Of a stretch of 64,000 nt of DNA, positions 1-64,000 are shown piece after piece. Position 1 is the stretch's first letter; every line of letters starts with the position of its first letter. A program made the translations under genes and the position numbers. The notes beneath the pieces are model-generated. The model was not told the DNA's origin and did no database searches. It saw only the letters and a program-made list of their open reading frames with translations. Source of the stretch: Streptomyces sp. HUAS CB01 (GTDB lineage Bacteria; Actinomycetota; Actinomycetes; Streptomycetales; Streptomycetaceae); assembly GCF_030406905.1 (NCBI RefSeq), contig NZ_CP129137.1:3671001-3735000 (forward strand). Reading direction: 5' to 3'.

Positions 1-499
1 TTCCGTACCGCATGGCTTCCCCACTCCCCGGTCCCGGACGTCCGGCCAGGATGCCCCGCCGACGGCCACCACCGCATTCCGATTACGCGGCCGGAAATCG
101 ATGTTGCCCAGCCCGCCCTTTCCCCATTAAATTGAGCGCGTGACTGCCGGGTCGGCCATGGGCCACGAACGAGTAGGGCACCCGGCCTTGGCGTGATGCC
201 GAGGCGGGCGAGAAGCCCGCCTTTTCTGCTTTCCACGGCGTGTGCTGCGCACCGCCGTTCTCGCGACCGTCGCACCCGGTGCGACCGCGCGCCACGCACC
301 CCCCGTACGTCCCGTCCGACGGCACACATGCCCGTGCACCTGCGGACTCCTGTGGCCGCAGGGCCCGTACGGACACGCGGCTGCCGTTCCTCCGCGCGCC
401 ACGCGCCCTTCCTTTCCACCCACCCCTCGGGCGCGACGCGCCCTGCGCCGGGTGAATTCGCCATGCCCGAAAACGAGAAGACGCAAGAGAAAGCAGAGA
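1..499. other. Left-edge stretch with no assigned gene
   Basis: I find no convincing complete gene here. Plus-strand frame 1 is open from the window edge to a TGA at 133-135 (44 codons) and could be the tail of a gene entering from the left, but its third-position G+C is low for this genome. A clear terminator hairpin lies at 203-225. An ATG at 463 opens a short frame that overlaps the real start of the next gene out of frame; I do not treat it as a gene. Confidence 0.5.
203..225 (+). terminator. Rho-independent terminator
   Basis: Seven-base perfect arms GGCGGGC and GCCCGCC enclose a GAGAA loop and are followed directly by TTTT. This is a canonical intrinsic terminator for plus-strand transcription, so some transcript from the left (possibly from outside the window) probably ends here. 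Confidence 0.7.
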
Positions 500-1342
500 A
501 TGCCGAACGATTTCAATCAGCAGGTCATCGACGAGTTCCGCGCCCATCGCGGCCGCGTCGGAGGCTATTTCGAAGGTGCCCGGCTGCTCCTTCTGACCAC
601 CACCGGGGCGCGCTCCGGCGCCCCGCACACCACGCCCGTCGGCTACCTCGCCGACGGCGGCGACCGCGTCCTCGTCATCGCCTCCGCGGGCGGCTCGCCG
701 AAGCACCCCGACTGGTACCACAACATCGTGGCCAACCCCCGGCTCACCGTCGAGGACGGCGTCTTCACCTACGAGGCCCGCGCCGTGATCCTGGACGGGG
801 AGGAGCGCGAGCGCGCCTTCGCCCGTGCCGTGGAGGCGGATCCCGGCTGGGCGGAGTACCAGGCGAGGACCGACCGCGTGATCCCGGTGGTCGCGCTGGA
901 GTCGGTCGAGCACGGGCCGCCGGACATGGGCACCACGTCCATGGGCGAGGCCATCAAGGCGGTCCATGACGCCTTCCGGCGTGAACTCGCCCTGATCAGC
1001 CGGGAGATCGGCGACTCCGGCCCCCGGCTCGGCGCCCAGCTCCGGATCAACTGCCTGACCCTGTGCCAGGGCCTGCACAACCACCACACCGGTGAGGACA
1101 CCGCCCTCTTCCCCTTCCTCGCCGGGCGGTACGAGGAGCTCGCCCCGGTCATGGACCGGCTGCGCGAGGAGCACGGGAAGATCGCGGCGCTCCTGGACGA
1201 GCTGCGGCGGGTCGTCACGGCGGACGACGCCGACCCGGGACTCGTTCAGGCCGAAGTCGAACGGCTCACCGACGAACTCGAGGCGCATCTCGTCTACGAG
1301 GAGGAGCAGTTGATCCCGGTTCTCGACGCCGCGGGGGCCTGA
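500..1342 (+). CDS. Deazaflavin-dependent nitroreductase-family protein fused to a hemerythrin domain
   Basis: The 280-residue product has two parts. Residues 1 to about 140 match the Ddn/DUF385 nitroreductase family that binds F420 or flavin: TGARSGAPHTTPVGYL at about 35-50, then HPDWYHNIVANP. Residues from about 150 onward form a hemerythrin HHE four-helix domain with candidate iron ligands in HNHHTGED, EEHGKI and HLVYEEEQL. The family knowledge suggests a cytosolic redox enzyme. The fused di-iron module suggests oxygen, NO or iron sensing, which is inference. The start is the ATG at 500 because the family-like sequence begins MPNDFNQQVIDEF. The gene converges with the TetR gene to its right. 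Confidence 0.8.
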   Translation: MPNDFNQQVIDEFRAHRGRVGGYFEGARLLLLTTTGARSGAPHTTPVGYLADGGDRVLVIASAGGSPKHPDWYHNIVANPRLTVEDGVFTYEARAVILDGEERERAFARAVEADPGWAEYQARTDRVIPVVALESVEHGPPDMGTTSMGEAIKAVHDAFRRELALISREIGDSGPRLGAQLRINCLTLCQGLHNHHTGEDTALFPFLAGRYEELAPVMDRLREEHGKIAALLDELRRVVTADDADPGLVQAEVERLTDELEAHLVYEEEQLIPVLDAAGA

Positions 1343-1578
1343 CCGGGCCCGGGCACGGAGCCCCGGCGCACGGCTGAAACGTGCGCCCGGGTCCCGGTCC
1401 TCCTGGTTGTCCACGACCGATGCCGCTCGGCCCGCCCTCCTGGCGCTCCGCCTTCGTCCGGTACGTCGGCCGCAGGCTGTCCACCGCCGGGACCGCGCCC
1501 GGATGCGCCGAGGGCGGGGGCACCGAGCGGCGCATGGGCGGGACACCGGACTGAGACCGCGACGGATGGGGGCGGCGG
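1343..1578. other. Convergent intergenic region
   Basis: This 236-bp gap lies between the ends of two convergent genes. I see no open frame with Streptomyces-like codon use and no strong terminator. Confidence 0.4.
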
Positions 1579-2349
1579 TCACCCCGTCCCGTCGGCCCTC
1601 CGTGACGCGATCAGGACCGCCACCCCGTCCAGGATCCGCGCCAGCCCGAAGGCGAACTCGTAGCCCGGCTCGTCGGGTTGGGTCATCACTCCGGAGCCGA
1701 GCAGCCGGGCCACCGACGGATAGCGCTCCGGGTCGGCGAGGCGGGCGAGGGTGTTCTGGTGCCGGGCGAGGAACTCCTCGGGGGTGCCGCCGGCCCTGAC
1801 GGCCGCGTCGAGATCCGCCATCATCGTGGCCTCGCTGCGAACGAAGCCGCTGACCAGCAGGATCACCGAGATCTTCTCGCCGTCGTCGAGCCCGGTGCCC
1901 TCCAGTGCGACGAGGCCCTGCTCCCACCAGGCGACCATGTTCGGCGTCGCGGGCGGGCCGGAGACCGGGATCCGCAGCGCCCACAGGTGACGCAGCAGCA
2001 CATCGCGCTGCGCCCGGGCCCAGGCGGTGAGTGCCTCACGCCAGTCCGCGCCGCCGGGGGCCGGGGGCGGGGGCCCCAGGGCGGCCTCCTGCATCAGGAC
2101 GTAGAGCTCGTCCTTGGCGGCCACATAGCGGTAGAGCGACATGGTCGAGACCCCGAGGGCCTTCGCCACCCGGCCCATGGAGACCGCGGGCAGCCCCTCC
2201 TCGGCGGCGACGGACACGGCGGCCCCGACGATCCGGTCGAGGCTGAGACCCGGCTTGGGGCCCTTGGCGGGCCGCTCCCGCAGCCCCCACGCGGCCTCGA
2301 TGCTCGCGGGCAACCCCGTACGGCCGCCTCCCGCGCCGCGCTCCGCCAT
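1579..2349 (-). CDS. TetR/AcrR-family transcriptional regulator
   Basis: This 256-residue DNA-binding repressor has a TetR helix-turn-helix at about residues 40-85, including VSMGRVAKALGVSTMSLYRYVAAKDEL, followed by the large helical ligand-binding C-domain of the class that often controls drug exporters. The start is the ATG at 2349, preceded by a GGAGG at good spacing. An in-frame start 36 bases further upstream at 2385 is less well supported. The gene is divergent from an ABC exporter across about 100 bp that contain two inverted repeats. It therefore probably represses the exporter and itself; the ligand is unknown. Confidence 0.85.
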   Translation of the reverse strand: MAERGAGGGRTGLPASIEAAWGLRERPAKGPKPGLSLDRIVGAAVSVAAEEGLPAVSMGRVAKALGVSTMSLYRYVAAKDELYVLMQEAALGPPPPAPGGADWREALTAWARAQRDVLLRHLWALRIPVSGPPATPNMVAWWEQGLVALEGTGLDDGEKISVILLVSGFVRSEATMMADLDAAVRAGGTPEEFLARHQNTLARLADPERYPSVARLLGSGVMTQPDEPGYEFAFGLARILDGVAVLIASRRADGTG

Positions 2350-2393
2350 CCGTCGCACCTCCGCTCTCCTGGCCTTGACGCACATCCTAGTAA

Positions 2394-2431
2394 TGCGTAA
2401 CCCTTACACAGTGATGCGTATGTCATACGCA
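2394..2431. promoter_or_regulatory. Paired inverted repeats, probable TetR operators
   Basis: A perfect palindrome TGCGTATG-T-CATACGCA lies at 2415-2431. Next to it at 2394-2410 is a related imperfect repeat, TGCGTAA-CCC-TTACACA. Both share the TGCGTA half-site and sit between the divergent TetR and ABC genes, where a TetR dimer would block both promoters. Confidence 0.7.
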
Positions 2432-2456
2432 GTACCGACCACAGGGGGGTACGGCC

Positions 2457-3570
<1,114 letters not shown>

Positions 3571-3578
<8 letters not shown>

Positions 3579-4314
3579 CGCGCTCACCCTGACCGGCCGC
3601 GCCCTGCGCCTCAGCAGGCGCAACGTCGACGCCGTCATCACCAGCCTGATGCTGCCGGTGATGCTCATGCTGATCTTCGTCTACTTCTTCGGCGGGGCCA
3701 TCGAGACCGGCACGGCGTACGTCACCTACGTCGTCCCCGGTGTCCTGCTGCTGTGCGCGGGCTTCGGCGCCTCCACCACGGCCGTGACGGTCAGCGAGGA
3801 CATGAAGGGCGGGATCATCGACCGCTTCCGTTCGCTCGACATCGGCGGCATCCCCATCCTGGCCGGCCACGCCGCCGCCAGCACGGCCCGCAACCTCGTC
3901 TCGACCGCCCTCGTCCTCGGGGTCGCCTTCGCGATCGGCTTCCGCCCCTCGGCGACGGCCGCCGGCTGGTTCGCCGCCGCCGGTGTCCTGCTCGCCTTCG
4001 TCATCGCCGTGTCCTGGCTGTCGGCGGCGATCGGGCTGCTCGCCAAGACCCCCGAGGCGGCGGGCGGGTTCACGTTCTTCATGATGTTCCTGCCGTACCC
4101 CAGCAGTGCCTTCGTCCCCATCGACACGATGCCGGACTGGCTGCACGGCTTCGCGGAGCACCAGCCGGTCACCCCCGTGATCGAGTCCCTGCGCGGTCTG
4201 CTGCTGGACCGGCCGGTCGGCGACTCGCCGTGGATCGCGCTGGCGTGGTGCGCGGGGCTGCTGGCCGCGGGCGTGGCGGGGGCATGGGCGCTGTTCAGGT
4301 GGCGGACGAGGTGA
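3571..4314 (+). CDS. ABC exporter permease, DrrB type (ABC-2)
   Basis: This 247-residue ABC-2 permease has about six membrane segments (first at roughly 22-45, LMLPVMLMLIFVYFFGGAI). It carries the family motif region around FGASTTAVTVSEDMKGG and FRSLDIGGIPIL. It starts with GTG at 3571 inside the end of the ATPase gene, behind GAGGAGG. With that ATPase it forms a complete efflux pump. Its last 20 bases overlap tail-to-tail with the end of the phosphotransferase gene on the other strand. Confidence 0.88.
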
Positions 4315-6616
4315 GCCGGCCGCCCGTGCGACTCGACTGCCGTGCTCCCGCGTCCTCCGGCGGCGGGGTGTCCGGGTCCCGCGCCAGTATCGCGCGGGCT
4401 CCCTCCGGCAGCGCGATGTAGAGGAACGGGTTCACGTCCCGGGGCGTCCGGCGCAGCCCGAGCGAGTCGGTGGCCGCGCCGAGCGTCATCGCGTAGGAGT
4501 CCACCGCCCTGCGGACGTTGGGAGCGTGCAGGTCCGCGCCGTTGACGAGGCGGTCGAGGTCCAGATACGCGGACCGGACGACCTCGATCCACCGGTAGGT
4601 GCGGACGTCCTCCTCCCAGCCCTCGACGTAGTCCGTGCCCAGCGCCCCCATCCGCAGCGCCCAGCGTCGGTACATGCGCCGGGCGATCTCGGTGCGGTGG
4701 GGCGTCAGATGCAGATGCCGGACCAGGTCGTACAGCGGATCGCCGACCATGGCGAGTTCCCAGTCGATGACGGTGAGCCTGCCCGGGCCGCTGCGCACCA
4801 GGTTCCACGGGTTGAGATCGCCGTGCAGGAGTACGGGAGTGCGGCGCGTCACCGTGTGCCGGTCGAGGATCTCCTTGAGCCGGTCCGCACCCGGCAGTCC
4901 CAGCGCCCGGGCCAGTTGCCGGGAGTCCGCGGGCAGGGAGGCGACCATCCCGACGAGCCGGTCGCTGAGCCGGCGGTGGAAGCAGCCGTCGTCCGCCGCC
5001 GTGCCGAGGGTCCCGGTGTCGGCCGCAGCCAGGGCGACCAGTTGGTCGACGAGGTCGTCCGCCTCCTGGGGCCGCAGGCCCTGCACCGGATGCTCCGGGG
5101 GACGGAACGGACCCGCCGGACCCTCGTAGGAGTGGACGGCGAACTGGTCCTCCAGCCCGCCGTAGCCGAGGGCCAGGATGCGGGGCGCGCGCACGCCGCC
5201 CCGCAGCCGTTCCACGGCCAGCAGCACGGCGTGCTCGTCCAGGAGGCGGGGCTCCCTGCGGGCGGCGCCGTTCAGCTTGCGGCGGACGACGACCCGCGCC
5301 CCGGCGCTCTCCACGTCCACGACGGTGTTGAGGTGCCCCGTGCCCCGGAAGACCCGGCCGGCGGGGGCGGCACCCTCGGCGCCGAGGGCCTCCGTCACGG
5401 CAGACCAGGGGAACCAGGTCCGCTCGGGAACCCGCACGTCCGCCTGCCACAGGACGGCCGACGGTCTGTGCCGGACCCGGGCGGGCCGCACGGGGAGCCG
5501 GGCGGTGTGCCAGCGGTACAGGGCCTGCTCGATCTCCGGCAGACCCGGCGGGTCGGGCAGCCGGAGCGGCCCCTGTGCAGCCGCCAGGGCCTGCCGCACG
5601 GACTCCGCCGCCTGGTGGAGGTCCCTCGGCAGGTCCGCCCGGCCCAGCCCGCGGGCCGCGCGCATCACGTCCGGGAAGACGGACTGCGCCCGCTCGAAGT
5701 CGAGATAGGCCCGCAGGTCCTCCGTGCCCTGCGCGGCCTCCGGCCGGACCTCGGTCATCGCCCTGCCCCAGGCCTCGACGACCTCGTCCTCCTGGAAGGA
5801 GGGGTAGCGCATGCGGACGAGATGGGTGGCGAGATCGTGCAGGGGGTCCCCGTACGTCGCCAGTTCCCAGTCGACGCACACCAGCGGCGGGCCGCCGTCG
5901 TCGTAGTAGCGGAGGATCACGTTGTCCCGGTGCAGATCGGTGTGGAGCAGCGTGAAGGGCCGGGGCGTCATGGGCGGGATCCGGTCGGCGAACCTCCGCA
6001 GGGCGTCCTCCGGCACTCCCAGGGACACGAACAGACCGCCGAACTCAGCCCAATTGGGCTGCCTGATCTGCTCGTCGGCGAGCCGGGCCATGGTGCGCAG
6101 GAACGACCGGCTCGCGCCGTCCCGCGGCCAGCCGGCCGGCAGCTTCGGCAGCCTTGTCACGGGCACCGCGTACATTCCGGCCAGCAACGGTGCGAGCGCC
6201 TCGACGAGCCGGGGGTCGACGGGCTTGCCGTACTCGCAGACGCCCGACAGCGGGACGCCCTCGACGTAGGTGTGCACGGCGGCGTCACCGACCACCGCGA
6301 GCACTTCGGGCACATGCGGCAGCACGCCCTTCAGCGCGTCGAGGAGGAGCCGCTCCCGCGGCCAGGTGCGGATGACGACCGGAAGCACCCGGGGCATCCG
6401 CCGGCGCACGGTGACCCGTTCACCCGCCGCGCGCCCGAGCAGCCGCGCCGTGTCCGGATCCAGGGCGGCGATGTGGTTGCGGTTGTGGTGGCCCCGGGTC
6501 GTCTCACCGGTGCGGGCCGCCTCACGGACGAAGCGCGCGAGCGCGCCGCCGTCCGGACCGGCGGTGCGAAGGACGGCCGTAGGGGAAGTGCCCACCAGCC
6601 GCTCCTGAACAGTCAC
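4295..6616 (-). CDS. Tandem double aminoglycoside-phosphotransferase-like protein
   Basis: The 773-residue protein contains two complete APH/choline-kinase-like domains in one chain. The first has the catalytic loop LLHTDLHRDNVILRY and metal-binding VCVDWELATYGDPLHDLA at about 225-260. The second has LLHGDLNPWNLVRSG and TVIDWELAMVGDPLYDLVRH at about 600-640. Both retain the HxDxxxxN and D-W-E residues, so both may be active. The substrate cannot be told from the sequence; small-molecule phosphorylation, including antibiotic inactivation, is possible. Translation starts with GTG at 6616. The gene stands alone, and its 3' end overlaps the ABC permease gene by 20 bp. Confidence 0.78.
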   Translation of the reverse strand: MTVQERLVGTSPTAVLRTAGPDGGALARFVREAARTGETTRGHHNRNHIAALDPDTARLLGRAAGERVTVRRRMPRVLPVVIRTWPRERLLLDALKGVLPHVPEVLAVVGDAAVHTYVEGVPLSGVCEYGKPVDPRLVEALAPLLAGMYAVPVTRLPKLPAGWPRDGASRSFLRTMARLADEQIRQPNWAEFGGLFVSLGVPEDALRRFADRIPPMTPRPFTLLHTDLHRDNVILRYYDDGGPPLVCVDWELATYGDPLHDLATHLVRMRYPSFQEDEVVEAWGRAMTEVRPEAAQGTEDLRAYLDFERAQSVFPDVMRAARGLGRADLPRDLHQAAESVRQALAAAQGPLRLPDPPGLPEIEQALYRWHTARLPVRPARVRHRPSAVLWQADVRVPERTWFPWSAVTEALGAEGAAPAGRVFRGTGHLNTVVDVESAGARVVVRRKLNGAARREPRLLDEHAVLLAVERLRGGVRAPRILALGYGGLEDQFAVHSYEGPAGPFRPPEHPVQGLRPQEADDLVDQLVALAAADTGTLGTAADDGCFHRRLSDRLVGMVASLPADSRQLARALGLPGADRLKEILDRHTVTRRTPVLLHGDLNPWNLVRSGPGRLTVIDWELAMVGDPLYDLVRHLHLTPHRTEIARRMYRRWALRMGALGTDYVEGWEEDVRTYRWIEVVRSAYLDLDRLVNGADLHAPNVRRAVDSYAMTLGAATDSLGLRRTPRDVNPFLYIALPEGARAILARDPDTPPPEDAGARQSSRTGGRLTSSAT

Positions 6617-6667
6617 GCGAGGCGCCCACGATGACGGACACCATAGCGGGACTCCCCCGCACGGGGC

Positions 6668-6709
6668 GGTGAACCGGCGAGGCCGGTGCCGTGACCGGAA
6701 GGGTTCACC
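6668..6709. other. Long-loop inverted repeat between genes
   Basis: Perfect 8-base arms GGTGAACC and GGTTCACC flank a 26-base G+C-rich loop in the 111-bp gap downstream of the GntR gene. It may act as a minus-strand terminator, but there is no T-tract. The arms also resemble a PHO-box heptamer, which I consider coincidental. Confidence 0.35.
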
Positions 6710-6727
6710 GGCCCGCAGCGCCCTGCA

Positions 6728-7606
6728 CTAACCGAACTGATGACTCCGGTCCCAGTAGGAGTCGAACATCTGCTGCGACGCGGTCACGAACCGGGATCCC
6801 TCCGACGCGGCGTCCTCGTCCTTGGCGTAGTGGAAGAGGGTGGCCCCCAGCCCGATCACATCGGTGATGACGATCTCCTGGCCGTCCTGCAGCCGCACCT
6901 CCCGGTCCACCAGGTCGTAGAACCCGTGCAGCGCCTCCTCGCCGTTGAGCAGGTAGAGCTTGCCCGTGGGGTAGTGCGGCACATGGGCCACCCGGACGTC
7001 CACCTCCGGGACGCGCCCCTCCTGCCTGAGGTCGCGCAGGGTGTCGACGAGCAGGTCCGTGTAGCGCCGGCTGATGGCGCGCAGCCGCTCCAGCGGACGG
7101 GGATCGTCCGGGTCCTCGACGTTGCGGGGGTACAGCGAGGGCTGCCGCAGATCGGGCAGCAGCAGGCGCACGGCGATGCGCCGGGGACTGATCTCCCCGC
7201 TCTGCACCCGCTGGGACGCGACCCCGAGGTGCGAGGTCAGCGACTGGGCCGTCAGGGTGAAGACGTCCAGTGCGACTTCCTCCTCCTCGAACGCGGCCTC
7301 GATGAACGGCCCGAGAGCGGCCGCTCCGGATCTGGAGTGCCGCCGGGCCGAGGACGTGTGGACCAGCTGGGTCTTGATCACCCTGGTGCCGCTGCCCCTG
7401 CGGGACTCGATCCACCCCTCGTGGGTGATCTCCCGCAGTGCCTTCTGGACGGTGTCGCGCGAGACACCCAGGCGGTCGGCGAGTTCGCGCTGCGTGGGGT
7501 AGCGGCCGCCGACGTGGTACGTGCTGCCGTCGGTCAGCTCGGCCCGCAGCGTGTCCGCGACACGCTGGACCAGGTCGGCGCCTTCGCCGGTCTCCTTGCT
7601 CCCCAC
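6728..7606 (-). CDS. GntR-family regulator, paralog of the DevA-like regulator next door
   Basis: This 292-residue protein has an N-terminal GntR winged helix (about 20-85, containing GGRYPTQRELADRLGVSRDT). Its C-domain is shared with the GntR protein encoded at 8686-9573: both contain VRLLLPD, a KLY-x-LNG-x-EAL-x-x-[YF]Y region, and a C-terminal FD-x-x-W. In S. coelicolor two such paralogs, devA and devE, control development; this would be one of them, though I cannot say which from sequence alone. Translation starts with GTG at 7606. A gene for a 51-residue membrane protein diverges from it across a large palindrome. Autoregulation is likely, since it is reported for DevA. Confidence 0.75.
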   Translation of the reverse strand: MGSKETGEGADLVQRVADTLRAELTDGSTYHVGGRYPTQRELADRLGVSRDTVQKALREITHEGWIESRRGSGTRVIKTQLVHTSSARRHSRSGAAALGPFIEAAFEEEEVALDVFTLTAQSLTSHLGVASQRVQSGEISPRRIAVRLLLPDLRQPSLYPRNVEDPDDPRPLERLRAISRRYTDLLVDTLRDLRQEGRVPEVDVRVAHVPHYPTGKLYLLNGEEALHGFYDLVDREVRLQDGQEIVITDVIGLGATLFHYAKDEDAASEGSRFVTASQQMFDSYWDRSHQFG

Positions 7607-7702
7607 GCCGCGAAGCTACCCCTTCCGGCCGTACCGCATACCGCTTTCGGTCACATTGGCCGGGCAACGCACCTGCGGGTTAAGGGATCTGACGGATAGG
7701 GG

Positions 7703-7748
7703 ACCAACTGGTCAAACAACCAATCCAATTGGACTGGTTGGCTTGACC
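7703..7748. promoter_or_regulatory. Large palindromic operator between GntR gene and mini-membrane-protein gene
   Basis: A nested inverted repeat is centred on CCAATTGG at 7725-7732. The core 7718-7739 is symmetric with one mismatched pair (AACCAATCC / GGACTGGTT). Outer arms GGTCAA at 7710 and TTGACC at 7743 extend it to 39 bp with a one-base offset. A small ACCA-AC-TGGT element adjoins it at 7703-7712. The position and symmetry fit a dimeric GntR operator controlling both divergent genes. Confidence 0.7.
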
Positions 7749-7773
7749 GGGCCCGCCCGTTCGGAGGGAACTC

Positions 7774-7929
7774 ATGGCTCGCCTCCTGCCACCACTGTGG
7801 GAACTTCTGGCCCAGCAGCTCCTCGGAGCTCCGGGACTGCTCGTGGCGGTCGTCGCCCTGACCGCCAAGGAGGAAAGGCGCAACTGTGCGGTGCTGGGGT
7901 GCGTCGTGTGCGTGCTCCTGCTCATCTAG
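7774..7929 (+). CDS. 51-residue membrane protein, divergent from a GntR regulator
   Basis: I do not recognise a named family. ATG at 7774 follows GGAGGG at ideal spacing. The product has a hydrophobic segment at about 18-31 (GAPGLLVAVVALTA), a charged turn KEERRN at 32-37, and a second hydrophobic segment CAVLGCVVCVLLLI to the end. The charged turn and second segment resemble the 55-residue product encoded at 9766-9933 (RRN-CAVLGCVV beside RNAPCAGVGSVV), and both genes diverge from paralogous GntR genes. It is probably a two-span membrane peptide co-regulated with, or sensed through, the regulator. The gene ends 22 bp from the convergent HAD gene. Confidence 0.65.
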   Translation: MARLLPPLWELLAQQLLGAPGLLVAVVALTAKEERRNCAVLGCVVCVLLLI

Positions 7930-7951
7930 TGCCATGACCGGGCGGCCGTGG

Positions 7952-8689
7952 TCACCGACCCCGCCGCACGATCGACAGCACCGGTTCCAGCGATTCCACG
8001 ACCACCGTCGCGCCGGCCGCGCGGAGCCGTTCCGCGCGGCGGGTGTCGTGGGCGTAGCCGAGGAAGCTGACGCCCGCGGCGCGTGCCGCGAACAGGTCCG
8101 AGGGGGTGTCGCCGATCATCAGGGCCGAAGCGGGCGCGGCGCCGAGGGAGCCGAGGGCCCGCAGCACACAGTCCGGGTCGGGCTTGAGGAGCGCGAGGTC
8201 CGGGCCGCGGCCGTGGATGTGGGGGGCGAAGCAGTCGCGCAGGCCGCGCCCGGTGAGGTACTCCTCCGCCGCCCGCGGCGAGTTGTTCGTGGCGACCGCC
8301 AGTCCGTCCGCCACCGCACTCCAGGTCCGTATCAGGGGATCGGCATAGGCGGTGGGCCAGGCGCTCCGGGTGGCGAGCAGTTCCTGGCGGGTGAGCTCCT
8401 GCTCCAGCCCTTCGACCACGTCGCTGCCCGGATGCTGCAGGCCCACCGTCCGCAGCACCTCGTGCGGATCGGCGGCGGTCCGCTGGTCGTCCGTGAGGCG
8501 CACCCGGCCGCCGTGCCGGTCCAGCCAGCCGACCAGGCTCTCCGCGACCCCGGAGGCGGGATGGCGGGCGAAGAGGCGGCAGATGGGGCCGTCGAAGTCG
8601 AAGAGGACGTGGTCGGCCCCGCTGATCAGGTCCTCGATGGTCTCCGCCACGTGCGCCGCCTGTTCGTCGAGTGCCGCATCAGTAGTCAC
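7952..8689 (-). CDS. devB: HAD-family hydrolase/phosphatase in operon with GntR regulator (DevB-like)
   Basis: The 245-residue product is a HAD-superfamily phosphatase. Motif I is VLFDFDGPICRLF at about 27-39, motif II ATNNSPRAA, motif III lysine in LLKPDPD, and motif IV MIGDTPSDLFAAR. It has a helical cap between motifs I and II, as in phosphoglycolate-type phosphatases; the substrate is unknown. The GTG start at 8689 overlaps the stop of the GntR gene by 4 bp, so the two are translationally coupled. In S. coelicolor, devA is co-transcribed with the hydrolase gene devB and both are needed for aerial growth. I assign the name from that architecture, not from an alignment. Confidence 0.72.
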   Translation of the reverse strand: MTTDAALDEQAAHVAETIEDLISGADHVLFDFDGPICRLFARHPASGVAESLVGWLDRHGGRVRLTDDQRTAADPHEVLRTVGLQHPGSDVVEGLEQELTRQELLATRSAWPTAYADPLIRTWSAVADGLAVATNNSPRAAEEYLTGRGLRDCFAPHIHGRGPDLALLKPDPDCVLRALGSLGAAPASALMIGDTPSDLFAARAAGVSFLGYAHDTRRAERLRAAGATVVVESLEPVLSIVRRGR

Positions 8690-9573
8690 GAAGAGAGTGT
8701 CAGGTTCGTGGCGATGGTGTTCCAGAGTGCGTCGAACCACTTCCGCGACTGTTCGACGAAGGCCGCGTCGCGGGTGCCGTTGCCGGCGTCGAACGGGAAG
8801 AGGAGCGACTGGGTGCCGAGGGTGTCGTACATCTCCACGGTGGTCGCCTCGATCTCCTCCTCGCGTCTGGTCACGGTGTAGTACGCGAAGAGCGCCTCCG
8901 TGCCGTTCAGCACGTAGAGCTTCACCGGTGGGGTGAACGGCAGCGCGCGGAAGGCGACCGTGACGTCGATGCCGTGGGAGGCGCGCAGCGCCTGGAGGTT
9001 GTGGCGCAGCACCATGCCCTGGGCGTTGCGCTGGGCGAGCCAGCGCTGGTGGACCAGGTCGTCCTCGTCCGTGTCGGCGACGGACGTCGGGAACGCGAGG
9101 TCGATGTTGCGGTCGGGCAGCAGCAGCCGCACCTCGACGGCCTCGGGCCGGATCCGGCCCTCGTGGATCAGCCGCAGCGGTTCGGCCAGCGCCAGCATGA
9201 GCGTCTCGGCCGTCAGGCACAGGGCGTCGACGCGCACCTCGGGCACCGAGAACGCCTTCGCCAGCTGCGGGGCCAGGGCGACCATCGTGGGCTGCGGCCG
9301 GACGTCCTCGCCGTCGCCCGGCCCCTCCGGACGCTCGGCGACCCTGGCCGGGGCACCCCTGGTGACATGGGTGAGGAGGCCGTCCTCCTGGAGGATCCTG
9401 AGGGCCTGCCGTACGGTGCCCCGCTCCACGCCGAACTCCTGGACGAGCTGGGACTGCGTGGGCATGTGATCGCCGGGTCGGAGCACACCACTGTCGATCC
9501 GGTCGCGCAGCACATCGGCGATGTCGTGATGTGTCGGCTTTCTTCCGTTCACCGTGCCGTTCTCGTGGTTCAC
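8686..9573 (-). CDS. devA: GntR-family regulator, DevA-like
   Basis: This 295-residue regulator has a GntR winged helix at about 14-80 (MPTQSQLVQEFGVERGTVRQ). The C-domain is homologous to that encoded at 6728-7606, sharing VRLLLPD, KLYVLNGTEALFAYY and WFDALW. GTG at 9573 is the start. It overlaps the downstream HAD gene by 4 bp, reproducing the devA-devB operon layout published for S. coelicolor, where DevA represses its own promoter and is needed for normal sporulation. About 100 bp upstream carries a phased array of AACT/AGTT half-sites, then a divergent mini-membrane-protein gene. Swapping the devA and devE names between the two paralogs remains possible. Confidence 0.75.
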   Translation of the reverse strand: MNHENGTVNGRKPTHHDIADVLRDRIDSGVLRPGDHMPTQSQLVQEFGVERGTVRQALRILQEDGLLTHVTRGAPARVAERPEGPGDGEDVRPQPTMVALAPQLAKAFSVPEVRVDALCLTAETLMLALAEPLRLIHEGRIRPEAVEVRLLLPDRNIDLAFPTSVADTDEDDLVHQRWLAQRNAQGMVLRHNLQALRASHGIDVTVAFRALPFTPPVKLYVLNGTEALFAYYTVTRREEEIEATTVEMYDTLGTQSLLFPFDAGNGTRDAAFVEQSRKWFDALWNTIATNLTLSS

Positions 9574-9674
9574 AACTCGACGCTACAACTCTTCCGAAGT
9601 TATGGGGAGTTGCCGAACACGGGTTAGTCGACATTGCCAAGTGGGGACAACTTCAATTGAGTTGGCGCCAACTT
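9574..9674. promoter_or_regulatory. Phased AACT/AGTT half-site array
   Basis: Half-sites AACT or its complement AGTT (or close forms) start at 9574, 9587, 9597, 9608, 9639, 9649, 9660 and 9670. Most are 10-11 bp apart, on one DNA face. The perfect 14-bp palindrome AGTTGGCGCCAACT lies at 9660-9673. The array covers the space between the divergent GntR and mini-membrane-protein genes. This fits multi-site GntR autorepression. Confidence 0.68.
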
Positions 9675-9765
9675 GCAAGACATGGCCGAAGAGGCCGAGT
9701 ACCGCCCCGAGTTGGCCGCTTCTTCGACGACTGCGCTCCTCCCCGACCCCAAGGAGGGACCTGCC

Positions 9766-9933
9766 ATGCCACTCATCGCCTTCGCCCTCGAGGAATTCGT
9801 CCAGTGGCGTTTCGGCCTCATGGGCGTGATCGGCCTGGGACTGCTCAGCTTCGGTCTGCGTGCCAGGAACGCCCCCTGCGCAGGTGTGGGCAGCGTCGTG
9901 CTGGCGCTGCTGCTGCACTCCGCCTCGGTGTGA
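9766..9933 (+). CDS. 55-residue membrane protein, divergent from DevA-like regulator
   Basis: No named family is recognised. ATG at 9766 follows AAGGAGGG at good spacing. The sequence opens MPLIAFALEEFVQW, has one hydrophobic segment GVIGLGLLSFGL at about 20-31, a turn RARNAPC, and a second segment GVGSVVLALLL. Similarity to the 51-residue protein encoded at 7774-7929 lies in the turn and second segment. It shares the divergent arrangement with a paralogous GntR gene and an operator-like array between the genes. A role as a membrane effector or sensor of the regulator is inference. Confidence 0.65.
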   Translation: MPLIAFALEEFVQWRFGLMGVIGLGLLSFGLRARNAPCAGVGSVVLALLLHSASV

Positions 9934-9935
9934 AG

Positions 9936-9964
9936 CCGGGCGGGCGGCCCCGCCGCCCACCCGG
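9936..9964 (+). terminator. Stem-loop after mini-membrane-protein gene
   Basis: Thirteen-base arms with one mismatch (CCGGGCGGGCGGC / GCCGCCCACCCGG) and a 3-base loop begin three bases after the stop codon. There is no T-tract, which is common for Streptomyces terminators. Confidence 0.5.
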
Positions 9965-10085
9965 TCCGGCACCGGCCCGGGCCGTCCGGTTCGTCCGCCC
10001 CGATCCGGGCCCGGAAGGCCCGCAAGGCCGCAAGGCCGGAAGCCCCAAAAGCCCGTAACGCCCGGAATCCCGAAGGCCCCGGGGC

Positions 10086-11336
10086 TCAGAACATGTCCGG
10101 GCACCACGCCCGGCGCCGGGACCGGAACAGGGCGTCCGCCAGAACCGCCGCGCCCGCGCGCTCCTCCGTCACCCGCCCCAGCGCCACGAGCCGCAGCACC
10201 GATTCGTCGCCCAGGTACAGGGACCCCAACGCCCCCAGGTCCATGACGAGATCGGCCGGAGCGTCGGTCGGGGAACACTCCGCCGCGCCCCCGGGCGACA
10301 CCTCCAGCCGGAACCGGCCACCGGCCGCACCCAGCGGGTCGTGCACGTCCAGCACGAGCGCGCCGGCGGTGTCGTACGTACGCGCCTCCAGCGCCCGGAC
10401 GACGTCCAGCACCCGCACCCACAGGAAGTCCGCGTGGGTGACGGTACGGGCGGCGCGCGGGTCGGGCAGCAGCAGCGGGAGGACGTCGTCCGGGGCACGC
10501 CGCCCCGTCCTCACCGTGGTGACCCAGTCCACCGAGCACACGAACTGCCACAGGGCACGCTCGGCGGCGGACGACACCGCGATCAGCTTCTCGACCGCCA
10601 GCGCCGTGTCCGGCTGGCCCGCGTCGGACCAGCCGGACGACTCGGCCCCGTAGACGGCCAGGCCCTCCACCTCACCCGCCGACGAGCGGTACAGCGCGTA
10701 GAACGGCTCCTTCCAGGGCTCGGGCCCCACCTGGGCCGCCCCCGTGGCCACCTGCCACCAGCGCGCGTCGCGGTCGGTCGCCCCGGCCCGGTCGGCACGG
10801 AAACGGTCGTACAGTTCGGGGCCGAGCTTGCGGACCTCCTCGCCGTCGACCAGATCGATCCTGCCACCGTCCACCGGGCCCGCCCAGCGCGGGTCGAGAC
10901 CGGTACGCGCCACGTCGACGCTCCACTCCGTGAACCAGGTCGCGGGACCGAAGCCGTACCGCCCGTAGATCGGGAACTCCGCCGCGATCAGCGTCGAGAC
11001 GATCTCGCCGCGCTCCTTCGCGGCCTCGAGATCCGCCGTGATCATCCTGGTGAGCAGCCCACGCCGGCGGTGCGTCGGCAGGACGGTGACGTTCGAGACG
11101 GCGTTCGCCGGGACGGCGGCCCCGCCCGGGACCGTGAGCTCCTGTGCGTAGGAGCGGTACGTCGCCACACAGCGGCCCGCGTCGAAGGCGCCCTGCACCC
11201 GGGGGAGATCGAAGTGCGACAGCCGGTCGGCGACCAGGTCCTCGCTCACCACCGGGGGCTTCAGGAACCCGGTCCTGCAGGCGCGCAGCCAGTCGGCGAA
11301 CTCGGACTCGGTGACGGGGCGCACATCGGGGCTCAT
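10086..11336 (-). CDS. Eis-like GNAT N-acetyltransferase
   Basis: The 416-residue protein matches the Eis family in length and organisation. An N-terminal GNAT domain carries the acetyl-CoA loop [12 protein letters not shown] (about 90-101), followed by a second degenerate GNAT lobe and a C-terminal SCP2-like domain. The chain ends in phenylalanine (CPDMF), as in Eis, where the C-terminal carboxylate takes part in catalysis. Known relatives acetylate aminoglycosides or protein lysines; the natural substrate here is unknown. The ATG at 11336 gives MSPDVRPVT and is preferred over an in-frame start three codons upstream. It is monocistronic as far as I can see. Confidence 0.8.
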
Positions 11337-11417
11337 GACACCCACGCTATGTCCCTCCGCCCGCGTCCGTCACAGGGATTACGGCGCCGTCCGCCGGGCG
11401 CCCGACCGGTCCGGCCC

Positions 11418-11468
11418 CCGGCGGTCCCCGGTCCGGCTCCGGCCTCCGGCGGTCCCCGGTCCGGCTCC
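11418..11468. repeat. 23-bp perfect direct repeat
   Basis: The same 23 bases occur at 11418-11440 and 11446-11468 (28-bp period, built on GGTCCCCGGTCCGG) in the gap between the Eis-like and asparaginase genes. It looks like slippage in G+C-rich noncoding DNA. Confidence 0.7.
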
Positions 11469-11476
11469 CGCCGCGG

Positions 11477-12466
11477 TCAGAAGACCGCCCGTACCCCGCC
11501 CACCGGTTCGCCCCCGCCGAGCAGCGGGGAGTCCGCGATCCGCGCCACCACCGGGTCGTCCACACCCAGCCGCTCGAGCAGCCGGGCCAGCACCGGCCCC
11601 AGCGCTCGCGCGCCGCCGTCGTCGATCTTCAGGGCGAGGGCCCGGCCGTCGGGGAGGGCCACCGCCTGGACCGCCTCGGCGCCGACCTTCGACAGCGCCC
11701 CCGGCACGGCCCGCATCAGCCAGGTGTCGTGCCTGTTCGTCCCGGCGACGTACTCGGGGTGGGCCCGCATCGCGTCCGCCACCCGCCGCTCCGCGGAGCC
11801 CTCCGGCGCCAGGACGTACGCGCGGAACGCCCTGGCCAGGCCGACCAGACCGATCGCCATCAGCGGTGCGCCGCAGCCGTCCGTGCCGACTGCGGCGACC
11901 GGCTCTCCCGCGGCCTCCTCCACGACCGTGCGCGTCAGCAGCTGCAGTGGGTGGGAGGGATCGGCGTAGCTCTCCATCGGCCAGCCGTTCACCCGGCACG
12001 CCGCGAGCATCGCCGCGTGTTTGCCGGAGCAGTTCATGGCGACCCGGTCGCGGGGCCGGCCGGCCGCCAGGTACCGCTCCGCCTCGGCCTGGTCCAGCGG
12101 CAGCGACGGCGGGGTCCTGAGGTCGTCCGGGGTCAGCCCGTGCTCGGCGAGCATCGTGCGGACGAGGCCGATGTGGAACGGCTCCCCTGAATGGCTCGCC
12201 GCGGCCAGCGCGAGCCGCTCCCCGGGCAGGTCCACGCCCGCCCGCAGCACGGCCGCGGCCTGCATCGGCTTGTTCGCCGAGCGGGGGAGGACGGGCACCT
12301 CCGGTTCGCCCAGCGCCAGCTCGACGCCCCCGTCGGCCGCCAGGACCACGAGAGAGCCCCGGTGCCGGCCCTCCACGAAGCCGGAGCGGACGGCCTCGGC
12401 GAGGACCGGGTGCGGCGCGGGCCCGGCCCCGGGCACGTCGGCGGACACGGACGGGGTGACGGTCAT
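11477..12466 (-). CDS. Asparaginase (thermolabile, Rhizobium AsnA/PF06089-like)
   Basis: This 329-residue enzyme hydrolyses L-asparagine to aspartate and ammonia. The family signatures are visible: RSGFVEGRHRGSLVVL near the N-terminus, the serine-lysine motif PRSANKPMQ at about 64-72, ASHSGEPFH, MNCSGKHAAML with its conserved cysteine and lysine, and GTDGCGAPL. This Ser-Lys type is unrelated to the E. coli enzymes. No signal peptide is visible, so it is probably cytoplasmic. ATG at 12466. It lies alone between the acetyltransferase and rsiG genes, all on the same strand but with gaps. Confidence 0.85.
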   Translation of the reverse strand: MTVTPSVSADVPGAGPAPHPVLAEAVRSGFVEGRHRGSLVVLAADGGVELALGEPEVPVLPRSANKPMQAAAVLRAGVDLPGERLALAAASHSGEPFHIGLVRTMLAEHGLTPDDLRTPPSLPLDQAEAERYLAAGRPRDRVAMNCSGKHAAMLAACRVNGWPMESYADPSHPLQLLTRTVVEEAAGEPVAAVGTDGCGAPLMAIGLVGLARAFRAYVLAPEGSAERRVADAMRAHPEYVAGTNRHDTWLMRAVPGALSKVGAEAVQAVALPDGRALALKIDDGGARALGPVLARLLERLGVDDPVVARIADSPLLGGGEPVGGVRAVF

Positions 12467-12550
12467 GTGCGGCAGCCTTCCGGGGCGGCACCCGGCCGAC
12501 CCGAGCCGCCGGCGGGGTTCCGCATACGGGCGGTTCGCGTGACCCGGCGT

Positions 12551-13201
12551 TCAGGTGAGCAGGTCGTCCACTTGCGCTTCGCCGTCACGGTACCTGCGGG
12601 CGATCTCCGCGCTGCAGTCGTCAGCGGTGCGCTGCAACTGCTGCCGCTGGCCCGATACTTCCTGCTCGTAGTCCGCGAGCCGCCCCATCGCCGCGCGCAG
12701 TTCGTCGTCCGTCCGCGCTTCCAGGTCGGACAGCTCGACCTCGGAGAGCATCTCCGCGGCCAGCAGCCGGTACTCCTCGCCGCGCGGCACGGACAGCGTG
12801 ACGTGCCGGGCCGAACTGCCGCGCCGCGACGGCGGGTCGGCGAGGATCCGGGAGAGCCGGTCGACCACCGCCGCGTCCGGGCCGGACCGTTCCGGGCCGC
12901 CGGTCTCGGCGGGCGGCAGCGGCGACGGCGGTGCCGAACGCCGGCACAGCTCCGCGCGCAGGATGTCGATCCGGCCCTGCAGCAGCCGCCGCACATAGCT
13001 CAGATCGGCCTCGTCCCGCTGGGACTCCTTGCGCAGGGCCCGCAGTTCGGGAAGCCGCAGGGCGGCGAGATCGCGCGCACCGGGCTCGGGACGGCTGTCA
13101 CCGGTGCGCTGTGCGGGCGGGCGGGCGGTACCGGCCCCCGTGCAGGCACCGCGGGTCATCTGTACGGGACCGGGCGACTGCCCGGCGCCAGGTGTGCTCA
13201 T
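12551..13201 (-). CDS. rsiG: RsiG, c-di-GMP-dependent anti-sigma factor for WhiG
   Basis: The 216-residue, mostly helical protein carries two perfect copies of the c-di-GMP-binding signature E-x3-S-x2-R-x3-Q-x3-D: E64-S68-R71-Q75-D79 in [16 protein letters not shown], and E179-S183-R186-Q190-D194 in [16 protein letters not shown]. In Streptomyces this signature defines RsiG. It binds two intercalated c-di-GMP dimers and then sequesters the sporulation sigma factor WhiG, holding back aerial-hypha-to-spore progression. The first 40 residues look disordered. ATG at 13201 is chosen; a methionine at residue 15 is an alternative. It is divergent from dtd. Confidence 0.9.
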
Positions 13202-13260
13202 GCGTGAATCAGTCCCCTCGACCGGTGCATGAGGTCTCCCCGGGCCCGGAGGGCCGAGGG

Positions 13261-13281
13261 GATGCACCGACTCCGTGCATC
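13261..13281. promoter_or_regulatory. GATGCAC/GTGCATC inverted repeat between rsiG and dtd
   Basis: Perfect 7-base arms GATGCAC and GTGCATC are separated by 7 bases in the 146-bp divergent region. Further TGCA elements occur nearby (GTGCATG near 13223, CATGCAG near 13302). Both the position and the clustering suggest an operator, but I know no regulator for this motif. Confidence 0.45.
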
Positions 13282-13347
13282 GTGCCATCACGAGCGGTGC
13301 CCATGCAGGCGGTCTGCACCCGTTCAGCCCCCGATAGGTTGGTCTGT

Positions 13348-13773
13348 ATGCGTGCAGTGGTGCAGAGGGTCGACGGCGCGAGCGTCGTGGTGGCCGGTGA
13401 GACCGTGGGAGAGATCGTCGGCGAGGGACTGTGCGTCCTGGTGGGGGTGACCCACGAGGACACGTCCGAGAAGGCGGCACAGCTCGCCCGCAAACTGTGG
13501 TCGGTGCGGATCCTCGAGGGCGAGAAGTCCTGCTCGGACGTGAACGCCCCCTTGCTGGTGATCTCCCAGTTCACCCTCTACGGGGACGCCCGGAAGGGCC
13601 GCCGCCCCACCTGGAACGCCGCAGCGCCCGGCGAGGTCGCCGAGCCGCTCGTCGACGAGGTGGTGGCGCGGCTGCGTGAGCTGGGGGCGCGGGTGGAGAC
13701 GGGCCGCTTCGGAGCGCAGATGAGGGTCTCGCTCACGAACAACGGCCCGTTCACGGTGCTGCTGGAGGTGTGA
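13348..13773 (+). CDS. dtd: D-aminoacyl-tRNA deacylase
   Basis: This 141-residue cytosolic proofreading enzyme cleaves D-amino acids mischarged onto tRNA (and glycine from tRNA-Ala). The family core is intact: MRAVVQRV start, [15 protein letters not shown] at about 73-87 containing the SQFTLY motif, and the [11 protein letters not shown]-terminus holding the cross-subunit Gly-Pro motif. Length is typical. ATG at 13348. It diverges from rsiG and converges on the ygfZ gene. Confidence 0.95.
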
Positions 13774-13866
13774 GGGCCGCGGAGGCCACGGTCCGTGGTC
13801 TCCGCGGACGCCCGTGCGCCGCGATCCCGGGCCCGCACGGGCCCGGTCCCCGCGCCCGTGCGGCTC

Positions 13867-14847
13867 CTACGGCTCGACCACGACCTCCTGGGCCGCGGCC
13901 GTGTTCCCGGCCAGCAGCGCCGCGTCCACCGGCACGTTCCGCTTCACCAGGGCGAGGGCGATCGGCCCCAGCTCGTGGTGGCGGGCCGAGGTCGTGATGA
14001 AGCCGAGCTGGCGGCCGTCCTCGCCGTCCGCGGCCAGCCGTACCGGCGTGCCGTGCCCCGGCAGGTGCACCTCGCTGCCGTCGAGGTGCAGGAACACCAG
14101 CCGGCGCGGCGGCTTCCCCAGGTTGTGGACGCGCGCCACCGTCTCCTGCCCCCGGTAGCAGCCCTTCTGCAGGTGCACGGCGGGCCCGATCAGCCCGACC
14201 TCGTGCGGGATGGTGCGGTGGTCGGTCTCGAAGCCCAGCCGCGGGCGGTGCGCCTCCACGCGCAGGGCCTCGTACGCCAGGACGCCGATCGCCGGGCCGT
14301 TGGCAGCGGCGTACGACTCCAGCGCGGCACGCGGCAGGAACAGGTCGCGGCCCTGCGGGGTCTCCCGGACGACCACGCCCTCCGGCACCTCCGCGATCGA
14401 GCCGGCGGGCAGATGCACGACCGCGAACTCGTCCGTCCGGTCCGCGACCTCCACCTGGTAGAAGAACTTCATCGACTCCAGGTACGCGAGGAGCGCCTCC
14501 TGGGTCCCCGGTTCGACGTGCGCCCACACGGTCTCGCCGTCGTCCACGAGGTACAGCGCGTGCTCGATGTGGCCGTGCGCGGAGAGGATCAGGGCCTCGG
14601 TGGCCTCACCGGCGGGCAGCTCGCTGACGTGCTGGGTGAGGAGCAGGTGCAGCCAGCCGAGCCGGTCCTTCCCGGAGACGGTGATCACGCCGCGGTGCGA
14701 GAGGTCGACGAGACCCGTGCCGTCGGCGAGGGCACGCTGCTCGCGGAACAGATCGCCGTAGTGGGCGGCGACACCTTCGTCGCGTCCCTCGGCGGGAACG
14801 GCGCCGGGCAGGGACAGCAGAGGGCTGGTCGTTGAATGTCGCTGCAT
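13867..14847 (-). CDS. ygfZ: YgfZ/GcvT-like folate-binding Fe-S maintenance protein
   Basis: This 326-residue protein is of the YgfZ/IBA57 family, which uses tetrahydrofolate in the repair or assembly of certain iron-sulfur clusters. The diagnostic K-G-C-Y-x-G-Q-E motif is present as LQKGCYRGQETVARVHNLGK at about 228-247, with the GcvT-like N-domain (GLVDLSHRGVITVSGKDR) before it. ATG at 14847. It lies 10 bp after the end of the nur gene on the same strand, so nur and ygfZ are probably co-transcribed. Confidence 0.88.
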   Translation of the reverse strand: MQRHSTTSPLLSLPGAVPAEGRDEGVAAHYGDLFREQRALADGTGLVDLSHRGVITVSGKDRLGWLHLLLTQHVSELPAGEATEALILSAHGHIEHALYLVDDGETVWAHVEPGTQEALLAYLESMKFFYQVEVADRTDEFAVVHLPAGSIAEVPEGVVVRETPQGRDLFLPRAALESYAAANGPAIGVLAYEALRVEAHRPRLGFETDHRTIPHEVGLIGPAVHLQKGCYRGQETVARVHNLGKPPRRLVFLHLDGSEVHLPGHGTPVRLAADGEDGRQLGFITTSARHHELGPIALALVKRNVPVDAALLAGNTAAAQEVVVEP

Positions 14848-14857
14848 GGACCCAAGC

Positions 14858-15295
14858 CTACGTCTGGCCGCCGGCGGCCTTCCCCGCGCACTTCCGGCAC
14901 TGGCCGAAGATCGCGAAGTGCTTCATGTCGGTGGTGAAGCCGAACTTCTCGCGGAGCTCGGCGGTGAAACCGGCGGCCACGTCGACGTCCGCCTCGATCA
15001 CGTCCGCGCAGTCGCGGCAGACCAGATGGAGGTGGTGGTGCCGGTCGGCCAGGTGGTAGGTGGGGGCGCCGTGCCCGAGATGGGCGTGCGAGACCAGGCC
15101 CAGCTCCTCCAGCAGCTCCAGGGTCCGGTAGACCGTCGAGATGTTCACCCCGGACGCGGTCCTGCGCACCTCGACGAGGATGTCGTCGGGCGTCGCGTGC
15201 TCCAGCGTGTCGACGGCTTCGAGGACGAGCTGGCGCTGCGGGGTCAGCCGGTAACCGCGCTGCCGCAGATCGCTCTTCCAGTCGGTGCTCACCAC
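14858..15295 (-). CDS. nur: Nur, nickel-responsive Fur-family regulator
   Basis: The 145-residue Fur-family repressor begins with GTG at 15295. With that start, every ligand reported for the S. coelicolor Nur crystal structure falls in register: His33 in TLEHATPDD; His70 and His72 in VSHAHLGHG; His86, His88 and His90 in DRHHHLHL. The winged helix contains GVNISTVYRTLELLEELGLV. The C-terminal Cys pairs CRDC (93-96) and CRKC are also present. Known Nur represses nickel uptake and iron-type superoxide dismutase when nickel is plentiful. It is upstream of ygfZ in a likely operon. Confidence 0.92.
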   Translation of the reverse strand: MVSTDWKSDLRQRGYRLTPQRQLVLEAVDTLEHATPDDILVEVRRTASGVNISTVYRTLELLEELGLVSHAHLGHGAPTYHLADRHHHLHLVCRDCADVIEADVDVAAGFTAELREKFGFTTDMKHFAIFGQCRKCAGKAAGGQT

Positions 15296-15419
15296 GCGTC
15301 CAGTGTAGGCAGCGCCGGGCGGGGGTGCGGAGGGACCGCGATCCGTCCGCACCCCCGGTCTCACCGGGGCCGCGGGTCGGGCGGGGAGCGCCACGCACGC
15401 CGCGGGTCACGCGGGAGGG

Positions 15420-15992
15420 TCACTTGAAGAAGGCGATGCCGTCGTCCGGCAGGTCACCGAGGTCCTTGGCCCACGCCTCGACCTGCTCGGGAGTGACGAC
15501 CTTCTTCAGGTGCGCCGACATGTAGGGGCGCAGCGGCACGTCGGGGGTGGACTTCTCGCCGACCCACATCAGGTCGCCCTTGACGTAGCCGTAGAGCCGC
15601 TTGCCGCCGGAGTACGGCGGGGAGGCGGCGGTGCGCGCGACCGCGTCCGTGGCCAGGTCGATCTGCGGCTTCTTGTCCGCGAGGTCGCCGTACCAGATCT
15701 CCACGACCCCCTGGTCGCGGATCATGACGACCTCGACCTTCCGGTCCTTGTCGATCCTCCAGTAGCCGGACTCGCTCTCCAGGGGGCGGACCTTCCTGCC
15801 CTCGGAGTCCAGCACCCAGCTGTGCGAGACGTACTCGATGAAGTCCCGGCCGTCGTGGCTGAAGGCCACGGACTGGCCGAAGTTGCACTTCTCCGAGCCG
15901 GGGAAGTCGGACACCCCCGCGCCTTCCCAGGTGCCGAGGAGAAACGCGAGCGGCACGAGGTCGGGGTTGAGGTCGGACGGGATCTCGATCAT
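15420..15992 (-). CDS. Nitrobindin-like beta-barrel heme protein (FABP/DUF1794 family)
   Basis: The 190-residue protein belongs to the bacterial nitrobindin family, ten-stranded barrels related to THAP4 that bind ferric heme and handle NO or peroxynitrite. The signature GTWEGAGV is at about 20-27, with conserved FIEYVSHSWVLD and ESGYWRI. I do not check the proximal heme histidine position, so heme binding here is family-based. ATG at 15992. It is 31 bp downstream of the tiny membrane protein gene on the same strand. Confidence 0.82.
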   Translation of the reverse strand: MIEIPSDLNPDLVPLAFLLGTWEGAGVSDFPGSEKCNFGQSVAFSHDGRDFIEYVSHSWVLDSEGRKVRPLESESGYWRIDKDRKVEVVMIRDQGVVEIWYGDLADKKPQIDLATDAVARTAASPPYSGGKRLYGYVKGDLMWVGEKSTPDVPLRPYMSAHLKKVVTPEQVEAWAKDLGDLPDDGIAFFK

Positions 15993-16023
15993 GGCTGGCT
16001 CTGTCGGTCAGTGGGATACGGAA

Positions 16024-16122
16024 CTAGCGCTGGCCCTGGTACAGCTTCTTCACGGCCAGGCCGGTGAAGGCGAGCACGCCCACACACACCAGGACCAGCA
16101 GAAGTTCGAAGAAAACAATCAC
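16024..16122 (-). CDS. 32-residue single-pass membrane protein
   Basis: A GTG start at 16122, behind GAGGAG, encodes MIVFFELLLVLVCVGVLAF, then TGLAVKKLYQGQR and stop. It has one membrane helix (about 3-21) and a basic tail. The strong ribosome site and tight spacing before the nitrobindin-like gene support a real gene in that operon. Function is unknown. Confidence 0.65.
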   Translation of the reverse strand: MIVFFELLLVLVCVGVLAFTGLAVKKLYQGQR

Positions 16123-16246
16123 GGGTGCTCCTCGGGTGAGCGCGAACGCAGATCGGGCCGCACCCCAGCTTAGTGGGCGGGGGCGCGGCCCTCTCCGCGA
16201 GGTCCTCTGCCGGGTCCTCTGCCAGGTCGGCCCGGCAGCGGACGGG

Positions 16247-17149
16247 TCAGCCGAGCAGCTGGTTCTGGAGGACGAGGGTCTGGTGGAAGGGGACGGACAG
16301 GGCCTCGCCCTTCCGGGTGTGGATGATCAGCGCGACCGTGTCCCCGGCGACGACATAGGCCTGGCGGGTGTGCTCGGGCCCGACCGGCTTCGCCTCGGTG
16401 TAGACGGACACCGCGGACCGGCCGTCCGCCGGCGTCTCGGTCTCCCACCCCTCGTCGATCCCGACCTCGCCCGGCGCGGACCGCAGCAGTACGTCCGGGG
16501 AGAGCCCGGCCCCGATCTCCGTGCCGGTGAACTCCTCCGCCATGTCCTCCGAGTTGAACCGGAGGAGGTAGACACGGGCGGTGGTGCCGTCGGGCATCGT
16601 CCAGCCGCGGGCCGCGATGTGCCGCACCGCGTAGTCCTCGAGGGCCTGCCGGAGGTCGGCCCGGTTGTCCTCGACGTACTCGGACACGTACTGGTCGGCG
16701 CTCACCCAGCCACCGGTCAGCTTCTTGTCCGGCGTGGCGCCGGACGGCGCGGGGAGCAGCAGCTTCCGCAGGTCGGCGTGGTGGATCCGGTGCCGGTTGC
16801 CGTCGGTGAAGGGGCGCTGACTGCCCGCGGGGAGCGCGGGCAGCGAGAGGCGCGGGTAGGACCAGCGGCCGTCGCTCTCGGTGGCGAGCCCGGGGACGTC
16901 GGAGCGTTCCATGGAGCTGATCCCGTACGCCGTGCCCGCGCCGAGTCCGCCGCACACGAGCACGGCGGCGGTCCAGCGCGCGAGGGCACGGAAGACACGA
17001 CGGTCGCGCGGGGGAGTGTCCGCGGTGTGTTCGGGCCCTCCACCAGCGGTGGCCGGTGCGGAAGGGACCTGACCGGACGTGGCCGGCACGGCCCGTGCGG
17101 CGTCCGCCGGCTCGGCGGCCGGCTCGGCGCGCTGCGTCTGCTCGGTCAT
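16247..17149 (-). CDS. Third KLL-motif membrane paralog
   Basis: The 300-residue protein has a disordered, acidic/Pro/Ala-rich cytoplasmic N-terminus, one membrane helix at about 58-78 (WTAAVLVCGGLGAGTAYGI) and an extracytoplasmic domain. Just outside the membrane is the motif HADLRKLLLPAPSGA, shared with the two proteins encoded upstream. The later part contains YAVRHIAARGW and a strand-rich C-terminus. No known family is recognised. ATG at 17149 overlaps the preceding stop by 4 bp; it is the last gene of a three-gene coupled operon. Confidence 0.72.
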   Translation of the reverse strand: MTEQTQRAEPAAEPADAARAVPATSGQVPSAPATAGGGPEHTADTPPRDRRVFRALARWTAAVLVCGGLGAGTAYGISSMERSDVPGLATESDGRWSYPRLSLPALPAGSQRPFTDGNRHRIHHADLRKLLLPAPSGATPDKKLTGGWVSADQYVSEYVEDNRADLRQALEDYAVRHIAARGWTMPDGTTARVYLLRFNSEDMAEEFTGTEIGAGLSPDVLLRSAPGEVGIDEGWETETPADGRSAVSVYTEAKPVGPEHTRQAYVVAGDTVALIIHTRKGEALSVPFHQTLVLQNQLLG

Positions 17150-17922
17150 ACGTACTCCCCCGGCGAGGCGATGTGATCCAGCTGTTCCTGCACGAGATCG
17201 GCGACGGCCCCCTTGTCCAGGGGCGCCACGCCGTCCGCCCAGACACTGACGAGCAGCTCGGAGTCGTAGGCGAAGCACCGCATCGCGTCCAGCCGCCCGC
17301 CCTCCTCCTCGGCGCTGTCGAGGCCCGCCCGGGGGCCGGCGAAGCAGCTCGCGTTCGTGTGGCCCTTGATCTTCGGCCCCTTCGGAAGGCCGAACATCTT
17401 GCCCAGCCCGGTCTGGCGCTCGTACGCCTCCCGCACCCGGGCCTGGTTCTTCATCCTGACGATCTGCACCGTGACGACGACGTCGTCCTCGTACACCCCG
17501 CCCCGCTCGGCGAACTCCGTCGCGTACGAGCGCACGGCGATGCCCTTGAGCCCCAGCCTGTTCACGTGCTTCTCGTCGTCCCGTCGCTCCGCGCCTGACA
17601 GGCGGCGGCCCCACTCCTTCATCAGGGCGGTCGCCTGCTTGGCGCTGAGTTCGGCGTCGTTGCCGAACTCAGCGACGTCGGGGCCGAGCCGGTAGCCGTC
17701 CGGTACCGGCAGCAGCAGCTTGCCCAGCGGGGTGGAGGCGCGTCCGCGCCAGGCCTCGGCGGCCGGGTCGGCTGCGGGCTCCTTCGAGGGCTGGGCCCAG
17801 ACGGTGGTGGGGACGGTGCGGTCCGCGCCGCCGACGGTGACGGCCGTGTACGCGGCAGCGCCGCCCACCGAGCCCAGGACGAGCACAGCCGGGAGCACGA
17901 CCCCGGTCAGTACGGATCTCAA
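17146..17922 (-). CDS. Second KLL-motif membrane paralog
   Basis: The 258-residue protein starts with TTG at 17922, overlapping the upstream stop by 4 bp. It has an N-terminal signal anchor (residues 4-26, VLTGVVLPAVLVLGSVGG) with almost no cytoplasmic part, then PLGKLLLPVPDGYRLGPD at about 65-82, the motif shared with its two operon partners. The rest is an extracytoplasmic domain with two cysteines (in ASCFAG and MRCFAY) that could form a disulfide. Function unknown. Confidence 0.7.
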   Translation of the reverse strand: MRSVLTGVVLPAVLVLGSVGGAAAYTAVTVGGADRTVPTTVWAQPSKEPAADPAAEAWRGRASTPLGKLLLPVPDGYRLGPDVAEFGNDAELSAKQATALMKEWGRRLSGAERRDDEKHVNRLGLKGIAVRSYATEFAERGGVYEDDVVVTVQIVRMKNQARVREAYERQTGLGKMFGLPKGPKIKGHTNASCFAGPRAGLDSAEEEGGRLDAMRCFAYDSELLVSVWADGVAPLDKGAVADLVQEQLDHIASPGEYV

Positions 17923-19013
17923 GACAGACGCTCCAGCTGTCGCTCGGCGAGCGAGCGGATCTCGTTCTTGCCGATCCGCTCGCTGTCGTGGATGTTGATG
18001 TCGACCATGACGTCCCCGCGCTGGAAGACGGCCCGGGCCCGGTAGGGCAGGACCCCGGTCCCTTGCTTGGCGGGGTAGAGGTAGTAGCGGCCGTTGCCGC
18101 TGCCGCCGAGGGCGTCACCGTCGTTCCCCGCGTGGTCCTCGCGCGGTACGTACGACTGCTGCTCCCGGGCGTGGTCCATGGCCGCCTGGCCGGACCGGAA
18201 CTGGACGAGGCTGATGCTCACGTTCCGGTGCGCGCCCTGCCTCCAGCCCGCGACCGCGATCCGGCGCAGGTCCTTTTCCGTGAAGTTCGTGAAGGCATTG
18301 CCGGGTCGCTCGAAGTCCCGCGCGTACGACGCGCTGTCCGACCAGCCGTCCACCGCCCCCCACGCGGGGAACGAGCGGGCGCCCTTCGGCTGTGGCACCA
18401 GCAGCTTGCGCAGATCGCCGTCCGTCTTCACCCTGCGGTCCTCGGCGGCGCTGAGCGGTTCCGGGGCGCGGTCAGCGGGCAGCGGCTTCGCCGGGTACGC
18501 GAGGCCCGGCTGGTTGAGCGGGGGCAGCGGCGTCGGCGGCCGGTCGGCCTGCACCTTGTACCCGACGGCCGTGCCCGCGCTGATGCCGATCACCGCGGCG
18601 ACGGCGAGGAGCACCGCGGTTCGGCCGCGGCGCCGCGGGGAGGGACCCGGCGGGTCGGGTACGTCGCGGGACGGCCCGGCGATCGCGGGCACGGTCGCGG
18701 GTGCCTCCCCGCACCGGAGACCGTCCCCGGGCACGGGCGCTTCCCCGGGCGCGGGCGCTTCCCCGGGCTGGGACGCGGGACCGGGCACGGGCACGTCCGC
18801 GGACGCCTGAACGGGCGCGGGCACCTCCGCCGGGGCGGGCGTCGCCTCCTGCGCGGAGGCCGGTGCGCCGTCCCCGGCGGGCCGGTGCGCGCCTTGCGCG
18901 TCAGGTGCGTCGAGCGCGTGCCCGTTCGCTCCGGCCGACTCCGGGCCGTCCCGCGGCCCTTCCGCTTCCGCCTCCGACGCGGCCGGCTCCGGCTGTGTTC
19001 TCTGCGATTCCAA
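17919..19013 (-). CDS. First KLL-motif membrane paralog with long disordered N-terminus
   Basis: The 364-residue protein opens with about 130 residues of low-complexity Ala/Pro/Glu/Gly sequence containing PGEAPAPGEAPVPGD-type repeats. One membrane helix follows at about 132-151 (AVLLAVAAVIGISAGTAVG), then an extracytoplasmic domain with DGDLRKLLVPQPKGARSF, the operon-wide motif. TTG at 19013 follows GGAGGG. It heads the three-gene operon and diverges from the DsrE-like gene. The proteins probably form a surface complex; no family is recognised. Confidence 0.7.
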   Translation of the reverse strand: MESQRTQPEPAASEAEAEGPRDGPESAGANGHALDAPDAQGAHRPAGDGAPASAQEATPAPAEVPAPVQASADVPVPGPASQPGEAPAPGEAPVPGDGLRCGEAPATVPAIAGPSRDVPDPPGPSPRRRGRTAVLLAVAAVIGISAGTAVGYKVQADRPPTPLPPLNQPGLAYPAKPLPADRAPEPLSAAEDRRVKTDGDLRKLLVPQPKGARSFPAWGAVDGWSDSASYARDFERPGNAFTNFTEKDLRRIAVAGWRQGAHRNVSISLVQFRSGQAAMDHAREQQSYVPREDHAGNDGDALGGSGNGRYYLYPAKQGTGVLPYRARAVFQRGDVMVDINIHDSERIGKNEIRSLAERQLERLS

Positions 19014-19122
19014 AGGGGTCCCTCCACGAGACCTGTGGGCGCAGATTCCGTTCGACTGCGCTCACACAACTGACCCGCGCCCCCGATCACGGGTTGTGGC
19101 CGCGCCGATTACAGTTCGGCAT

Positions 19123-19485
19123 ATGGCGAAGAAGCTCGTGATCAAAGTGACCGCCGGGGCGGACGCCCCCGAACGCTGCTCGCAGGCCTTCACGGTCGCC
19201 GCCGTCGCCGTGGCCAGCGGTGTGGAGGTCTCGCTCTGGCTGACGGGCGAGTCCTCGTGGTTCGCCCTGCCGGGCCGGGCGGCGGAGTTCGAGCTCCCGC
19301 ACGCGGCACCGCTGCCGGATCTGATCGAGTCGGTCCTGGCGGCGGGGCGGATCACCCTCTGCACGCAGTGCGCGGCCCGGCGCGAGATCACGGAGAAGGA
19401 CGTGATCGAGGGCGTACGGATCGCGGGCGCTCAGGTGTTCGTCAGCGAGGCCATGGCCGACGGTACTCAGGCGCTCGTGTACTAG
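19123..19485 (+). CDS. DsrE-like sulfur-relay family protein
   Basis: This 120-residue cytosolic protein has a DsrE/F-like fold pattern: KKLVIKVTAGADAPERCSQAF at the N-terminus, GVEVSLWLTGESSWFAL in the middle, and CTQCAARREI at about 87-96 carrying a CxxC that could transfer sulfur. ATG at 19123. It diverges from the KLL-motif operon and lies a few hundred bases from a rhodanese, consistent with a sulfur-trafficking neighbourhood. Confidence 0.75.
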   Translation: MAKKLVIKVTAGADAPERCSQAFTVAAVAVASGVEVSLWLTGESSWFALPGRAAEFELPHAAPLPDLIESVLAAGRITLCTQCAARREITEKDVIEGVRIAGAQVFVSEAMADGTQALVY

Positions 19486-19584
19486 GCCGAGTTGCCACGG
19501 GCGGCGCGCCGAGTTCGCGAGTCCCTCCTCCACGAGGGCGCCCGGACCCCGGCCACGGGGCGCCCCCGGGCTCCTCGACCCGCG

Positions 19585-19860
19585 TCACGGGCGTGGGCCC
19601 GAGCCCGGCTTCCGTTTGCCGTCCAGCTCGTCCCACCACTCGTCGGACTGCGGGTCCCCGGACGGGTCGTCCCACCAGCGGTCCTCGGGACCGCGCCGGT
19701 TCGCCACCACCGCGGCGAGCGGCGGGATCACCATGGCGACGACGCACATGCCGACGGCGACCGGTACCGACCAGAGGCGCACGAAGGCCCAGGCGGAGAC
19801 GAAGAGGACGAGGCATCCGCCCATGAGCAGGAAGTAGGCGTGACGGCGCCGCGCGTACAT
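19585..19860 (-). CDS. DUF3099 two-span membrane protein
   Basis: The 91-residue product begins MYARRRHAYFLLMGGCLVLF at the ATG at 19860. Two membrane helices (about 10-27 and 33-55) precede a polar tail rich in Trp and Asp (DRWWDDPSGD, DEWWDEL). The arrangement matches the actinobacterial DUF3099 family, of unknown function. It converges with the DsrE-like gene. Confidence 0.75.
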   Translation of the reverse strand: MYARRRHAYFLLMGGCLVLFVSAWAFVRLWSVPVAVGMCVVAMVIPPLAAVVANRRGPEDRWWDDPSGDPQSDEWWDELDGKRKPGSGPRP

Positions 19861-19971
19861 GCCTCCAGCGTAGGACGCGCCGCGCACGACGGCACGAAGG
19901 GCCGCACCCACGTCCAGGAAAGCGTCCAACCCCCTGGGGTGCGGCCCTTCGGCCGGTTCGGTCCGCTGCCG

Positions 19972-20259
19972 TCAGACGGCGATGGCCACCTCGGAGAGAC
20001 CACCCGTCTGCGCGACGACCGTACGGTCCGCGGTGGCGCCCGGAACGAGGGCGCGCACGGTCCACGTCCCCTCGGCCGCGTAGAAGCGGAACTGTCCGGT
20101 CGCCGAGGTCGGGACCTCGGCGGTGAACTCGCCGGTCGAGTCCAGCAGGCGCACGTAGCCGGTGACCGGCTCGCCGTCGCGGGTCACCTGACCCTGGATG
20201 GTGGTCTCACCGGGCTTGATCGTCGAGGCGTCGGGGCCGCCGGCCTTCGCTCCACACAT
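19972..20259 (-). CDS. DUF1416 protein linked to sulfurtransferase
   Basis: The 95-residue protein begins MCGAKAGGPDASTIKPGE and is a single carboxypeptidase-regulatory-like beta-sandwich (VTGYVRLLDSTGEFTAEVPT). DUF1416 genes habitually sit just downstream of a rhodanese in actinobacteria, as here (41-bp gap). The N-terminal Met-Cys-Gly is conserved in the family. Role unknown; a partner or scaffold of the sulfurtransferase is likely from context only. Confidence 0.85.
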   Translation of the reverse strand: MCGAKAGGPDASTIKPGETTIQGQVTRDGEPVTGYVRLLDSTGEFTAEVPTSATGQFRFYAAEGTWTVRALVPGATADRTVVAQTGGLSEVAIAV

Positions 20260-20300
20260 ACTTTCTGTCCTTACGGTCGAGGGGTCCGGAGGTCCGGGGC

Positions 20301-21146
20301 TTACTTGTTCGCGCCGAGCTCGATCGGCACGCCGACGAGGGAGCCGTACTCGGTCCACGAGCCGTCGTAGTTCTTGACGTTGCCGACACCGAGCAGCTCG
20401 TGCAGGACGAACCAGGTCAGCGCGGAACGCTCACCGATGCGGCAGTAGGCGATGGTGTCCTTCGCCAGGTCGACCTGCTCCTCCTCGTAGAGGGCCTTGA
20501 GCTCCTCGTCCGACTTGAAGGTGCCGTCGTCGTTGGCGTTCTTCGACCACGGGATGTTGCGGGCGCTCGGCACGTGGCCGGGGCGCTGCGACTGCTCCTG
20601 CGGCAGGTGGGCCGGGGCCAGCAGCTTGCCGCTGAACTCGTCGGGCGAACGGACGTCGACCAGGTTCTGGGCGCCGATGGCGGCGACGACGTCGTCGCGG
20701 AAGGCGCGGATCGACGTGTCCTGGGCCTTGGCCCGGTACTCGGTGGCCGGGCGCTGCGGGACCTCGGAGCCGTCGACGAGGTCGCGGGAGTCGAGCTCCC
20801 ACTTCTTGCGGCCGCCGTCGAGGAGCTTCACGTCCTCGTGGCCGTAGAGCTTGAAGTACCAGTACGCGTAGGAGGCGAACCAGTTGTTGTTGCCGCCGTA
20901 GAGGACGACCGTGTCGTCGTTGGCGATCCCCTTCTCCGACAGCAGCTTCTCGAAGCCGGCCTGGTCCACGAAGTCACGGCGGACCGGGTCCTGGAGGTCC
21001 TTCTGCCAGTCGATCCGGACGGCGTTCTTGATGTGGTTCTTGTCGTAGGCCGAGGTGTCCTCGTCGACCTCGACGACCACGACCTTCGGGTCGTCCAGGC
21101 GGGCCTCGACCCAGTCGGCGTCTACCAGGACGTCGCTGCGGCTCAT
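20301..21146 (-). CDS. Thiosulfate sulfurtransferase (rhodanese, CysA/SseA type)
   Basis: This 281-residue two-domain rhodanese moves sulfane sulfur from thiosulfate to cyanide or thiol acceptors. The inactive N-domain contains HIKNAVRIDW. The active C-domain has the catalytic Cys235 in the loop YCRIGERSALTW. ATG at 21146 follows GGAGGAG. A 26-residue Cys-containing leader ORF lies 152 bp upstream and DUF1416 follows, so expression is probably tuned to cysteine or sulfur supply. Confidence 0.92.
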   Translation of the reverse strand: MSRSDVLVDADWVEARLDDPKVVVVEVDEDTSAYDKNHIKNAVRIDWQKDLQDPVRRDFVDQAGFEKLLSEKGIANDDTVVLYGGNNNWFASYAYWYFKLYGHEDVKLLDGGRKKWELDSRDLVDGSEVPQRPATEYRAKAQDTSIRAFRDDVVAAIGAQNLVDVRSPDEFSGKLLAPAHLPQEQSQRPGHVPSARNIPWSKNANDDGTFKSDEELKALYEEEQVDLAKDTIAYCRIGERSALTWFVLHELLGVGNVKNYDGSWTEYGSLVGVPIELGANK

Positions 21147-21297
21147 GCTGTTCTCCTCCGGGGCAGTGTGCGGCGGGTGGTGCGCTGGGGTGTCGCGCGG
21201 GGATGTGCGGGTACGCCGCAAGGGCGTCAGGCACAGGGTCGGCCCTGATCCGTGGCAGGTCAGAAGGCCCGGGGAATACGGAAGTCGACGCTTCCGC

Positions 21298-21378
21298 TCA
21301 GATGGCGCGACAGAGCATGGCGGCGACACGGCACAGGTCGACTGCCCGCCGCTTCGTGAGATCCGCCTGTCGCTTCAT
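21298..21378 (-). CDS. Leaderless Cys-containing leader peptide of the sulfurtransferase operon
   Basis: The 26-residue reading frame MKRQADLTKRRAVDLCRVAA-MLCRAI has cysteine codons at positions 16 and 23. It lacks a ribosome site, and the probable transcription start falls at or within one base of its ATG, so translation is likely leaderless. Similar peptides with an RRxVDLxR core precede sulfur genes in many actinobacteria, and in mycobacteria they act as cysteine-sensing attenuators. The 150-base gap to the sulfurtransferase would hold the responding RNA structure. Confidence 0.75.
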   Translation of the reverse strand: MKRQADLTKRRAVDLCRVAAMLCRAI

Positions 21379-21385
21379 GGGTCCG

Positions 21386-21415
21386 ATCGTAGGGACGACT
21401 CGGCTGCCATGTCAC
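21386..21415 (-). promoter_or_regulatory. Promoter of the leader peptide-sulfurtransferase operon
   Basis: Read on the minus strand: GTGACA (21415-21410), an 18-base spacer and TACGAT (21391-21386). The start point predicted about 7 bases further coincides with the ATG of the leader peptide at 21378. Confidence 0.6.
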
Positions 21416-21418
21416 CGG

Positions 21419-21439
21419 CGTGTCGCATTCTGAGACACG
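21419..21439. promoter_or_regulatory. CGTGTC/GACACG inverted repeat upstream of sulfur promoter
   Basis: Six-base perfect arms with a 9-base spacer lie directly upstream of the -35 element, the position expected for an activator. The cognate protein is unknown. Confidence 0.4.
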
Positions 21440-21785
21440 ATCGTCCGAAAGGCGGAACGGAGGTCCCCTTCCCGCACTCCGCGCAGCGCCCCGGGGGCCC
21501 GCGGCCGGGACGGCATCTGCGGGTCGGACAGGACCGTCTCAGTATCCGGCCATGATGCGCGTATCCGGACTCGCACGGTCCGGTGGACCGGCGGTCCCGT
21601 CCGCTGACCGCTCCCGGGGCCGTCCGCGGGTCGTCGAACAGGGCGGCTGCGGCAGCGGCGGACGCGCGAGGGCCGACAGGGCTCAGGCGAGGCCGTCGCG
21701 GACGGCCCGGCCCCGCTCCACGGCCTTCACGCCGGCGCACGACGTCAGGGTCCGGAGCCCGAGCGCGGGCGCGGGCGCGGGCGGG
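21440..21785. other. Intergenic region without recognisable gene
   Basis: About 350 bp lie between the sulfur promoter and the end of the DUF2993 gene. Open frames here have poor codon bias. I see no terminator or RNA gene. Confidence 0.4.
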
Positions 21786-22475
21786 TCAGCCGCTCAGCGG
21801 GACGTCCGTGCCCGAGACGGTGATGACGAGCCCGTTCTCCTCGGCCTGCACCTTCTCCAGCTTCATCCCCTGCGGCAGCCCGCTGATCTTCCGGTCGAAG
21901 TCGGTCCTGCCCCGGATCAGTTCCTCGAGCCTCGGTATGCCCTCACCGGGGACCTCGTCGGCCCGCACCCGGATCGTGTCCCCGTCGGCGAGGCTGACGG
22001 TGGAGACCACACTGCGGGAGATCGTGCGGCCGAGGATGCCGACCGAGCCGGTGACCTTCACCTTGCCGTTCCCGCCGTAGGCCAGCGTGACGTCCTCGTC
22101 GGCGGCCTTCTCGAGGTCGGCGTACGAGATACGGGCGGTGCCGGTCGCGGTCGTCGCCGTGGCGCTGCCGAAGCCGGAACCGAGGCGCACGTCGTGCAGG
22201 GCGGCCGACATCTCGGTGATGACGACCCGGCGCCCGTTGGCGCTGGCCTCGATGCCCCTGACGGTGACGTCGACGCGCTCGAGTTCCCTGCCGGCGACCT
22301 GGGTCAGGAACGGGAAGCCGGCGATCGACACCTCCGTCGCCCCGGACAGGCCCTGACGCGCCTTGAGCTTCTCCGCTGCCTCCGACTCGGCGTAGTTCAG
22401 CAGCAGCCGGTCGGCGGCGACGAAGAGCCCGCCGAGGATCACCACGGTGATCAGCAGTATTCGCAGTGCGCGCAC
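21786..22475 (-). CDS. DUF2993 (LmeA-like) exported lipid-binding protein
   Basis: The 229-residue protein starts with GTG at 22475, behind GGGAGA. A signal anchor (RILLITVVILGGLFVAADRL) at 4-23 is followed by a DUF2993 domain, repeated beta-helix elements such as VSIAGFPFLTQVAGRELERVDVTV and SRSVVSTVSL. Mycobacterial LmeA of this family binds phospholipid and supports lipomannan elongation; a related envelope role here is inferred. It is probably exported and membrane-tethered. Confidence 0.8.
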   Translation of the reverse strand: MRALRILLITVVILGGLFVAADRLLLNYAESEAAEKLKARQGLSGATEVSIAGFPFLTQVAGRELERVDVTVRGIEASANGRRVVITEMSAALHDVRLGSGFGSATATTATGTARISYADLEKAADEDVTLAYGGNGKVKVTGSVGILGRTISRSVVSTVSLADGDTIRVRADEVPGEGIPRLEELIRGRTDFDRKISGLPQGMKLEKVQAEENGLVITVSGTDVPLSG

Positions 22476-22578
22476 GCCTGGTTCTCCCACCCCTGTCGCG
22501 GCCGCCCCGGACGGAGGCGGACTGAATGATCGACGTCCCGCGGCACGCCGTTGGTTCCCCCCGGACCGGGCCGGGGCC

Positions 22579-23790
22579 TCACCCGAGCGCGCGGCCGAGC
22601 AGGTAGACGATCGGCGCCGCGGCGGTGAGCGGCAGCGCGACACCGGCCGTCATGTGCACGAAGCGGGACGGGTAGTCGTAGCTCGCGACCCGCAGGCCGA
22701 CGAGCGCGCAGACCCCTGCCCCGAGGGCCGGCAGCACGCACTCCGTGCCGGCTCCGGTGACCGCGCCCGCCGCGATCCCGGCGCCCGCGGCGGCCAGCAG
22801 CGCCACCGCCGCGGAGGCGGCGCCGGGGAGCGGGAGCGCCCGTGCCAGGGCGGCGACGGCGACGGCCGCACCGCCGGCCGCGACCGCGTCGGGGGCGGCG
22901 GCGAGGAACCCGGCCGCGACGATCGTCAGCGCGGCCGAGGCGATCGTCGCCATGAGTCCGTACATCCGCTCGTCCGCGGCCGCGTGGCTGCGCAGCTGGA
23001 GGACGAGTGTGAGGAGCACCCAGACGCCGAGGGTGCCGATGATCGCGGCCGGGGCGTGCTCCCGGCCCGCGGCCAGCAGCACGGCGTCGGCGGCGAGACC
23101 GCCGGCGAAGGCCAGTGCGATGCCCTGGCGGGCGGGCCACATGCCGTTGAGCCGGAACCAGCCGGCCGCGGTGAGGGCCTGCAACGCGATCAGCGGGACC
23201 AGCAGCAGGTACTCCGAGACTCCGGCGGTCGCCGCGAGCAGCAGGCCGGTGAGGGCCGTGAGCCCGGCGGGCTGCATCCCGGGCGGGATGATCGGCGAAC
23301 GGCCCTCGGCACGGGCCCGCTGGGCGTCGGTGACGCGGGCGTTGCCCAGGGTGGTGGGCGCGCCGTACGCGGGACCCGCACCGGCGGTGGACCCGATCCC
23401 GGCGGGTTCCGCGGGCGGGACGTCCATGGCGCCCTGCGGCCCGTACGCCACGGGCACGCCCGGCGTCGGGACGGGTCCGGCGGGAACCGGGCCGGACGCG
23501 GAAGCGACCGCTGCCTCCGGAGGCAGCGGGTACGCCGCCGGGGCCGCGCCCACCGGCGGCAGGTACGCGGTCTCCGCGGCGGCCTGGGGGTACTGGGCGG
23601 CCTGCGGGTACGGGGTGTGCTGCGGGTGCGGGGCGTGCGGCGTGTCCTGCGGGTGCGGGGCGGGCTCGACCACCGGCTGGTACTGGGTGTCCCAGGTCTG
23701 CCCCTCCCACGTCTGGGTGACGTGGGGGTCGGGCGGATTCTGCCCGTAGGGGTCGTGCGTGCCGTACGGATACTGCTGATCGCTGCTCAT
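22579..23790 (-). CDS. Polytopic membrane protein with Pro/Tyr-rich N-terminal tail
   Basis: The 403-residue protein has a long disordered N-terminus (about 1-165) with degenerate PHPQ/YPQAA repeats, for example PHPQDTPHAPHPQHTPYPQ. About eight hydrophobic helices rich in Ala/Leu follow, from PAGLTALTGLLLAATAG to the C-terminus APIVYLLGRALG. I do not recognise a transporter or enzyme motif. ATG at 23790 lies 10 bp after the MoaD/ThiS gene, so both are probably in one transcript. Confidence 0.75.
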   Translation of the reverse strand: MSSDQQYPYGTHDPYGQNPPDPHVTQTWEGQTWDTQYQPVVEPAPHPQDTPHAPHPQHTPYPQAAQYPQAAAETAYLPPVGAAPAAYPLPPEAAVASASGPVPAGPVPTPGVPVAYGPQGAMDVPPAEPAGIGSTAGAGPAYGAPTTLGNARVTDAQRARAEGRSPIIPPGMQPAGLTALTGLLLAATAGVSEYLLLVPLIALQALTAAGWFRLNGMWPARQGIALAFAGGLAADAVLLAAGREHAPAAIIGTLGVWVLLTLVLQLRSHAAADERMYGLMATIASAALTIVAAGFLAAAPDAVAAGGAAVAVAALARALPLPGAASAAVALLAAAGAGIAAGAVTGAGTECVLPALGAGVCALVGLRVASYDYPSRFVHMTAGVALPLTAAAPIVYLLGRALG

Positions 23791-23800
23791 GCTGTGCGGT

Positions 23801-24055
23801 TCACCCTCCTGCGAACGGCGGGAGCACCTCGACCGTGCCGCCCTCGGCCAGCCGTACGGTCTCATGCCCGCGGGTCCCGACGGGCGCACCGTCGACGAGG
23901 AAGGAACACCGCTGGAGCACGCGGACGAGCTCGCCCGGGTGCCTCTCGCGGGCGGCGTCCAGCGCCTCGGCCAGGTTCTCCGCGGCGTACGGCTCCTCGG
24001 CCACACCCGCGGCGGCCTTGGCCGCGGCCCAGTAGCGGATGGTCCCCGCTGCCAT
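23801..24055 (-). CDS. MoaD/ThiS-family sulfur carrier
   Basis: The 84-residue beta-grasp protein ends in the Gly-Gly tail (VEVLPPFAGG) needed for adenylation and thiocarboxylate formation. Features include GTIRYWAAAKAAAGV at the start and CSFLVDGAPVG in the middle. No MoaE, MoaB or ThiF gene lies nearby, so whether it serves molybdopterin or another pathway is open. ATG at 24055. Confidence 0.85.
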   Translation of the reverse strand: MAAGTIRYWAAAKAAAGVAEEPYAAENLAEALDAARERHPGELVRVLQRCSFLVDGAPVGTRGHETVRLAEGGTVEVLPPFAGG

Positions 24056-24097
24056 CGCGGCACTCCTCTCTCCGGCTCGTCGACTGTCCATGATGGG

Positions 24098-25165
24098 CTA
24101 TGCGCGGACGAGCCAGTCCGCGAGGCGCCCCAGAAGCGCGTCGTCGGCCGCGTTCTCCGCGTGTCCCATGCCCGGTTCCAGCCACAGCTCCGACGGTCCG
24201 GCCGCGGCCAGCATCCGGGGGTGGTCCAGCGGGAAGTAGGCGTCGCGGTCGCCGTGGACGATCAGCAGCGGGGTCGGGGCGATCAGCGGCACGGCCTCCA
24301 CCGGGGAGAGCGGCACCGGGTCCCAGTCCTCGGGGTGGATCCGCGTGCGCAGCCCGTAGCGCCCCACGAGCCGTCCCGCCGGGCGGGTGACCACCCAGTG
24401 GAGCCGGCGCATCGGAGCCGTGCCCCGGTAGTACCAGCGGGCCGGCGCGCTCACGGCCGCGACGGCGTCGGTCCGGCCGTCGCACGCGTCCGCCGCGAGC
24501 CACGGCTCCCGGCCGGCCCCGTACGGCCACGGCCCCCGCGCCTCACCCGTCAGCCGTACGTCGCCGCCCGTCGCCGGGTCCGTGGCCGTGCTCACGGCCC
24601 CGCCCGTGTTCGTGGCCGTACCCGCCACCGTGCCCGCAGCCCCGGCCCTGTCCCCGCCGCCCCCCGCGGCCTCCGCCGCGCGCCCCGCGCCGGCCGCTCC
24701 GTAGAGCGCCGCGTGCCGCAGGACCACCGAGCCGCCCATGGAGAAGCCCACCGTGACGACCCGCCGGTGCCCCAGGGACCGCGCCCAGGCGACCGCCGCC
24801 GCCAGGTCCAGCACCTCGCGGTCCCCCACGGTCGAGTGCCCGCCGGACCGGCCGTGCCCGCGGAAGGAGAAGGTGACGACCGCCGCACGGCGGGCGAGCA
24901 CACGGGCCGCCCTGCGCACCGCGGGACGGTCGACCGAGCCGGTGAAGCCGTGCGCGACGACAATCGCCGTCCCGCGGTCCACGGCACCGGGACGGTCCAC
25001 GACGGCGGGACCGCCCTCGTACGACCCCTCCGCCCGGGCCGTACAGGGCTCGTGGAGAGCCTCCAGGAGCACCCCGTCGGAGGTCCTCAGCGTGGCGCGC
25101 AGAGGACCGGAGGTGATCGAGGAAACATCCACACTGTGAAATCGGCCCTCCGACACGGAAGTCAT
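24098..25165 (-). CDS. Alpha/beta hydrolase with a low-complexity insertion
   Basis: The 355-residue product has an alpha/beta-hydrolase core: oxyanion region [19 protein letters not shown], nucleophile elbow GFSMGGSVV (Ser at about residue 145), acid in [10 protein letters not shown] and catalytic His in PGMGHAENA. After the nucleophile, a stretch of about 45 residues rich in Gly, Ala and Thr ([20 protein letters not shown]) interrupts the cap region and looks like expanded low-complexity DNA. ATG at 25165. The substrate is unknown. It diverges from the glnR leader region. Confidence 0.8.
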
Positions 25166-25171
25166 GTGGGC

Positions 25172-25252
25172 TATTCTGCTTGGCAGAGGATCCGGGCGAC
25201 GCAGCCCCCGGGTCCTTTTGTGTTTCCAGGCCGTTGTTACAGACAGGTGAAC
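25172..25252 (+). promoter_or_regulatory. glnR 5' region: possible promoter, GlnR/PhoP-like elements
   Basis: A TATTCT -10-like hexamer is at 25172-25177, 11 bases before a terminator-like hairpin. Beyond that hairpin, GTTAC at 25236-25240 begins a GlnR-box-like stretch. GGTGAAC at 25246-25252 is the complement of the PHO-box heptamer GTTCACC. In S. coelicolor PhoP is reported to bind the glnR promoter. One heptamer alone is weak evidence. Confidence 0.4.
25188..25225 (+). terminator. Terminator-like hairpin in the glnR leader
   Basis: Arms GGATCCGGG (25188-25196) and CCCGGGTCC (25207-25215) pair with a single G-T wobble and are followed by TTTTGTGTTT. On the plus strand this would stop transcripts initiated just upstream, giving either a short RNA or an attenuated glnR transcript. 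On the other strand it sits in the leader of the hydrolase mRNA. Confidence 0.6.
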
Positions 25253-25378
25253 GAAACGATCGCGGACCCCCGGGGCGCGGGGCCCGCGGCCGGGCAAGAA
25301 GCAGATGCCGCACACTCCCCCGCGGCCTTCGGGCGTGGGAGGGACCCCCTCTCGCAGGGACGAGGAGGAACCGACGTT

Positions 25379-25456
25379 ATGGGCGAGCGAACCGTGCACG
25401 ACCGAAAGACGACGACCCGGGCAGGGGAGACGGCCGGGGCAGGTGGGGCGCGATGA
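25379..25456 (+). CDS. 25-residue upstream ORF coupled to glnR
   Basis: ATG at 25379 follows the strong site GAGGAGGAA. The product is [20 protein letters not shown] followed by AGGAR, and its stop overlaps the glnR ATG (ATGA, 25453-25456). Strong ribosome binding and perfect coupling suggest it sets or regulates glnR translation. The peptide itself shows no codon run that would mark a specific amino-acid sensor. Confidence 0.5.
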
Positions 25457-26247
25457 GTTCACTGCTGCTCCTCACCAACGCCCTCCAGCCGTCCACGGAG
25501 GTGCTTCCGGCCCTCGGCCTGCTGCTGCACAACGTACGCGTGGCCCCGGCGGAGGGCCCGGCCCTCGTCGACACCCCGGGCGCCGACGTGATCCTGGTCG
25601 ACGGCCGGCGCGACCTCCCCCAGGTGCGCAGCCTCTGCCAGCTGCTCCGCTCCACCGGACCCGGCTGCCCGCTCGTGCTCGTCGTCACGGAGGGCGGCCT
25701 CGCGGCCGTCACCGCGGACTGGGGCATCGACGACGTGCTGCTGGACACCGCCGGCCCCGCCGAGGTGGAGGCCCGGCTCCGGCTGGCGATGGGCCGCCAG
25801 CAGCTCACCTCCGACGACTCCCCGATGGAGATCCGCAACGGTGACCTGTCCGTGGACGAGGCGACCTACAGCGCGAAGCTGAAGGGCCGGGTCCTGGACC
25901 TGACCTTCAAGGAGTTCGAGCTGCTGAAGTACCTGGCCCAGCACCCCGGGCGGGTCTTCACCCGGGCCCAGCTGCTCCAGGAGGTCTGGGGCTACGACTA
26001 CTTCGGCGGCACGCGCACGGTCGACGTCCACGTACGGCGGCTGCGCGCCAAGCTCGGCCCCGAGCACGAGTCCCTGATCGGGACGGTGCGCAACGTGGGC
26101 TACCGCTTCGTCACGCCGGAGAAGGTCGAGCGCGCGGCGGAGGAGACGGCCGCGGCGAAGGCGAAGAAGGCGGCCGCCGGTTCCGCCGCTCCGGCCCCGG
26201 ACGTGATCGAGAGCGTCGAGGCCGCCGTACGCCCTGCCCAGAGGTAG
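25453..26247 (+). CDS. glnR: GlnR, global nitrogen regulator
   Basis: This 264-residue orphan OmpR-type regulator begins [17 protein letters not shown], as in S. coelicolor GlnR. The receiver-like domain keeps Asp50 and Arg52 (LVDGRRD) but lacks the acidic pocket for normal phosphorylation; known GlnR uses this Asp for dimer stability. The winged helix is at about 130-225 ([37 protein letters not shown]). The C-terminal 35 residues are Ala/Lys-rich. It controls glutamine synthetases, amtB and nitrogen metabolism. Its start overlaps the stop of a 25-residue upstream ORF. Confidence 0.95.
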
Positions 26248-26270
26248 GTCACCACGCGTAGACTGCGCGC

Positions 26271-27296
26271 GTGGCCAAGGTGACGCGGGACGATGTGGCG
26301 CGACTGGCGGGTACTTCGACCGCTGTCGTCAGCTACGTCATCAACAACGGACCCCGGCCGGTCGCACCGGCCACGCGCGAGCGCGTACTCGCCGCGATCA
26401 AGGAGCTGGGCTACCGGCCCGACCGGGTCGCGCAGGCGATGGCCTCGCGGCGCACCGACCTCATAGGCATGATCGTGCCGGACGCCCGCCAGCCGTTCTT
26501 CGCCGAGATGGCGCACGCGGTGGAACGGGCCGCCGCCGACCGCGGAAAGATGGTCCTGGTCGGCAACTCGGACTACCGCGACGAGCGCGAGGTCCACTAT
26601 CTGCGGGCCTTCCTCGGAATGCGGGTCGCCGGCCTGATCCTGGTCAGCCAGGGTCCGAGCGAGCGCGCCGCGGCGGAGATCGAGGCCTGGGACGCCCGGG
26701 TGGTGCTGCTCCACGAGCGCCCCGAGGCGATCGACGACGTCGCCGTCGTCACCGACGACATCGGCGGCGCGCAGCTCGCGACGCGGCACCTGCTGGAGCA
26801 CGGGCACCCGTACGTGGCGTGTCTCGGCGGGGTCGAGGAGACCCCGGCGGTGGGCGACCCGGTGGCCGACCACGTCGAGGGCTGGCGCCGGGCGATGCTG
26901 GAGTCCGGGCGGTCCACGGAGGGCCGGCTGTTCTCCGCGCCGTACAACCGTTACGACGCCTATCGCGTGGCCCTGGGGCTGCTGGCCGGCCCCGACCGGC
27001 CGCCGGCGATCTTCTGTGCGACGGACGACCAGGCGATCGGTGTGCTGCGGGCGGCCCGTGAGCTGCGGATCGACGTGCCCGGTGAGCTGGCCGTTGCGGG
27101 TTTCGACGACGTCAAGGAAGCCGCGCTGACCGATCCGCCGCTGACGACGATCGCCTCCGACCGGCCCGCGATGGCCCGGGCGGCGGTCGACCTGGTGCTG
27201 GACGACGGGCTGCGGGTGGTCGGATCGCGGCGGGAGCGGGTCAAGCAGTTCCCCTCGGCGCTGATCGTGCGCCGCTCCTGCGGCTGCGGCGGCTGA
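26271..27296 (+). CDS. LacI-family transcriptional regulator
   Basis: The 341-residue repressor starts with GTG at 26271, only 23 bp after glnR. The LacI helix-turn-helix is at 3-50 ([20 protein letters not shown]), followed by the hinge helix and a periplasmic-binding-protein-like ligand domain ([20 protein letters not shown]). The C-terminus ends RRSCGCGG, the short Cys-containing tail common in this subgroup. No sugar genes lie beside it, so its ligand and targets are unknown. Confidence 0.88.
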
Positions 27297-27447
27297 CCCG
27301 CGGGTCCCCGCCGGGGCGGCGCTGAGCACGACGGGCCGAGCACGACGGGCCCGGGTGCCACCCGTCCACCCGGCCGTCCGGGCGAGGCAGGGCCGGACGC
27401 CACCGGCCGGAACACCAACGACCCTCCCGGCCGTGAAACGCCGACGC

Positions 27448-27490
27448 CCCTCCCGGTCGTGGCACCATCGCCCTCCCGGTCGTGGCACCA
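27448..27490. repeat. 20-bp direct repeat pair
   Basis: Two exact copies lie 23 bp apart (start to start), with a diverged relative about 26 bp upstream of the first. They contain CCCGGTCGTGG. Function is unknown; slippage duplication is the simplest explanation. Confidence 0.7.
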
Positions 27491-27591
27491 CCGGCCCGGT
27501 CCGTACGCCGGTCTCCGCACCCTCGGGGGCCTGCCCTCTCCGCCGTCCCGGACCGCGCTTTACATGGGGCATACAGGCTTCTGTCGGGCTT

Positions 27592-27618
27592 CTCAGGGCG
27601 TCCTCAGCGCACTCTCAT
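27592..27618 (+). promoter_or_regulatory. Three CTCAG/T direct repeats with 11-bp period
   Basis: CTCAG at 27592, CTCAG at 27603 and CTCAT at 27614 are exactly one helical turn apart, 24 to 50 bp before the protease ATG. Direct repeats of this spacing are typical of OmpR-type response regulators. MprA, which controls a similar protease locus in mycobacteria, recognises CTCAGG-like repeats. The response regulator encoded at 28688 is the obvious candidate. Confidence 0.6.
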
Positions 27619-27641
27619 CTACGGGCCCGAGAGTCGTCACC

Positions 27642-28667
27642 ATGACGGACCACCACCGCAGCGGCGGCGACGACGGCACCCAGCAGACCCACCCGTACCC
27701 GTACGCGGGCTTCGGCGACGGGGCGTACCCGCCGCCGCCCCCGCACGCCCCCACGGCGGGCCTCCCCGGTCCGGCCGCCGCCCCCGCGCACCGGGCCCGC
27801 GCCAAGCGGCCCGTCGCGCTGATCTCGGCCGTCGCGATCGTGGCCGCGGCCGTCGGCGGCGGGGCGGCGACGCTCGTCGAACGGTTCACCGCCGGGAGCG
27901 CGCCCGGCACCTCCAACGGCGTCAGCGGAACGACGGTGTCCCAGAGCAGCAAGGGCACCGTCGCCGGTGTCGCACAGGCCGTCTCCCCCAGCATCGTGGA
28001 GATCAACGCCTCCTCCGGCTCCGGCGAGTCCACCGGCTCCGGAGTGATCATCTCCGCGGGCGGCGAGGTCGTGACGAACAACCACGTGATCGCCGGCGCG
28101 GACACCGTCAAGGTCCGGCTCAGCGACGGAAGGGCGTACACCGCGGACGTCGTCGGCACCGACCCCGACAAGGACCTCGCGCTGATCGAGCTGAGGGGCG
28201 CCAGGGACCTGAAGGCGGCCGCCCTCGGCGACTCGAGCGCCGTGAAGGTCGGCGACGAGGTCGTCGCGATCGGCTCCCCCGAGGGCCTCACCGGCACGGT
28301 GACCAGCGGCATCGTCTCGGCCCTCGACCGGGACGTGACCGTCGCCAAGGACGAGGGGCGGGGGCAGGACCGGCAGGACCCGCGCGGGAACTGGCCCTTC
28401 GAGTTCGGCGGCCAGGAGTTCAACGGCGACACCGGCGACTCCAGGACCACCTACAAGGCCATCCAGACCGACGCCTCCCTCAACCCCGGCAATTCCGGCG
28501 GCGCACTGATCAACATGAACGGCGAGATCATCGGCATCAACTCCGCGATGTACTCGCCGAGTTCGGCGAACGGCTCCACCGCGGGCAGCGTCGGGCTCGG
28601 GTTCGCCATCCCCATCGACACCGTCAAGGCGGACCTGGACGGCCTCCGCTCCGGCGGCGACGCCTGA
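27642..28667 (+). CDS. Membrane-anchored trypsin-like (HtrA-type) serine protease without PDZ domain
   Basis: The 341-residue protein has a Pro-rich cytoplasmic tail, one membrane anchor at about 60-82 ([21 protein letters not shown]) and an extracytoplasmic HtrA-like protease. The triad is visible: His in [10 protein letters not shown], Asp in DKDLALIEL, Ser in [10 protein letters not shown]. It ends right after the protease fold, so the usual PDZ domain is missing. ATG at 27642. A two-component system follows 20 bp later, recalling the mycobacterial PepD-MprAB arrangement; an envelope-stress role is inferred. Confidence 0.88.
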
Positions 28668-28687
28668 GCGCGTGCGAGGCTGGGGCC

Positions 28688-29413
28688 ATGACCTCCACAC
28701 CGGATGACGGCGGGCGCATCCTCGTCGTCGACGACGAGCCCGCGGTACGCGAGGCCCTCCAGCGCAGCCTCGCGTTCGAGGGGTACGCCGTCGAGGTCGC
28801 GGCCGACGGCGCCGACGCGCTCGCGAAGGTGGAGTCGTACCGGCCCGACCTGGTCGTCCTGGACATCCAGATGCCGCGCATGGACGGACTGACCGCGGCG
28901 CGCAGGCTGCGCTCCGCCGGCTCCACCCTGCCGATCCTGATGCTGACCGCCCGGGACACCGTCGGCGACCGCGTCACCGGTCTCGACGCCGGGGCCGACG
29001 ACTACCTGGTGAAGCCGTTCGAGCTGGACGAGCTGCTCGCACGGATCCGGGCACTGCTGCGGCGCAGCTCGTACGCGGCCGCCGGGGCAGGCGGGGACTC
29101 CGGCGAGGTCCTGTCGTTCGCCGACCTCCGGATGGACCTGGCGACCCGCGAGGTCACCCGCGGGCCGCGCCGCGTCGAACTGACCCGGACCGAGTTCACC
29201 CTGCTGGAGCTGTTCCTGGCGCACCCGAGGCAGGTGCTGACCCGTGAGCAGATCCTGAAGACCGTCTGGGGCTTCGACTTCGAGCCGAGCTCCAACTCCC
29301 TGGACGTCTACGTCATGTACCTGCGCCGCAAGACCGAGGCCGCCGGCGAACCGCGCCTGGTCCACACCGTGCGGGGAGTGGGCTACGCCCTTCGGGAGGG
29401 GTCCCCGGAGTGA
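28688..29413 (+). CDS. OmpR-family response regulator (MprA-like)
   Basis: The 241-residue regulator has a receiver domain with acidic pair VVDDEP, phospho-acceptor Asp59 in [13 protein letters not shown] and Lys in [12 protein letters not shown], followed by a winged helix at about 140-235 ([34 protein letters not shown]). ATG at 28688. Its stop overlaps the GTG of the sensor kinase gene by 4 bp. It probably activates the protease promoter through the CTCAG repeats and responds to envelope stress, by analogy with MprA. Confidence 0.9.
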
Positions 29414-30843
29414 TCCGCAGATTCCGCGCCCTGCCGCTGCGGTCACGGCTCGCGCTGCTGACGGCGACGGCCGTGGCGGCCGCGGTGGCGGCGGTCGCCG
29501 TCGCGTGCTGGCTGCTGACCCAGGCGCAGCTGCGCGACGAGCTCGACACCTCGCTGCGGAACACGGGCGCGCCCCCCGACTCGATCGCGACCGCCCTCGC
29601 GGCGTGTCGCGCCCCGGCCGGCGCACAGGCCGCCGAGCGCAAGGCGTTCGCGTACATCCAGGTCATCGGCCCCGACGGGACGCGCTGTGTCACGCCCTAC
29701 TCGGAGCCCGTGAAGGTGCAGCCCGAGGACATCGCGGTCGCGCGGGGGCTCAGGCGGGACGTCCTGCACGGCAGCACGACCGACGACGGCGACGAGGTGC
29801 GGGTGCACACCCTGAACGACGCGCCGAACGGCCGGGGACAGGTCACCGTCATGGTCGCCCGCCCGCTCCACGAGATCGACACCGCGCTGAACCGGCTCGC
29901 CCTCCTCCTCACCTTCCTCGCCGGCGCCGGGGTCGTCGCCGCCGGCGCCGCAGGACTGTGGGTCGCCCGTACCGGCCTGAAGCCGGTCGACCGGCTCACC
30001 GACACGGTCGAGCACGTGGCGCGCACCGAGGACCTGACGGTGAGGATCCCGGTGGAGGGCGAGGACGAGATCGCCCGGCTGTCGCGTTCGTTCAACCAGA
30101 TGACCGCCGCGCTGGCCTCCTCCCGCGACCGGCAGGCACAGCTCATCGCGGACGCCGGGCACGAACTGCGCACCCCGTTGACCTCGCTGCGCACGAACAT
30201 CGACCTGCTGGTCCGCAGCGAGCGGACCGGCCGGGCCCTGCCGCCCGGCGACCGGGCGGCGCTGCTGGCGTCCGTGAAGGCGCAGATGTCCGAGCTGGCC
30301 GCGCTGATCGGCGATCTGCAGGAGCTGTCCCGGCCGGACAGCGCGTCGCCCGGCCCGGTCCGGGTCGTCGCGCTGCACGAGGTCACCCGGGCCGCGCTGG
30401 AACGCGCCCGGCTGCGCGGTCCCGAGCTGAGGATCGAGGCCGAGCTGCGGCCCTGGTACGTACGGGCCGAGCCCGCGGCGCTGGAGCGTGCCGTCGTCAA
30501 CGTGCTGGACAACGCGGTGAAGTTCTCGCCGCCGCGAGGAGCGGTCGAGGTGGAGCTGGACCGCGGGGTACTGACGGTGCGCGACCACGGCCCGGGGGTG
30601 CCGCCGGACGAACTGCCGCACGTCTTCGAGCGGTTCTGGCGCTCCCCGTCCGCCCGCGCGCTGCCCGGCTCGGGCCTCGGACTCTCGATCGTGGCCAGGA
30701 CCGTGCGGCAGGCGGGCGGCGAGGCGGAGCTGCGTCCGGCGGACGGCGGCGGCACCGTGGCGGTGATCCGTCTGCCCGGGGCGCCCACGCCGCCGCCGGA
30801 GACGCCGTCAGTTGTGCCGGATGAGCGAGTCGACCAGCCCTGA
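29410..30843 (+). CDS. Sensor histidine kinase (MprB-like)
   Basis: The 477-residue membrane kinase has membrane helices at about 15-37 and 160-180 flanking an extracytoplasmic sensor of about 120 residues. HAMP follows, then HisKA with the phospho-His in [16 protein letters not shown], and the ATPase boxes [20 protein letters not shown] and [12 protein letters not shown] at 29410 overlaps the regulator stop. Its last 36 bases overlap tail-to-tail with the phospholipase gene on the other strand. It partners the upstream response regulator. Confidence 0.9.
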
Positions 30844-31683
30844 GCGGGTGTTGGGGAAGTCGAGCACGACGATCCCCAGCCCCTTCCAGCCGCTCGCCGT
30901 GCCGTCCAGGAAGCGGTGCACGCGGGGGTTGAGGTCGTCGGAGTTCCACCTCGGCGGGAGATACGCCGAGGTGCTGACGAAGTTGACGTACAGCCTGCCG
31001 GGCTGTTCCACGGCCTTGCGCAGATGGGCCTCGACCTTGGGGTACTTGTCCCAGGGCGGGGCGTTCCAGTCGTCCTGCGCGTCGAAGGCCCCGCCGTCCC
31101 ACCACTTCAGGCCGGGCAGCCCGCCGTTGTCCGCGATCAGGACGACCTTGCCCCTCGCCCGGCCGAGGGCCGGGAGGGTGTCGCCGATGTGGAACAGCGA
31201 GCGCCAGCCGCGCACGTCGAGGTAGTTGTCGAAGATGGCGCGGAAGGCGGCGTCGCTCTCTCCCGAGTACTCCTGCTTCACCCGCATCAGGACGGTTTCC
31301 GACGGGTGGGCGCGCAGGAAGTCACGGCAGGCGATGAGGACGTCGCCGAACATCATGTTCTGGTAGGAGGGCCCGTGGTGGATGGCGAACGAGCCGTCGA
31401 TGGCCCGGCACCGCACGTCCAGGAACCGGATCCCCGAGTCCAGCTGCTGCGCGATGGTGGTGTTCTGGCACTCCGACCAGGGGCCGCCGAAGCGGGCCCC
31501 GGAGTCGTGGGTGCCGGGGATGGTGAGCGTCCGCAGCGCCCTGGCGTCGTCGAAACCGCCCATCCAGTCCTGCGGACCGAGCGCCCGCCGCGGCGCGGCC
31601 GCTGCCGGGCCCGGTGCGCCGATGAGGACGGACGCGGAGGCGACCGCCGCGCCCGTGAGGAAACCACGTCTGGTCAAGGACAT
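30808..31683 (-). CDS. Tat-exported phosphatidylinositol-specific phospholipase C-like protein
   Basis: The 291-residue protein opens with a twin-arginine signal, MSLTRRGFLTGAAVASASVL, cleaved probably after the PAAAA stretch near residue 30. The PI-PLC X domain shows both catalytic histidines: IPGTHDSGARFG and AIHHGPSYQNM. ETVLMRVKQEYSG and LIADNGG complete the barrel. It should cleave phosphatidylinositol or similar lipids outside the cell. ATG at 31683. It converges with, and overlaps, the kinase gene. Confidence 0.88.
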   Translation of the reverse strand: MSLTRRGFLTGAAVASASVLIGAPGPAAAAPRRALGPQDWMGGFDDARALRTLTIPGTHDSGARFGGPWSECQNTTIAQQLDSGIRFLDVRCRAIDGSFAIHHGPSYQNMMFGDVLIACRDFLRAHPSETVLMRVKQEYSGESDAAFRAIFDNYLDVRGWRSLFHIGDTLPALGRARGKVVLIADNGGLPGLKWWDGGAFDAQDDWNAPPWDKYPKVEAHLRKAVEQPGRLYVNFVSTSAYLPPRWNSDDLNPRVHRFLDGTASGWKGLGIVVLDFPNTRSGLVDSLIRHN

Positions 31684-31853
31684 GCCTGCTGTCTCCTTCG
31701 TCGGCCGCCGCGATGTGGGGGGTCGCGGTCGGCACCCGGATAATTGCAGACATGCCCATGACACAAAATGAGTTGGGCGGAAAACGCGGGAAAGATCCGA
31801 GGGGCGGCGGACCGGTGGTCCGCCGCCCCTCGGCATGAGCCGGGCTCAGCAGG

Positions 31854-33680
31854 TCACTTGACGACCGTGATCCGGCCCGTGGCCGGCGGCGCCAGCGGGG
31901 CGGCCGGGCTCGAGTGCGCGGCGAAGTAGGCGTTGAGCAGGTCCAGGTCGGACGCGCCCACCAGCTTGTTCTTGTGCTCCTTCAGCACGGCGAAGCCGTC
32001 GCCGCCGCCCGCCAGGAACTCGTTCATCGCGACGCGGTAGGTCTTCGCCGGGTCGATCGCCTCACCGTTCAGCTTCACGGAGTCCGTCACGATCCGGTCG
32101 GCACCGGCCTTGGTCATGTCCAGGGTGTAGGTGAAGCCCTTCGACACCTGGAGGATCTTCGGCGCGGCCTGGTTGGGGCCGCTCACCTGCTGCTGCAGCG
32201 CGGTGATCAGCTGGGCACCGGTGAGGTCGACCGCCGTCATCATGTTGGTGAACGGCTGCACGGTGAAGGCCTCGCCGTAGGTCACGACGCCGTCGCCCTC
32301 GCTGCCGGACGCCTTGTGGACCAGACCGGCACGGATGCCGCCCGGGTTCATCAGCGCGAGCTGCGCGCCGCCCTTGTCGGCCGGCGCCATGCCCTCCAGC
32401 TGGGCGTCCGCGATCAGGTTGCCGGCCGGACGCTCGGCCGCGTCGGCGGGGTTCTCGATGTCCGCGGAGATGTAGCCGACGGGCTTGTTGGCGATCGGCG
32501 CGGCCAGCGTGTTCCAGCGGTCGATCAGCTGCGTCATGTCCGCGGCCTTGGCCACGTCACGGGTGACGACGTGGTTGGCGGACGCGACCGACGTGCGCAC
32601 GATGTCGCGGGTACGGCGGTCGTACGTGAGCGTCGTGTCGGTGTACAGCTTGCCGAACGAGGCGGCCGAGGTGACCGTGCGCGGCTTCCCGGACGGGTCC
32701 GGGACGGTGCACGCGTACGCCTGGTGGGTGTGGCCGGTCACCAGCGCGTCGACCTGCGGGCTGACCTTCTTGGCGATGTCGACGATCGGGCCGGAGATGC
32801 CGTCGCCGGGGCCCGGGCTGTCGCAGTTGTAGTTGTACGAGCCGGAGGCGGGCGCACCTCCCTCGTGCAGCAGCGCGACGATCGACTTCACGCCCTTGCG
32901 CTCGAGCACCTTGGTGTACTTGTTGATCGTCTCGATCTCGTCGCCGAACTTCAGGCCCTTGATGCCCTCGGCGCTGACGATGTCCGGGGTGCCCTCCAGG
33001 GTGACGCCGATGAAGCCGATCCTCACCCCGTTCTTCTCCCAGACGAAGTACGGGTCCAGGACCGGACGGCCGGACTTCTCGTTGGTCACGTTGGCCGCGA
33101 GGTACGGGAAGTCCGCGCCGCGGAAGGTCTTCGGCTTGCCGTTGGCCTTCTTCTCGTAACAGCCCTCGACCGGGTGGCAGCCGCCGTTCTGCAGCCGGGC
33201 GAGCTCCTTGGCCCCCTCGTCGAACTCGTGGTTGCCGACGGAGGTCACATCGAGCTTCAGCTTGTTCAGCGCCTCGATGGTCGGCTCGTCGTGGAAGAGA
33301 CCGGACAGCATCGGCGAGGCACCGACCATGTCGCCGGCCGCGGCCGTGATCGAGTACCGGTTGCCCTTGCGGGCCTCGCGCAGATGCGTGGCGAGGTACT
33401 CGGCGCCGCCCGCGTCGATGGTGCGGGTGGTGCCGTCCTCGTTGGTGTGGGTGACCCGGCCCGCCGAGCCGGCGGGCGGCTGCAGGTTGCCGTGCAGGTC
33501 GTTGAAGGACAGCAGCTGGACGTCGACGGTGCGGCCGTAACCGTATCCGTGGTCGTGGCCGTGTCCGTTGCCGCGATCGTGAGCCCCGGCGGGCATCGCG
33601 GCGACCAGTGCGCCGACGGTGGTCAGTCCGGCGGCGGCCGCGAGTACGCGGCGGCGCTTCTGGTGTGATGTCGCTGACAT
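31854..33680 (-). CDS. Secreted 5'-nucleotidase/metallophosphatase (UshA family)
   Basis: The 608-residue exported enzyme has a signal peptide (RRRVLAAAAGLTTVGALVAA) and a His/Gly-rich linker HDRGNGHGHDHGYGYG that may bind metal. The calcineurin-like domain has SFNDLHGNL, AAGDMVGASP, VGNHEFDEG and VTGHTHQAYAC, and the C-terminal 5'-nucleotidase domain has ALMNPGGIRAG and FLAGGGDGF. It probably releases phosphate from extracellular nucleotides, consistent with the phosphate genes 5 kb away. ATG at 33680. Confidence 0.92.
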   Translation of the reverse strand: MSATSHQKRRRVLAAAAGLTTVGALVAAMPAGAHDRGNGHGHDHGYGYGRTVDVQLLSFNDLHGNLQPPAGSAGRVTHTNEDGTTRTIDAGGAEYLATHLREARKGNRYSITAAAGDMVGASPMLSGLFHDEPTIEALNKLKLDVTSVGNHEFDEGAKELARLQNGGCHPVEGCYEKKANGKPKTFRGADFPYLAANVTNEKSGRPVLDPYFVWEKNGVRIGFIGVTLEGTPDIVSAEGIKGLKFGDEIETINKYTKVLERKGVKSIVALLHEGGAPASGSYNYNCDSPGPGDGISGPIVDIAKKVSPQVDALVTGHTHQAYACTVPDPSGKPRTVTSAASFGKLYTDTTLTYDRRTRDIVRTSVASANHVVTRDVAKAADMTQLIDRWNTLAAPIANKPVGYISADIENPADAAERPAGNLIADAQLEGMAPADKGGAQLALMNPGGIRAGLVHKASGSEGDGVVTYGEAFTVQPFTNMMTAVDLTGAQLITALQQQVSGPNQAAPKILQVSKGFTYTLDMTKAGADRIVTDSVKLNGEAIDPAKTYRVAMNEFLAGGGDGFAVLKEHKNKLVGASDLDLLNAYFAAHSSPAAPLAPPATGRITVVK

Positions 33681-33817
33681 CTGTCCCCTTGTCAGTTCAG
33701 CGTGAAACGACTGTCCTCAGCCGGGCAGCCTAGAGTCAACGCGCGTAGCGCGACAGGGGGTACCGGGTTACGAGCTGGTATCCGATCGGGTTCGCCCCGG
33801 CGCCGTACCCTCGTCGT

Positions 33818-34744
33818 ATGACTGACGCAGCTCCCGCCGCCATCGAGCCCGGCCGGCAGATCACGACGCTCGACGAGCTCACCCCCGAGCTGGCCGACGA
33901 CGTGCTCGGCCTGCTGTCCGTCGCCGCCCGCGCCGACGGAGTGCAGGCCGTCTCCGAGCAGGGCCGGCTCTATCTCCGCCACGGCAGGCGCGAGGGCGTA
34001 CGGCACTTCGTCCTCACCGTCGCCGGCGACCTCCGCGGGTACGCCCAACTGGAGGGCGCCGACCCGGTGGAGGCCCCGGCCGCCGAGCTGGTCGTCCACC
34101 CGGCGCACCGCGGCCGAGGCCACGGCCGGGCCCTCGGCAACGCGCTGCTCGGTGCGTCCGGCAAGCGGCTGCGGATGTGGGCGCACGGCGGCAAGTCCGC
34201 GGCCCGCCATCTCGCCCAGGTGCTGGGCCTGACCCTGTTCCGTGAACTGCGGCAGCTGCGCCGCCCGTTGAGTCCGCTCGACATTCCGGATCCGGTCCTT
34301 CCGGACGGCGTGACGGTACGCACCTTCGTCCCCGGCCAGGACGACACCGCCTGGCTCGCGGTGAACGCCGCCGCTTTCGCCCACCACCCCGAGCAGGGCT
34401 CGATCACCCAGCGCGACCTCGACGACCGCAAGGGCGAGGCCTGGTTCGACCCCAAGGGCTTCTTCCTCGCCGAGCGCGGGGGCGAGGTCGTGGGCTTCCA
34501 CTGGACGAAGCTCCACGCCGAGGAGCAGCTCGGCGAGGTGTACGTGCTGGGCATCCGCCCCGACGCCCAGGGCACCGGCCTCGGCAAGGCCCTCACCGCG
34601 ATCGGGCTGCGCCATCTCGCGGCGCAGGGGGTGCCGACGGCCATGCTGTACGTCGACGCGGACAACCCGGCGGCCATGCGGGTGTACGAGCGGCTCGGCT
34701 TCACCACCCACGAGGTGGACCTGATGTACCGCACGGAGACCTGA
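33818..34744 (+). CDS. mshD: Mycothiol synthase
   Basis: This 308-residue tandem-GNAT enzyme transfers acetyl from acetyl-CoA to Cys-GlcN-Ins, the last step of mycothiol synthesis. The N-lobe has VHPAHRGRGHGRAL; the active C-lobe has GFHWTKLHAEEQLGEVYVLG and the acetyl-CoA loop RPDAQGTGLGKAL, with VDADNPAAMRVYERLGF. Length and lobe order match MshD. ATG at 33818. A 24-bp-period tandem duplication straddles its stop codon. Confidence 0.95.
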   Translation: MTDAAPAAIEPGRQITTLDELTPELADDVLGLLSVAARADGVQAVSEQGRLYLRHGRREGVRHFVLTVAGDLRGYAQLEGADPVEAPAAELVVHPAHRGRGHGRALGNALLGASGKRLRMWAHGGKSAARHLAQVLGLTLFRELRQLRRPLSPLDIPDPVLPDGVTVRTFVPGQDDTAWLAVNAAAFAHHPEQGSITQRDLDDRKGEAWFDPKGFFLAERGGEVVGFHWTKLHAEEQLGEVYVLGIRPDAQGTGLGKALTAIGLRHLAAQGVPTAMLYVDADNPAAMRVYERLGFTTHEVDLMYRTET

Positions 34745-34780
34745 GCGGCCCGGAGCGCGGAGACCTGAGCGGCCCGGAGC
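34734..34780. repeat. Tandem duplication across the mshD stop codon
   Basis: The 23 bases at 34734-34756 recur exactly at 34758-34780 (built on GGAGACCTGAGCGGCC). The first copy contains the last codons and stop of mshD. It is probably a recent slippage event with no coding effect. Confidence 0.75.
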
Positions 34781-34869
34781 ACCGGGGCCATGTGCTGCCC
34801 GGAGCGGGCGGGCCGGCCGGTCCGCGCGGCGGCGGGACCAGGGGGCGGTTGACACCGCCCCCTCTCTTG

Positions 34870-34907
34870 CACCACCCTTTCACTACTTGATTAGTGAAAG
34901 GGTGGTG
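34870..34907. promoter_or_regulatory. 38-bp perfect-arm palindrome overlapping the YtrA-type gene promoter
   Basis: Sixteen-base perfect arms CACCACCCTTTCACTA and TAGTGAAAGGGTGGTG enclose CTTGAT. The palindrome overlaps a plausible -35 TTGCAC (34867) and -10 TTAGTG (34891) and ends 6 bp before the GTG start. A bound repressor would occlude the promoter. The repeat could also fold in RNA over the start site. Confidence 0.75.
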
Positions 34908-34912
34908 GACAC

Positions 34913-35308
34913 GTGATCGAGTACCGGATCGACCGGCGCAGCGGCGTCGCCACCTACGTCCAGATCGTCCAGCAGACCAAGCAGGCCCTGCGGCTGGGCC
35001 TGCTCCGGCCCGGCGACCGGCTGCCGACGGCCCGTGAAGTGGTGGAAGCGACCGCCATCAACCCGAACACGGTGCTGAAGGCCTACCGGGAACTGGAACG
35101 CGACGGCCTGGTCGAAGCCCGCCGCGGCCTCGGCACGTTCGTCCGCAGGACGCTCGGCGCCGCGGGCGCCGACACACCCCTGCGCGGCGAGCTCGCCGAC
35201 TGGGCGGCGCGGGCCCGCGCGGCCGGACTGGAGCGGGACGACGTGGCCGCGCTCTTCACCGCGGTGCTGGACGAGCACTTCACGCAGACCCAGGGGGACG
35301 ACACATGA
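34913..35308 (+). CDS. YtrA-subfamily GntR regulator
   Basis: The 131-residue protein is a GntR winged helix (IEYRIDRRSGVATYVQIVQQ, RLPTAREVVEATAINPNTVL) with the short helical C-terminus of the YtrA group, which habitually controls an ABC transporter in its own operon. GTG at 34913; its stop overlaps the ATPase ATG by 4 bp. A 38-bp palindrome lies immediately upstream, so strong autorepression is expected. The inducer is unknown; YtrA relatives answer cell-wall-active antibiotics. Confidence 0.9.
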   Translation: MIEYRIDRRSGVATYVQIVQQTKQALRLGLLRPGDRLPTAREVVEATAINPNTVLKAYRELERDGLVEARRGLGTFVRRTLGAAGADTPLRGELADWAARARAAGLERDDVAALFTAVLDEHFTQTQGDDT

Positions 35309-36186
35309 CCGACACCGCCATCGAGGCGGCCGGACTCGGCAGGAGCTTCCGGCGCCACCGGGCCCTGCGCGACTGCACCTTCCGGCTGCCCGCGGGACGC
35401 ATCTGCGCGCTGGTGGGCCCCAACGGCGCGGGCAAGTCCACGCTGCTGGCGCTCGCGGCGGGCCTGCTGCGGCCGACCGAGGGCAGTGTCCGGATCCTCG
35501 GAACCGGTCCCGCGGACGCACGCGAACGGCTCGCGTACGTCGGCCAGGACAAGCCGCTGTTCCCCCAGCTCACCATCGCCGAGACCCTGCGTGTGGGCCG
35601 CGAGCTCAACCCCGGCCGCTGGGACGACGGCGCCGCCGGTCGCATTATCGACGCCGGCGAGCTGCACCCGGACACCCGCGTCCGTACGCTCTCCGGCGGC
35701 CAGCGCACCCGGGTGGCTCTCGCCCTGGCCCTCGGAAAGCGGCCCGAGGTCCTGCTCCTCGACGAGCCGATGGCGGACCTCGACCCGCTGGGACGCCACC
35801 AGTTGATGGGCATGCTGCTCGCCGACGCGGGCGAGAACGGCACGACCGTGGTGATGTCCTCGCACATCCTCTCCGAACTGGAGAACGCCTGCGACCACCT
35901 GCTGCTGGTGGACGGCGGCAGCGTCCGCCTGGGCGGAGGCATCGACGAGCTGCTCGCCGCGCACCGCCTGGTGACGGGAGCGTCGGGCACGGGACTCGGA
36001 CCGCACACGGTCGTCGAGTCCCGCACCACGGGACGCCAACTGACCGCGCTCATACGCCCCGACGGCCCCGTCGGCGAGGGCCTGCAGGCGGTGGAGCCCT
36101 CGCTGGAGGAACTGCTCCTGGCCCATCTGCGCTCTCCCTCGGCGCCCGCCCTGCTCACCCCGTCGAAGGAGGTGGCCGCCGGATGA
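35305..36186 (+). CDS. ABC transporter ATP-binding protein of the YtrA-type operon
   Basis: The 293-residue ATPase has Walker A GPNGAGKSTLLAL, signature LSGGQRTRVALAL and Walker B VLLLDEPMADLDPLG, followed by a C-terminal segment of about 80 residues. ATGA overlaps link it to the regulator upstream and the permease downstream. It should power the two ABC-2-type permeases that follow. Confidence 0.92.
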   Translation: MTDTAIEAAGLGRSFRRHRALRDCTFRLPAGRICALVGPNGAGKSTLLALAAGLLRPTEGSVRILGTGPADARERLAYVGQDKPLFPQLTIAETLRVGRELNPGRWDDGAAGRIIDAGELHPDTRVRTLSGGQRTRVALALALGKRPEVLLLDEPMADLDPLGRHQLMGMLLADAGENGTTVVMSSHILSELENACDHLLLVDGGSVRLGGGIDELLAAHRLVTGASGTGLGPHTVVESRTTGRQLTALIRPDGPVGEGLQAVEPSLEELLLAHLRSPSAPALLTPSKEVAAG

Positions 36187-37085
36187 GCGCCCTGACCTCC
36201 GCACTGACCGGCACCCGCTGGGTCCTCGTCCGTCAGCACCGGTCGGCGCTCCGGATGCTCCTCGCCGTCTTCGCCCTCGGCTGCGGCGGCCTGGCGGCGA
36301 CGCGCCTGTGGTTCACCTCCGGGCACGGACGGCAGGGGGCGTTCGGTCCCGAGGACCTGCTGCTGGGGGCGCTCGACCGGGGCAGCACCCTCCTCGTGCT
36401 CTCGCCGCCGCTCATCGCCGCGTACGTGGCCGGGCCGCTCTTCGCCCGCGAGACGGAGACCGGCACCCACCAGGTCGCCTGGACCCAGTCCGTCACCCCC
36501 CTCCGCTGGACGGCCACGAAACTGGTGCTCGTCGCGACGGTCGTCGCCGCCACGTCGGCCGCCTACGTGGCCGTCTTCCGCTGGAGCCGCGCCCCGGTGA
36601 GCGACAACGCCTTCCTCCCCCTCTGGTCCGGCCCCGTCTACACGGCGTACGGAACCACCGCCACGGCGTACGCGCTGCTGGCCGTCGGCGTCGGCGCGCT
36701 CACCGGACTGCTGGTCCACCGCGCCTTCGCGGCGATGGGCGTCGCGGGCCTCGTCACCGGGACGGTGATGCTCGTCCTCGGCACCGTCCGGCACACCCTG
36801 TGGCCGACGGAAACCCTCACCGGCCGGCCCCTGCCGCACCCCCGCGACACCTGGTGGGTGGAGTCCGGCAGCCTCGACGCGTCGGGCGGGCGCGTGTCCT
36901 CGGTCATGTGCCCCGGCTACTGGGACCCCTGCGACGGCGGCGGGACGGGCGTCACCGACTTCGCCAGGACCCACCCGCCCTCCCACTTCTGGCCGATCCA
37001 GCTCGTCGAGACCGGCATCGTGCTGGCACTGGCCGCCGCCGCCACGTACGCCGCCTTCCGCGTGCTGCGCCGACGCCAGGGCTGA
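36183..37085 (+). CDS. ABC-2 type permease, first copy
   Basis: The 300-residue membrane protein has about six helices (first at 18-38, ALRMLLAVFALGCGGLAATR) and the phrase TGTHQVAWTQSVTPLRWTATK just before the third helix. The C-terminal PPSHFWPIQLVETGIVLALA is identical to the next permease. ATG at 36183 overlaps the ATPase stop. Substrate unknown. It likely forms a heterodimer with its near-duplicate. Confidence 0.85.
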   Translation: MSALTSALTGTRWVLVRQHRSALRMLLAVFALGCGGLAATRLWFTSGHGRQGAFGPEDLLLGALDRGSTLLVLSPPLIAAYVAGPLFARETETGTHQVAWTQSVTPLRWTATKLVLVATVVAATSAAYVAVFRWSRAPVSDNAFLPLWSGPVYTAYGTTATAYALLAVGVGALTGLLVHRAFAAMGVAGLVTGTVMLVLGTVRHTLWPTETLTGRPLPHPRDTWWVESGSLDASGGRVSSVMCPGYWDPCDGGGTGVTDFARTHPPSHFWPIQLVETGIVLALAAAATYAAFRVLRRRQG

Positions 37086-37202
37086 GGAAGCCGCTCCGTG
37101 ACCGACACCACCGAACGCGTGCCCGCCGACGGGCCGGTGCGCGGCCGCCCCGGGCGTCCGGCCGCACGCCCCGCCCCGCCGACCGATCCCCGGAGACCGC
37201 CC

Positions 37203-38159
37203 ATGAGCACCCCCGCCCTCCCCGGCCCGGCCCGGGCCGTGCTCCTGCTGCACCGCAGGTCCCTGCTGCTCTTCGGGGCGTTCGTCGGGGCGGCCGCCGC
37301 CGGACTGGTCGCGCTGCGGTTCGCGGGTGCCGCGGCCGCCCGCACCGCGGGGCCGTGCGGTTCGCCCGGGACCGGACTGCCGCCCTGCCCGCCACTGCAG
37401 CTGCCGTCGCACTTCGACTACTCCGCCAACCTGGGCTCGGCGGCGTCCGCGATCGCGTGGCTGCCCCTCGTGGTGGCGTTCCACGCGGGTGCCGTGCTCT
37501 TCGGCTCGGAGCTGGAGCGCGGCACGGCCGGGCTCTCCTGGACCCAGTCCGTCACCCCGGCCGGCTGGCTCGCCGCCAAGCTCGCCGTGCCCGCCGCGCT
37601 GCTCACCGCCGGACTCGCGGTGCTGTCCCTGCTGTACCGCTGGGCCCGGGGTGCCGGGCCCGGGAACCTCATCGGCGACGAGTGGTACTCCACGGACACC
37701 TTCCTGGCCCTGGGGCCCTCGGTCCTCGCGTACGGACTGCTCGCCCTCGCGTCCGGCGCGCTCACGGCCCTGCTGCTGCGGAGCGCCCTCCCGGCCGGAA
37801 CCCTCGCCCTCGGGGCGACCGCTCTGGTGTGGCTGCTCTTCGACGGGCTGCGGGACCGCCTCTGGCCGACGGCCACGGTCGTGTGGAGGGAGTCCCGGGG
37901 CGAGCTCGGGAACGGCGCCTGGGAGATGGAGCACGGCCTGGTGCTCCCCTCCGGGGAGTGGGTCCAGCAGTGCCTGACCCCACAGTCCGCGTCGCCTCCC
38001 GGGTGCCGGCCCGGCACCGGGATCCGCGAGTGGTACGCCCTCTACCACCCGCCGTCCCACTTCTGGCCGATCCAGCTCGTCGAGACCGGCATCGTGCTGG
38101 CACTCGCGGCCGCGGCGACGTACGCGGCCTTCCGCGTGCTGCGCCGGCGGCACGCCTGA
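37203..38159 (+). CDS. ABC-2 type permease, second copy
   Basis: This product of 318 residues is homologous to the preceding permease: the same WTQSVTP phrase, the same helix plan and an identical C-terminal 33 residues from PPSHFWPIQ to FRVLRRR. I choose ATG at 37203 (GGAGA eight bases upstream; MSTPALPGPARAVLLLHRRS aligns with the start of the first copy). A GTG at 37098 with GAGGAAG would add a 35-residue Pro/Arg-rich extension and is the main alternative. It is the last gene of the YtrA-type operon. Confidence 0.8.
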   Translation: MSTPALPGPARAVLLLHRRSLLLFGAFVGAAAAGLVALRFAGAAAARTAGPCGSPGTGLPPCPPLQLPSHFDYSANLGSAASAIAWLPLVVAFHAGAVLFGSELERGTAGLSWTQSVTPAGWLAAKLAVPAALLTAGLAVLSLLYRWARGAGPGNLIGDEWYSTDTFLALGPSVLAYGLLALASGALTALLLRSALPAGTLALGATALVWLLFDGLRDRLWPTATVVWRESRGELGNGAWEMEHGLVLPSGEWVQQCLTPQSASPPGCRPGTGIREWYALYHPPSHFWPIQLVETGIVLALAAAATYAAFRVLRRRHA

Positions 38160-38274
38160 CAACTCCCCGCCCGCGCGGGCGTGGTGGACGGGGGTCACCA
38201 CGTCCGGGCGGGCGGGCGGGAACGCCGTGCGAGGTGCCCGGGGGTACCCCGCACGTCATGTTCTCGTTACCGGC

Positions 38275-38306
38275 CATTCAGCGACCCTTGCAACCCTCGC
38301 TGAATG
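38275..38306. promoter_or_regulatory. Inverted repeat upstream of ppk
   Basis: Perfect 10-base arms CATTCAGCGA and TCGCTGAATG with a 12-base loop lie 100 to 131 bp before the ppk start. Immediately upstream, ATGTTCTCGTTACC resembles a degenerate PHO box, and PhoP control of ppk is reported for S. lividans. The palindrome suits a second regulator or a mRNA leader hairpin. Confidence 0.55.
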
Positions 38307-38405
38307 CAGCCCGCTGTGCCCCCCGCCCCGCGAAACGGGCGTTCCCGTCCCACCGGACCCCGCTCCGGCGCGCCCGGTCACCCTTTTGCGCGGAACAATG
38401 GGTCC

Positions 38406-40628
38406 ATGAGCCAGCAGCCCGCCGAGGTACCGGTCCAGAACGCCCAGCCGTCCGTCGGATCCATCGCCGCGCACCGCCCCCACACGGTGTCCGCCGCGGT
38501 CTCCGACCTGGAGCCCGACATCGACGCCGACCTCGACGCCTACGAGGGCGAACCCGAGGACGCCGAGCTGCCCCAGGGCCGCTTCCTGGACCGCGAGCGC
38601 AGCTGGCTCGCGTTCAACGAACGGGTCCTGGAACTCGCCGAGGACCCCGCCACACCGCTCCTCGAACGAGCGAACTTCCTCGCGATCTTCGCCTCGAACC
38701 TGGACGAGTTCTTCATGGTCCGGGTGGCCGGACTGAAGCGCCGCATCGCGACCGGCGTCGCCACCCGCTCCGCCTCCGGACTGCAGCCCCGCGAGGTCCT
38801 GGAACTGATCTGGAACCGCTCGCGCGAGCTCATGGCCCGGCACGCCGCCTGCTTCCAGCAGGACGTCGCCCCGGCGCTCGCCGACGAGGGCATCCACCTC
38901 ATCCGCTGGCCCGAACTCACCGAGAAGGAACAGGCCCGCCTGTTCACCCTCTTCCGCCAGCAGATCTTCCCCGTCCTCACCCCGCTGGCCGTGGACCCCG
39001 CGCACCCCTTCCCGTACATCTCGGGCCTGTCGCTGAACCTCGCCGTCGTCGTCCGCAACCCGGTCAGCGGCCACCGCCACTTCGCCCGGGTGAAGGTCCC
39101 GCCGCTGCTGTCCCGGTTCCTCGAGGCCTCGCCCCAGCGGTACGTGCCGCTGGAGGACGTCATCGCGGCCCACCTGGAGGAGCTCTTCCCCGGCATGGAG
39201 GTGCTCGCTCACCACATGTTCCGGGTGACCAGGAACGAGGACCTCGAGGTCGAGGAGGACGACGCCGAGAACCTGCTCCAGGCCCTGGAGAAGGAACTGC
39301 TGCGACGCCGCTTCGGCCCGCCGGTCCGGCTGGAGGTCGAGGAGTCCATCGACCCCTACGTGCTGGACCTGCTCGTCCGGGAGCTGAAGATCTCCGAGTC
39401 CGAGGTCTACCCGCTGCCGGGGCCGCTGGACCTGACCGGCCTGTTCGGGATCGTCTCCCTCGACCGGCCCGAGCTGAAGTACCCCAAGTTCATCGCCGGC
39501 ACCCACCGCGACCTCGCCGAGGTCGAGTCGGCGTCGGCACCCGACATCTTCGCCGCGCTGCGCGAGCGCGACGTGCTGCTGCACCACCCGTACGACTCGT
39601 TCTCCACGTCCGTCCAGGCCTTCCTGGAGCAGGCGGCGGCGGACCCGGACGTCCTCGCGATCAAGCAGACGCTGTACCGGACCTCCGGCAAGTCCCCGAT
39701 CGTGGACGCCCTGATCGACGCCGCCGAGTCCGGCAAGCAGGTCCTCGTCCTCGTCGAGATCAAGGCCCGCTTCGACGAGCAGGCCAACATCAAGTGGGCC
39801 CGGAAGCTGGAGGAGGCAGGCTGCCACGTGGTCTACGGCCTGGTCGGCCTGAAGACCCACTGCAAGCTGTCGCTCGTGGTGCGCCAGGAGGGCGAGACCC
39901 TGCGCCGCTACTCGCACGTCGGCACCGGCAACTACCACCCCAAGACCGCCCGGCTGTACGAGGACCTCGGCGTGCTCACCGCGGACCCGCAGGTCGGCGC
40001 CGACCTCTCCGACCTGTTCAACCGGCTCTCCGGCTACTCGCGCCGCGAGACGTACCGCCGGCTGCTCGTCGCCCCGAAGTCGCTGCGCGACGGGCTCGTC
40101 GCCCGGATCAACAAGGAGATCGTCCACCACCGGGCCGGCCGCCCCGCGTACGTCCGGATCAAGGTCAACTCGATGGTCGACGAGGCGATCATCGACGCCC
40201 TGTACCGCGCGTCCCAGGCCGGTGTCCCGGTGGACGTCTGGGTCCGCGGGATCTGCGCGATCCGGCCGGACGTCCCGGGCCTGTCCGAGAACATAAGGGT
40301 CCGCTCCATCCTCGGCCGCTTCCTCGAGCACTCCCGGATCTTCGCCTTCGGCAACGGCGGCGAGCCCGAGGTGTGGATCGGCAGCGCCGACATGATGCAC
40401 CGCAACCTCGACCGCCGTATCGAGGCACTCGTCCGGGTCACCGACCCGGCCCACCGCGCGTCTCTGACCCGGCTGCTGGAGACCGGCATGTCCGACTCCA
40501 CCTCGTCCTGGCACCTCGGCCCGGACGGCGAGTGGACCCGTCATGCGACGGACGCCGACGGGCAGCCGCTGCGGCACATCCAGGAGATGCTCATAGACGC
40601 CCGGAGGCGCCGGCGTGCACAACCATGA
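38406..40628 (+). CDS. ppk: Polyphosphate kinase 1
   Basis: This 740-residue enzyme reversibly polymerises the gamma-phosphate of ATP into polyphosphate through a phospho-histidine. The N-terminal 55 residues are a disordered acidic extension. PPK1 domains follow: [30 protein letters not shown], the catalytic His in [12 protein letters not shown] with the second phosphodiesterase-like motif [18 protein letters not shown] at 38406. It overlaps the CHAD gene by 14 bp. With the Nudix and pst genes it forms a phosphate-management block. Confidence 0.96.
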
Positions 40629-41706
40629 CCTTCCCCTGGCGCCGCGGGGGGCGGGCGCCGACCAGGTCCTGGCCGGGTATCTGCGGCAACAGGCCGGCGA
40701 CTTCCTCCGCAGTCTGCGACTGCACGGCGAGAGCGGTGCGGACACGCGGAGTGCGGCGGAGGCCGCCCGGGCCCTGCGGCGGTCCGCCCACCGCATCCGC
40801 GGCACGCTCCACACCTTCCGTCCCCTGCTGGACCCGGCCTGGGCCGACCAGCTGCGCACCGAGCTCGCCTGGCTCTCCGGCATCCTCGCCGAGGAACACG
40901 CCTGCACGGCCCGGCTGGCCCGGCTGCTCGACGCCCTGGCCCGGCTCTCGGGCACCCCGCCGGTACCGTCGGCCCGGGCCGCGGACGGCGACGCCGGACC
41001 GGGCGCACCGGCCGACCGGCCGCCCACCGCCGAGCGGCCCGGCCGCGGGGCGCTCACCGTGGGCGGCGCCCGCGCCGGGGCGCTGCTGGAACGGCAGCTG
41101 ACCCTCGGCCGTACCCGGGCCCACTCCGCCGCCCTCCAGGCACTCGGCTCCTCGCGGTTCCACGCGGTCGCGGACGCCGTCGCCCTGCTCGCCTCCGAGG
41201 TGCCGCTGGCCCCGGCCACCGGGGCGCCGGGCGCGGCCCTCGCCGCGCACGCGGAGGTCGCCGAGCGCAGGCTGGCCGACGCGGTCGCCGCACTGCCGCT
41301 GACCCGCGCGGCCCACCCGTACAACGCGGAAGCCCTGGTCCACGGCCTCGCCACCGCCTCCGCGGGCGAGGCCCAGGACGCTCCCTGGCACCAGGTGCGC
41401 CACCTGCTGCGGCTCCACCGCTACGCCCAGGAGGTCCTGCACTCCGGGGGCGGCCCCGACCCGCGGCTCACCGCGGCCGGCCGCACCCTGGACCGGCACC
41501 GCGACGCCGCCGAGGCGGCCACGGCCGCCGCCTCCGCGGCCCGCACGCCCCGCATCGCGCCGGCCACGGCGTACGCCCTCGGTGTGCTCCACGCCGACCA
41601 GCGCCACGAGGTCGAGGCCGCGCGCTTCGCCTTCCAGCGGACGTGGCAGGAAACGCCCCCCGGACCGGACGGGCCCCGCGACGAGCACGCGCTGGCCGCG
41701 CCGTGA
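40615..41706 (+). CDS. CHAD-domain protein, likely polyphosphate-associated
   Basis: The 363-residue helical protein carries a CHAD domain with conserved basic/His positions ([51 protein letters not shown]). CHAD proteins bind polyphosphate. The gene overlaps ppk by 14 bp at its GTG start (40615), and its own stop overlaps the Nudix start, so the three proteins are made together. A role in locating or sensing polyphosphate granules is inferred. Confidence 0.9.
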
Positions 41707-42131
41707 ACACCGCCCCCGACGGCACCGTCCTCGCGGCAGGCTGCGTCCTGTGGCGCCGCTCCCCGCGGACGGCCGGGGCGATCGAGATCTGCCTGGTCCA
41801 CCGCCCCAGGTACGACGACTGGTCGCACCCCAAGGGCAAGCTCAAGCGGGGCGAGCGCGCGCTGGACGGGGCGCTGCGCGAGGTCCGCGAGGAGACCGGC
41901 CACCAGGGGGTGCCGGGCCCGGTCCTGCCGACCGTCCGCTACCTCGTCGCGGGCCGGCCCAAGCAGGTCAGCTACTGGGCCGCCGAAGCCCTCTCGCCGG
42001 GTGACTTCACCCCCGGGCGCGAGGTCGACCGCATCGCCTGGCTGACCCCGGCCGCTGCCCGCCGCCGGATCACCGAACCGCGGGACCGGACGCTCGTCGA
42101 CGCCCTCCTCAAGGCCCTCGGCACCCGCTGA
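41703..42131 (+). CDS. Nudix hydrolase (MutT-like) in the ppk operon
   Basis: The 142-residue protein has an intact Nudix box, GKLKRGERALDGALREVREE followed by TG, at about 43-64. GTG at 41703 overlaps the CHAD stop. Full length is a single Nudix domain without the phosphatase-like C-domain seen in some MutT1 relatives. Substrates could be 8-oxo-GTP, diadenosine polyphosphates or inositol phosphates; coupling with ppk-CHAD favours a polyphosphate-type substrate, but this is inference. Confidence 0.9.
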   Translation: MNTAPDGTVLAAGCVLWRRSPRTAGAIEICLVHRPRYDDWSHPKGKLKRGERALDGALREVREETGHQGVPGPVLPTVRYLVAGRPKQVSYWAAEALSPGDFTPGREVDRIAWLTPAAARRRITEPRDRTLVDALLKALGTR

Positions 42132-42520
42132 CCACGGACCCGCCGGCCGTCCCGGCCCGCGGAACCGCCGCTCCTCGGCCCGGGGACGCCCGCCCCGCCG
42201 GAACCGGCCCCACCACCGGTCCGGAGCCCCGTCGCCGGGGCCCGGGGCCCTCCCCGCCACCCGGCCCGTTCCGCCGCCCGCCGTACCCGCCGGGGTGCGA
42301 GGTCACGCGCAGATAAAGGCGGAACTTCTTTGTCCGGCAGGGTTCACCTCCCGTTCACCACGCCCCGTCGGCCGCTTCACCTGATCTGCCTAATTTCGGG
42401 CTTACCCGGTGACCGGCACAGTGCCGCGCCACCCACCCCGACACGCGCCGCCGTAGAACGACGAGGGCAGACGGAGCTCGCGTCCGCGAACCCGGCGGCT
42501 TCTGGAAGGAACACCCGAAA
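42132..42520. other. pstS promoter region
   Basis: The first 170 bp of this 389-bp gap are G+C-rich with no recognised element. The remainder holds the PHO boxes (42342-42381) and a -10-like TAATTT at 42391-42396, roughly 125 bp before the pstS start. No gene is seen. Confidence 0.7.
42342..42381 (+). promoter_or_regulatory. PHO boxes of the pst operon
   Basis: Two perfect heptamers GTTCACC at 42342 and 42353 are 11 bp apart. A near-match CTTCACC at 42375 sits in the same 11-bp register two units on. This is the known direct-repeat signature for PhoP in Streptomyces, just upstream of the TAATTT -10 element, so the operon should be induced by phosphate starvation. Confidence 0.92.
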
Positions 42521-43657
42521 GTGAAGCTTCAGCGCAAGAACGGGCTTCGCGCCACCGCGCTCGGTGCCCTCGCCGTGTCCGGCGCCCTGGTCCTCACGGC
42601 GTGTGGTTCGGACGACAACACCGGCGGCACCGGCGGCACCGGCGAGAAGACGAGCGCCGCGTCGAACATCAAGTGCGACGACGCCAAGGGCCAGCTCCTG
42701 GCGGCGGGGTCGACCGCACAGAAGAACGCCATGGACCTCTGGGTGAAGAACTTCCAGGCAGCCTGCTCCGGGGTCGAGGTCAATTACCAGGCCATCGGCT
42801 CCGGCGGTGGCATCACCAAGTTCACCCAGGGCCAGGTGGCCTTCGCCGGATCCGACTCCGCGCTGAAGCCCGAGGAGGTCGAGGAGTCCAAGAAGGTCTG
42901 CAAGACGGGCCAGGGCATCAACCTGCCGATGGTGGGCGGCCCGGTGGCCATCGGCTACAACCTCAGCGGCGTGGACAACCTCGTCCTCGACGCCCCCACC
43001 CTGGCCAAGATCTTCGACACGAAGATCAAGAAGTGGAACGACCCGGCGATCGCCAAGCTCAACCCGGACGTCAAGCTCCCCGGCACCACGATCCAGGCGT
43101 TCCACCGCTCGGACGAGTCCGGCACCACCCAGAACCTGCACAAGTACCTCAGCGAGGCCGCCCCGGCCGACTGGAAGCACGACCCGAAGTCGAAGTCGTG
43201 GGAGGCCCCCGGCGGCCAGGCCGCCAGCGGCTCCTCCGGCGTGGCTTCCTCCGTCAAGGGCACCGAGGGCGCGATCGGCTACTTCGAACTGTCCTACGCG
43301 ACCGCTCAGAAGATCAGCACGGTCAAGCTCAGCACCGGCGCCTCCGCCCCGGTCGAGGCCACCACCGAGAACGCCTCGAAGGCCATCGCCGCCGCCAAGG
43401 TCAAGGGCACCGGGAACGACCTCGCCCTCAGCCTCGACTACAAGACCCAGGTCGACGGCGCCTACCCGATCATCCTGGTCACGTACGAGATCGCCTGCGA
43501 CAAGGGCAACAAGGCGGAGACCCTGCCCGCGCTGAAGGCGTTCCTGAACTACACCGTCAGCGACGAGGGCCAGAAGGTCCTCTCGGACGCCGGCTACGCG
43601 CCGCTGCCGACCGAGATCGCGGCCAAGGTCCGCGAGATCGTCCCCACCCTGTCCTGA
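42521..43657 (+). CDS. pstS: Phosphate ABC transporter substrate-binding lipoprotein
   Basis: The 378-residue phosphate-binding protein has a lipoprotein signal with lipobox LTAC and lipidated Cys28, then a Gly/Thr-rich spacer. The phosphate-binding motifs are AAGSTAQKNAM, QAIGSGGGITKFTQGQ, FAGSDSALK and FHRSDESGTTQNLHKYL. GTG at 42521 follows GGAAGGAA. It is the first gene of pstSCAB and lies behind PHO boxes; a stem-loop follows it. Confidence 0.96.
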   Translation: MKLQRKNGLRATALGALAVSGALVLTACGSDDNTGGTGGTGEKTSAASNIKCDDAKGQLLAAGSTAQKNAMDLWVKNFQAACSGVEVNYQAIGSGGGITKFTQGQVAFAGSDSALKPEEVEESKKVCKTGQGINLPMVGGPVAIGYNLSGVDNLVLDAPTLAKIFDTKIKKWNDPAIAKLNPDVKLPGTTIQAFHRSDESGTTQNLHKYLSEAAPADWKHDPKSKSWEAPGGQAASGSSGVASSVKGTEGAIGYFELSYATAQKISTVKLSTGASAPVEATTENASKAIAAAKVKGTGNDLALSLDYKTQVDGAYPIILVTYEIACDKGNKAETLPALKAFLNYTVSDEGQKVLSDAGYAPLPTEIAAKVREIVPTLS

Positions 43658-43662
43658 CCCGA

Positions 43663-43701
43663 CCGGGGCCGGTCCGTCACACCACGACGGGCCGGCCCCG
43701 G
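43663..43701 (+). terminator. Stem-loop between pstS and pstC
   Basis: Ten-base perfect arms CCGGGGCCGG and CCGGCCCCGG enclose a 19-base loop six bases after the pstS stop. There is no T-tract. As in other pst operons it probably limits read-through or protects the pstS mRNA, so that PstS is made in excess over the membrane subunits. Confidence 0.65.
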
Positions 43702-43757
43702 CATCCGGTGCACCGCCGCCGGGAGCCTCACGGCTCCGCAGACCGGAGAAACCATTG

Positions 43758-44750
43758 ATGGCAACCACCATTCAGACCGACGCGCCGCCTCCACCGGGGC
43801 CGGCCGCAGCAGCGCCCAAGCCCAAGACCCGCCCGGGAGACCGTGTCTTCCTGGGCCTGTCCCGTGGTTCCGGCATCGCCCTGCTGATGATCATGGCCGC
43901 GATCGCGGGCTTCCTCAGCTACCGTGCCTTTCTCGCCATCTCGAAGGACCAAGGGAACTTCCTCACCACCTTCGAGTGGAACCCGGCCGGCGACCCGCCG
44001 GTCTTCGGCATCGCCGTCCTGGCCTTCGGCACGATCGTCTCCTCGGTCATCGCCATGGCCATCGCCGTGCCCGTCGCCGTCGGCATCGCGCTGTTCATCT
44101 CGCACTACGCGCCGCGCAGGCTCGCAGCGCCGCTCGCCTACATCGTGGACCTGCTCGCGGCCGTCCCGAGCATCATCTACGGCCTCTGGGGCGCGATCTT
44201 CCTCGTCCCCTACCTCGACGGCCTCAACCAGTGGCTCGACGAGTACATGGGCTGGACGTACATCTTCGACAAGGCCGGCGACGGCCCCGCGCGCAATCTG
44301 TTCACCGTCGGCATCCTGCTGGCGATCATGATCCTTCCGATCATCACCAACGTCACCCGTGAGGTCTTCCTCCAGGTCCCGAAGATGCACGAGGAGGCGG
44401 CGCTCGCCCTCGGTGCCACCCGCTGGGAGGTCATCCGCATGTCGGTGCTCCCCTTCGGCCGCTCCGGCATCATCAGCGCCTCCATGCTCGGCCTGGGCCG
44501 TGCGCTCGGCGAGACCATGGCCGTCGCCGTGGTCCTCTCCCCGAGCTTCCTGATCTCCGGCCACCTGCTCGACCCGGGCGGCGGCACCTTCGCCCAGAAC
44601 ATCGCCTCGAAGTTCAACGAGGCCAACGAGTTCGGCCGCGACGCCCTGATCGCCTCCGGCCTGGTTCTCTTCGTCATCACCCTGCTGGTCAACGGCGCGG
44701 CCCGGTGGATCATCGCCCGTCGCAAGGAGTACTCGGGGGCCAACGCATGA
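43758..44750 (+). CDS. pstC: Phosphate ABC transporter permease PstC
   Basis: This 330-residue permease has six membrane helices (first at about 38-60, GIALLMIMAAIAGFLSYRAF) and the EAA-loop ALGATRWEVIRMSVLPFGRS that contacts PstB. ATG at 43758 is taken; a TTG one codon upstream is possible. It overlaps pstA by 4 bp. Confidence 0.94.
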   Translation: MATTIQTDAPPPPGPAAAAPKPKTRPGDRVFLGLSRGSGIALLMIMAAIAGFLSYRAFLAISKDQGNFLTTFEWNPAGDPPVFGIAVLAFGTIVSSVIAMAIAVPVAVGIALFISHYAPRRLAAPLAYIVDLLAAVPSIIYGLWGAIFLVPYLDGLNQWLDEYMGWTYIFDKAGDGPARNLFTVGILLAIMILPIITNVTREVFLQVPKMHEEAALALGATRWEVIRMSVLPFGRSGIISASMLGLGRALGETMAVAVVLSPSFLISGHLLDPGGGTFAQNIASKFNEANEFGRDALIASGLVLFVITLLVNGAARWIIARRKEYSGANA

Positions 44751-45820
44751 GCCACGTCGTCCAGGATCAGCGGCCGGTCACCACCGTGCGCGTCAACCAC
44801 CTCTCCCACGCCCGGCTTCCCCGCTGGGCGCAGCCGGCCATCGCCGCCGGCGCCGTTGCCGCGGGCATCGGCCTCGGTACGGTCGCGGGCTGGCAGAGCC
44901 GAACCCAGTGGGGCATGCTGGCCGCCCTGCTCTTCGTGCTCGCCAGCTACCTGATCACCGCGAAGGTGGAAGGCAAGCGCCAGGCCAGGGACCGGGTCGC
45001 CACCAGCATCGTCTGGGTCGCCTTCGTCCTCGCCGTCGTCCCTCTCGTCTCCCTGTCATGGGTCACGATCAGCAAAGGCCTGGAAGTCCTCGACCCGTAC
45101 TTCCTCAGCCACTCCATGAACGCGGTCCTCGACGCCGAGACCGGCGGCGGGGTGTACCACGCCCTGCTCGGCACGATCGAGCAGGTCCTCATCGCCACGC
45201 TGATCGCCGCCCCGGTGGGTTTGCTCACCGCGGTCTACCTCGTCGAGTACGGCGGTGGAAGGCTGGCCAAGGCCGTCACCTTCTTCGTCGACGTCATGAC
45301 GGGCATCCCGTCCATCGTCGCGGGCCTGTTCGTCCTGGCCACATGGAATCTGATATTGGGCTTCGGGCCCTCCGGGTTCGCAGGCGCGCTCGCGCTCGCC
45401 ATCCTGATGATGCCGGTCGTCGTCCGCTCCACCGAGGAGATGCTCAAGCTCGTCCCGAACGAGCTGCGCGAGGCCTCGCTCGCGCTCGGCGTCCCCAAGT
45501 GGCGGACGATCCTCAAGGTGGTCATCCCCACCGCGATCGGCGGCATCACCACGGGCGTCATGCTCGCGGTGGCCCGCATCACCGGTGAGACGGCTCCCGT
45601 GCTGCTGCTCGTCTTCGGCACGAAGCTGATCAACCCGAACCCCTTCGAAGGCGCCCAGGCGTCCCTGCCGCTGTACGTGTACGAGCAGTACGCCGTCGGC
45701 ACGGACGCCTCCATCTCCCGCGCCTGGGCCGCCGCCCTGGTACTGATCGCCTTCGTCATGATCCTCAACCTGGTGGCCCGCGGCATCGCCCGCTGGAAGG
45801 CCCCGAAGACCGGCCGCTGA
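44747..45820 (+). CDS. pstA: Phosphate ABC transporter permease PstA
   Basis: The 357-residue permease has membrane helices starting at about residues 30, 58 and 85. The transport-coupling loop is LREASLALGVPKWRTILKVV and the conserved ARITGETAPVLLL segment follows. ATG at 44747 overlaps the pstC stop (ATGA). It pairs with PstC as the membrane channel. Confidence 0.94.
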   Translation: MSHVVQDQRPVTTVRVNHLSHARLPRWAQPAIAAGAVAAGIGLGTVAGWQSRTQWGMLAALLFVLASYLITAKVEGKRQARDRVATSIVWVAFVLAVVPLVSLSWVTISKGLEVLDPYFLSHSMNAVLDAETGGGVYHALLGTIEQVLIATLIAAPVGLLTAVYLVEYGGGRLAKAVTFFVDVMTGIPSIVAGLFVLATWNLILGFGPSGFAGALALAILMMPVVVRSTEEMLKLVPNELREASLALGVPKWRTILKVVIPTAIGGITTGVMLAVARITGETAPVLLLVFGTKLINPNPFEGAQASLPLYVYEQYAVGTDASISRAWAAALVLIAFVMILNLVARGIARWKAPKTGR

Positions 45821-45849
45821 GCGCGCGGCGATTTGGAAGTGACTGAGTA

Positions 45850-46626
45850 ATGGCCAAGCGAATCGACATCAGCGGACTGTCCGCCTTCTACGGCTCCCAC
45901 AAGGCGATCGAGGACATCTCGATGACCGTGGAGCCCCGCTCCGTGACGGCCTTCATCGGCCCGTCCGGCTGCGGCAAGTCGACGTTCCTGCGCACCCTGA
46001 ACCGTATGCACGAGGTCACCCCCGGCGGCCGCGTCGAGGGCAAGGTGATGCTGGACGACGAGAACCTGTACGGCAAGGACGTCGACCCCGTCGCCGTGCG
46101 GCGCACGGTCGGCATGGTGTTCCAGCGCCCCAACCCGTTCCCCACCATGTCGATCTTCGACAACGTGGCGGCGGGCCTGCGGCTGAACGGCTCGTACAAG
46201 AAGAACCAGCTCAACGACATCGTCGAGCGCTCCCTCCGGGGCGCGAACCTCTGGAACGAGGTCAAGGACCGCCTCAACAAGCCCGGCTCGGGTCTGTCCG
46301 GCGGCCAGCAGCAGCGTCTGTGCATCGCCCGCGCGATCGCGGTCGAGCCGGACGTCCTGCTGATGGACGAGCCCTGCTCGGCGCTGGACCCGATCTCCAC
46401 GCTGGCGATCGAGGACCTGATCGGCGAGCTGAAGGAGCGCTTCACGATCGTCATCGTGACGCACAACATGCAGCAGGCGGCGCGCGTCTCCGACCGCACG
46501 GCGTTCTTCAACCTCGCGGCGGTCGGGCAGCCCGGCAAGCTCATCGAGATAGACGAGACGGAGCGGATCTTCTCCAACCCGTCCGTCCAGGCGACCGAGG
46601 ACTACATCTCGGGCCGCTTCGGCTGA
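45850..46626 (+). CDS. pstB: Phosphate ABC transporter ATPase PstB
   Basis: This 258-residue ATPase has Walker [20 protein letters not shown], the PstB-specific [15 protein letters not shown], signature [14 protein letters not shown], Walker [16 protein letters not shown] and switch His in [17 protein letters not shown] at 45850 follows GGAAGTGA. It completes pstSCAB. Two hairpins follow the stop. No phoU gene adjoins it. Confidence 0.96.
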
Positions 46627-46639
46627 GCACCCCGTACTG

Positions 46640-46711
46640 CCCTGCGGTGCTGCATGGCGGTGCCACCGCAGGGCGAAGGGTCGGCCCCCACTCATCCGAG
46701 CGGGGGCCGAC
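46640..46711 (+). terminator. Double hairpin terminator after pstB
   Basis: Hairpin one: CCCTGCGGTG (46640) with CACCGCAGGG (46664). Hairpin two: GTCGGCCCCC (46680) with GGGGGCCGAC (46702). Both have perfect 10-base arms and start 14 bp after the stop codon. Confidence 0.75.
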
Positions 46712-47174
46712 GTCTTGCCGTCCGGCGGTCCGTGCAGTCCGGCAGTCCGGCAGTCCGGCAGTCCGGGGTGCGCTCGGGTGCGCGACGCATCGCGGGTACG
46801 CGTGCTCCCGTGACCGGCGCCACCGGACACCGCCGGACGCGACCGGCACGAGCCCTCGGCCGGTGCGGCCCGGCCCCGGGACGATGTCCGCGCGAGGAGT
46901 CCGAGGACGGACGACTCAGGCCGCGCGCGACAGAAGAGCACCGCCCCCGAACCGGGACGCGGTGCACGCGAGACCTCCGGCCACGCCCGGCGCGGCTGCC
47001 AGGGCGGGTTGCGAGAGTCCCTCCTGGCCCGCGACGCCCGGCACGCACGCTCGCTGCGTTGTCGGAGTCATCCACGTACGTCCAGGACGAGGAAGATCCT
47101 CCGCCGTGCGATCGCACGCACCGGACGCCGCAGACCCCGCCCTGCGGGCGGACGGAGCTACTACCGCAACACGC
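46712..47174. other. Intergenic region between pstB and pit
   Basis: After the terminators there are four tandem copies of GCAGTCCG (46734-46765) and then about 400 bp of G+C-rich DNA down to the end of the convergent pit gene. I see no gene or RNA structure I can support. Confidence 0.5.
46734..46765. repeat. Four tandem GCAGTCCG octamers
   Basis: Four exact 8-bp units lie in noncoding DNA downstream of the pst operon. The unit number is likely variable between strains. Confidence 0.8.
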
Positions 47175-48173
47175 CTAGCCGAAGGCCAGGTTCACGATCC
47201 AGAAGCTCAGCGCCGCGACGAACGCCGCGGCCGGCATCGTGATGAACCACCCCATCACGATGTTCTTCGCGACGCCCCACCGCACCGCGTTCACCCGCTT
47301 CGTCGCCCCGACACCCATGATCGCCGAGGTGATCACATGCGTGGTGGAGATCGGCGCGTGGAAGAGGAACGCCGAACCGAACATGATCGACGCACCGGTC
47401 GTCTCCGCCGCGAACCCCTGCGGCGGGTCCAGCTCGATGATCTTGCGGCCGAGGGTCCGCATGATGCGCCAGCCACCCGCGTACGTACCGAGCGACAGCA
47501 TCACCGCGCAGACGACCTTCACCCACACCGGAATGGGGTCGCCGTAGTCCTCGACATCGGCGATGACCAGCGCCATCACCACGATGCCCATGGTCTTCTG
47601 CGCGTCCTGGAGGCCGTGGCCGAGGGCCATGCCCGCCGCGGACACGGTCTGGGCGATACGGAAGCCGCGCTTCGCCTTCGCCGGGTTGGCCCGGCGGAAG
47701 ATCCACATGATCGCGGTCATCACCAGGTAGCCGACGACCAGGCCGACCACGGGCGAGACGAACATCGGGATGACGACCTTGTCGAGCACCCCGCCCCAGA
47801 TGACCTCGGTGCCGCCGGCCAGCGCCGCACCCACCATGCCTCCGAAGAGGGCGTGCGAGGACGACGAGGGCAGACCGAAGTACCAGGTGACCAGGTTCCA
47901 GATGATCGCGCCGACCAGCGCCGCGAACAGGATGCCCATGCCCCGGTCGCCCTTGGGCGTCTCGATCAGACCCTCGCTCACGGTCTTGGCGACCCCGCTG
48001 CCGAGGAACGCGCCCGCGAGGTTCATCACCGCGGCCATCGCCAGCGCGGCACGCGGCGTCAGGGCGCGCGTCGACACGGACGTGGCGATCGCGTTCGCGG
48101 AGTCGTGGAAGCCGTTGGTGTACGTGAAGAAGAGCGCGACCCCGATGGTCGCGACCAGCGCAAAGGTGTCCAC
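47175..48173 (-). CDS. pit: Low-affinity inorganic phosphate transporter Pit
   Basis: The 332-residue PiT-family permease has the family signatures TNGFHDSANAIATSVSTRAL at about 20-39 and FLFHAPISTTHVITSAIMGV near 290. Its GANDxANxxG-type motif reads GFHDSANAIA here. Translation starts with GTG at 48173, six bases after the DUF47 gene. It moves metal-phosphate with protons and converges on the pst operon, giving the cell paired high- and low-affinity uptake. Confidence 0.94.
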   Translation of the reverse strand: MDTFALVATIGVALFFTYTNGFHDSANAIATSVSTRALTPRAALAMAAVMNLAGAFLGSGVAKTVSEGLIETPKGDRGMGILFAALVGAIIWNLVTWYFGLPSSSSHALFGGMVGAALAGGTEVIWGGVLDKVVIPMFVSPVVGLVVGYLVMTAIMWIFRRANPAKAKRGFRIAQTVSAAGMALGHGLQDAQKTMGIVVMALVIADVEDYGDPIPVWVKVVCAVMLSLGTYAGGWRIMRTLGRKIIELDPPQGFAAETTGASIMFGSAFLFHAPISTTHVITSAIMGVGATKRVNAVRWGVAKNIVMGWFITMPAAAFVAALSFWIVNLAFG

Positions 48174-48179
48174 GTCCGC

Positions 48180-48800
48180 TCAGGACTCCTTGACCGCGAT
48201 GGTCTCCACCGTGTTGGCCACGTGCTCGAACGCGTCCGCGGCCTCCTCGAGCACGTCGACGATCTGCTTGAGCTTGAGCACCTCGATGGCGTCGTACTTG
48301 CCGTTGAAGAGATGCGCGAGGAGCTTGCGGTGGATCTGGTCCGCCTGGTTCTCCAGACGGTTCACCTCGATCCAGTACTCGGTGAGGTTGTCCATCGTCC
48401 GCAGGTGCGGCATGGCCTCCGCCGTCAGCTCCGCGGCCCGCGCCAGCACCTCGATCTGCTGCTCGACACCCTTCGGCAGCTCCTCGATGTTGTAGAGGAC
48501 GACCAGATCGACGGCCTCCTCCATGAAGTCCATGATGTCGTCCAGCGACGACGCGAGGGAGTAGATGTCCTCGCGGTCGAAGGGCGTGATGAACGAGGAG
48601 TTCAGCTGATGGAAGATCGCATGGGTGGCGTCGTCCCCGGCGTGCTCCGCTGCGCGCATCCGTTCCGCGATCTCGGCCCGGGCGGGACCGTCCGCTCCGA
48701 GCAGTTCCATCAGGAGCTTCGAGCCCGTGACGATGTTGTCCGCGGACGCGGCGAACATGTCGTAGAAGCTCGTCTCCCTGGGGGTCAGACGAAATCGCAC
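48180..48800 (-). CDS. DUF47/PhoU-like Pit accessory protein
   Basis: The 206-residue helical protein is of the DUF47 family (FRLTPRETSFYDMFAASADN, HAIFHQLNSSFITPFDRED, LEEAADAFEHVANTVETI). Such genes precede pit widely, and their products regulate Pit transport. ATG at 48800; six-base gap to pit, so co-transcribed. Confidence 0.93.
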   Translation of the reverse strand: MRFRLTPRETSFYDMFAASADNIVTGSKLLMELLGADGPARAEIAERMRAAEHAGDDATHAIFHQLNSSFITPFDREDIYSLASSLDDIMDFMEEAVDLVVLYNIEELPKGVEQQIEVLARAAELTAEAMPHLRTMDNLTEYWIEVNRLENQADQIHRKLLAHLFNGKYDAIEVLKLKQIVDVLEEAADAFEHVANTVETIAVKES

Positions 48801-48944
48801 GTGGGGTCCTCGGGGTGCTGGGTTTCGGTCAGGCTGATGCTAGGCGCATCATCCGGCCACGGCTAACCGGCGTCCCCTCAGTGTCGCCCATCGAGAAGAG
48901 AGACCAGCACGGGGCCCTGCCCGAACCATCAGGGATCGGTACCA

Positions 48945-48963
48945 TATACCCACGAGGGGTATA
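48945..48963. promoter_or_regulatory. CsoR operator
   Basis: TATACCC-ACGAG-GGGTATA is a perfect inverted repeat with 7-base arms, 25 bp before the csoR ATG. The A/T ends and G/C tracts are the known actinobacterial CsoR operator type, so copper-relieved autorepression is expected. Confidence 0.9.
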
Positions 48964-48987
48964 CCGGACAGGTCTGCGGGAGGACCG

Positions 48988-49338
48988 ATGACGACCACGG
49001 ACACGGCCGGCGGACTTCCGGTCACGGCCCATGAGGAACCCGGCCACGACCAGGGCGTCCACGGCTACCACAAGCAGAAGGACGAGCACCTCAAGCGGCT
49101 CCGCCGGATCGAGGGCCAGATCCGCGGGCTGCAGCGCATGGTCGACGAGGACACGTACTGCATCGACATACTCACGCAGGTCTCCGCTTCCACGAAGGCG
49201 CTGCAGTCCTTCGCACTGCAGCTGCTGGAAGAGCATTTGCGCCACTGCGTCGCCGACGCCGCGCTGAAGGGCGGCGACGAGATCGACACCAAGGTCGAGG
49301 AGGCGACGAAGGCGATCGCCCGCTTGCTCCGGACCTGA
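48988..49338 (+). CDS. csoR: CsoR, copper-sensing repressor
   Basis: The 116-residue DUF156 repressor shows the W-X-Y-Z Cu(I) fingerprint: Cys58 in DTYCIDIL, His83 and Cys87 in EEHLRHCV. The helical core HLKRLRRIEGQIRGLQRMVD binds DNA. The 30-residue His-containing N-terminal tail (EEPGHDQGVHGYHKQ) is typical of Streptomyces CsoR. ATG at 48988 follows GGGAGGA, with its operator just upstream. Confidence 0.95.
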   Translation: MTTTDTAGGLPVTAHEEPGHDQGVHGYHKQKDEHLKRLRRIEGQIRGLQRMVDEDTYCIDILTQVSASTKALQSFALQLLEEHLRHCVADAALKGGDEIDTKVEEATKAIARLLRT

Positions 49339-49384
49339 CCCCCGCCCGTCCGAGGGCCGGCCGTCGCGATCGAGCCGGCCGGCC

Positions 49385-49558
49385 TCACGCGTCGTCGGTC
49401 GTGGTCACGCGGACGTTCAGCACCTCGTCGATACGGTCGGGGCTGAGCCGCTCCTCGTCCGCGGCCGATGCCGCGATCATCAACTCACCGCACAACTCGA
49501 TCTCGGCGAGGGCGACGTGGTCCTGGACGGTCGGCGTACTGGCGGGAGCCACGTGCAT
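49385..49558 (-). CDS. 57-residue conserved hypothetical protein
   Basis: ATG at 49558 follows GGAAGAGG. The product MHVAPASTPTVQDHVALAEI-ELCGELMIAASAADEERLSP... is helical and acidic, ending in DD-A. I recall similar small proteins at this position in other Streptomyces but no function. It converges on csoR. Confidence 0.65.
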   Translation of the reverse strand: MHVAPASTPTVQDHVALAEIELCGELMIAASAADEERLSPDRIDEVLNVRVTTTDDA

Positions 49559-49651
49559 TCACCTCTTCCGGCCGGTGTCGGCTTCCTAGCGTAGGGAGCG
49601 GGATACACGCCGCGCATGGCACGTCCGGACCATTTACCGACCCCCCGGTGC

Positions 49652-50479
49652 CTACATCCGGACGCGCCCGGCGTAGATGTCGCCCCGGTCCGGCAGCCGC
49701 ACCACGACGGGGGCGCCGAACTCGTACAGCAGCGTGGTGGACGCGACGGCGACCGTTCTGCCCTGGTTCGCGAAGCTGAACTGATGGCGCACCTTGCGCA
49801 GCCTGCCCTCGGAGTCGAGGTAGGCGTCGAACACCACGGCGTCCTCGGCGAACCCCCTCGCCGCGGCGGCGAGCGCCCCGCGGGCGTGCGGGGACGCGGC
49901 CCGCGCGGCGTGCCCGATGTCCGTGGTGCCGCGGTAGTGGGTGACCCGCACCCCCGCCAGCTCCTCGTGGCCGACGATCGTCGCGCTCCGCGCCCCGCGC
50001 AGCAGTTCCGCGGCGGCGGCGGGATCCGTCGCCCCTCCGGTGACCAGATTGCCGTCAGACAGCGTCGAGGTGTCCACCCTGACCCATTTGTCCGATGGCA
50101 CTCCGGCACCGCGGTCCTTCATGTACAGAGCACCGGGCGCGAGCAGTTCGGTGATCGGCTGATGACCGCTGGAGCCGGCCGGGTCCTTGGGGAGGACCAC
50201 CCGCAGCCGGCCCATGGCGCGCCGGAAGTCGTACCCGCCCTCGCCGCGGATGGTGACCCGCGTCCCGCCGGCGGCCGTCTCCATGGCGGTACGGGCCTTC
50301 GCCGTACCGGCCTCGGCCAGCACGTCGGCGGCCTTCCGCACAGTGAGGAGGGGATCCGCACCGGCGCGGGCGTCGGCGACCGCGTCCCCGCCGCCGGAGC
50401 ATCCCGCGGTACCGGTCACACCCATCACGGCGGCTGCGGCACATGCGCCGCGCCTGAGCCAGTGCTGCTGCACCACCAT
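49652..50479 (-). CDS. Secreted lipoprotein, LppX/LprG-like in outline
   Basis: The 275-residue protein has a lipoprotein signal ending in TGTAGC with lipidated Cys27. The mature part alternates strands and helices (GTRVTIRGEGGYDFRRAMGR, ELLAPGALYMKDRGAG, DKWVRVDTSTLSDGN), a plan resembling mycobacterial LppX/LprG-type lipid carriers. The family is not certain. ATG at 50479. It diverges from a 51-residue gene across 60 bp. Confidence 0.75.
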   Translation of the reverse strand: MVVQQHWLRRGACAAAAVMGVTGTAGCSGGGDAVADARAGADPLLTVRKAADVLAEAGTAKARTAMETAAGGTRVTIRGEGGYDFRRAMGRLRVVLPKDPAGSSGHQPITELLAPGALYMKDRGAGVPSDKWVRVDTSTLSDGNLVTGGATDPAAAAELLRGARSATIVGHEELAGVRVTHYRGTTDIGHAARAASPHARGALAAAARGFAEDAVVFDAYLDSEGRLRKVRHQFSFANQGRTVAVASTTLLYEFGAPVVVRLPDRGDIYAGRVRM

Positions 50480-50539
50480 CGCCTGTCAACCCCCAACACG
50501 CTCGCCGCTGCCCCGCATAACGACCGGTACCGTGGAAGG

Positions 50540-50695
50540 GTGCGCACGTCCGCCCACCACACCACGACCGTCGATCGGGGTTCCTTCGCGCTGGCCCGCT
50601 GTTCCTGCGGCTGGACGGGCCCCGCCCGCCGCTCCAGGGAACGCGCCCGCACCGACGCGAGGGCGCACGAGACGACGGAGCCCGCCGAGGCCTGA
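50540..50695 (+). CDS. 51-residue CxCGW-motif protein
   Basis: GTG at 50540, after GGAAGG, encodes MRTSAHHTTTVDRGSFALAR-CSCGWTGPARRSRERARTDA..., ending TTEPAEA. The CSCGW motif with flanking His and Arg residues suggests a small metal-binding or nucleic-acid-binding protein; with two cysteines plus histidines, zinc is possible. Function unknown. Confidence 0.6.
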   Translation: MRTSAHHTTTVDRGSFALARCSCGWTGPARRSRERARTDARAHETTEPAEA

Positions 50696-50980
50696 GAGAA
50701 GGCACTCGCGCCCGGCGTCCACGACCGCTCGGGCGCCGGAGGCGATCGGGCGGGGGACGGCCGGACGGGCCGGTCCTGACGGTCGGGAAGACGGCGGGCG
50801 CCCGGCGATCCATGCCCTGCACAACGGCCGGGCCCGGTGCGCCGGACGGCGGTCCTGACGGTCAGGAAGGGGATCAGGGCTGGCCGGGCGGAAGCGGATC
50901 GGGACTGCCGGGCGGGAGAAGCCGGACGAGCCGGAGCGGGTCAACGACCGCCCGGCCGGGCCGGGGGACGCCCCGGCGGG

Positions 50981-51691
50981 CTATGCCGCCAGGTCGTTGT
51001 GCCCGGGCCGGACACCGGGCTCCGGGATGTCGAGCATCTCGTGCTGCCGGTCCGCGGTCACGGCTCGCCGCGACCGCACGAGCCACCCCCCGGCACCCGA
51101 GCGGGAGACGGCCGAGACCAGCGGCGTGAGCAGGGCCTGCGCAAGGGGGGAGAGAAGCAACACCACCGCCGTGCCGAGCGCGAACCCGCCCACGACGTCG
51201 GTCGGGTAGTGGACTCCCATGTACACGCGGCAGAAGCCCTCGGCGAGCGCGAGGCCGATCGCCGCGAGCCCGAAGCGGCGGTTGGCGACGAACACCGCGA
51301 CCCCGACGGCCATCGCCATCGTCGAGTGGTCGCTGACGAAGGAGAAGTCGGTCTTGCCGTCGACCAGGACCTCGAGCCCGTGGTGATCCAGGAACGGCCG
51401 CGGCCGTTCCACGAACCCGCGGATCGGCACATTGATCAGCAGGGCGACACCGGCGGCGAGCGGAGCCCAGACCAGCGCGGCGACCGCGCCGATCGAATCC
51501 TCGGGCGTGCCGCGCCGGCGCACGCTCCACCAGCACCACAGCCCCACGAGGACGAGGGCGAGCATGATTCCGTACTCACCGACGAACTCCATGACGCGGT
51601 CGAACCACGGCGGAGCCGACCGGGCCAGTCCGTTGATGTCGTAGAGCAGGCCGACATCCGGATTCACGCCGTCGAGTGCGAGTCCAGCCAT
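50981..51691 (-). CDS. PAP2-family membrane phosphatase
   Basis: The 236-residue membrane protein has about six helices and the three PAP2 phosphatase motifs: the first ending VERPRPF (about 93-99), SDHSTMAM as the PSGH-equivalent (about 119-126), and RVYMGVHYPTDVVGG (about 153-167). It would dephosphorylate undecaprenyl pyrophosphate or another lipid phosphate. ATG at 51691. The last 50 residues are a cytoplasmic tail. It probably has its own promoter, with 248 bp to the next gene upstream. Confidence 0.88.
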   Translation of the reverse strand: MAGLALDGVNPDVGLLYDINGLARSAPPWFDRVMEFVGEYGIMLALVLVGLWCWWSVRRRGTPEDSIGAVAALVWAPLAAGVALLINVPIRGFVERPRPFLDHHGLEVLVDGKTDFSFVSDHSTMAMAVGVAVFVANRRFGLAAIGLALAEGFCRVYMGVHYPTDVVGGFALGTAVVLLLSPLAQALLTPLVSAVSRSGAGGWLVRSRRAVTADRQHEMLDIPEPGVRPGHNDLAA

Positions 51692-51939
51692 CTGCTGCGG
51701 CCCCTTGCCTGTGTGTCGCCAGCAGCGGCGCACGCCCGTGTGCGCCGCATTCCGAGACCCCCGTGGTCGGTGCGGTGTGTACGTACTGCTCCGGTCCAGG
51801 GAACGACCCGTTCCGCGCGTACGTTCCTCTCTCCACGAAACGATCACCATGACGTTATCGAAGAGTGATGCGTCGCCCCAGTTCAGGCCGGGCCTTCACG
51901 GAGAGTTCCAGCCACGGCCGACGCTCCGTCAGCCGGCCG

Positions 51940-52950
51940 TCACACGGTGGACCCTGGCGGATTCGGCAGTGCCTCGGCACCGTCCTTGGTCACCCGCGTC
52001 GCACCGAAGTAGTCCGGGGTGTCGATCTTGTCGAACCGGATCACCGCCCCGGTGTACGGCGCGTTGATCATATAGCCCCCGCCGACGTACAGCCCCACGT
52101 GCCTGATGGCCCGTGAGTTGGTCAGGTCGTCGGAGAAGAACACCAGGTCCCCGGGGAGCAGTTCGTCCCGGGACGGATGCGGCCCGGCGTTGTACTGGTC
52201 GTTGGCCACGCGCGGCAGCTCGATCCCGACGGTGCGGTACGCGGCCTGCGTCAGGCCCGAGCAGTCGAACCGGCCGCCCTGCTCCGGTGTGCCGTTCCCG
52301 CCCCAGAGGTACTTCGTGCCGAGCTTCTGCTGGGCGAAGTAGATGGCCCCGGCCGCCTGCCGCGACGGCTCCACCCGCCCCACCGGCCGGGCGAAGCTCT
52401 TCTCCAGGGTCCGGATGACCTTCACGTAGTTCCGCGTCTCCTTGTACGGCGGCACCCCGCCGTACTTGATCACGGCGTACGCGCCCGCGTTGTACGCGGC
52501 CAGCATGTTGTCCGTCGGGTCGCCGGGGGCCTTCTTCACGTACCCCGCGAGCTTGCAGTCGTACGAGGCCGCCGACGGGATCGCGTCCGCGGGGTCCCAC
52601 ACGTCCCGGTCCCCGTCGCCGTCCCCGTCGACCCCGTGCGCCGCCCAGGTGCCGGGGATGAACTGGGCGATGCCCTGTGCGGCGGCATGGCTCTGGGCCC
52701 GCGGGTTCCAGCCGGACTCCTGGTACAGCTGCGCGGCGAGCAGCGCCGGGTTGATGGCCGGGCACAGATTGCCCCACTTCTGCACCAGCGGCTGGTACAG
52801 GGCGGGCACGGCTCCCTTGGCCAGCGCCACGGCCCCCTTCACCCCGCTCCCGAGGCCCGCGGCGGCAGAGAAGGTCCCGACGACGAGCAGGGCGAGGAAG
52901 CTCAGACAGAGCCCGACGGCCCCGCCAGCGACGAGCCACGCCTTACGCAC
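51940..52950 (-). CDS. Lytic transglycosylase fused to NlpC/P60 endopeptidase
   Basis: This 336-residue cell-wall enzyme has a signal anchor (about 6-30, LVAGGAVGLCLSFLALLVVG). An SLT goose-type domain follows with catalytic Glu in YQESGWNPRAQSHAAAQG, then a Ca-loop-like GDGDGDRD insertion. The NlpC/P60 domain has Cys in RFDCSGLTQAAY and His in IRHVGLYVGGG. The GTG at 52950 is best spaced from AAGGTG; a TTG two codons earlier is possible. Its SLT-plus-NlpC plan is that of VirB1/TcpG-type enzymes, and the T4SS-like operon starts 1.2 kb away on the other strand. Confidence 0.88.
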   Translation of the reverse strand: MRKAWLVAGGAVGLCLSFLALLVVGTFSAAAGLGSGVKGAVALAKGAVPALYQPLVQKWGNLCPAINPALLAAQLYQESGWNPRAQSHAAAQGIAQFIPGTWAAHGVDGDGDGDRDVWDPADAIPSAASYDCKLAGYVKKAPGDPTDNMLAAYNAGAYAVIKYGGVPPYKETRNYVKVIRTLEKSFARPVGRVEPSRQAAGAIYFAQQKLGTKYLWGGNGTPEQGGRFDCSGLTQAAYRTVGIELPRVANDQYNAGPHPSRDELLPGDLVFFSDDLTNSRAIRHVGLYVGGGYMINAPYTGAVIRFDKIDTPDYFGATRVTKDGAEALPNPPGSTV

Positions 52951-53242
52951 CGTCAATCACCTTCCGCCGCACGGCAGTCCACCGATCGTCAGTGTAGGTG
53001 GGGAGGCGCCGGTTCAGGGGGCGCACGCGGGGGTCGGTGAAGCACGGGCGGACGGCCCCCCACGGAGGACGGGGGACGCCGACCCAGGGCGGGCCGGCCG
53101 GGGGCGAGGGCCGGGTCGACTCCGGGCGGGGGCGGGCTCGGGGACGAGGCCGGGGCGAAGGGGTGCCCGAGGGCTGTCCCGGCCGGTTACCGGTAGGTAG
53201 CGTGTGGCCCGTACACGTGTCTGCGGCGAGAGGCGGCCCGTC

Positions 53243-54034
53243 ATGGCGGAACACCATGCGTTCTACGAGCGGATCTCCGAGAACCGCTTCTCGTCGACCG
53301 AGCACACCCGGGGACCCTGGGACGCCGGATCGCAGCACGCCGGCCCGCCCGCCGCCCTGCTCGGCCGCGCCCTGGAGGAGCGGCCGGACGGGCGCACCGA
53401 CATGCGGCTCGCACGGGTGACGTACGAGATCGTCCGCCCCGTGCCGATCCGGCCGCTGGAGGTGACGACCACCGTCCTGCGCACCGGGCGCAACGTGGAA
53501 CTCGTCGAGGCGGCGCTCGCACCCGAGGGCGCGGCACCGGTGATGTTCGCCCGCGCCCTGCGCGTCCGCACGCTCACCCGACCCGGACCGGCGGTCGCCG
53601 AGGGGCCTCAGGTGCCCTCGCCCGGAGAGACGGCAGAGACACCCTTCTTCGCCGTGCCGTGGGACGTGGGCTACCACACGTCCATGGAAACCCGGTTCAC
53701 CGAGGGGACCTTCCGGGAGCAGGGCCCCGGGACCTGCTGGATGCGGATGAGGACGCCGCTCGTCGCGGGCGAGGAGGTCCGCCCGCTGGACCGCGTCCTG
53801 GTGGCGGCCGACTCCGGCAACGGCATCAGCAACGTCCTCGACTTCGAGCGCCATGTGTTCGTGAACGCCGATCTGACGGTCCATCTGCACCGGCACCCGG
53901 TCGGCGAATGGGTCTGCGTCGAGGCCCGTACGAGCGTCGACCCGGCCGGCATCGGCCTGGCGGACGCCCGGCTGCACGACGAGAAGGGCCCGATCGGCCG
54001 CAGCGCCCAGAGCCTGTTCGTCGCGCCCCGCTGA
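53243..54034 (+). CDS. Acyl-CoA thioesterase-like double-hotdog protein
   Basis: The 263-residue cytosolic protein fits the TesB-like/4HBT_3 thioesterase group: N-hotdog with RGPWDAGSQHAGPPAALL and RVTYEIVRPVPI, C-hotdog with AADSGNGISNVLDFERHVFV and QSLFVAPR at the end. Substrate unknown. ATG at 53243 follows GAGAGGCGG. It stands upstream of the secretion-like operon but is separated from it by 158 bp. Confidence 0.82.
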   Translation: MAEHHAFYERISENRFSSTEHTRGPWDAGSQHAGPPAALLGRALEERPDGRTDMRLARVTYEIVRPVPIRPLEVTTTVLRTGRNVELVEAALAPEGAAPVMFARALRVRTLTRPGPAVAEGPQVPSPGETAETPFFAVPWDVGYHTSMETRFTEGTFREQGPGTCWMRMRTPLVAGEEVRPLDRVLVAADSGNGISNVLDFERHVFVNADLTVHLHRHPVGEWVCVEARTSVDPAGIGLADARLHDEKGPIGRSAQSLFVAPR

Positions 54035-54145
54035 GGCCGTCGACCGGGACGTAACGGCACGGGCCGGACCTCGGCCGACCCCGGAAACGTGGTCTGGACC
54101 AGCCGCGGTTACGCTGTGTCACGCAGCCGGGAAGGCTGTGAACAT

Positions 54146-54170
54146 CCCCGCCGTTCGACCGACGGCGGGG
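54146..54170 (+). other. Hairpin just upstream of the first cmd-cluster gene
   Basis: CCCCGCCGT and ACGGCGGGG form perfect 9-base arms around TCGACCG, 22 bp before the GTG at 54193. With no T-tract it may be a terminator of the thioesterase transcript or a leader structure. Confidence 0.5.
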
Positions 54171-54192
54171 CGACCAGCACCAGGAGCAACAC

Positions 54193-54336
54193 GTGCAGAA
54201 CCTTCAGAACGCGGGGACCGGCGCGAAGACGGCGGGCCGCAACGGCGACGCCGGGGGAACCATCGCCGCCGTGACCGTCATCGCCCTCATCGCCGTGGCC
54301 ATCGGGCTTCTCGGCTACATGGTCGCCAACCGCTGA
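54193..54336 (+). CDS. 47-residue single-pass membrane protein at the head of the cmd-like cluster
   Basis: GTG at 54193 follows CAGGAGCAA. The polar N-terminus (MQNLQNAGTGAKTAGRNGD) leads into one helix TIAAVTVIALIAVAIGLLGY and a short MVANR tail. Strong hairpins lie before and after it, so it may be transcribed apart from the rest of the cluster. Its small size and position suggest a pilin-like or accessory subunit. Function unknown. Confidence 0.65.
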   Translation: MQNLQNAGTGAKTAGRNGDAGGTIAAVTVIALIAVAIGLLGYMVANR

Positions 54337-54356
54337 CCGTTTCACCCCCACACCAC

Positions 54357-54385
54357 GGGGCGGCGCCGTACTCCGGCGCCGCCCC
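54357..54385 (+). terminator. Strong hairpin after the 47-residue gene
   Basis: Perfect 11-base arms GGGGCGGCGCC and GGCGCCGCCCC with a 7-base loop lie 20 bp after the stop codon. Confidence 0.72.
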
Positions 54386-54695
54386 GCGCTCATGACCTCC
54401 CGTCAGCAGCTCCCGCCCCGCGCCGGCGAGCGCCCCCGCACCGGATTCACCCCCTGGGTGCCACAACGACAGTCATTGCCCGAAGTCACGCTCCGTGATA
54501 CACAGAGTGACGAAACGTGTCCGCACACCCGCACCGGCCGCACGAGCCACCGCAGGTCAGAGGGCCGGACCGGCATCCGCGCGCGAATCGAGCAAAGAGA
54601 GCCGCCAAGTCGGCGCACGCGGACGGTTTCATCAGCGAAGATAGAGCGGTGGCCTGTGCCATGGGGCAGGGGCGGACAACTACCCAACAGGGGCG
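54386..54695. promoter_or_regulatory. Promoter region of the main cmd-like operon
   Basis: This 310-bp gap contains an imperfect 27-bp inverted repeat at 54485-54511 with outer arms GTCAC and GTGAC, plus A/T-richer DNA around 54590-54650. It presumably holds the promoter of the six-gene operon. I cannot assign a sigma factor. Confidence 0.45.
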
Positions 54696-55013
54696 GTGAG
54701 TTATATGTACCTGGCGGCTGAAAAGGGCGACATCACCACCATCATCGGCGGAATCGCCCCGAACTGGGGGCCTTTCGGCAGCCTCGGGAACGAGGCCCGC
54801 GTGATGATCGAGGTCGTGATGGCCGTCGCCATCCTGCTCTGCCTGGGCATCGCGATCTGGGGAGCCGCGAAGCAGCGCATCGGCGCCACGGCCCTGCGCG
54901 ACACCTTCAGCGCGGAACAGGGCAAGGGCCTGATCGTCGCCGGCCTCACCGGCGTCTTCATCATCGGGTCACTGGGGACCCTGTTCACCATCGTGTACGG
55001 GATGGCCGTCTGA
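54696..55013 (+). CDS. Two-span small membrane protein, VirB2-pilin-like in layout (cmdF position)
   Basis: The 105-residue protein starts with GTG at 54696 behind AGGGGCG; an ATG three codons later is an alternative. Helices are at about 45-62 (VVMAVAILLCLGIAIWG) and 82-103 (GLIVAGLTGVFIIGSLGTLF), joined by a basic loop KQRIGATALRDTFSAEQGKG. This plan matches TrbC/VirB2-type pilins. By position it would be S. coelicolor SCO4131 (cmdF), required with its neighbours for normal sporulation. Position-based naming is inference. Confidence 0.7.
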   Translation: MSYMYLAAEKGDITTIIGGIAPNWGPFGSLGNEARVMIEVVMAVAILLCLGIAIWGAAKQRIGATALRDTFSAEQGKGLIVAGLTGVFIIGSLGTLFTIVYGMAV

Positions 55014-55183
55014 CGCTCCGTACCGCATCGCGCCCGTCCCCGACACCACCCGTCCGTCGCACCCACCTACAGAGGTTGCGTCCCCCTGATGTCGAGTCAC
55101 CACACCCCGCCCGCACGGAGAGCAGCAGGGCTACCGTCGTACCACGGCACGGCACCGCACACGGCTGAGGGGGCGCACGCGGC

Positions 55184-56011
55184 ATGAGCTACGACGACGA
55201 GACCGACGGATTCGGCAGCGGCGGTGCGGGCCAGACCCGCACCCGTCTCCCCGAGGGCGGCACCGGCGACGTCTACGGCGGCGCCCGCCGCCCCACCCGC
55301 AACCCCCGCTCCCTCGTCACGGTCGTGGGCGTGGTCGTCCTCCTCATCGCCGCCATCGCCTTCGCCAACCGCGGCGACGGCACGGACTCCCCCAGAACCA
55401 CCGACACGGCCAAGGGCACGGCCCCCACGGCGGCGACGGGCATGCGCCCGGTGGCGGGCAAACACGCGGGCATCCCGTCGGGGTACGCGAGGGACGAACA
55501 GGGGGCGCAGAGCGCGGCGGCGAACTACGCGGTTCCCCTCGGCTCCGCCGACATGTACGACCAGGCACGCCGCCACGAGATCGTGAGCACCGTGTACGCC
55601 CCCGAGGTAGTGGGCGCCCGGCAGGCGGATCTCGACAAGGTCTACGCGGACGAGGGCTTCCTCTCCCGGATTGGGCTGCGGGAGGACGGCACGGCCCCCG
55701 AGGGCCTCACGTTCATCTCGCGCGTCGTGCCCGTGGGCACCAAGGTGGAGAAGTTCAGCGGCGACACCGCCAGTGTGGCTGTCTGGTACTCGTCGTTGTT
55801 CGGGCTGGCGGGGGAGGGTTCCAAGAACCCCGTCTCCGAGAGCTGGTACACGACCACCTACGAGATGAAGTGGATCGACGGAGGCTGGAAGGTCACCGGA
55901 CACGCGCAGAAGGACGGTCCCGTGCCCGTTGGCCGTGACCAAGCGGCTTCGAGCGCGAAGGAAATGGCCGACGCGGTCGAACAGTTCGGAGGGTTCACCT
56001 ATGCCCGGTAA
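55184..56011 (+). CDS. VirB8/TcpC-like membrane protein (cmdE position)
   Basis: The 275-residue protein has a short cytoplasmic tail, one membrane helix at about 43-61 (SLVTVVGVVVLLIAAIAFAN) and an extracytoplasmic alpha+beta domain with the NTF2-like pattern of VirB8/TcpC (TASVAVWYSSLFGLAG, SWYTTTYEMKWIDGGWKVTG). In Gram-positive conjugation systems this protein is the wall-spanning scaffold. It overlaps the next gene by 11 bp. ATG at 55184. Confidence 0.75.
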   Translation: MSYDDETDGFGSGGAGQTRTRLPEGGTGDVYGGARRPTRNPRSLVTVVGVVVLLIAAIAFANRGDGTDSPRTTDTAKGTAPTAATGMRPVAGKHAGIPSGYARDEQGAQSAAANYAVPLGSADMYDQARRHEIVSTVYAPEVVGARQADLDKVYADEGFLSRIGLREDGTAPEGLTFISRVVPVGTKVEKFSGDTASVAVWYSSLFGLAGEGSKNPVSESWYTTTYEMKWIDGGWKVTGHAQKDGPVPVGRDQAASSAKEMADAVEQFGGFTYAR

Positions 56012-57356
56012 GCGCTCCCGCTCCGCGGTCGCACTGACCACGGCGGTGGGCGGACTCCAGGCCGCTTTCATGGTCACGGCCGCCCGCGCGACCGCCGCGC
56101 CGACACCGACGCCCAGCCCGAGCGGCAGCAACAGCCCCTGTGACCTCATCCGCGGCCCCGCCCGCGACTACTGCGAGAACGGCGAATCCGGCGGTGCCGC
56201 CCGCCGTGCCCCCTCGCTCGACGACCCCGCCGGCGCCCTCGACCCCCTCTCCTCCCTCGCCCGCGGCTGCGCCGACGCCGCCGCCTGGGTCGTCGACACC
56301 CTCTCCAAGGCCGTGAAGTCCACCGCCGAAGTGGACTTCACCAACACCACCTTCCTCAGCCAGTACGCCGTCGTCTTCGCCGCCGCCACCTTCCTCACCC
56401 TCCTCCTCTGGATGCTCGCCGTGGCCAAGCGCGCCATTCGCGGCGTCCCCCTCTCCACCGCCGTCTCCGAGGCCATCGGCTTCCTCTGGCTCACCGTCCT
56501 CGCCTCCGCCTTCACGCCCCTGATCCTCTACACGCTCGTCTCCGCGACCGACTCGGTCACCGACGTGATCGCCCAGGGCACCGGCGGTCAGACCGACGTG
56601 TTCTTCGGCGGGTTCAAGGAGGCGCTGCAGAAGGGCGACGACATCGGCGGCGGGCCGATCATGCTGATCGTCGTCTCGCTGGTGACGATCGTCGCCGCCG
56701 GCATCCTCTACCTCGAGCTGTTCCTCCGCGCCGTCCTCCTGTACGTCGGCGCGCTGCTCGGTGTCGTCGTGTATTCGGGGCTCGTGGACAAGAACATGTG
56801 GGGCCACGTCCGCCGCTGGGCCGGGATCATGATCGCGGTGATCCTCGTCAAGCCGGTCATCGTCATCGTGCTCGGCCTCGCGGGGGCGCTGTCCGCCGAC
56901 GACGGGCCGGACTCGTTCTCCGCCGTGGTCACGGGACTCGCCATCATCCTGCTCGCGATCTTCGCCTCCGCGATGATCTACCGTTTCGTTCCCGGGTTCG
57001 GCGACGAGATCGCCGCGTCCCGCAACAACCGACTCCAGAACAGCGCGGAGAACAAGGCCGCCGCCGTCATCAGTTCCCCCGCCGCCCTCGTCTCCCAGGG
57101 CATCAAGACCCACAGCACCCGCACCCACCAGCAGGGCGGGGGCGGCTCGGGAGGCGGCAGCGCCCCGAGCCCCGTCGCCGGCGGGGTCGCCGCCCACAGC
57201 ACACGCGGGACCGGGAGCGGTGGCGGCGGAAGTGTCCCCTCCGCCGCACCTCCGCCCCGTAGCGGAGGCACCGGCAGCACCCCGCACAGCCACCGCAGGA
57301 ACTCCGGCAGCACCACCGGCACCAACACAGGAAACACAGGAGGTGGAGGGCGTTGA
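56001..57356 (+). CDS. VirB6/TrbL-like polytopic membrane protein (cmdD position)
   Basis: The 451-residue protein has an N-terminal signal-like segment (SAVALTTAVGGLQAAFMVTA), an external loop with two Cys, and about six membrane helices between residues 118 and 340. Its tail of about 90 residues is Gly/Ser/Thr/His-rich (HQQGGGGSGGGSAPS) and unstructured. The plan matches TrbL/VirB6 channel components. ATG at 56001. Its stop overlaps the TTG of the next gene. Confidence 0.75.
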   Translation: MPGKRSRSAVALTTAVGGLQAAFMVTAARATAAPTPTPSPSGSNSPCDLIRGPARDYCENGESGGAARRAPSLDDPAGALDPLSSLARGCADAAAWVVDTLSKAVKSTAEVDFTNTTFLSQYAVVFAAATFLTLLLWMLAVAKRAIRGVPLSTAVSEAIGFLWLTVLASAFTPLILYTLVSATDSVTDVIAQGTGGQTDVFFGGFKEALQKGDDIGGGPIMLIVVSLVTIVAAGILYLELFLRAVLLYVGALLGVVVYSGLVDKNMWGHVRRWAGIMIAVILVKPVIVIVLGLAGALSADDGPDSFSAVVTGLAIILLAIFASAMIYRFVPGFGDEIAASRNNRLQNSAENKAAAVISSPAALVSQGIKTHSTRTHQQGGGGSGGGSAPSPVAGGVAAHSTRGTGSGGGGSVPSAAPPPRSGGTGSTPHSHRRNSGSTTGTNTGNTGGGGR

Positions 57357-58906
57357 CGACGCAGTCCCCGGCCATCGCGCCCCGCCGCACGTATCTGATC
57401 GGCCGGGCCCGGCCGAACGCGCTCATCGGCAAGAACCGCGAGACGGGCGAGATCGCCCTGATCATCGCCGGCGCGTTCCTCGGCATGATGAGCGGACTGC
57501 TGGTGCCCGTCCTGTCCCTGCGCATCGTGCTGCTCATGGGCTTCCCGCTGCTCGCGCTGGCCGCCGTGTACGTGCCGTACAAGCAGCGCACCTTCTACCG
57601 CTGGTACGAGATCAACCGCAGCTACAAGCGCACCCTGCGCCAGGGCACCGTCTACCGCTCCCGCGCCATGGAAGCGGGCACCCGCGTCGACGGCCGCGAG
57701 GTCGAGATCGGTCCCCCGCCCGGCATCGGCCGGATCAACTGGCTCGCCGCCCCCTTCGGCCCGGACGAGATCGCCGTACTGCTGCACGCCGACCGGCGCA
57801 CCGTCACCGCCGCCATCGAGATCGAGGGCCCCGGCGTCGGCCTGCGCGACAGCGAGGACCAGGAAGCCCTGGTGGACCGTTTCGGCACGCTGCTGAAGCA
57901 TGTCGCCAACGGCGACGGCTTCGTGACACGGCTTCAGATGCTCGCCCGCACCCTGCCCGCCGACCCCGACGCCCACGCCAAGGACGTAGCCCAGCGCGGC
58001 GACCACAGCGCCCCCGCCTGGCTCCAGCAGTCCTACGACCAGTTGCAGTCCATGGTGTCCACCTCCAGCGAGCAGCACCGCGCCTATCTGGTCGCGTGCA
58101 TGCACTACACCCGGGAACTGGCCGCCGAGGCCCACGCCATGGCCCGGGCCGCCCGCCATGCCACCGGCGCCAAGCGACTCGACAAGGACGCCGGCCTCGC
58201 CGTCGTCATGGCACGCGAGCTGACCGACATCTGCGCCCGCCTCGCCGAGGCCGACATCCGCGTCCGCCAGCCCCTCGGCCAGGCCCGGCTCGCCTCCCTC
58301 GTGCACTCCATGTACGACCCGGACCACCCCATCGACCACATCCAGGCCATGACCAAGCGCAACGCCTGGCCCGCCGAACTCGACGCGGTGGAGCCCACCT
58401 ATCTCCAGGCGAAGACCCGCGAGTCCGCCACCCGCGCCCCCTGGTGCCACGCCACCGCCTGGGTGAAGGAGTGGCCGATGACCCCCGTCGGGGTCAACTT
58501 CCTCGCCCCCCTGCTCGTCCACACCCCGGACGTGATCCGCACCGTCGCGGTCTGCATGGACCTGGAACCCACCGAGGTCGCCATCGAGCGGATGCTCACG
58601 GAGAAGACCAACGACGAGGCGGAGGCCAGCCGCGCCGCCAAGATGAACCGCACCGTCGACCCCCGCGACATCGCCGCACACGGCCGACTCGACCAGCGGG
58701 GTGAAGATCTCGCCAGCGGCGCGGCAGGCGTCAATCTTGTCGGGTACATCACTGTGTCGTCGCGTACGCCCGAGGCCCTGGCCAGGGACAAGCGCACGAT
58801 CAGGGCCTCGGCGGGCAAGTCGTACCTGAAGCTGGAGTGGTGCGACCGCGAGCACCACCGGGCCTTTGTGAACACGCTGCCGTTCGCCACCGGCATCCGC
58901 CGATAG
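57353..58906 (+). CDS. SCO6880-family protein: VirB3-like helices plus VirB4 N-terminal region (cmdC position)
   Basis: The 517-residue protein starts with TTG at 57353 (4-bp overlap). Two helices at about 35-75 (GEIALIIAGAFLGMMSGLLV and IVLLMGFPLLALAAVYVPY) resemble VirB3/PrgI. The soluble remainder resembles the N-terminal half of VirB4, with no Walker motif. It belongs to the actinobacterial SCO6880 family. The next gene supplies the ATPase half, so VirB4 appears split between two polypeptides. Confidence 0.78.
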   Translation: MTTQSPAIAPRRTYLIGRARPNALIGKNRETGEIALIIAGAFLGMMSGLLVPVLSLRIVLLMGFPLLALAAVYVPYKQRTFYRWYEINRSYKRTLRQGTVYRSRAMEAGTRVDGREVEIGPPPGIGRINWLAAPFGPDEIAVLLHADRRTVTAAIEIEGPGVGLRDSEDQEALVDRFGTLLKHVANGDGFVTRLQMLARTLPADPDAHAKDVAQRGDHSAPAWLQQSYDQLQSMVSTSSEQHRAYLVACMHYTRELAAEAHAMARAARHATGAKRLDKDAGLAVVMARELTDICARLAEADIRVRQPLGQARLASLVHSMYDPDHPIDHIQAMTKRNAWPAELDAVEPTYLQAKTRESATRAPWCHATAWVKEWPMTPVGVNFLAPLLVHTPDVIRTVAVCMDLEPTEVAIERMLTEKTNDEAEASRAAKMNRTVDPRDIAAHGRLDQRGEDLASGAAGVNLVGYITVSSRTPEALARDKRTIRASAGKSYLKLEWCDREHHRAFVNTLPFATGIRR

Positions 58907-58949
58907 CGGCTGACACGCACCGACACGCGCCGATAGGGGCCCTCATCCG

Positions 58950-60359
58950 ATGCGAGACCCGCTGTCCGTCCTCACCGAGTCCTTCACGTCCTTCCTCTTC
59001 GGGAAGGTCGAGACGACCCGCTCACCCGTGCGCACCTCCACGGGCCAGGCCCAGGCCGTCTATCTGCCGACCGCCGCGCCGGGCCTCGGGGACTCGGGCG
59101 TGATCATCGGCCGCGAGGTGTACAGCGGCAAGGGCTACGTCTACGACCCGTTCCAGCTGTACGGACAGCAGCTCCCCGCCCCGCACTGGCTGGTACTCGG
59201 CGAGTCCGGCAACGGCAAGTCGGCGCTGGAGAAGACGTACGTCCTGCGCCAGCTCCGCTTCCGCGACCGCCAGGTCGTCGTCCTCGACGCCCAGGGCGAG
59301 GACGGCGTCGGCGAATGGAACCTCATCGCCCAGGAGCTGGGAATAACTCCCATCAGGCTCGACCCGATGGCCGCCCTGGACGACGGTATCCGCCTCAACC
59401 CGCTCGACCCGTCGATCACCACCACCGGACAGCTGGCGCTGCTGCGCACCATCATCGAGGTCGCCATGGGTCACGGCCTCGACGAACGGGCGGGCTTCGC
59501 GCTCAAGGTGGCGCACGCGTACGTCAACGAGACCATCACCGACCGGCAGCCGGTCCTCACCGACATCGTCGAGCAACTCCGCCACCCCGAGCCGGAGTCG
59601 GCGGCGGCGATGAACGTCGACATCGACGACGTACGGGCCTGGGGCCTGGACGTGGCCCTGGTCCTCGACCGGCTCGTCGACGGTGACCTGCGCGGAATGT
59701 TCGACGGCCCGACGACGGTCGGTATCGACCTGGACGCCCCGCTCATCGTCTTCGACCTGTCGCACATCGACCGCAACTCCATCGCCATGCCGATCCTCAT
59801 GGCGATCGTCGGCGTGTGGCTGGAGCACACCTGGATCCGCCCCGACCGGAAGAAGCGCATCTTCCTCGTCGAGGAGGCCTGGCACATCATCAACAGCCCC
59901 TTCGTGGCGCAGCTCTTCCAGCGGCTGCTCAAGTTCGGCCGGCGGCTCGGCCTGTCCTTCGTCGCCGTCGTCCACCACCTCAGCGACGTGGTCGACGGCG
60001 CCGCTGCCAGGGAGGCGGCCGCCATCCTCAAGATGGCGTCGACCCGCACGATCTACGCCCAGAAGGCGGACGAGGCCCGGGCCACGGGCAGAGTGCTCGG
60101 GCTGCCCCGGTGGGCCGTGGAGATCATCCCCACCCTGACCCCCGGCATCGCGGTCTGGGACGTCAACGGCAATGTCCAGGTCGTCAAACACCTGGTGACG
60201 GAGGCCGAACGCCCCCTGGTCTACACGGACCGCGCGATGACGGAGTCCTCCTCCCTCCCCGAGGACGTCCGTGCCGCGGAACAGGAGGCGGAGCAGCGCG
60301 CGGCCTTCATCGAGCGGCAGCAGCGCCGGCTGGACTCCTCCGAGTCGACGGTGGCCTGA
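58950..60359 (+). CDS. cmdB: VirB4-like P-loop ATPase
   Basis: The 469-residue ATPase has Walker A GESGNGKS at 84-91, Walker B RIFLVEEAWHIINSP at about 300-315, FGRRLGLSFVAVVHHLSDVV and the C-terminal LTPGIAVWDVNGNVQVVKHL. This is the motor half of a VirB4/TraC-type protein. In S. coelicolor the ATP/GTP-binding gene SCO4127 (cmdB) of the cmdABCDEF cluster fits this position; mutants show defective septation and chromosome condensation. ATG at 58950; 43-bp gap from the preceding gene. Confidence 0.82.
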   Translation: MRDPLSVLTESFTSFLFGKVETTRSPVRTSTGQAQAVYLPTAAPGLGDSGVIIGREVYSGKGYVYDPFQLYGQQLPAPHWLVLGESGNGKSALEKTYVLRQLRFRDRQVVVLDAQGEDGVGEWNLIAQELGITPIRLDPMAALDDGIRLNPLDPSITTTGQLALLRTIIEVAMGHGLDERAGFALKVAHAYVNETITDRQPVLTDIVEQLRHPEPESAAAMNVDIDDVRAWGLDVALVLDRLVDGDLRGMFDGPTTVGIDLDAPLIVFDLSHIDRNSIAMPILMAIVGVWLEHTWIRPDRKKRIFLVEEAWHIINSPFVAQLFQRLLKFGRRLGLSFVAVVHHLSDVVDGAAAREAAAILKMASTRTIYAQKADEARATGRVLGLPRWAVEIIPTLTPGIAVWDVNGNVQVVKHLVTEAERPLVYTDRAMTESSSLPEDVRAAEQEAEQRAAFIERQQRRLDSSESTVA

Positions 60360-60361
60360 CG

Positions 60362-62044
60362 GTGGCGCACGACCCGCGACGCGGCCCAGGACGCGAACAG
60401 CCGCACGAGGAGCGAGGCATCCCGGACGGCCTGCTCGTGGGCGTCCTGGGCTTCCTCGTCGGACTGACCGTCCTGGTCTGGACGGCGACGGGCCTCGCGG
60501 GCCTGTTCGCTCACGGCTCCTGGCCGGACGGTGTGACGTTCACGAACACCCCGACGGCCATACGCAGCCTCGTCTCCGAACCGCACGACGTGCCCGCCGC
60601 CTGGCCCGCCACCCCTGCCGGCCAGCTGTCCGGTTACGGACTGTTCTGGGGCCTGCTCATCGGCCAGTTGATGACGCTCGTCGTCCTGACGGTCTTCGTG
60701 CTCGGCACCCTGGCCCGCTGGCGCGCGGTGCGGGCGCGGCGCAGGGGCATGAGGGAGACGGGCCGGGGCAGGGACATGGCGCCGCCCATCACGGCACCGG
60801 TGACGGTCAAGGACCAGCCGCTGCTTCGCACGGACCGGCCGGCGTCTCGTCCGACCGCAGCCGTCACCGACGAAGCGCCCGTGCCCGCGGGAGCCGTGGC
60901 CGGTCCCGGTACGGCGCTCCCCGTCGAAGCGGCGCCCCCCGCGCACCCCGGCACATCGGTCGAGCAGCTCACGACCACGGCACCCGCCGAGCTCTCCGAT
61001 CCCTCAGTGCTCGCATCACCGTCCGTGCCCACGACACCCGCCGTGCCCACGGCCCTGCCCATGCCCGAACCGGTCGCGGTAGCGGGCCCCCGCCGCCCAC
61101 CCGTCCTCTACGGAGCTCCGTCCGTCCGGCTCCCCTCCGCAGTCCAGGCGATCCGCGACGCCCCGGGGCCCGCGCTCGTCGTCACCTCCGACCCGACCGT
61201 CTGGTCGGAGACCAAGGGCGCCAGGGCCAAACTCGGACCGGTCCTCGTCTACGACCCCGGCCATCTCTGTGACACGCCCGCCAGGCTCCACTGGTCCCCC
61301 ACGACCGGCTGCGAGGACCCGGCCACGGCGGCCGGCAGGGCGGCGGCACTGTTCGCCCCCGTACGGCCCCGCTCCCGCCTCGACGAGGCCGTCGCGGACA
61401 CTGCCGAAACGCTCCTGCGCTGCTGGTTGCACGCCGCCGCCGTGGACGGCCGCCCCTTCAAACAGGTCCACCGGTGGGCCCAGGGCAGTGGCGCCCACGA
61501 GCCCGTACGCATCCTCCGCACCCACCAGAAGGCCGCTTCCGGTCTCGCCGGACTGCTCGAGTCGGCTCTCACCTCGCACAGCGAACGTCGGCAGATCGCC
61601 CAGGAACTGACGGCCCGTACGCTCACGGCCCTCTCCTCCGTCCACATCCGAGAAGCCTGCACTCCGAACCGAGCAGATTCGCTCACCCTGGAATCATTTG
61701 TGGACGAGGGGGGCACGCTCTATGTGGTGGGTGAATCGATCGAGGACCCGCGCGCCCGCCCGGGTGCCATGCCGCTCCTCACCGCACTCACCTCGAGCGT
61801 GGTCGAGCACGGCCGCCGCATGGCCGCACGGTCATCCGACGGTCGGCTCGACCCACCACTCACCCTCGTCCTCGACGACATCGCCGCCGTGGCCCCCCTG
61901 CCCCTCCTGCCGGAGATGCTCGCCACCGGCCCGGGCCTGGGCATGCCGACACTCGCGCTGCTCCGCTCCCGGGAACAGGGCCGCGCCCGCTGGCCGCAGC
62001 CACTGACGACGCCGGACTCCGCCCCCGGCCCGGGCGCTCACTAG
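60362..62044 (+). CDS. VirD4/TraD-like membrane protein lacking Walker A (cmdA position)
   Basis: The 560-residue protein begins with GTG at 60362, two bases after the ATPase stop. Two membrane helices (about 21-46 and 97-125) flank an external loop, followed by a Pro/Thr/Ala-rich linker of about 130 residues. The coupling-protein-like domain follows: GPALVVTSDPTVWSETKGAR, VLVYDPGHL and Walker B-like LTLVLDDIAAVAPLPLLPEM. Where VirD4 has its P-loop, this has YGAPSVRLPSA without Lys-Ser/Thr. ATP hydrolysis is therefore doubtful; recruitment or regulation of the cmdB-type ATPase is more likely. Confidence 0.75.
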   Translation: MAHDPRRGPGREQPHEERGIPDGLLVGVLGFLVGLTVLVWTATGLAGLFAHGSWPDGVTFTNTPTAIRSLVSEPHDVPAAWPATPAGQLSGYGLFWGLLIGQLMTLVVLTVFVLGTLARWRAVRARRRGMRETGRGRDMAPPITAPVTVKDQPLLRTDRPASRPTAAVTDEAPVPAGAVAGPGTALPVEAAPPAHPGTSVEQLTTTAPAELSDPSVLASPSVPTTPAVPTALPMPEPVAVAGPRRPPVLYGAPSVRLPSAVQAIRDAPGPALVVTSDPTVWSETKGARAKLGPVLVYDPGHLCDTPARLHWSPTTGCEDPATAAGRAAALFAPVRPRSRLDEAVADTAETLLRCWLHAAAVDGRPFKQVHRWAQGSGAHEPVRILRTHQKAASGLAGLLESALTSHSERRQIAQELTARTLTALSSVHIREACTPNRADSLTLESFVDEGGTLYVVGESIEDPRARPGAMPLLTALTSSVVEHGRRMAARSSDGRLDPPLTLVLDDIAAVAPLPLLPEMLATGPGLGMPTLALLRSREQGRARWPQPLTTPDSAPGPGAH

Positions 62045-62059
62045 CCCCCCGGAGAGCGC

Positions 62060-62611
62060 TCAGGACCGCCGCAGTTCGTACTCGATCTCCCTGGCCGACG
62101 GATCGGACGGCACCGGCACGGAATCACCGCTCGGTACGAACCCGAATCGCCGGTAGAACGCCATCGCCCGGCCGTTGCCCTCGTGCACGTACAGCCGCAC
62201 CCGTTCGACCGCCGGCTCGGTCAGAGCCCAGGACCATGCGACGGCGGCCCGGAACAGCTGCTCCGTGACCCCGGTCCCCCGCGCCTCCGGCCGTACGAAC
62301 ACTCCCACGAGGTGCGTCTGGTCGACGGTGGCCGCCTCCCCGAACCGCACCTCGTCCGCCGGGCCTTCCACCATCACGGTCACGGTGCCGATCCAGCGTC
62401 CGTCGGAGTCCTCCGCGATGAACTGCCGGAAGCCCAGTCCGGAGGCTGCGGTGTCGGTACGGTCCCGCCAGTACGCCGCGGGCCGGCCCACTGCGTGCTC
62501 GTAGGTCTCCAGGAAGGCAATGGGCGCCGCGGGATCCTGGAGAGCGGCCAGCCTGATGTCCCGGGCCTTCTCCCACTCGCCGGCTCGTACGGCGCGAATG
62601 TTGTGGTCCAT
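62060..62611 (-). CDS. GNAT-family N-acetyltransferase
   Basis: The 183-residue enzyme has the GNAT core: IGTVTVMVEGPADEVRFGEA, acetyl-CoA loop FVRPEARGTGVTEQLFRAAV and C-terminal VRLYVHEGNGRAMAFYRRFG. ATG at 62611 (MDHNIRAVRAGEWEKARDIR). Substrate unknown. It converges with the cmd-like operon, leaving 15 bp. Confidence 0.85.
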   Translation of the reverse strand: MDHNIRAVRAGEWEKARDIRLAALQDPAAPIAFLETYEHAVGRPAAYWRDRTDTAASGLGFRQFIAEDSDGRWIGTVTVMVEGPADEVRFGEAATVDQTHLVGVFVRPEARGTGVTEQLFRAAVAWSWALTEPAVERVRLYVHEGNGRAMAFYRRFGFVPSGDSVPVPSDPSAREIEYELRRS

Positions 62612-62751
62612 GCCCCGATCCTCGCGGCGCCGACGAGCCTCCGCCAAGGCGATTTCCACCGGTCCGGCCGGCGCCGGCCTCGCCGGGCAGCGGGCCGAAG
62701 GGCGCGGCGGTAGCCGAAATCCGCAGCAGGAAAACATGCCCTGAAACGCGG

Positions 62752-62783
62752 AAAAGCCCCGGACCGTCACGGTCCGGGGCTTT
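62752..62783 (-). terminator. rRNA operon terminator
   Basis: Fourteen-base perfect arms AAAGCCCCGGACCG and CGGTCCGGGGCTTT around TCA lie 12 bases after the 5S 3' end on the minus strand, with a T-tract in the RNA. The flanking A and T runs make it usable in both directions. Confidence 0.9.
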
Positions 62784-62794
62784 CCCTCAACAAT

Positions 62795-62914
62795 TGTTCG
62801 GCGGTGTCCTACTCTCCCACAGGGTCCCCCCTGCAGTACCATCGGCGCTGAAAGGCTTAGCTTCCGGGTTCGGAATGTAACCGGGCGTTTCCCTAACGCT
62901 ATGACCACCGAAAC
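62795..62914 (-). rRNA. rrf: 5S ribosomal RNA
   Basis: Read on the minus strand, the 120-base sequence starts GTTTCGGTGGTCATAGCG, contains the conserved CCGAACCCGGAAGCTAAGCC and ends GGACACCGCCGAACA. The two ends pair, as in actinobacterial 5S. Ends are set by comparison from memory and may be off by one or two bases. Confidence 0.95.
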
Positions 62915-63001
62915 ACTATGAAGATGTCGAACCGGCCGACCACCACGTGGTCTCGGCATGTTCGTTACTTCAGAACTAACACAGTGGACGCGAGCAACTG
63001 A

Positions 63002-64000
<999 letters not shown>

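Follow-up and report, generated by a model that had tools for sequence, protein, structure and literature searches.

Small devC-family genes divergent from GntR regulators at Streptomyces dev loci may be SigB-family-driven and held by their own neighbours

DevA and DevE are required for normal sporulation in Streptomyces, and DevA represses its own transcription (PMC3187754). In S. coelicolor, DevE is 57-58% identical to DevA, and loss of devA strongly affects sporulation (PMC3187754, section 5). The same article (Clark & Hoskisson 2011) names devC, a gene beside devA-devB that encodes a small protein of about 50 aa and is divergent from devA. In that article devC has two main-text mentions, in section 7, which carry no sequence analysis, promoter or function. 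Section 7 also describes DevF and DevG, extra DevA-like GntR proteins of S. sviceus (Clade B) with 29-33% identity to DevA and DevE and locus numbers near the devE-like gene, and it gives them no small partner. On the promoter side, SCO4189p is SigF/H/N-dependent, with a GTTTAT -35, a 15-nt spacer and a GGGGAC -10 (Sevcikova 2021, PMC8346170 Table 2); recognition by SigF/H/N was shown in an E. coli test system in which nine sigma factors were tested. The main text of PMC8346170 never names devA or SCO4190. Our literature search, in which subscription papers were largely outside the scope, yielded, among the matches listed, only these two papers bearing on devC (passages of PMC4681348 had nothing on it), and no published account of DevC binding, expression or localisation was found in it.

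We analysed 64,000 nucleotides of Streptomyces sp. HUAS CB01 (the window). All ORFs were confirmed at the coordinates of Table 1, with devB between the two GntR ORFs and an APH phosphotransferase gene (4295-6616) as the downstream neighbour of GntR1. An earlier sequence-only reading of the window had described two paralogous GntR genes, one in a devA-devB arrangement with a hydrolase gene, each facing a mutually similar small gene with a good ribosome site, and all of this was confirmed. Two of its statements fell: that the small partners are undescribed, since devC appears in PMC3187754 and the promoter SCO4189p in PMC8346170, and that GntR1 is devE.

Table 1 Features of the dev locus in the window
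Feature	Position	Strand	Details
GntR1, class F regulator, third paralog	6728..7606	minus	292 aa; Pfam GntR PF00392, E 2.7e-15
Predicted SigB-family promoter of ORF1, GTTAAG-N14-GGGGAC	7679..7704	plus	SigB-type pattern common in class F
Predicted GntR1 operator, 22-bp imperfect palindrome AACCAATCCAATTGGACTGGTT	7718..7739		Core common in class F
Small ORF1, class F devC-like	7774..7929	plus	51 aa; ATG; GGAGG ribosome site 7763-7767
devB, HAD-family hydrolase	7952..8689	minus	Pfam PF00702, E 6.1e-14; overlaps the devA stop
devA (GntR2)	8686..9573	minus	295 aa; Pfam GntR PF00392, E 2.7e-17; DevA clade
Predicted devC promoter, GTTAGT-N14-GGGGAC	9623..9648	plus	Resembles SCO4189p (GTTTAT-N15-GGGGAC)
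Predicted DevA operator AGTTGGCGCCAACTT	9660..9674		Begins 11 nt past the devC promoter -10
Small ORF2 = devC, probable membrane protein	9766..9933	plus	55 aa; ATG; GGAGG ribosome site 9753-9757

Both regulators carry the N-terminal GntR winged helix-turn-helix. Grouping with DevA-like proteins over the full length was examined with a quick 100-row tree, which places GntR2 in the DevA clade and GntR1 in a class F clade of 24 rows with an SH-aLRT of 98. Orthologs of the window DevA are mostly 55-67% identical to it (96% in G034), and the closest class F relatives of GntR1 share 47-53% identity with it. A devE gene is recognised by about 57% identity to DevA and a location upstream of devA; GntR1 has 32% identity and lies downstream of devB, which together with its clade rules out the devE assignment. 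Like DevF and DevG, class F regulators are extra DevA-like GntR proteins. The single-sequence model of DevA (mean pLDDT 47) was too poor for a fold search.

The two small ORFs are members of one family. Their peptides share 30% identity, and both were matched by family profiles built without the window rows and judged against 400 shuffled peptides. ORF2 scored 71.6 bits with the all-class profile, while ORF1 scored 18.5 with all classes, 20.9 with class F alone, 11.0 with class A and 12.6 with class E; the best shuffled peptide reached 8.9, 8.5, 7.7 and 9.4 bits, respectively. At 55 and 51 aa and divergent from devA-like genes, both products have the size and place of devC, and ORF2 is the positional counterpart of the S. 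coelicolor gene, probably SCO4189 to judge by locus numbering and the promoter match described below. Pfam and NCBIfam searches of the small proteins returned only weak sub-threshold or isolated matches. From hydropathy, DevC is probably a short hydrophobic protein inserted in the membrane; its single-sequence model is one long helix (pLDDT 87.5, pTM 0.47) whose topology we do not trust.

We then examined how closely the family follows its regulators. A conserved ORF at these positions in related genomes, one of the checks that the sequence-only reading had asked for, was found beside 81/85 class A, 41/76 class E (devE), 58/88 class F and 6/17 other GntR genes. The class E figure (39/74 with two extra devA copies excluded) differs from the statement in PMC3187754 that S. 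sviceus and S. coelicolor alone retain the devE copy of devC, and the accessible text of that article, unlike our data, makes no mention of a class F copy. Conversely, among 89 loci collected by the small-protein profile, 87 have a divergent DevA-family GntR gene, at a median gap of 217 bases. A similarity-free scan for hydrophobic ORFs of 45-75 codons with an ATG or GTG start and a ribosome site of at least 4/6, thresholds set after the family was known, recovered all 186 of the 186 profile-positive genes divergent to GntR genes and picked up 2 of the 79 scanned profile-negative ones. The same scan divergent to other genes of these loci gave 0/149 (EIS 0/68, ASN 0/21, APH 0/60). The family was found in one bacterial family only and, within the loci examined, only at the dev locus; the distribution counts are partly lower bounds, since in two of the scans the best 21 and the best 18 first-look candidates per genome were scored, and in two others all of them. 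Three distant GntR matches from the scan of named genomes were left out of the results.

Peptide and regulator also match by class. The nearest relative of a peptide from another locus belongs to the same regulator class in 75/81 class A, 38/41 class E and 53/58 class F cases, which supports the proposal that the module was duplicated as regulator plus peptide. This match and the near-obligate adjacency would also be expected if DevC served as a sensor in the membrane or as an anti-repressor, binding the GntR protein of its own locus so as to sequester or switch it. We consider that reading unlikely: a co-inherited divergent pair yields an equal class match with no contact needed, regulators remain where devC is absent (35/76 class E and 30/88 class F genes), so that they do not always depend on the peptide, and devC is retained with an open ORF in two genomes lacking devA (G021 and G002). 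The stretch inspected upstream of these two devA-less genes showed neither the promoter-like element nor the palindrome described below, and the 6 synonymous and 6 nonsynonymous codon differences between them are uninformative.

Codon-level purifying selection acts on the family in class-wide tests. For close, independent pairs, differences at codon positions 1/2/3 were 155/63/333 in class A (32 pairs), 106/36/155 in class E (19) and 76/27/119 in class F (12). Changed codons were 297:197, 137:124 and 97:83 synonymous to nonsynonymous, respectively; only about 28% of devC sites (45.5/162) are synonymous, so the per-site synonymous rate is the higher one in all three classes; the sequence-only reading had named equally frequent synonymous and nonsynonymous changes as a refutation. 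The raw counts are near equal in classes E and F. The close pairs were used in place of all-pair pN/pS, whose medians (0.55, 0.55 and 0.89) are uninformative because synonymous sites are apparently saturated and GC-biased. The window devC differs from its L031 counterpart by 9 synonymous and 2 nonsynonymous changes; for ORF1, which lacks a close relative in the set of loci fetched, the evidence is that of its class as a whole. Start and ribosome site of the family ORFs are conserved as well.

A conserved promoter-like element precedes the small genes. Modelled on SCO4189p, the pattern GTTTNN-N15-GGGGAY was found in the devC sense in 62/81 class A regions, against 0/81 in the other sense and 0.1 in shuffles; the window devC promoter itself has the GTTA form. 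In class F, whose promoter differs from that of class A, 52/58 intergenic regions had a SigB-type pattern reading towards the small ORF, compared with 1/58 for the opposite sense and 0.9/58 in shuffles. The looser GTTW-N13-15-GGGNA precedes both small ORFs of the window and occurs in 77/81 class A regions (8/81 in the GntR sense), 52/58 class F regions (1/58 in the other sense) and 2/41 class E regions. SigF/H/N promoters were taken to have a GTTT-type -35, a 12-15 nt spacer and a GGGNAN -10 upstream of the gene. These SCO4189p-modelled patterns were written after the conserved element had been seen, and their counts measure conservation rather than independent discovery. A weight matrix of 23 other mapped SigB-class promoters exceeded the 95% shuffle level in only 4/81 class A and 1/41 class E regions; it passed 43/58 class F regions, and at ORF1 it favoured a site other than 7679..7704. 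The exact 44-base SCO4189p element is present in genome G270, where it lies between devA and devC and reads into devC. In class E the element has mostly GGAGAT as its -10, which is not canonical SigB, and it occurs in 31/41 regions with devC and 22/35 without, and thus does not track devC in this class.

Just downstream of the promoter lies a palindrome. In the 8.1-Mb genome, AGTTGGN1-4CCAACTT has a single exact match, the predicted DevA operator (control 0). Across 20 chosen genomes, both strands, exact AGTTGGN2-3CCAACTT gave 47 rows against 4 for the reversed control, and by coordinates 46 of these fall within the dev locus, the exception being G277:169385. Mismatched sites showed no excess over the reversed control, either with one mismatch in the 20 genomes (153 vs 147) or with two in the own genome (10 vs 38), so degenerate sites elsewhere in the genome are possible. 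If operators are indeed largely confined to the dev locus, the first candidates for DevA/DevE action would be devB, devC and the regulators themselves. The 11-nt spacing between -10 and palindrome recurs in 53/57 class A and 31/32 class E regions that have both elements (of 81 and 41). Class F has a different palindrome, with the core CCAATTGG in 44/58 regions having the small ORF; TCCAATTGGACTGG is exact at one genome site, before ORF1, and with up to two mismatches gave 13 sites vs 17 in the control, no excess. Class E regions without devC keep the palindrome in 33/35 cases and, as noted, often the promoter-like element, as they might if the small ORFs were carried along with a conserved regulatory region, or if the transcript rather than the peptide were functional. 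The third-position excess in classes A, E and F, the conserved start and ribosome site and the 9:2 ratio against L031 all speak for a peptide and make that reading highly improbable.

On balance, we slightly favour a model of self-contained modules, each made up of a GntR gene and the small ORF divergent from it, in which a small membrane protein is expressed under SigB-family control and repressed by the GntR protein of its module. SigB homologs (SigF/SigH/SigN in S. coelicolor) would drive transcription of devC-family genes, and DevA or GntR1 would bind the palindrome and repress both the small gene and its own operon, devA-devB in one case and GntR1 with perhaps APH in the other. Once sigma factors of sporulation or stress become active and the regulator lets go, DevC would be made and may act at the envelope of developing hyphae. 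Of the three functions guessed at in the sequence-only reading, a repressed effector fits best; nothing came to light in favour of a peptide signal that works via the regulator's C-domain.

A small hydrophobic product adjoining an autorepressor, together with the strong devA-mutant phenotype in S. coelicolor, could by analogy also suggest a toxin-like peptide silenced by a transcriptional guard. Yet the devC ORF is intact where devA is gone, and a family limited to one bacterial family and to the dev locus among the loci examined differs from mobile toxin-antitoxin systems; we regard a toxin as improbable. Under the repressed, SigB-family-driven model, devC and devB may mediate the devA and devE phenotypes. 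A bolder extension, which we put forward tentatively and think rather doubtful, is that the devC family comprises the true sporulation effectors of the locus: as many as three paralogous membrane peptides that act in septation. Developmental sigma factors of the SigB type would drive them, and each would be held by a GntR repressor with exact operators almost confined to its own divergent promoter. Defects in devA and devE would then largely reflect mistimed expression of devC (with devB) and not the loss of a broad regulon. The model would also merge devC and SCO4189p, the promoter dependent on SigF/H/N, into one developmental switch in up to three paralogous copies. Both devC and SCO4189p were known; new here is the logic joining devC, the SCO4189p-type promoter and the palindrome.

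The pairing departs from a simple partnership, which weighs against the favoured model: devC is missing at about half of the devE genes and a third of the class F genes, and it has outlived devA in two genomes.

GntR2 and the HAD hydrolase gene that overlaps it are the devA-devB pair, and small ORF2 is devC. For GntR1, the suggestion that it is devE did not hold: its place between devB and the APH phosphotransferase gene, its 32% identity to DevA and the tree assign it to a third class, F, next to the DevA (A) and DevE (E) classes. In a quick tree GntR1 sat within the class F grouping of 24 rows (SH-aLRT 98); class labels had been set from scores and position, and mapping them onto this tree took two changes for class A, two for class F and one for class E. 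Searching the window's genome with DevA turned up no devE-like gene. The usual order, seen over 107 regions from relatives plus the window, is asparaginase-like gene, Eis-like acetyltransferase gene, devE, devA, devB, class F GntR and APH phosphotransferase gene; this sample was picked by GntR hits, and its proportions are not genus frequencies.

Features of the dev region, in window coordinates
Feature	Position	Strand	Description
APH protein	4295-6616		773 aa, two APH phosphotransferase stretches; downstream of GntR1
GntR1	6728-7606	minus	class F regulator
Small ORF1	7774-7929	plus	divergent from GntR1
HAD hydrolase	7952-8689	minus	devB
GntR2	8686-9573	minus	devA
Predicted devC promoter	9623-9648	plus	GTTAGT-N14-GGGGAC, SigB-type pattern
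Exact palindrome	9660-9674		match to AGTTGGN1-4CCAACTT
Small ORF2	9766-9933	plus	devC

In a near relative (G034), whose DevA is 96% identical to the window's, no class F hit rose above DevA's own level. Its DNA is ~90% identical on either side and unalignable over roughly window 4320-7955, except for one 126-bp stretch; this segment holds GntR1, ORF1 and the APH gene. The kinase-like gene after class F parallels the phosphatase-like gene after devA.

The conserved small ORF that the sequence-only reading expected opposite the GntR genes was recovered widely. An iterated profile, seeded with ORF2 and run over the ORFs divergent from each GntR gene, placed a family member beside 81/85 class A, 41/76 class E, 58/88 class F and 6/17 other GntR genes. 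L043 and L095, loci where an extra devA copy carried the label E, account for two of the four misses in class A; without both rows, class E stands at 39/74. A passage of Clark & Hoskisson 2011 names S. sviceus and S. coelicolor as the sole species retaining the devE copy of devC (PMC3187754), a two-species statement that therefore fails in this wider sample. Most devE genes without devC look like cases of real absence, because the spacing to the Eis-like gene is reduced there (median 377 bases, n = 31, vs 603 with devC, n = 38). At such loci, L033 and L038 for example, a divergent promoter-like element and palindrome are kept, and inspection by eye shows a G+C-rich inverted repeat after them. 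A similarity-free scan of 149 control regions found no small ORF.

Independent close pairs differed at codon positions 1/2/3 by 155/63/333 for class A (32 pairs), 106/36/155 for E (19) and 76/27/119 for F (12), and changed codons were synonymous to nonsynonymous at 297:197, 137:124 and 97:83, respectively; synonymous sites make up about 28% of devC. Compared with its L031 counterpart, the window's devC shows nine synonymous and two nonsynonymous changes. The nearest peptide from another locus belonged to the same regulator class in 75/81 (A), 38/41 (E) and 53/58 (F) cases, and median peptide identity was 48% for A-E within one locus vs 66% (A-A) and 74% (E-E) across loci. These matches and medians make it most likely that regulator and peptide were duplicated together, in agreement with the earlier proposal of a module copied as regulator plus peptide.

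In a two-plasmid assay in E. coli, SigF, SigH and SigN are listed as recognising the S. coelicolor promoter SCO4189p (Sevcikova 2021, PMC8346170). Its exact 44-base element occurs in 1/392 genomes (9/392 at up to three mismatches), where it sits between devA and devC and reads into a 62-codon devC (G270). GTTTNN-N15-GGGGAY precedes devC in 62/81 class A regions, vs 0/81 reading toward the GntR gene, and AGTTGG-N-CCAACT begins 11 nt past the -10 in 53/57 class A and 31/32 class E regions having both elements (of 81 and 41), pattern and spacing counts computed after the element had been seen and in related genomes. In class F, a SigB-type element is present in 52/58 regions and in 17/29 without the small ORF (Fisher P 0.0015); 43/58 passed a matrix test, vs 2 in the other sense. 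Classes A and E gave a negative result in the matrix test, and presence of the class E element does not follow that of devC (31/41 with devC vs 22/35 without).

The palindrome AGTTGGN1-4CCAACTT has one exact match in the window's genome. Searched in its exact N2-3 form over both strands of 20 chosen genomes, the palindrome gave 47 rows, 46 of them inside the dev locus by coordinates, vs 4 rows for the reversed control. Allowing one mismatch gave no excess in these genomes (153 vs 147), nor did two mismatches in the window's own genome (10 vs 38). Since the exact form is confined and mismatched forms are no commoner than the control, the exact site is, judged from sequence, private to the dev locus, and weaker DevA-operator-like sites may exist elsewhere. 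The class F palindrome likewise has a unique exact match in the genome and no excess of two-mismatch hits. Away from the dev locus, at G277:C1:169385 and 169751, two palindromes resembling the predicted DevA/DevE operator, one exact and one with a single mismatch, are separated by ~370 bases, a possible extra target.

DevA reportedly binds its own promoter in vitro. It is described as repressing its own operon (PMC3187754, citing a 2006 paper), and section 5 of PMC3187754 considers constitutive devB in a devA deletion, with devC unmentioned there. Given an exact predicted operator between devA and devC, DevA would most simply be read as repressing devAB and devC jointly through this site; devC transcription would await SigF/H/N, and devC may then act on a sporulation step.

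Profile A1 matched in 14/41 relatives (one genus), in at least 8/296 genomes across the phylum (one genus among the candidates scored) and in at least 142/345 genomes and 4/17 genera of the family, the latter two counts being lower bounds from some candidates per genome. Pfam matches in a set of 54 members were DUF7519 for two and TMEM125 for one (best E 0.0015 and 0.0027); for ORF2, all hits in Pfam/NCBIfam were sub-threshold. In 87 of 89 profile-found loci (L171-L259; best matches, several per genome and not independent), a DevA-family GntR gene diverges from the small gene across a gap of 101-633 bases. At L219 the GntR gene is fragmented. In L172 (G021) and L180 (G002), at ~1500-1690, devA is missing and devC adjoins devB, and neither the usual promoter nor the palindrome was seen in the DNA examined upstream. 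Four of the 87 (L256-L259) carry a second devC copy between GntR and small gene; together with L231-L234 (G676, G699, G623, G690) they show a tandem devC-like pair with one DevA-family GntR in another genus of the family.
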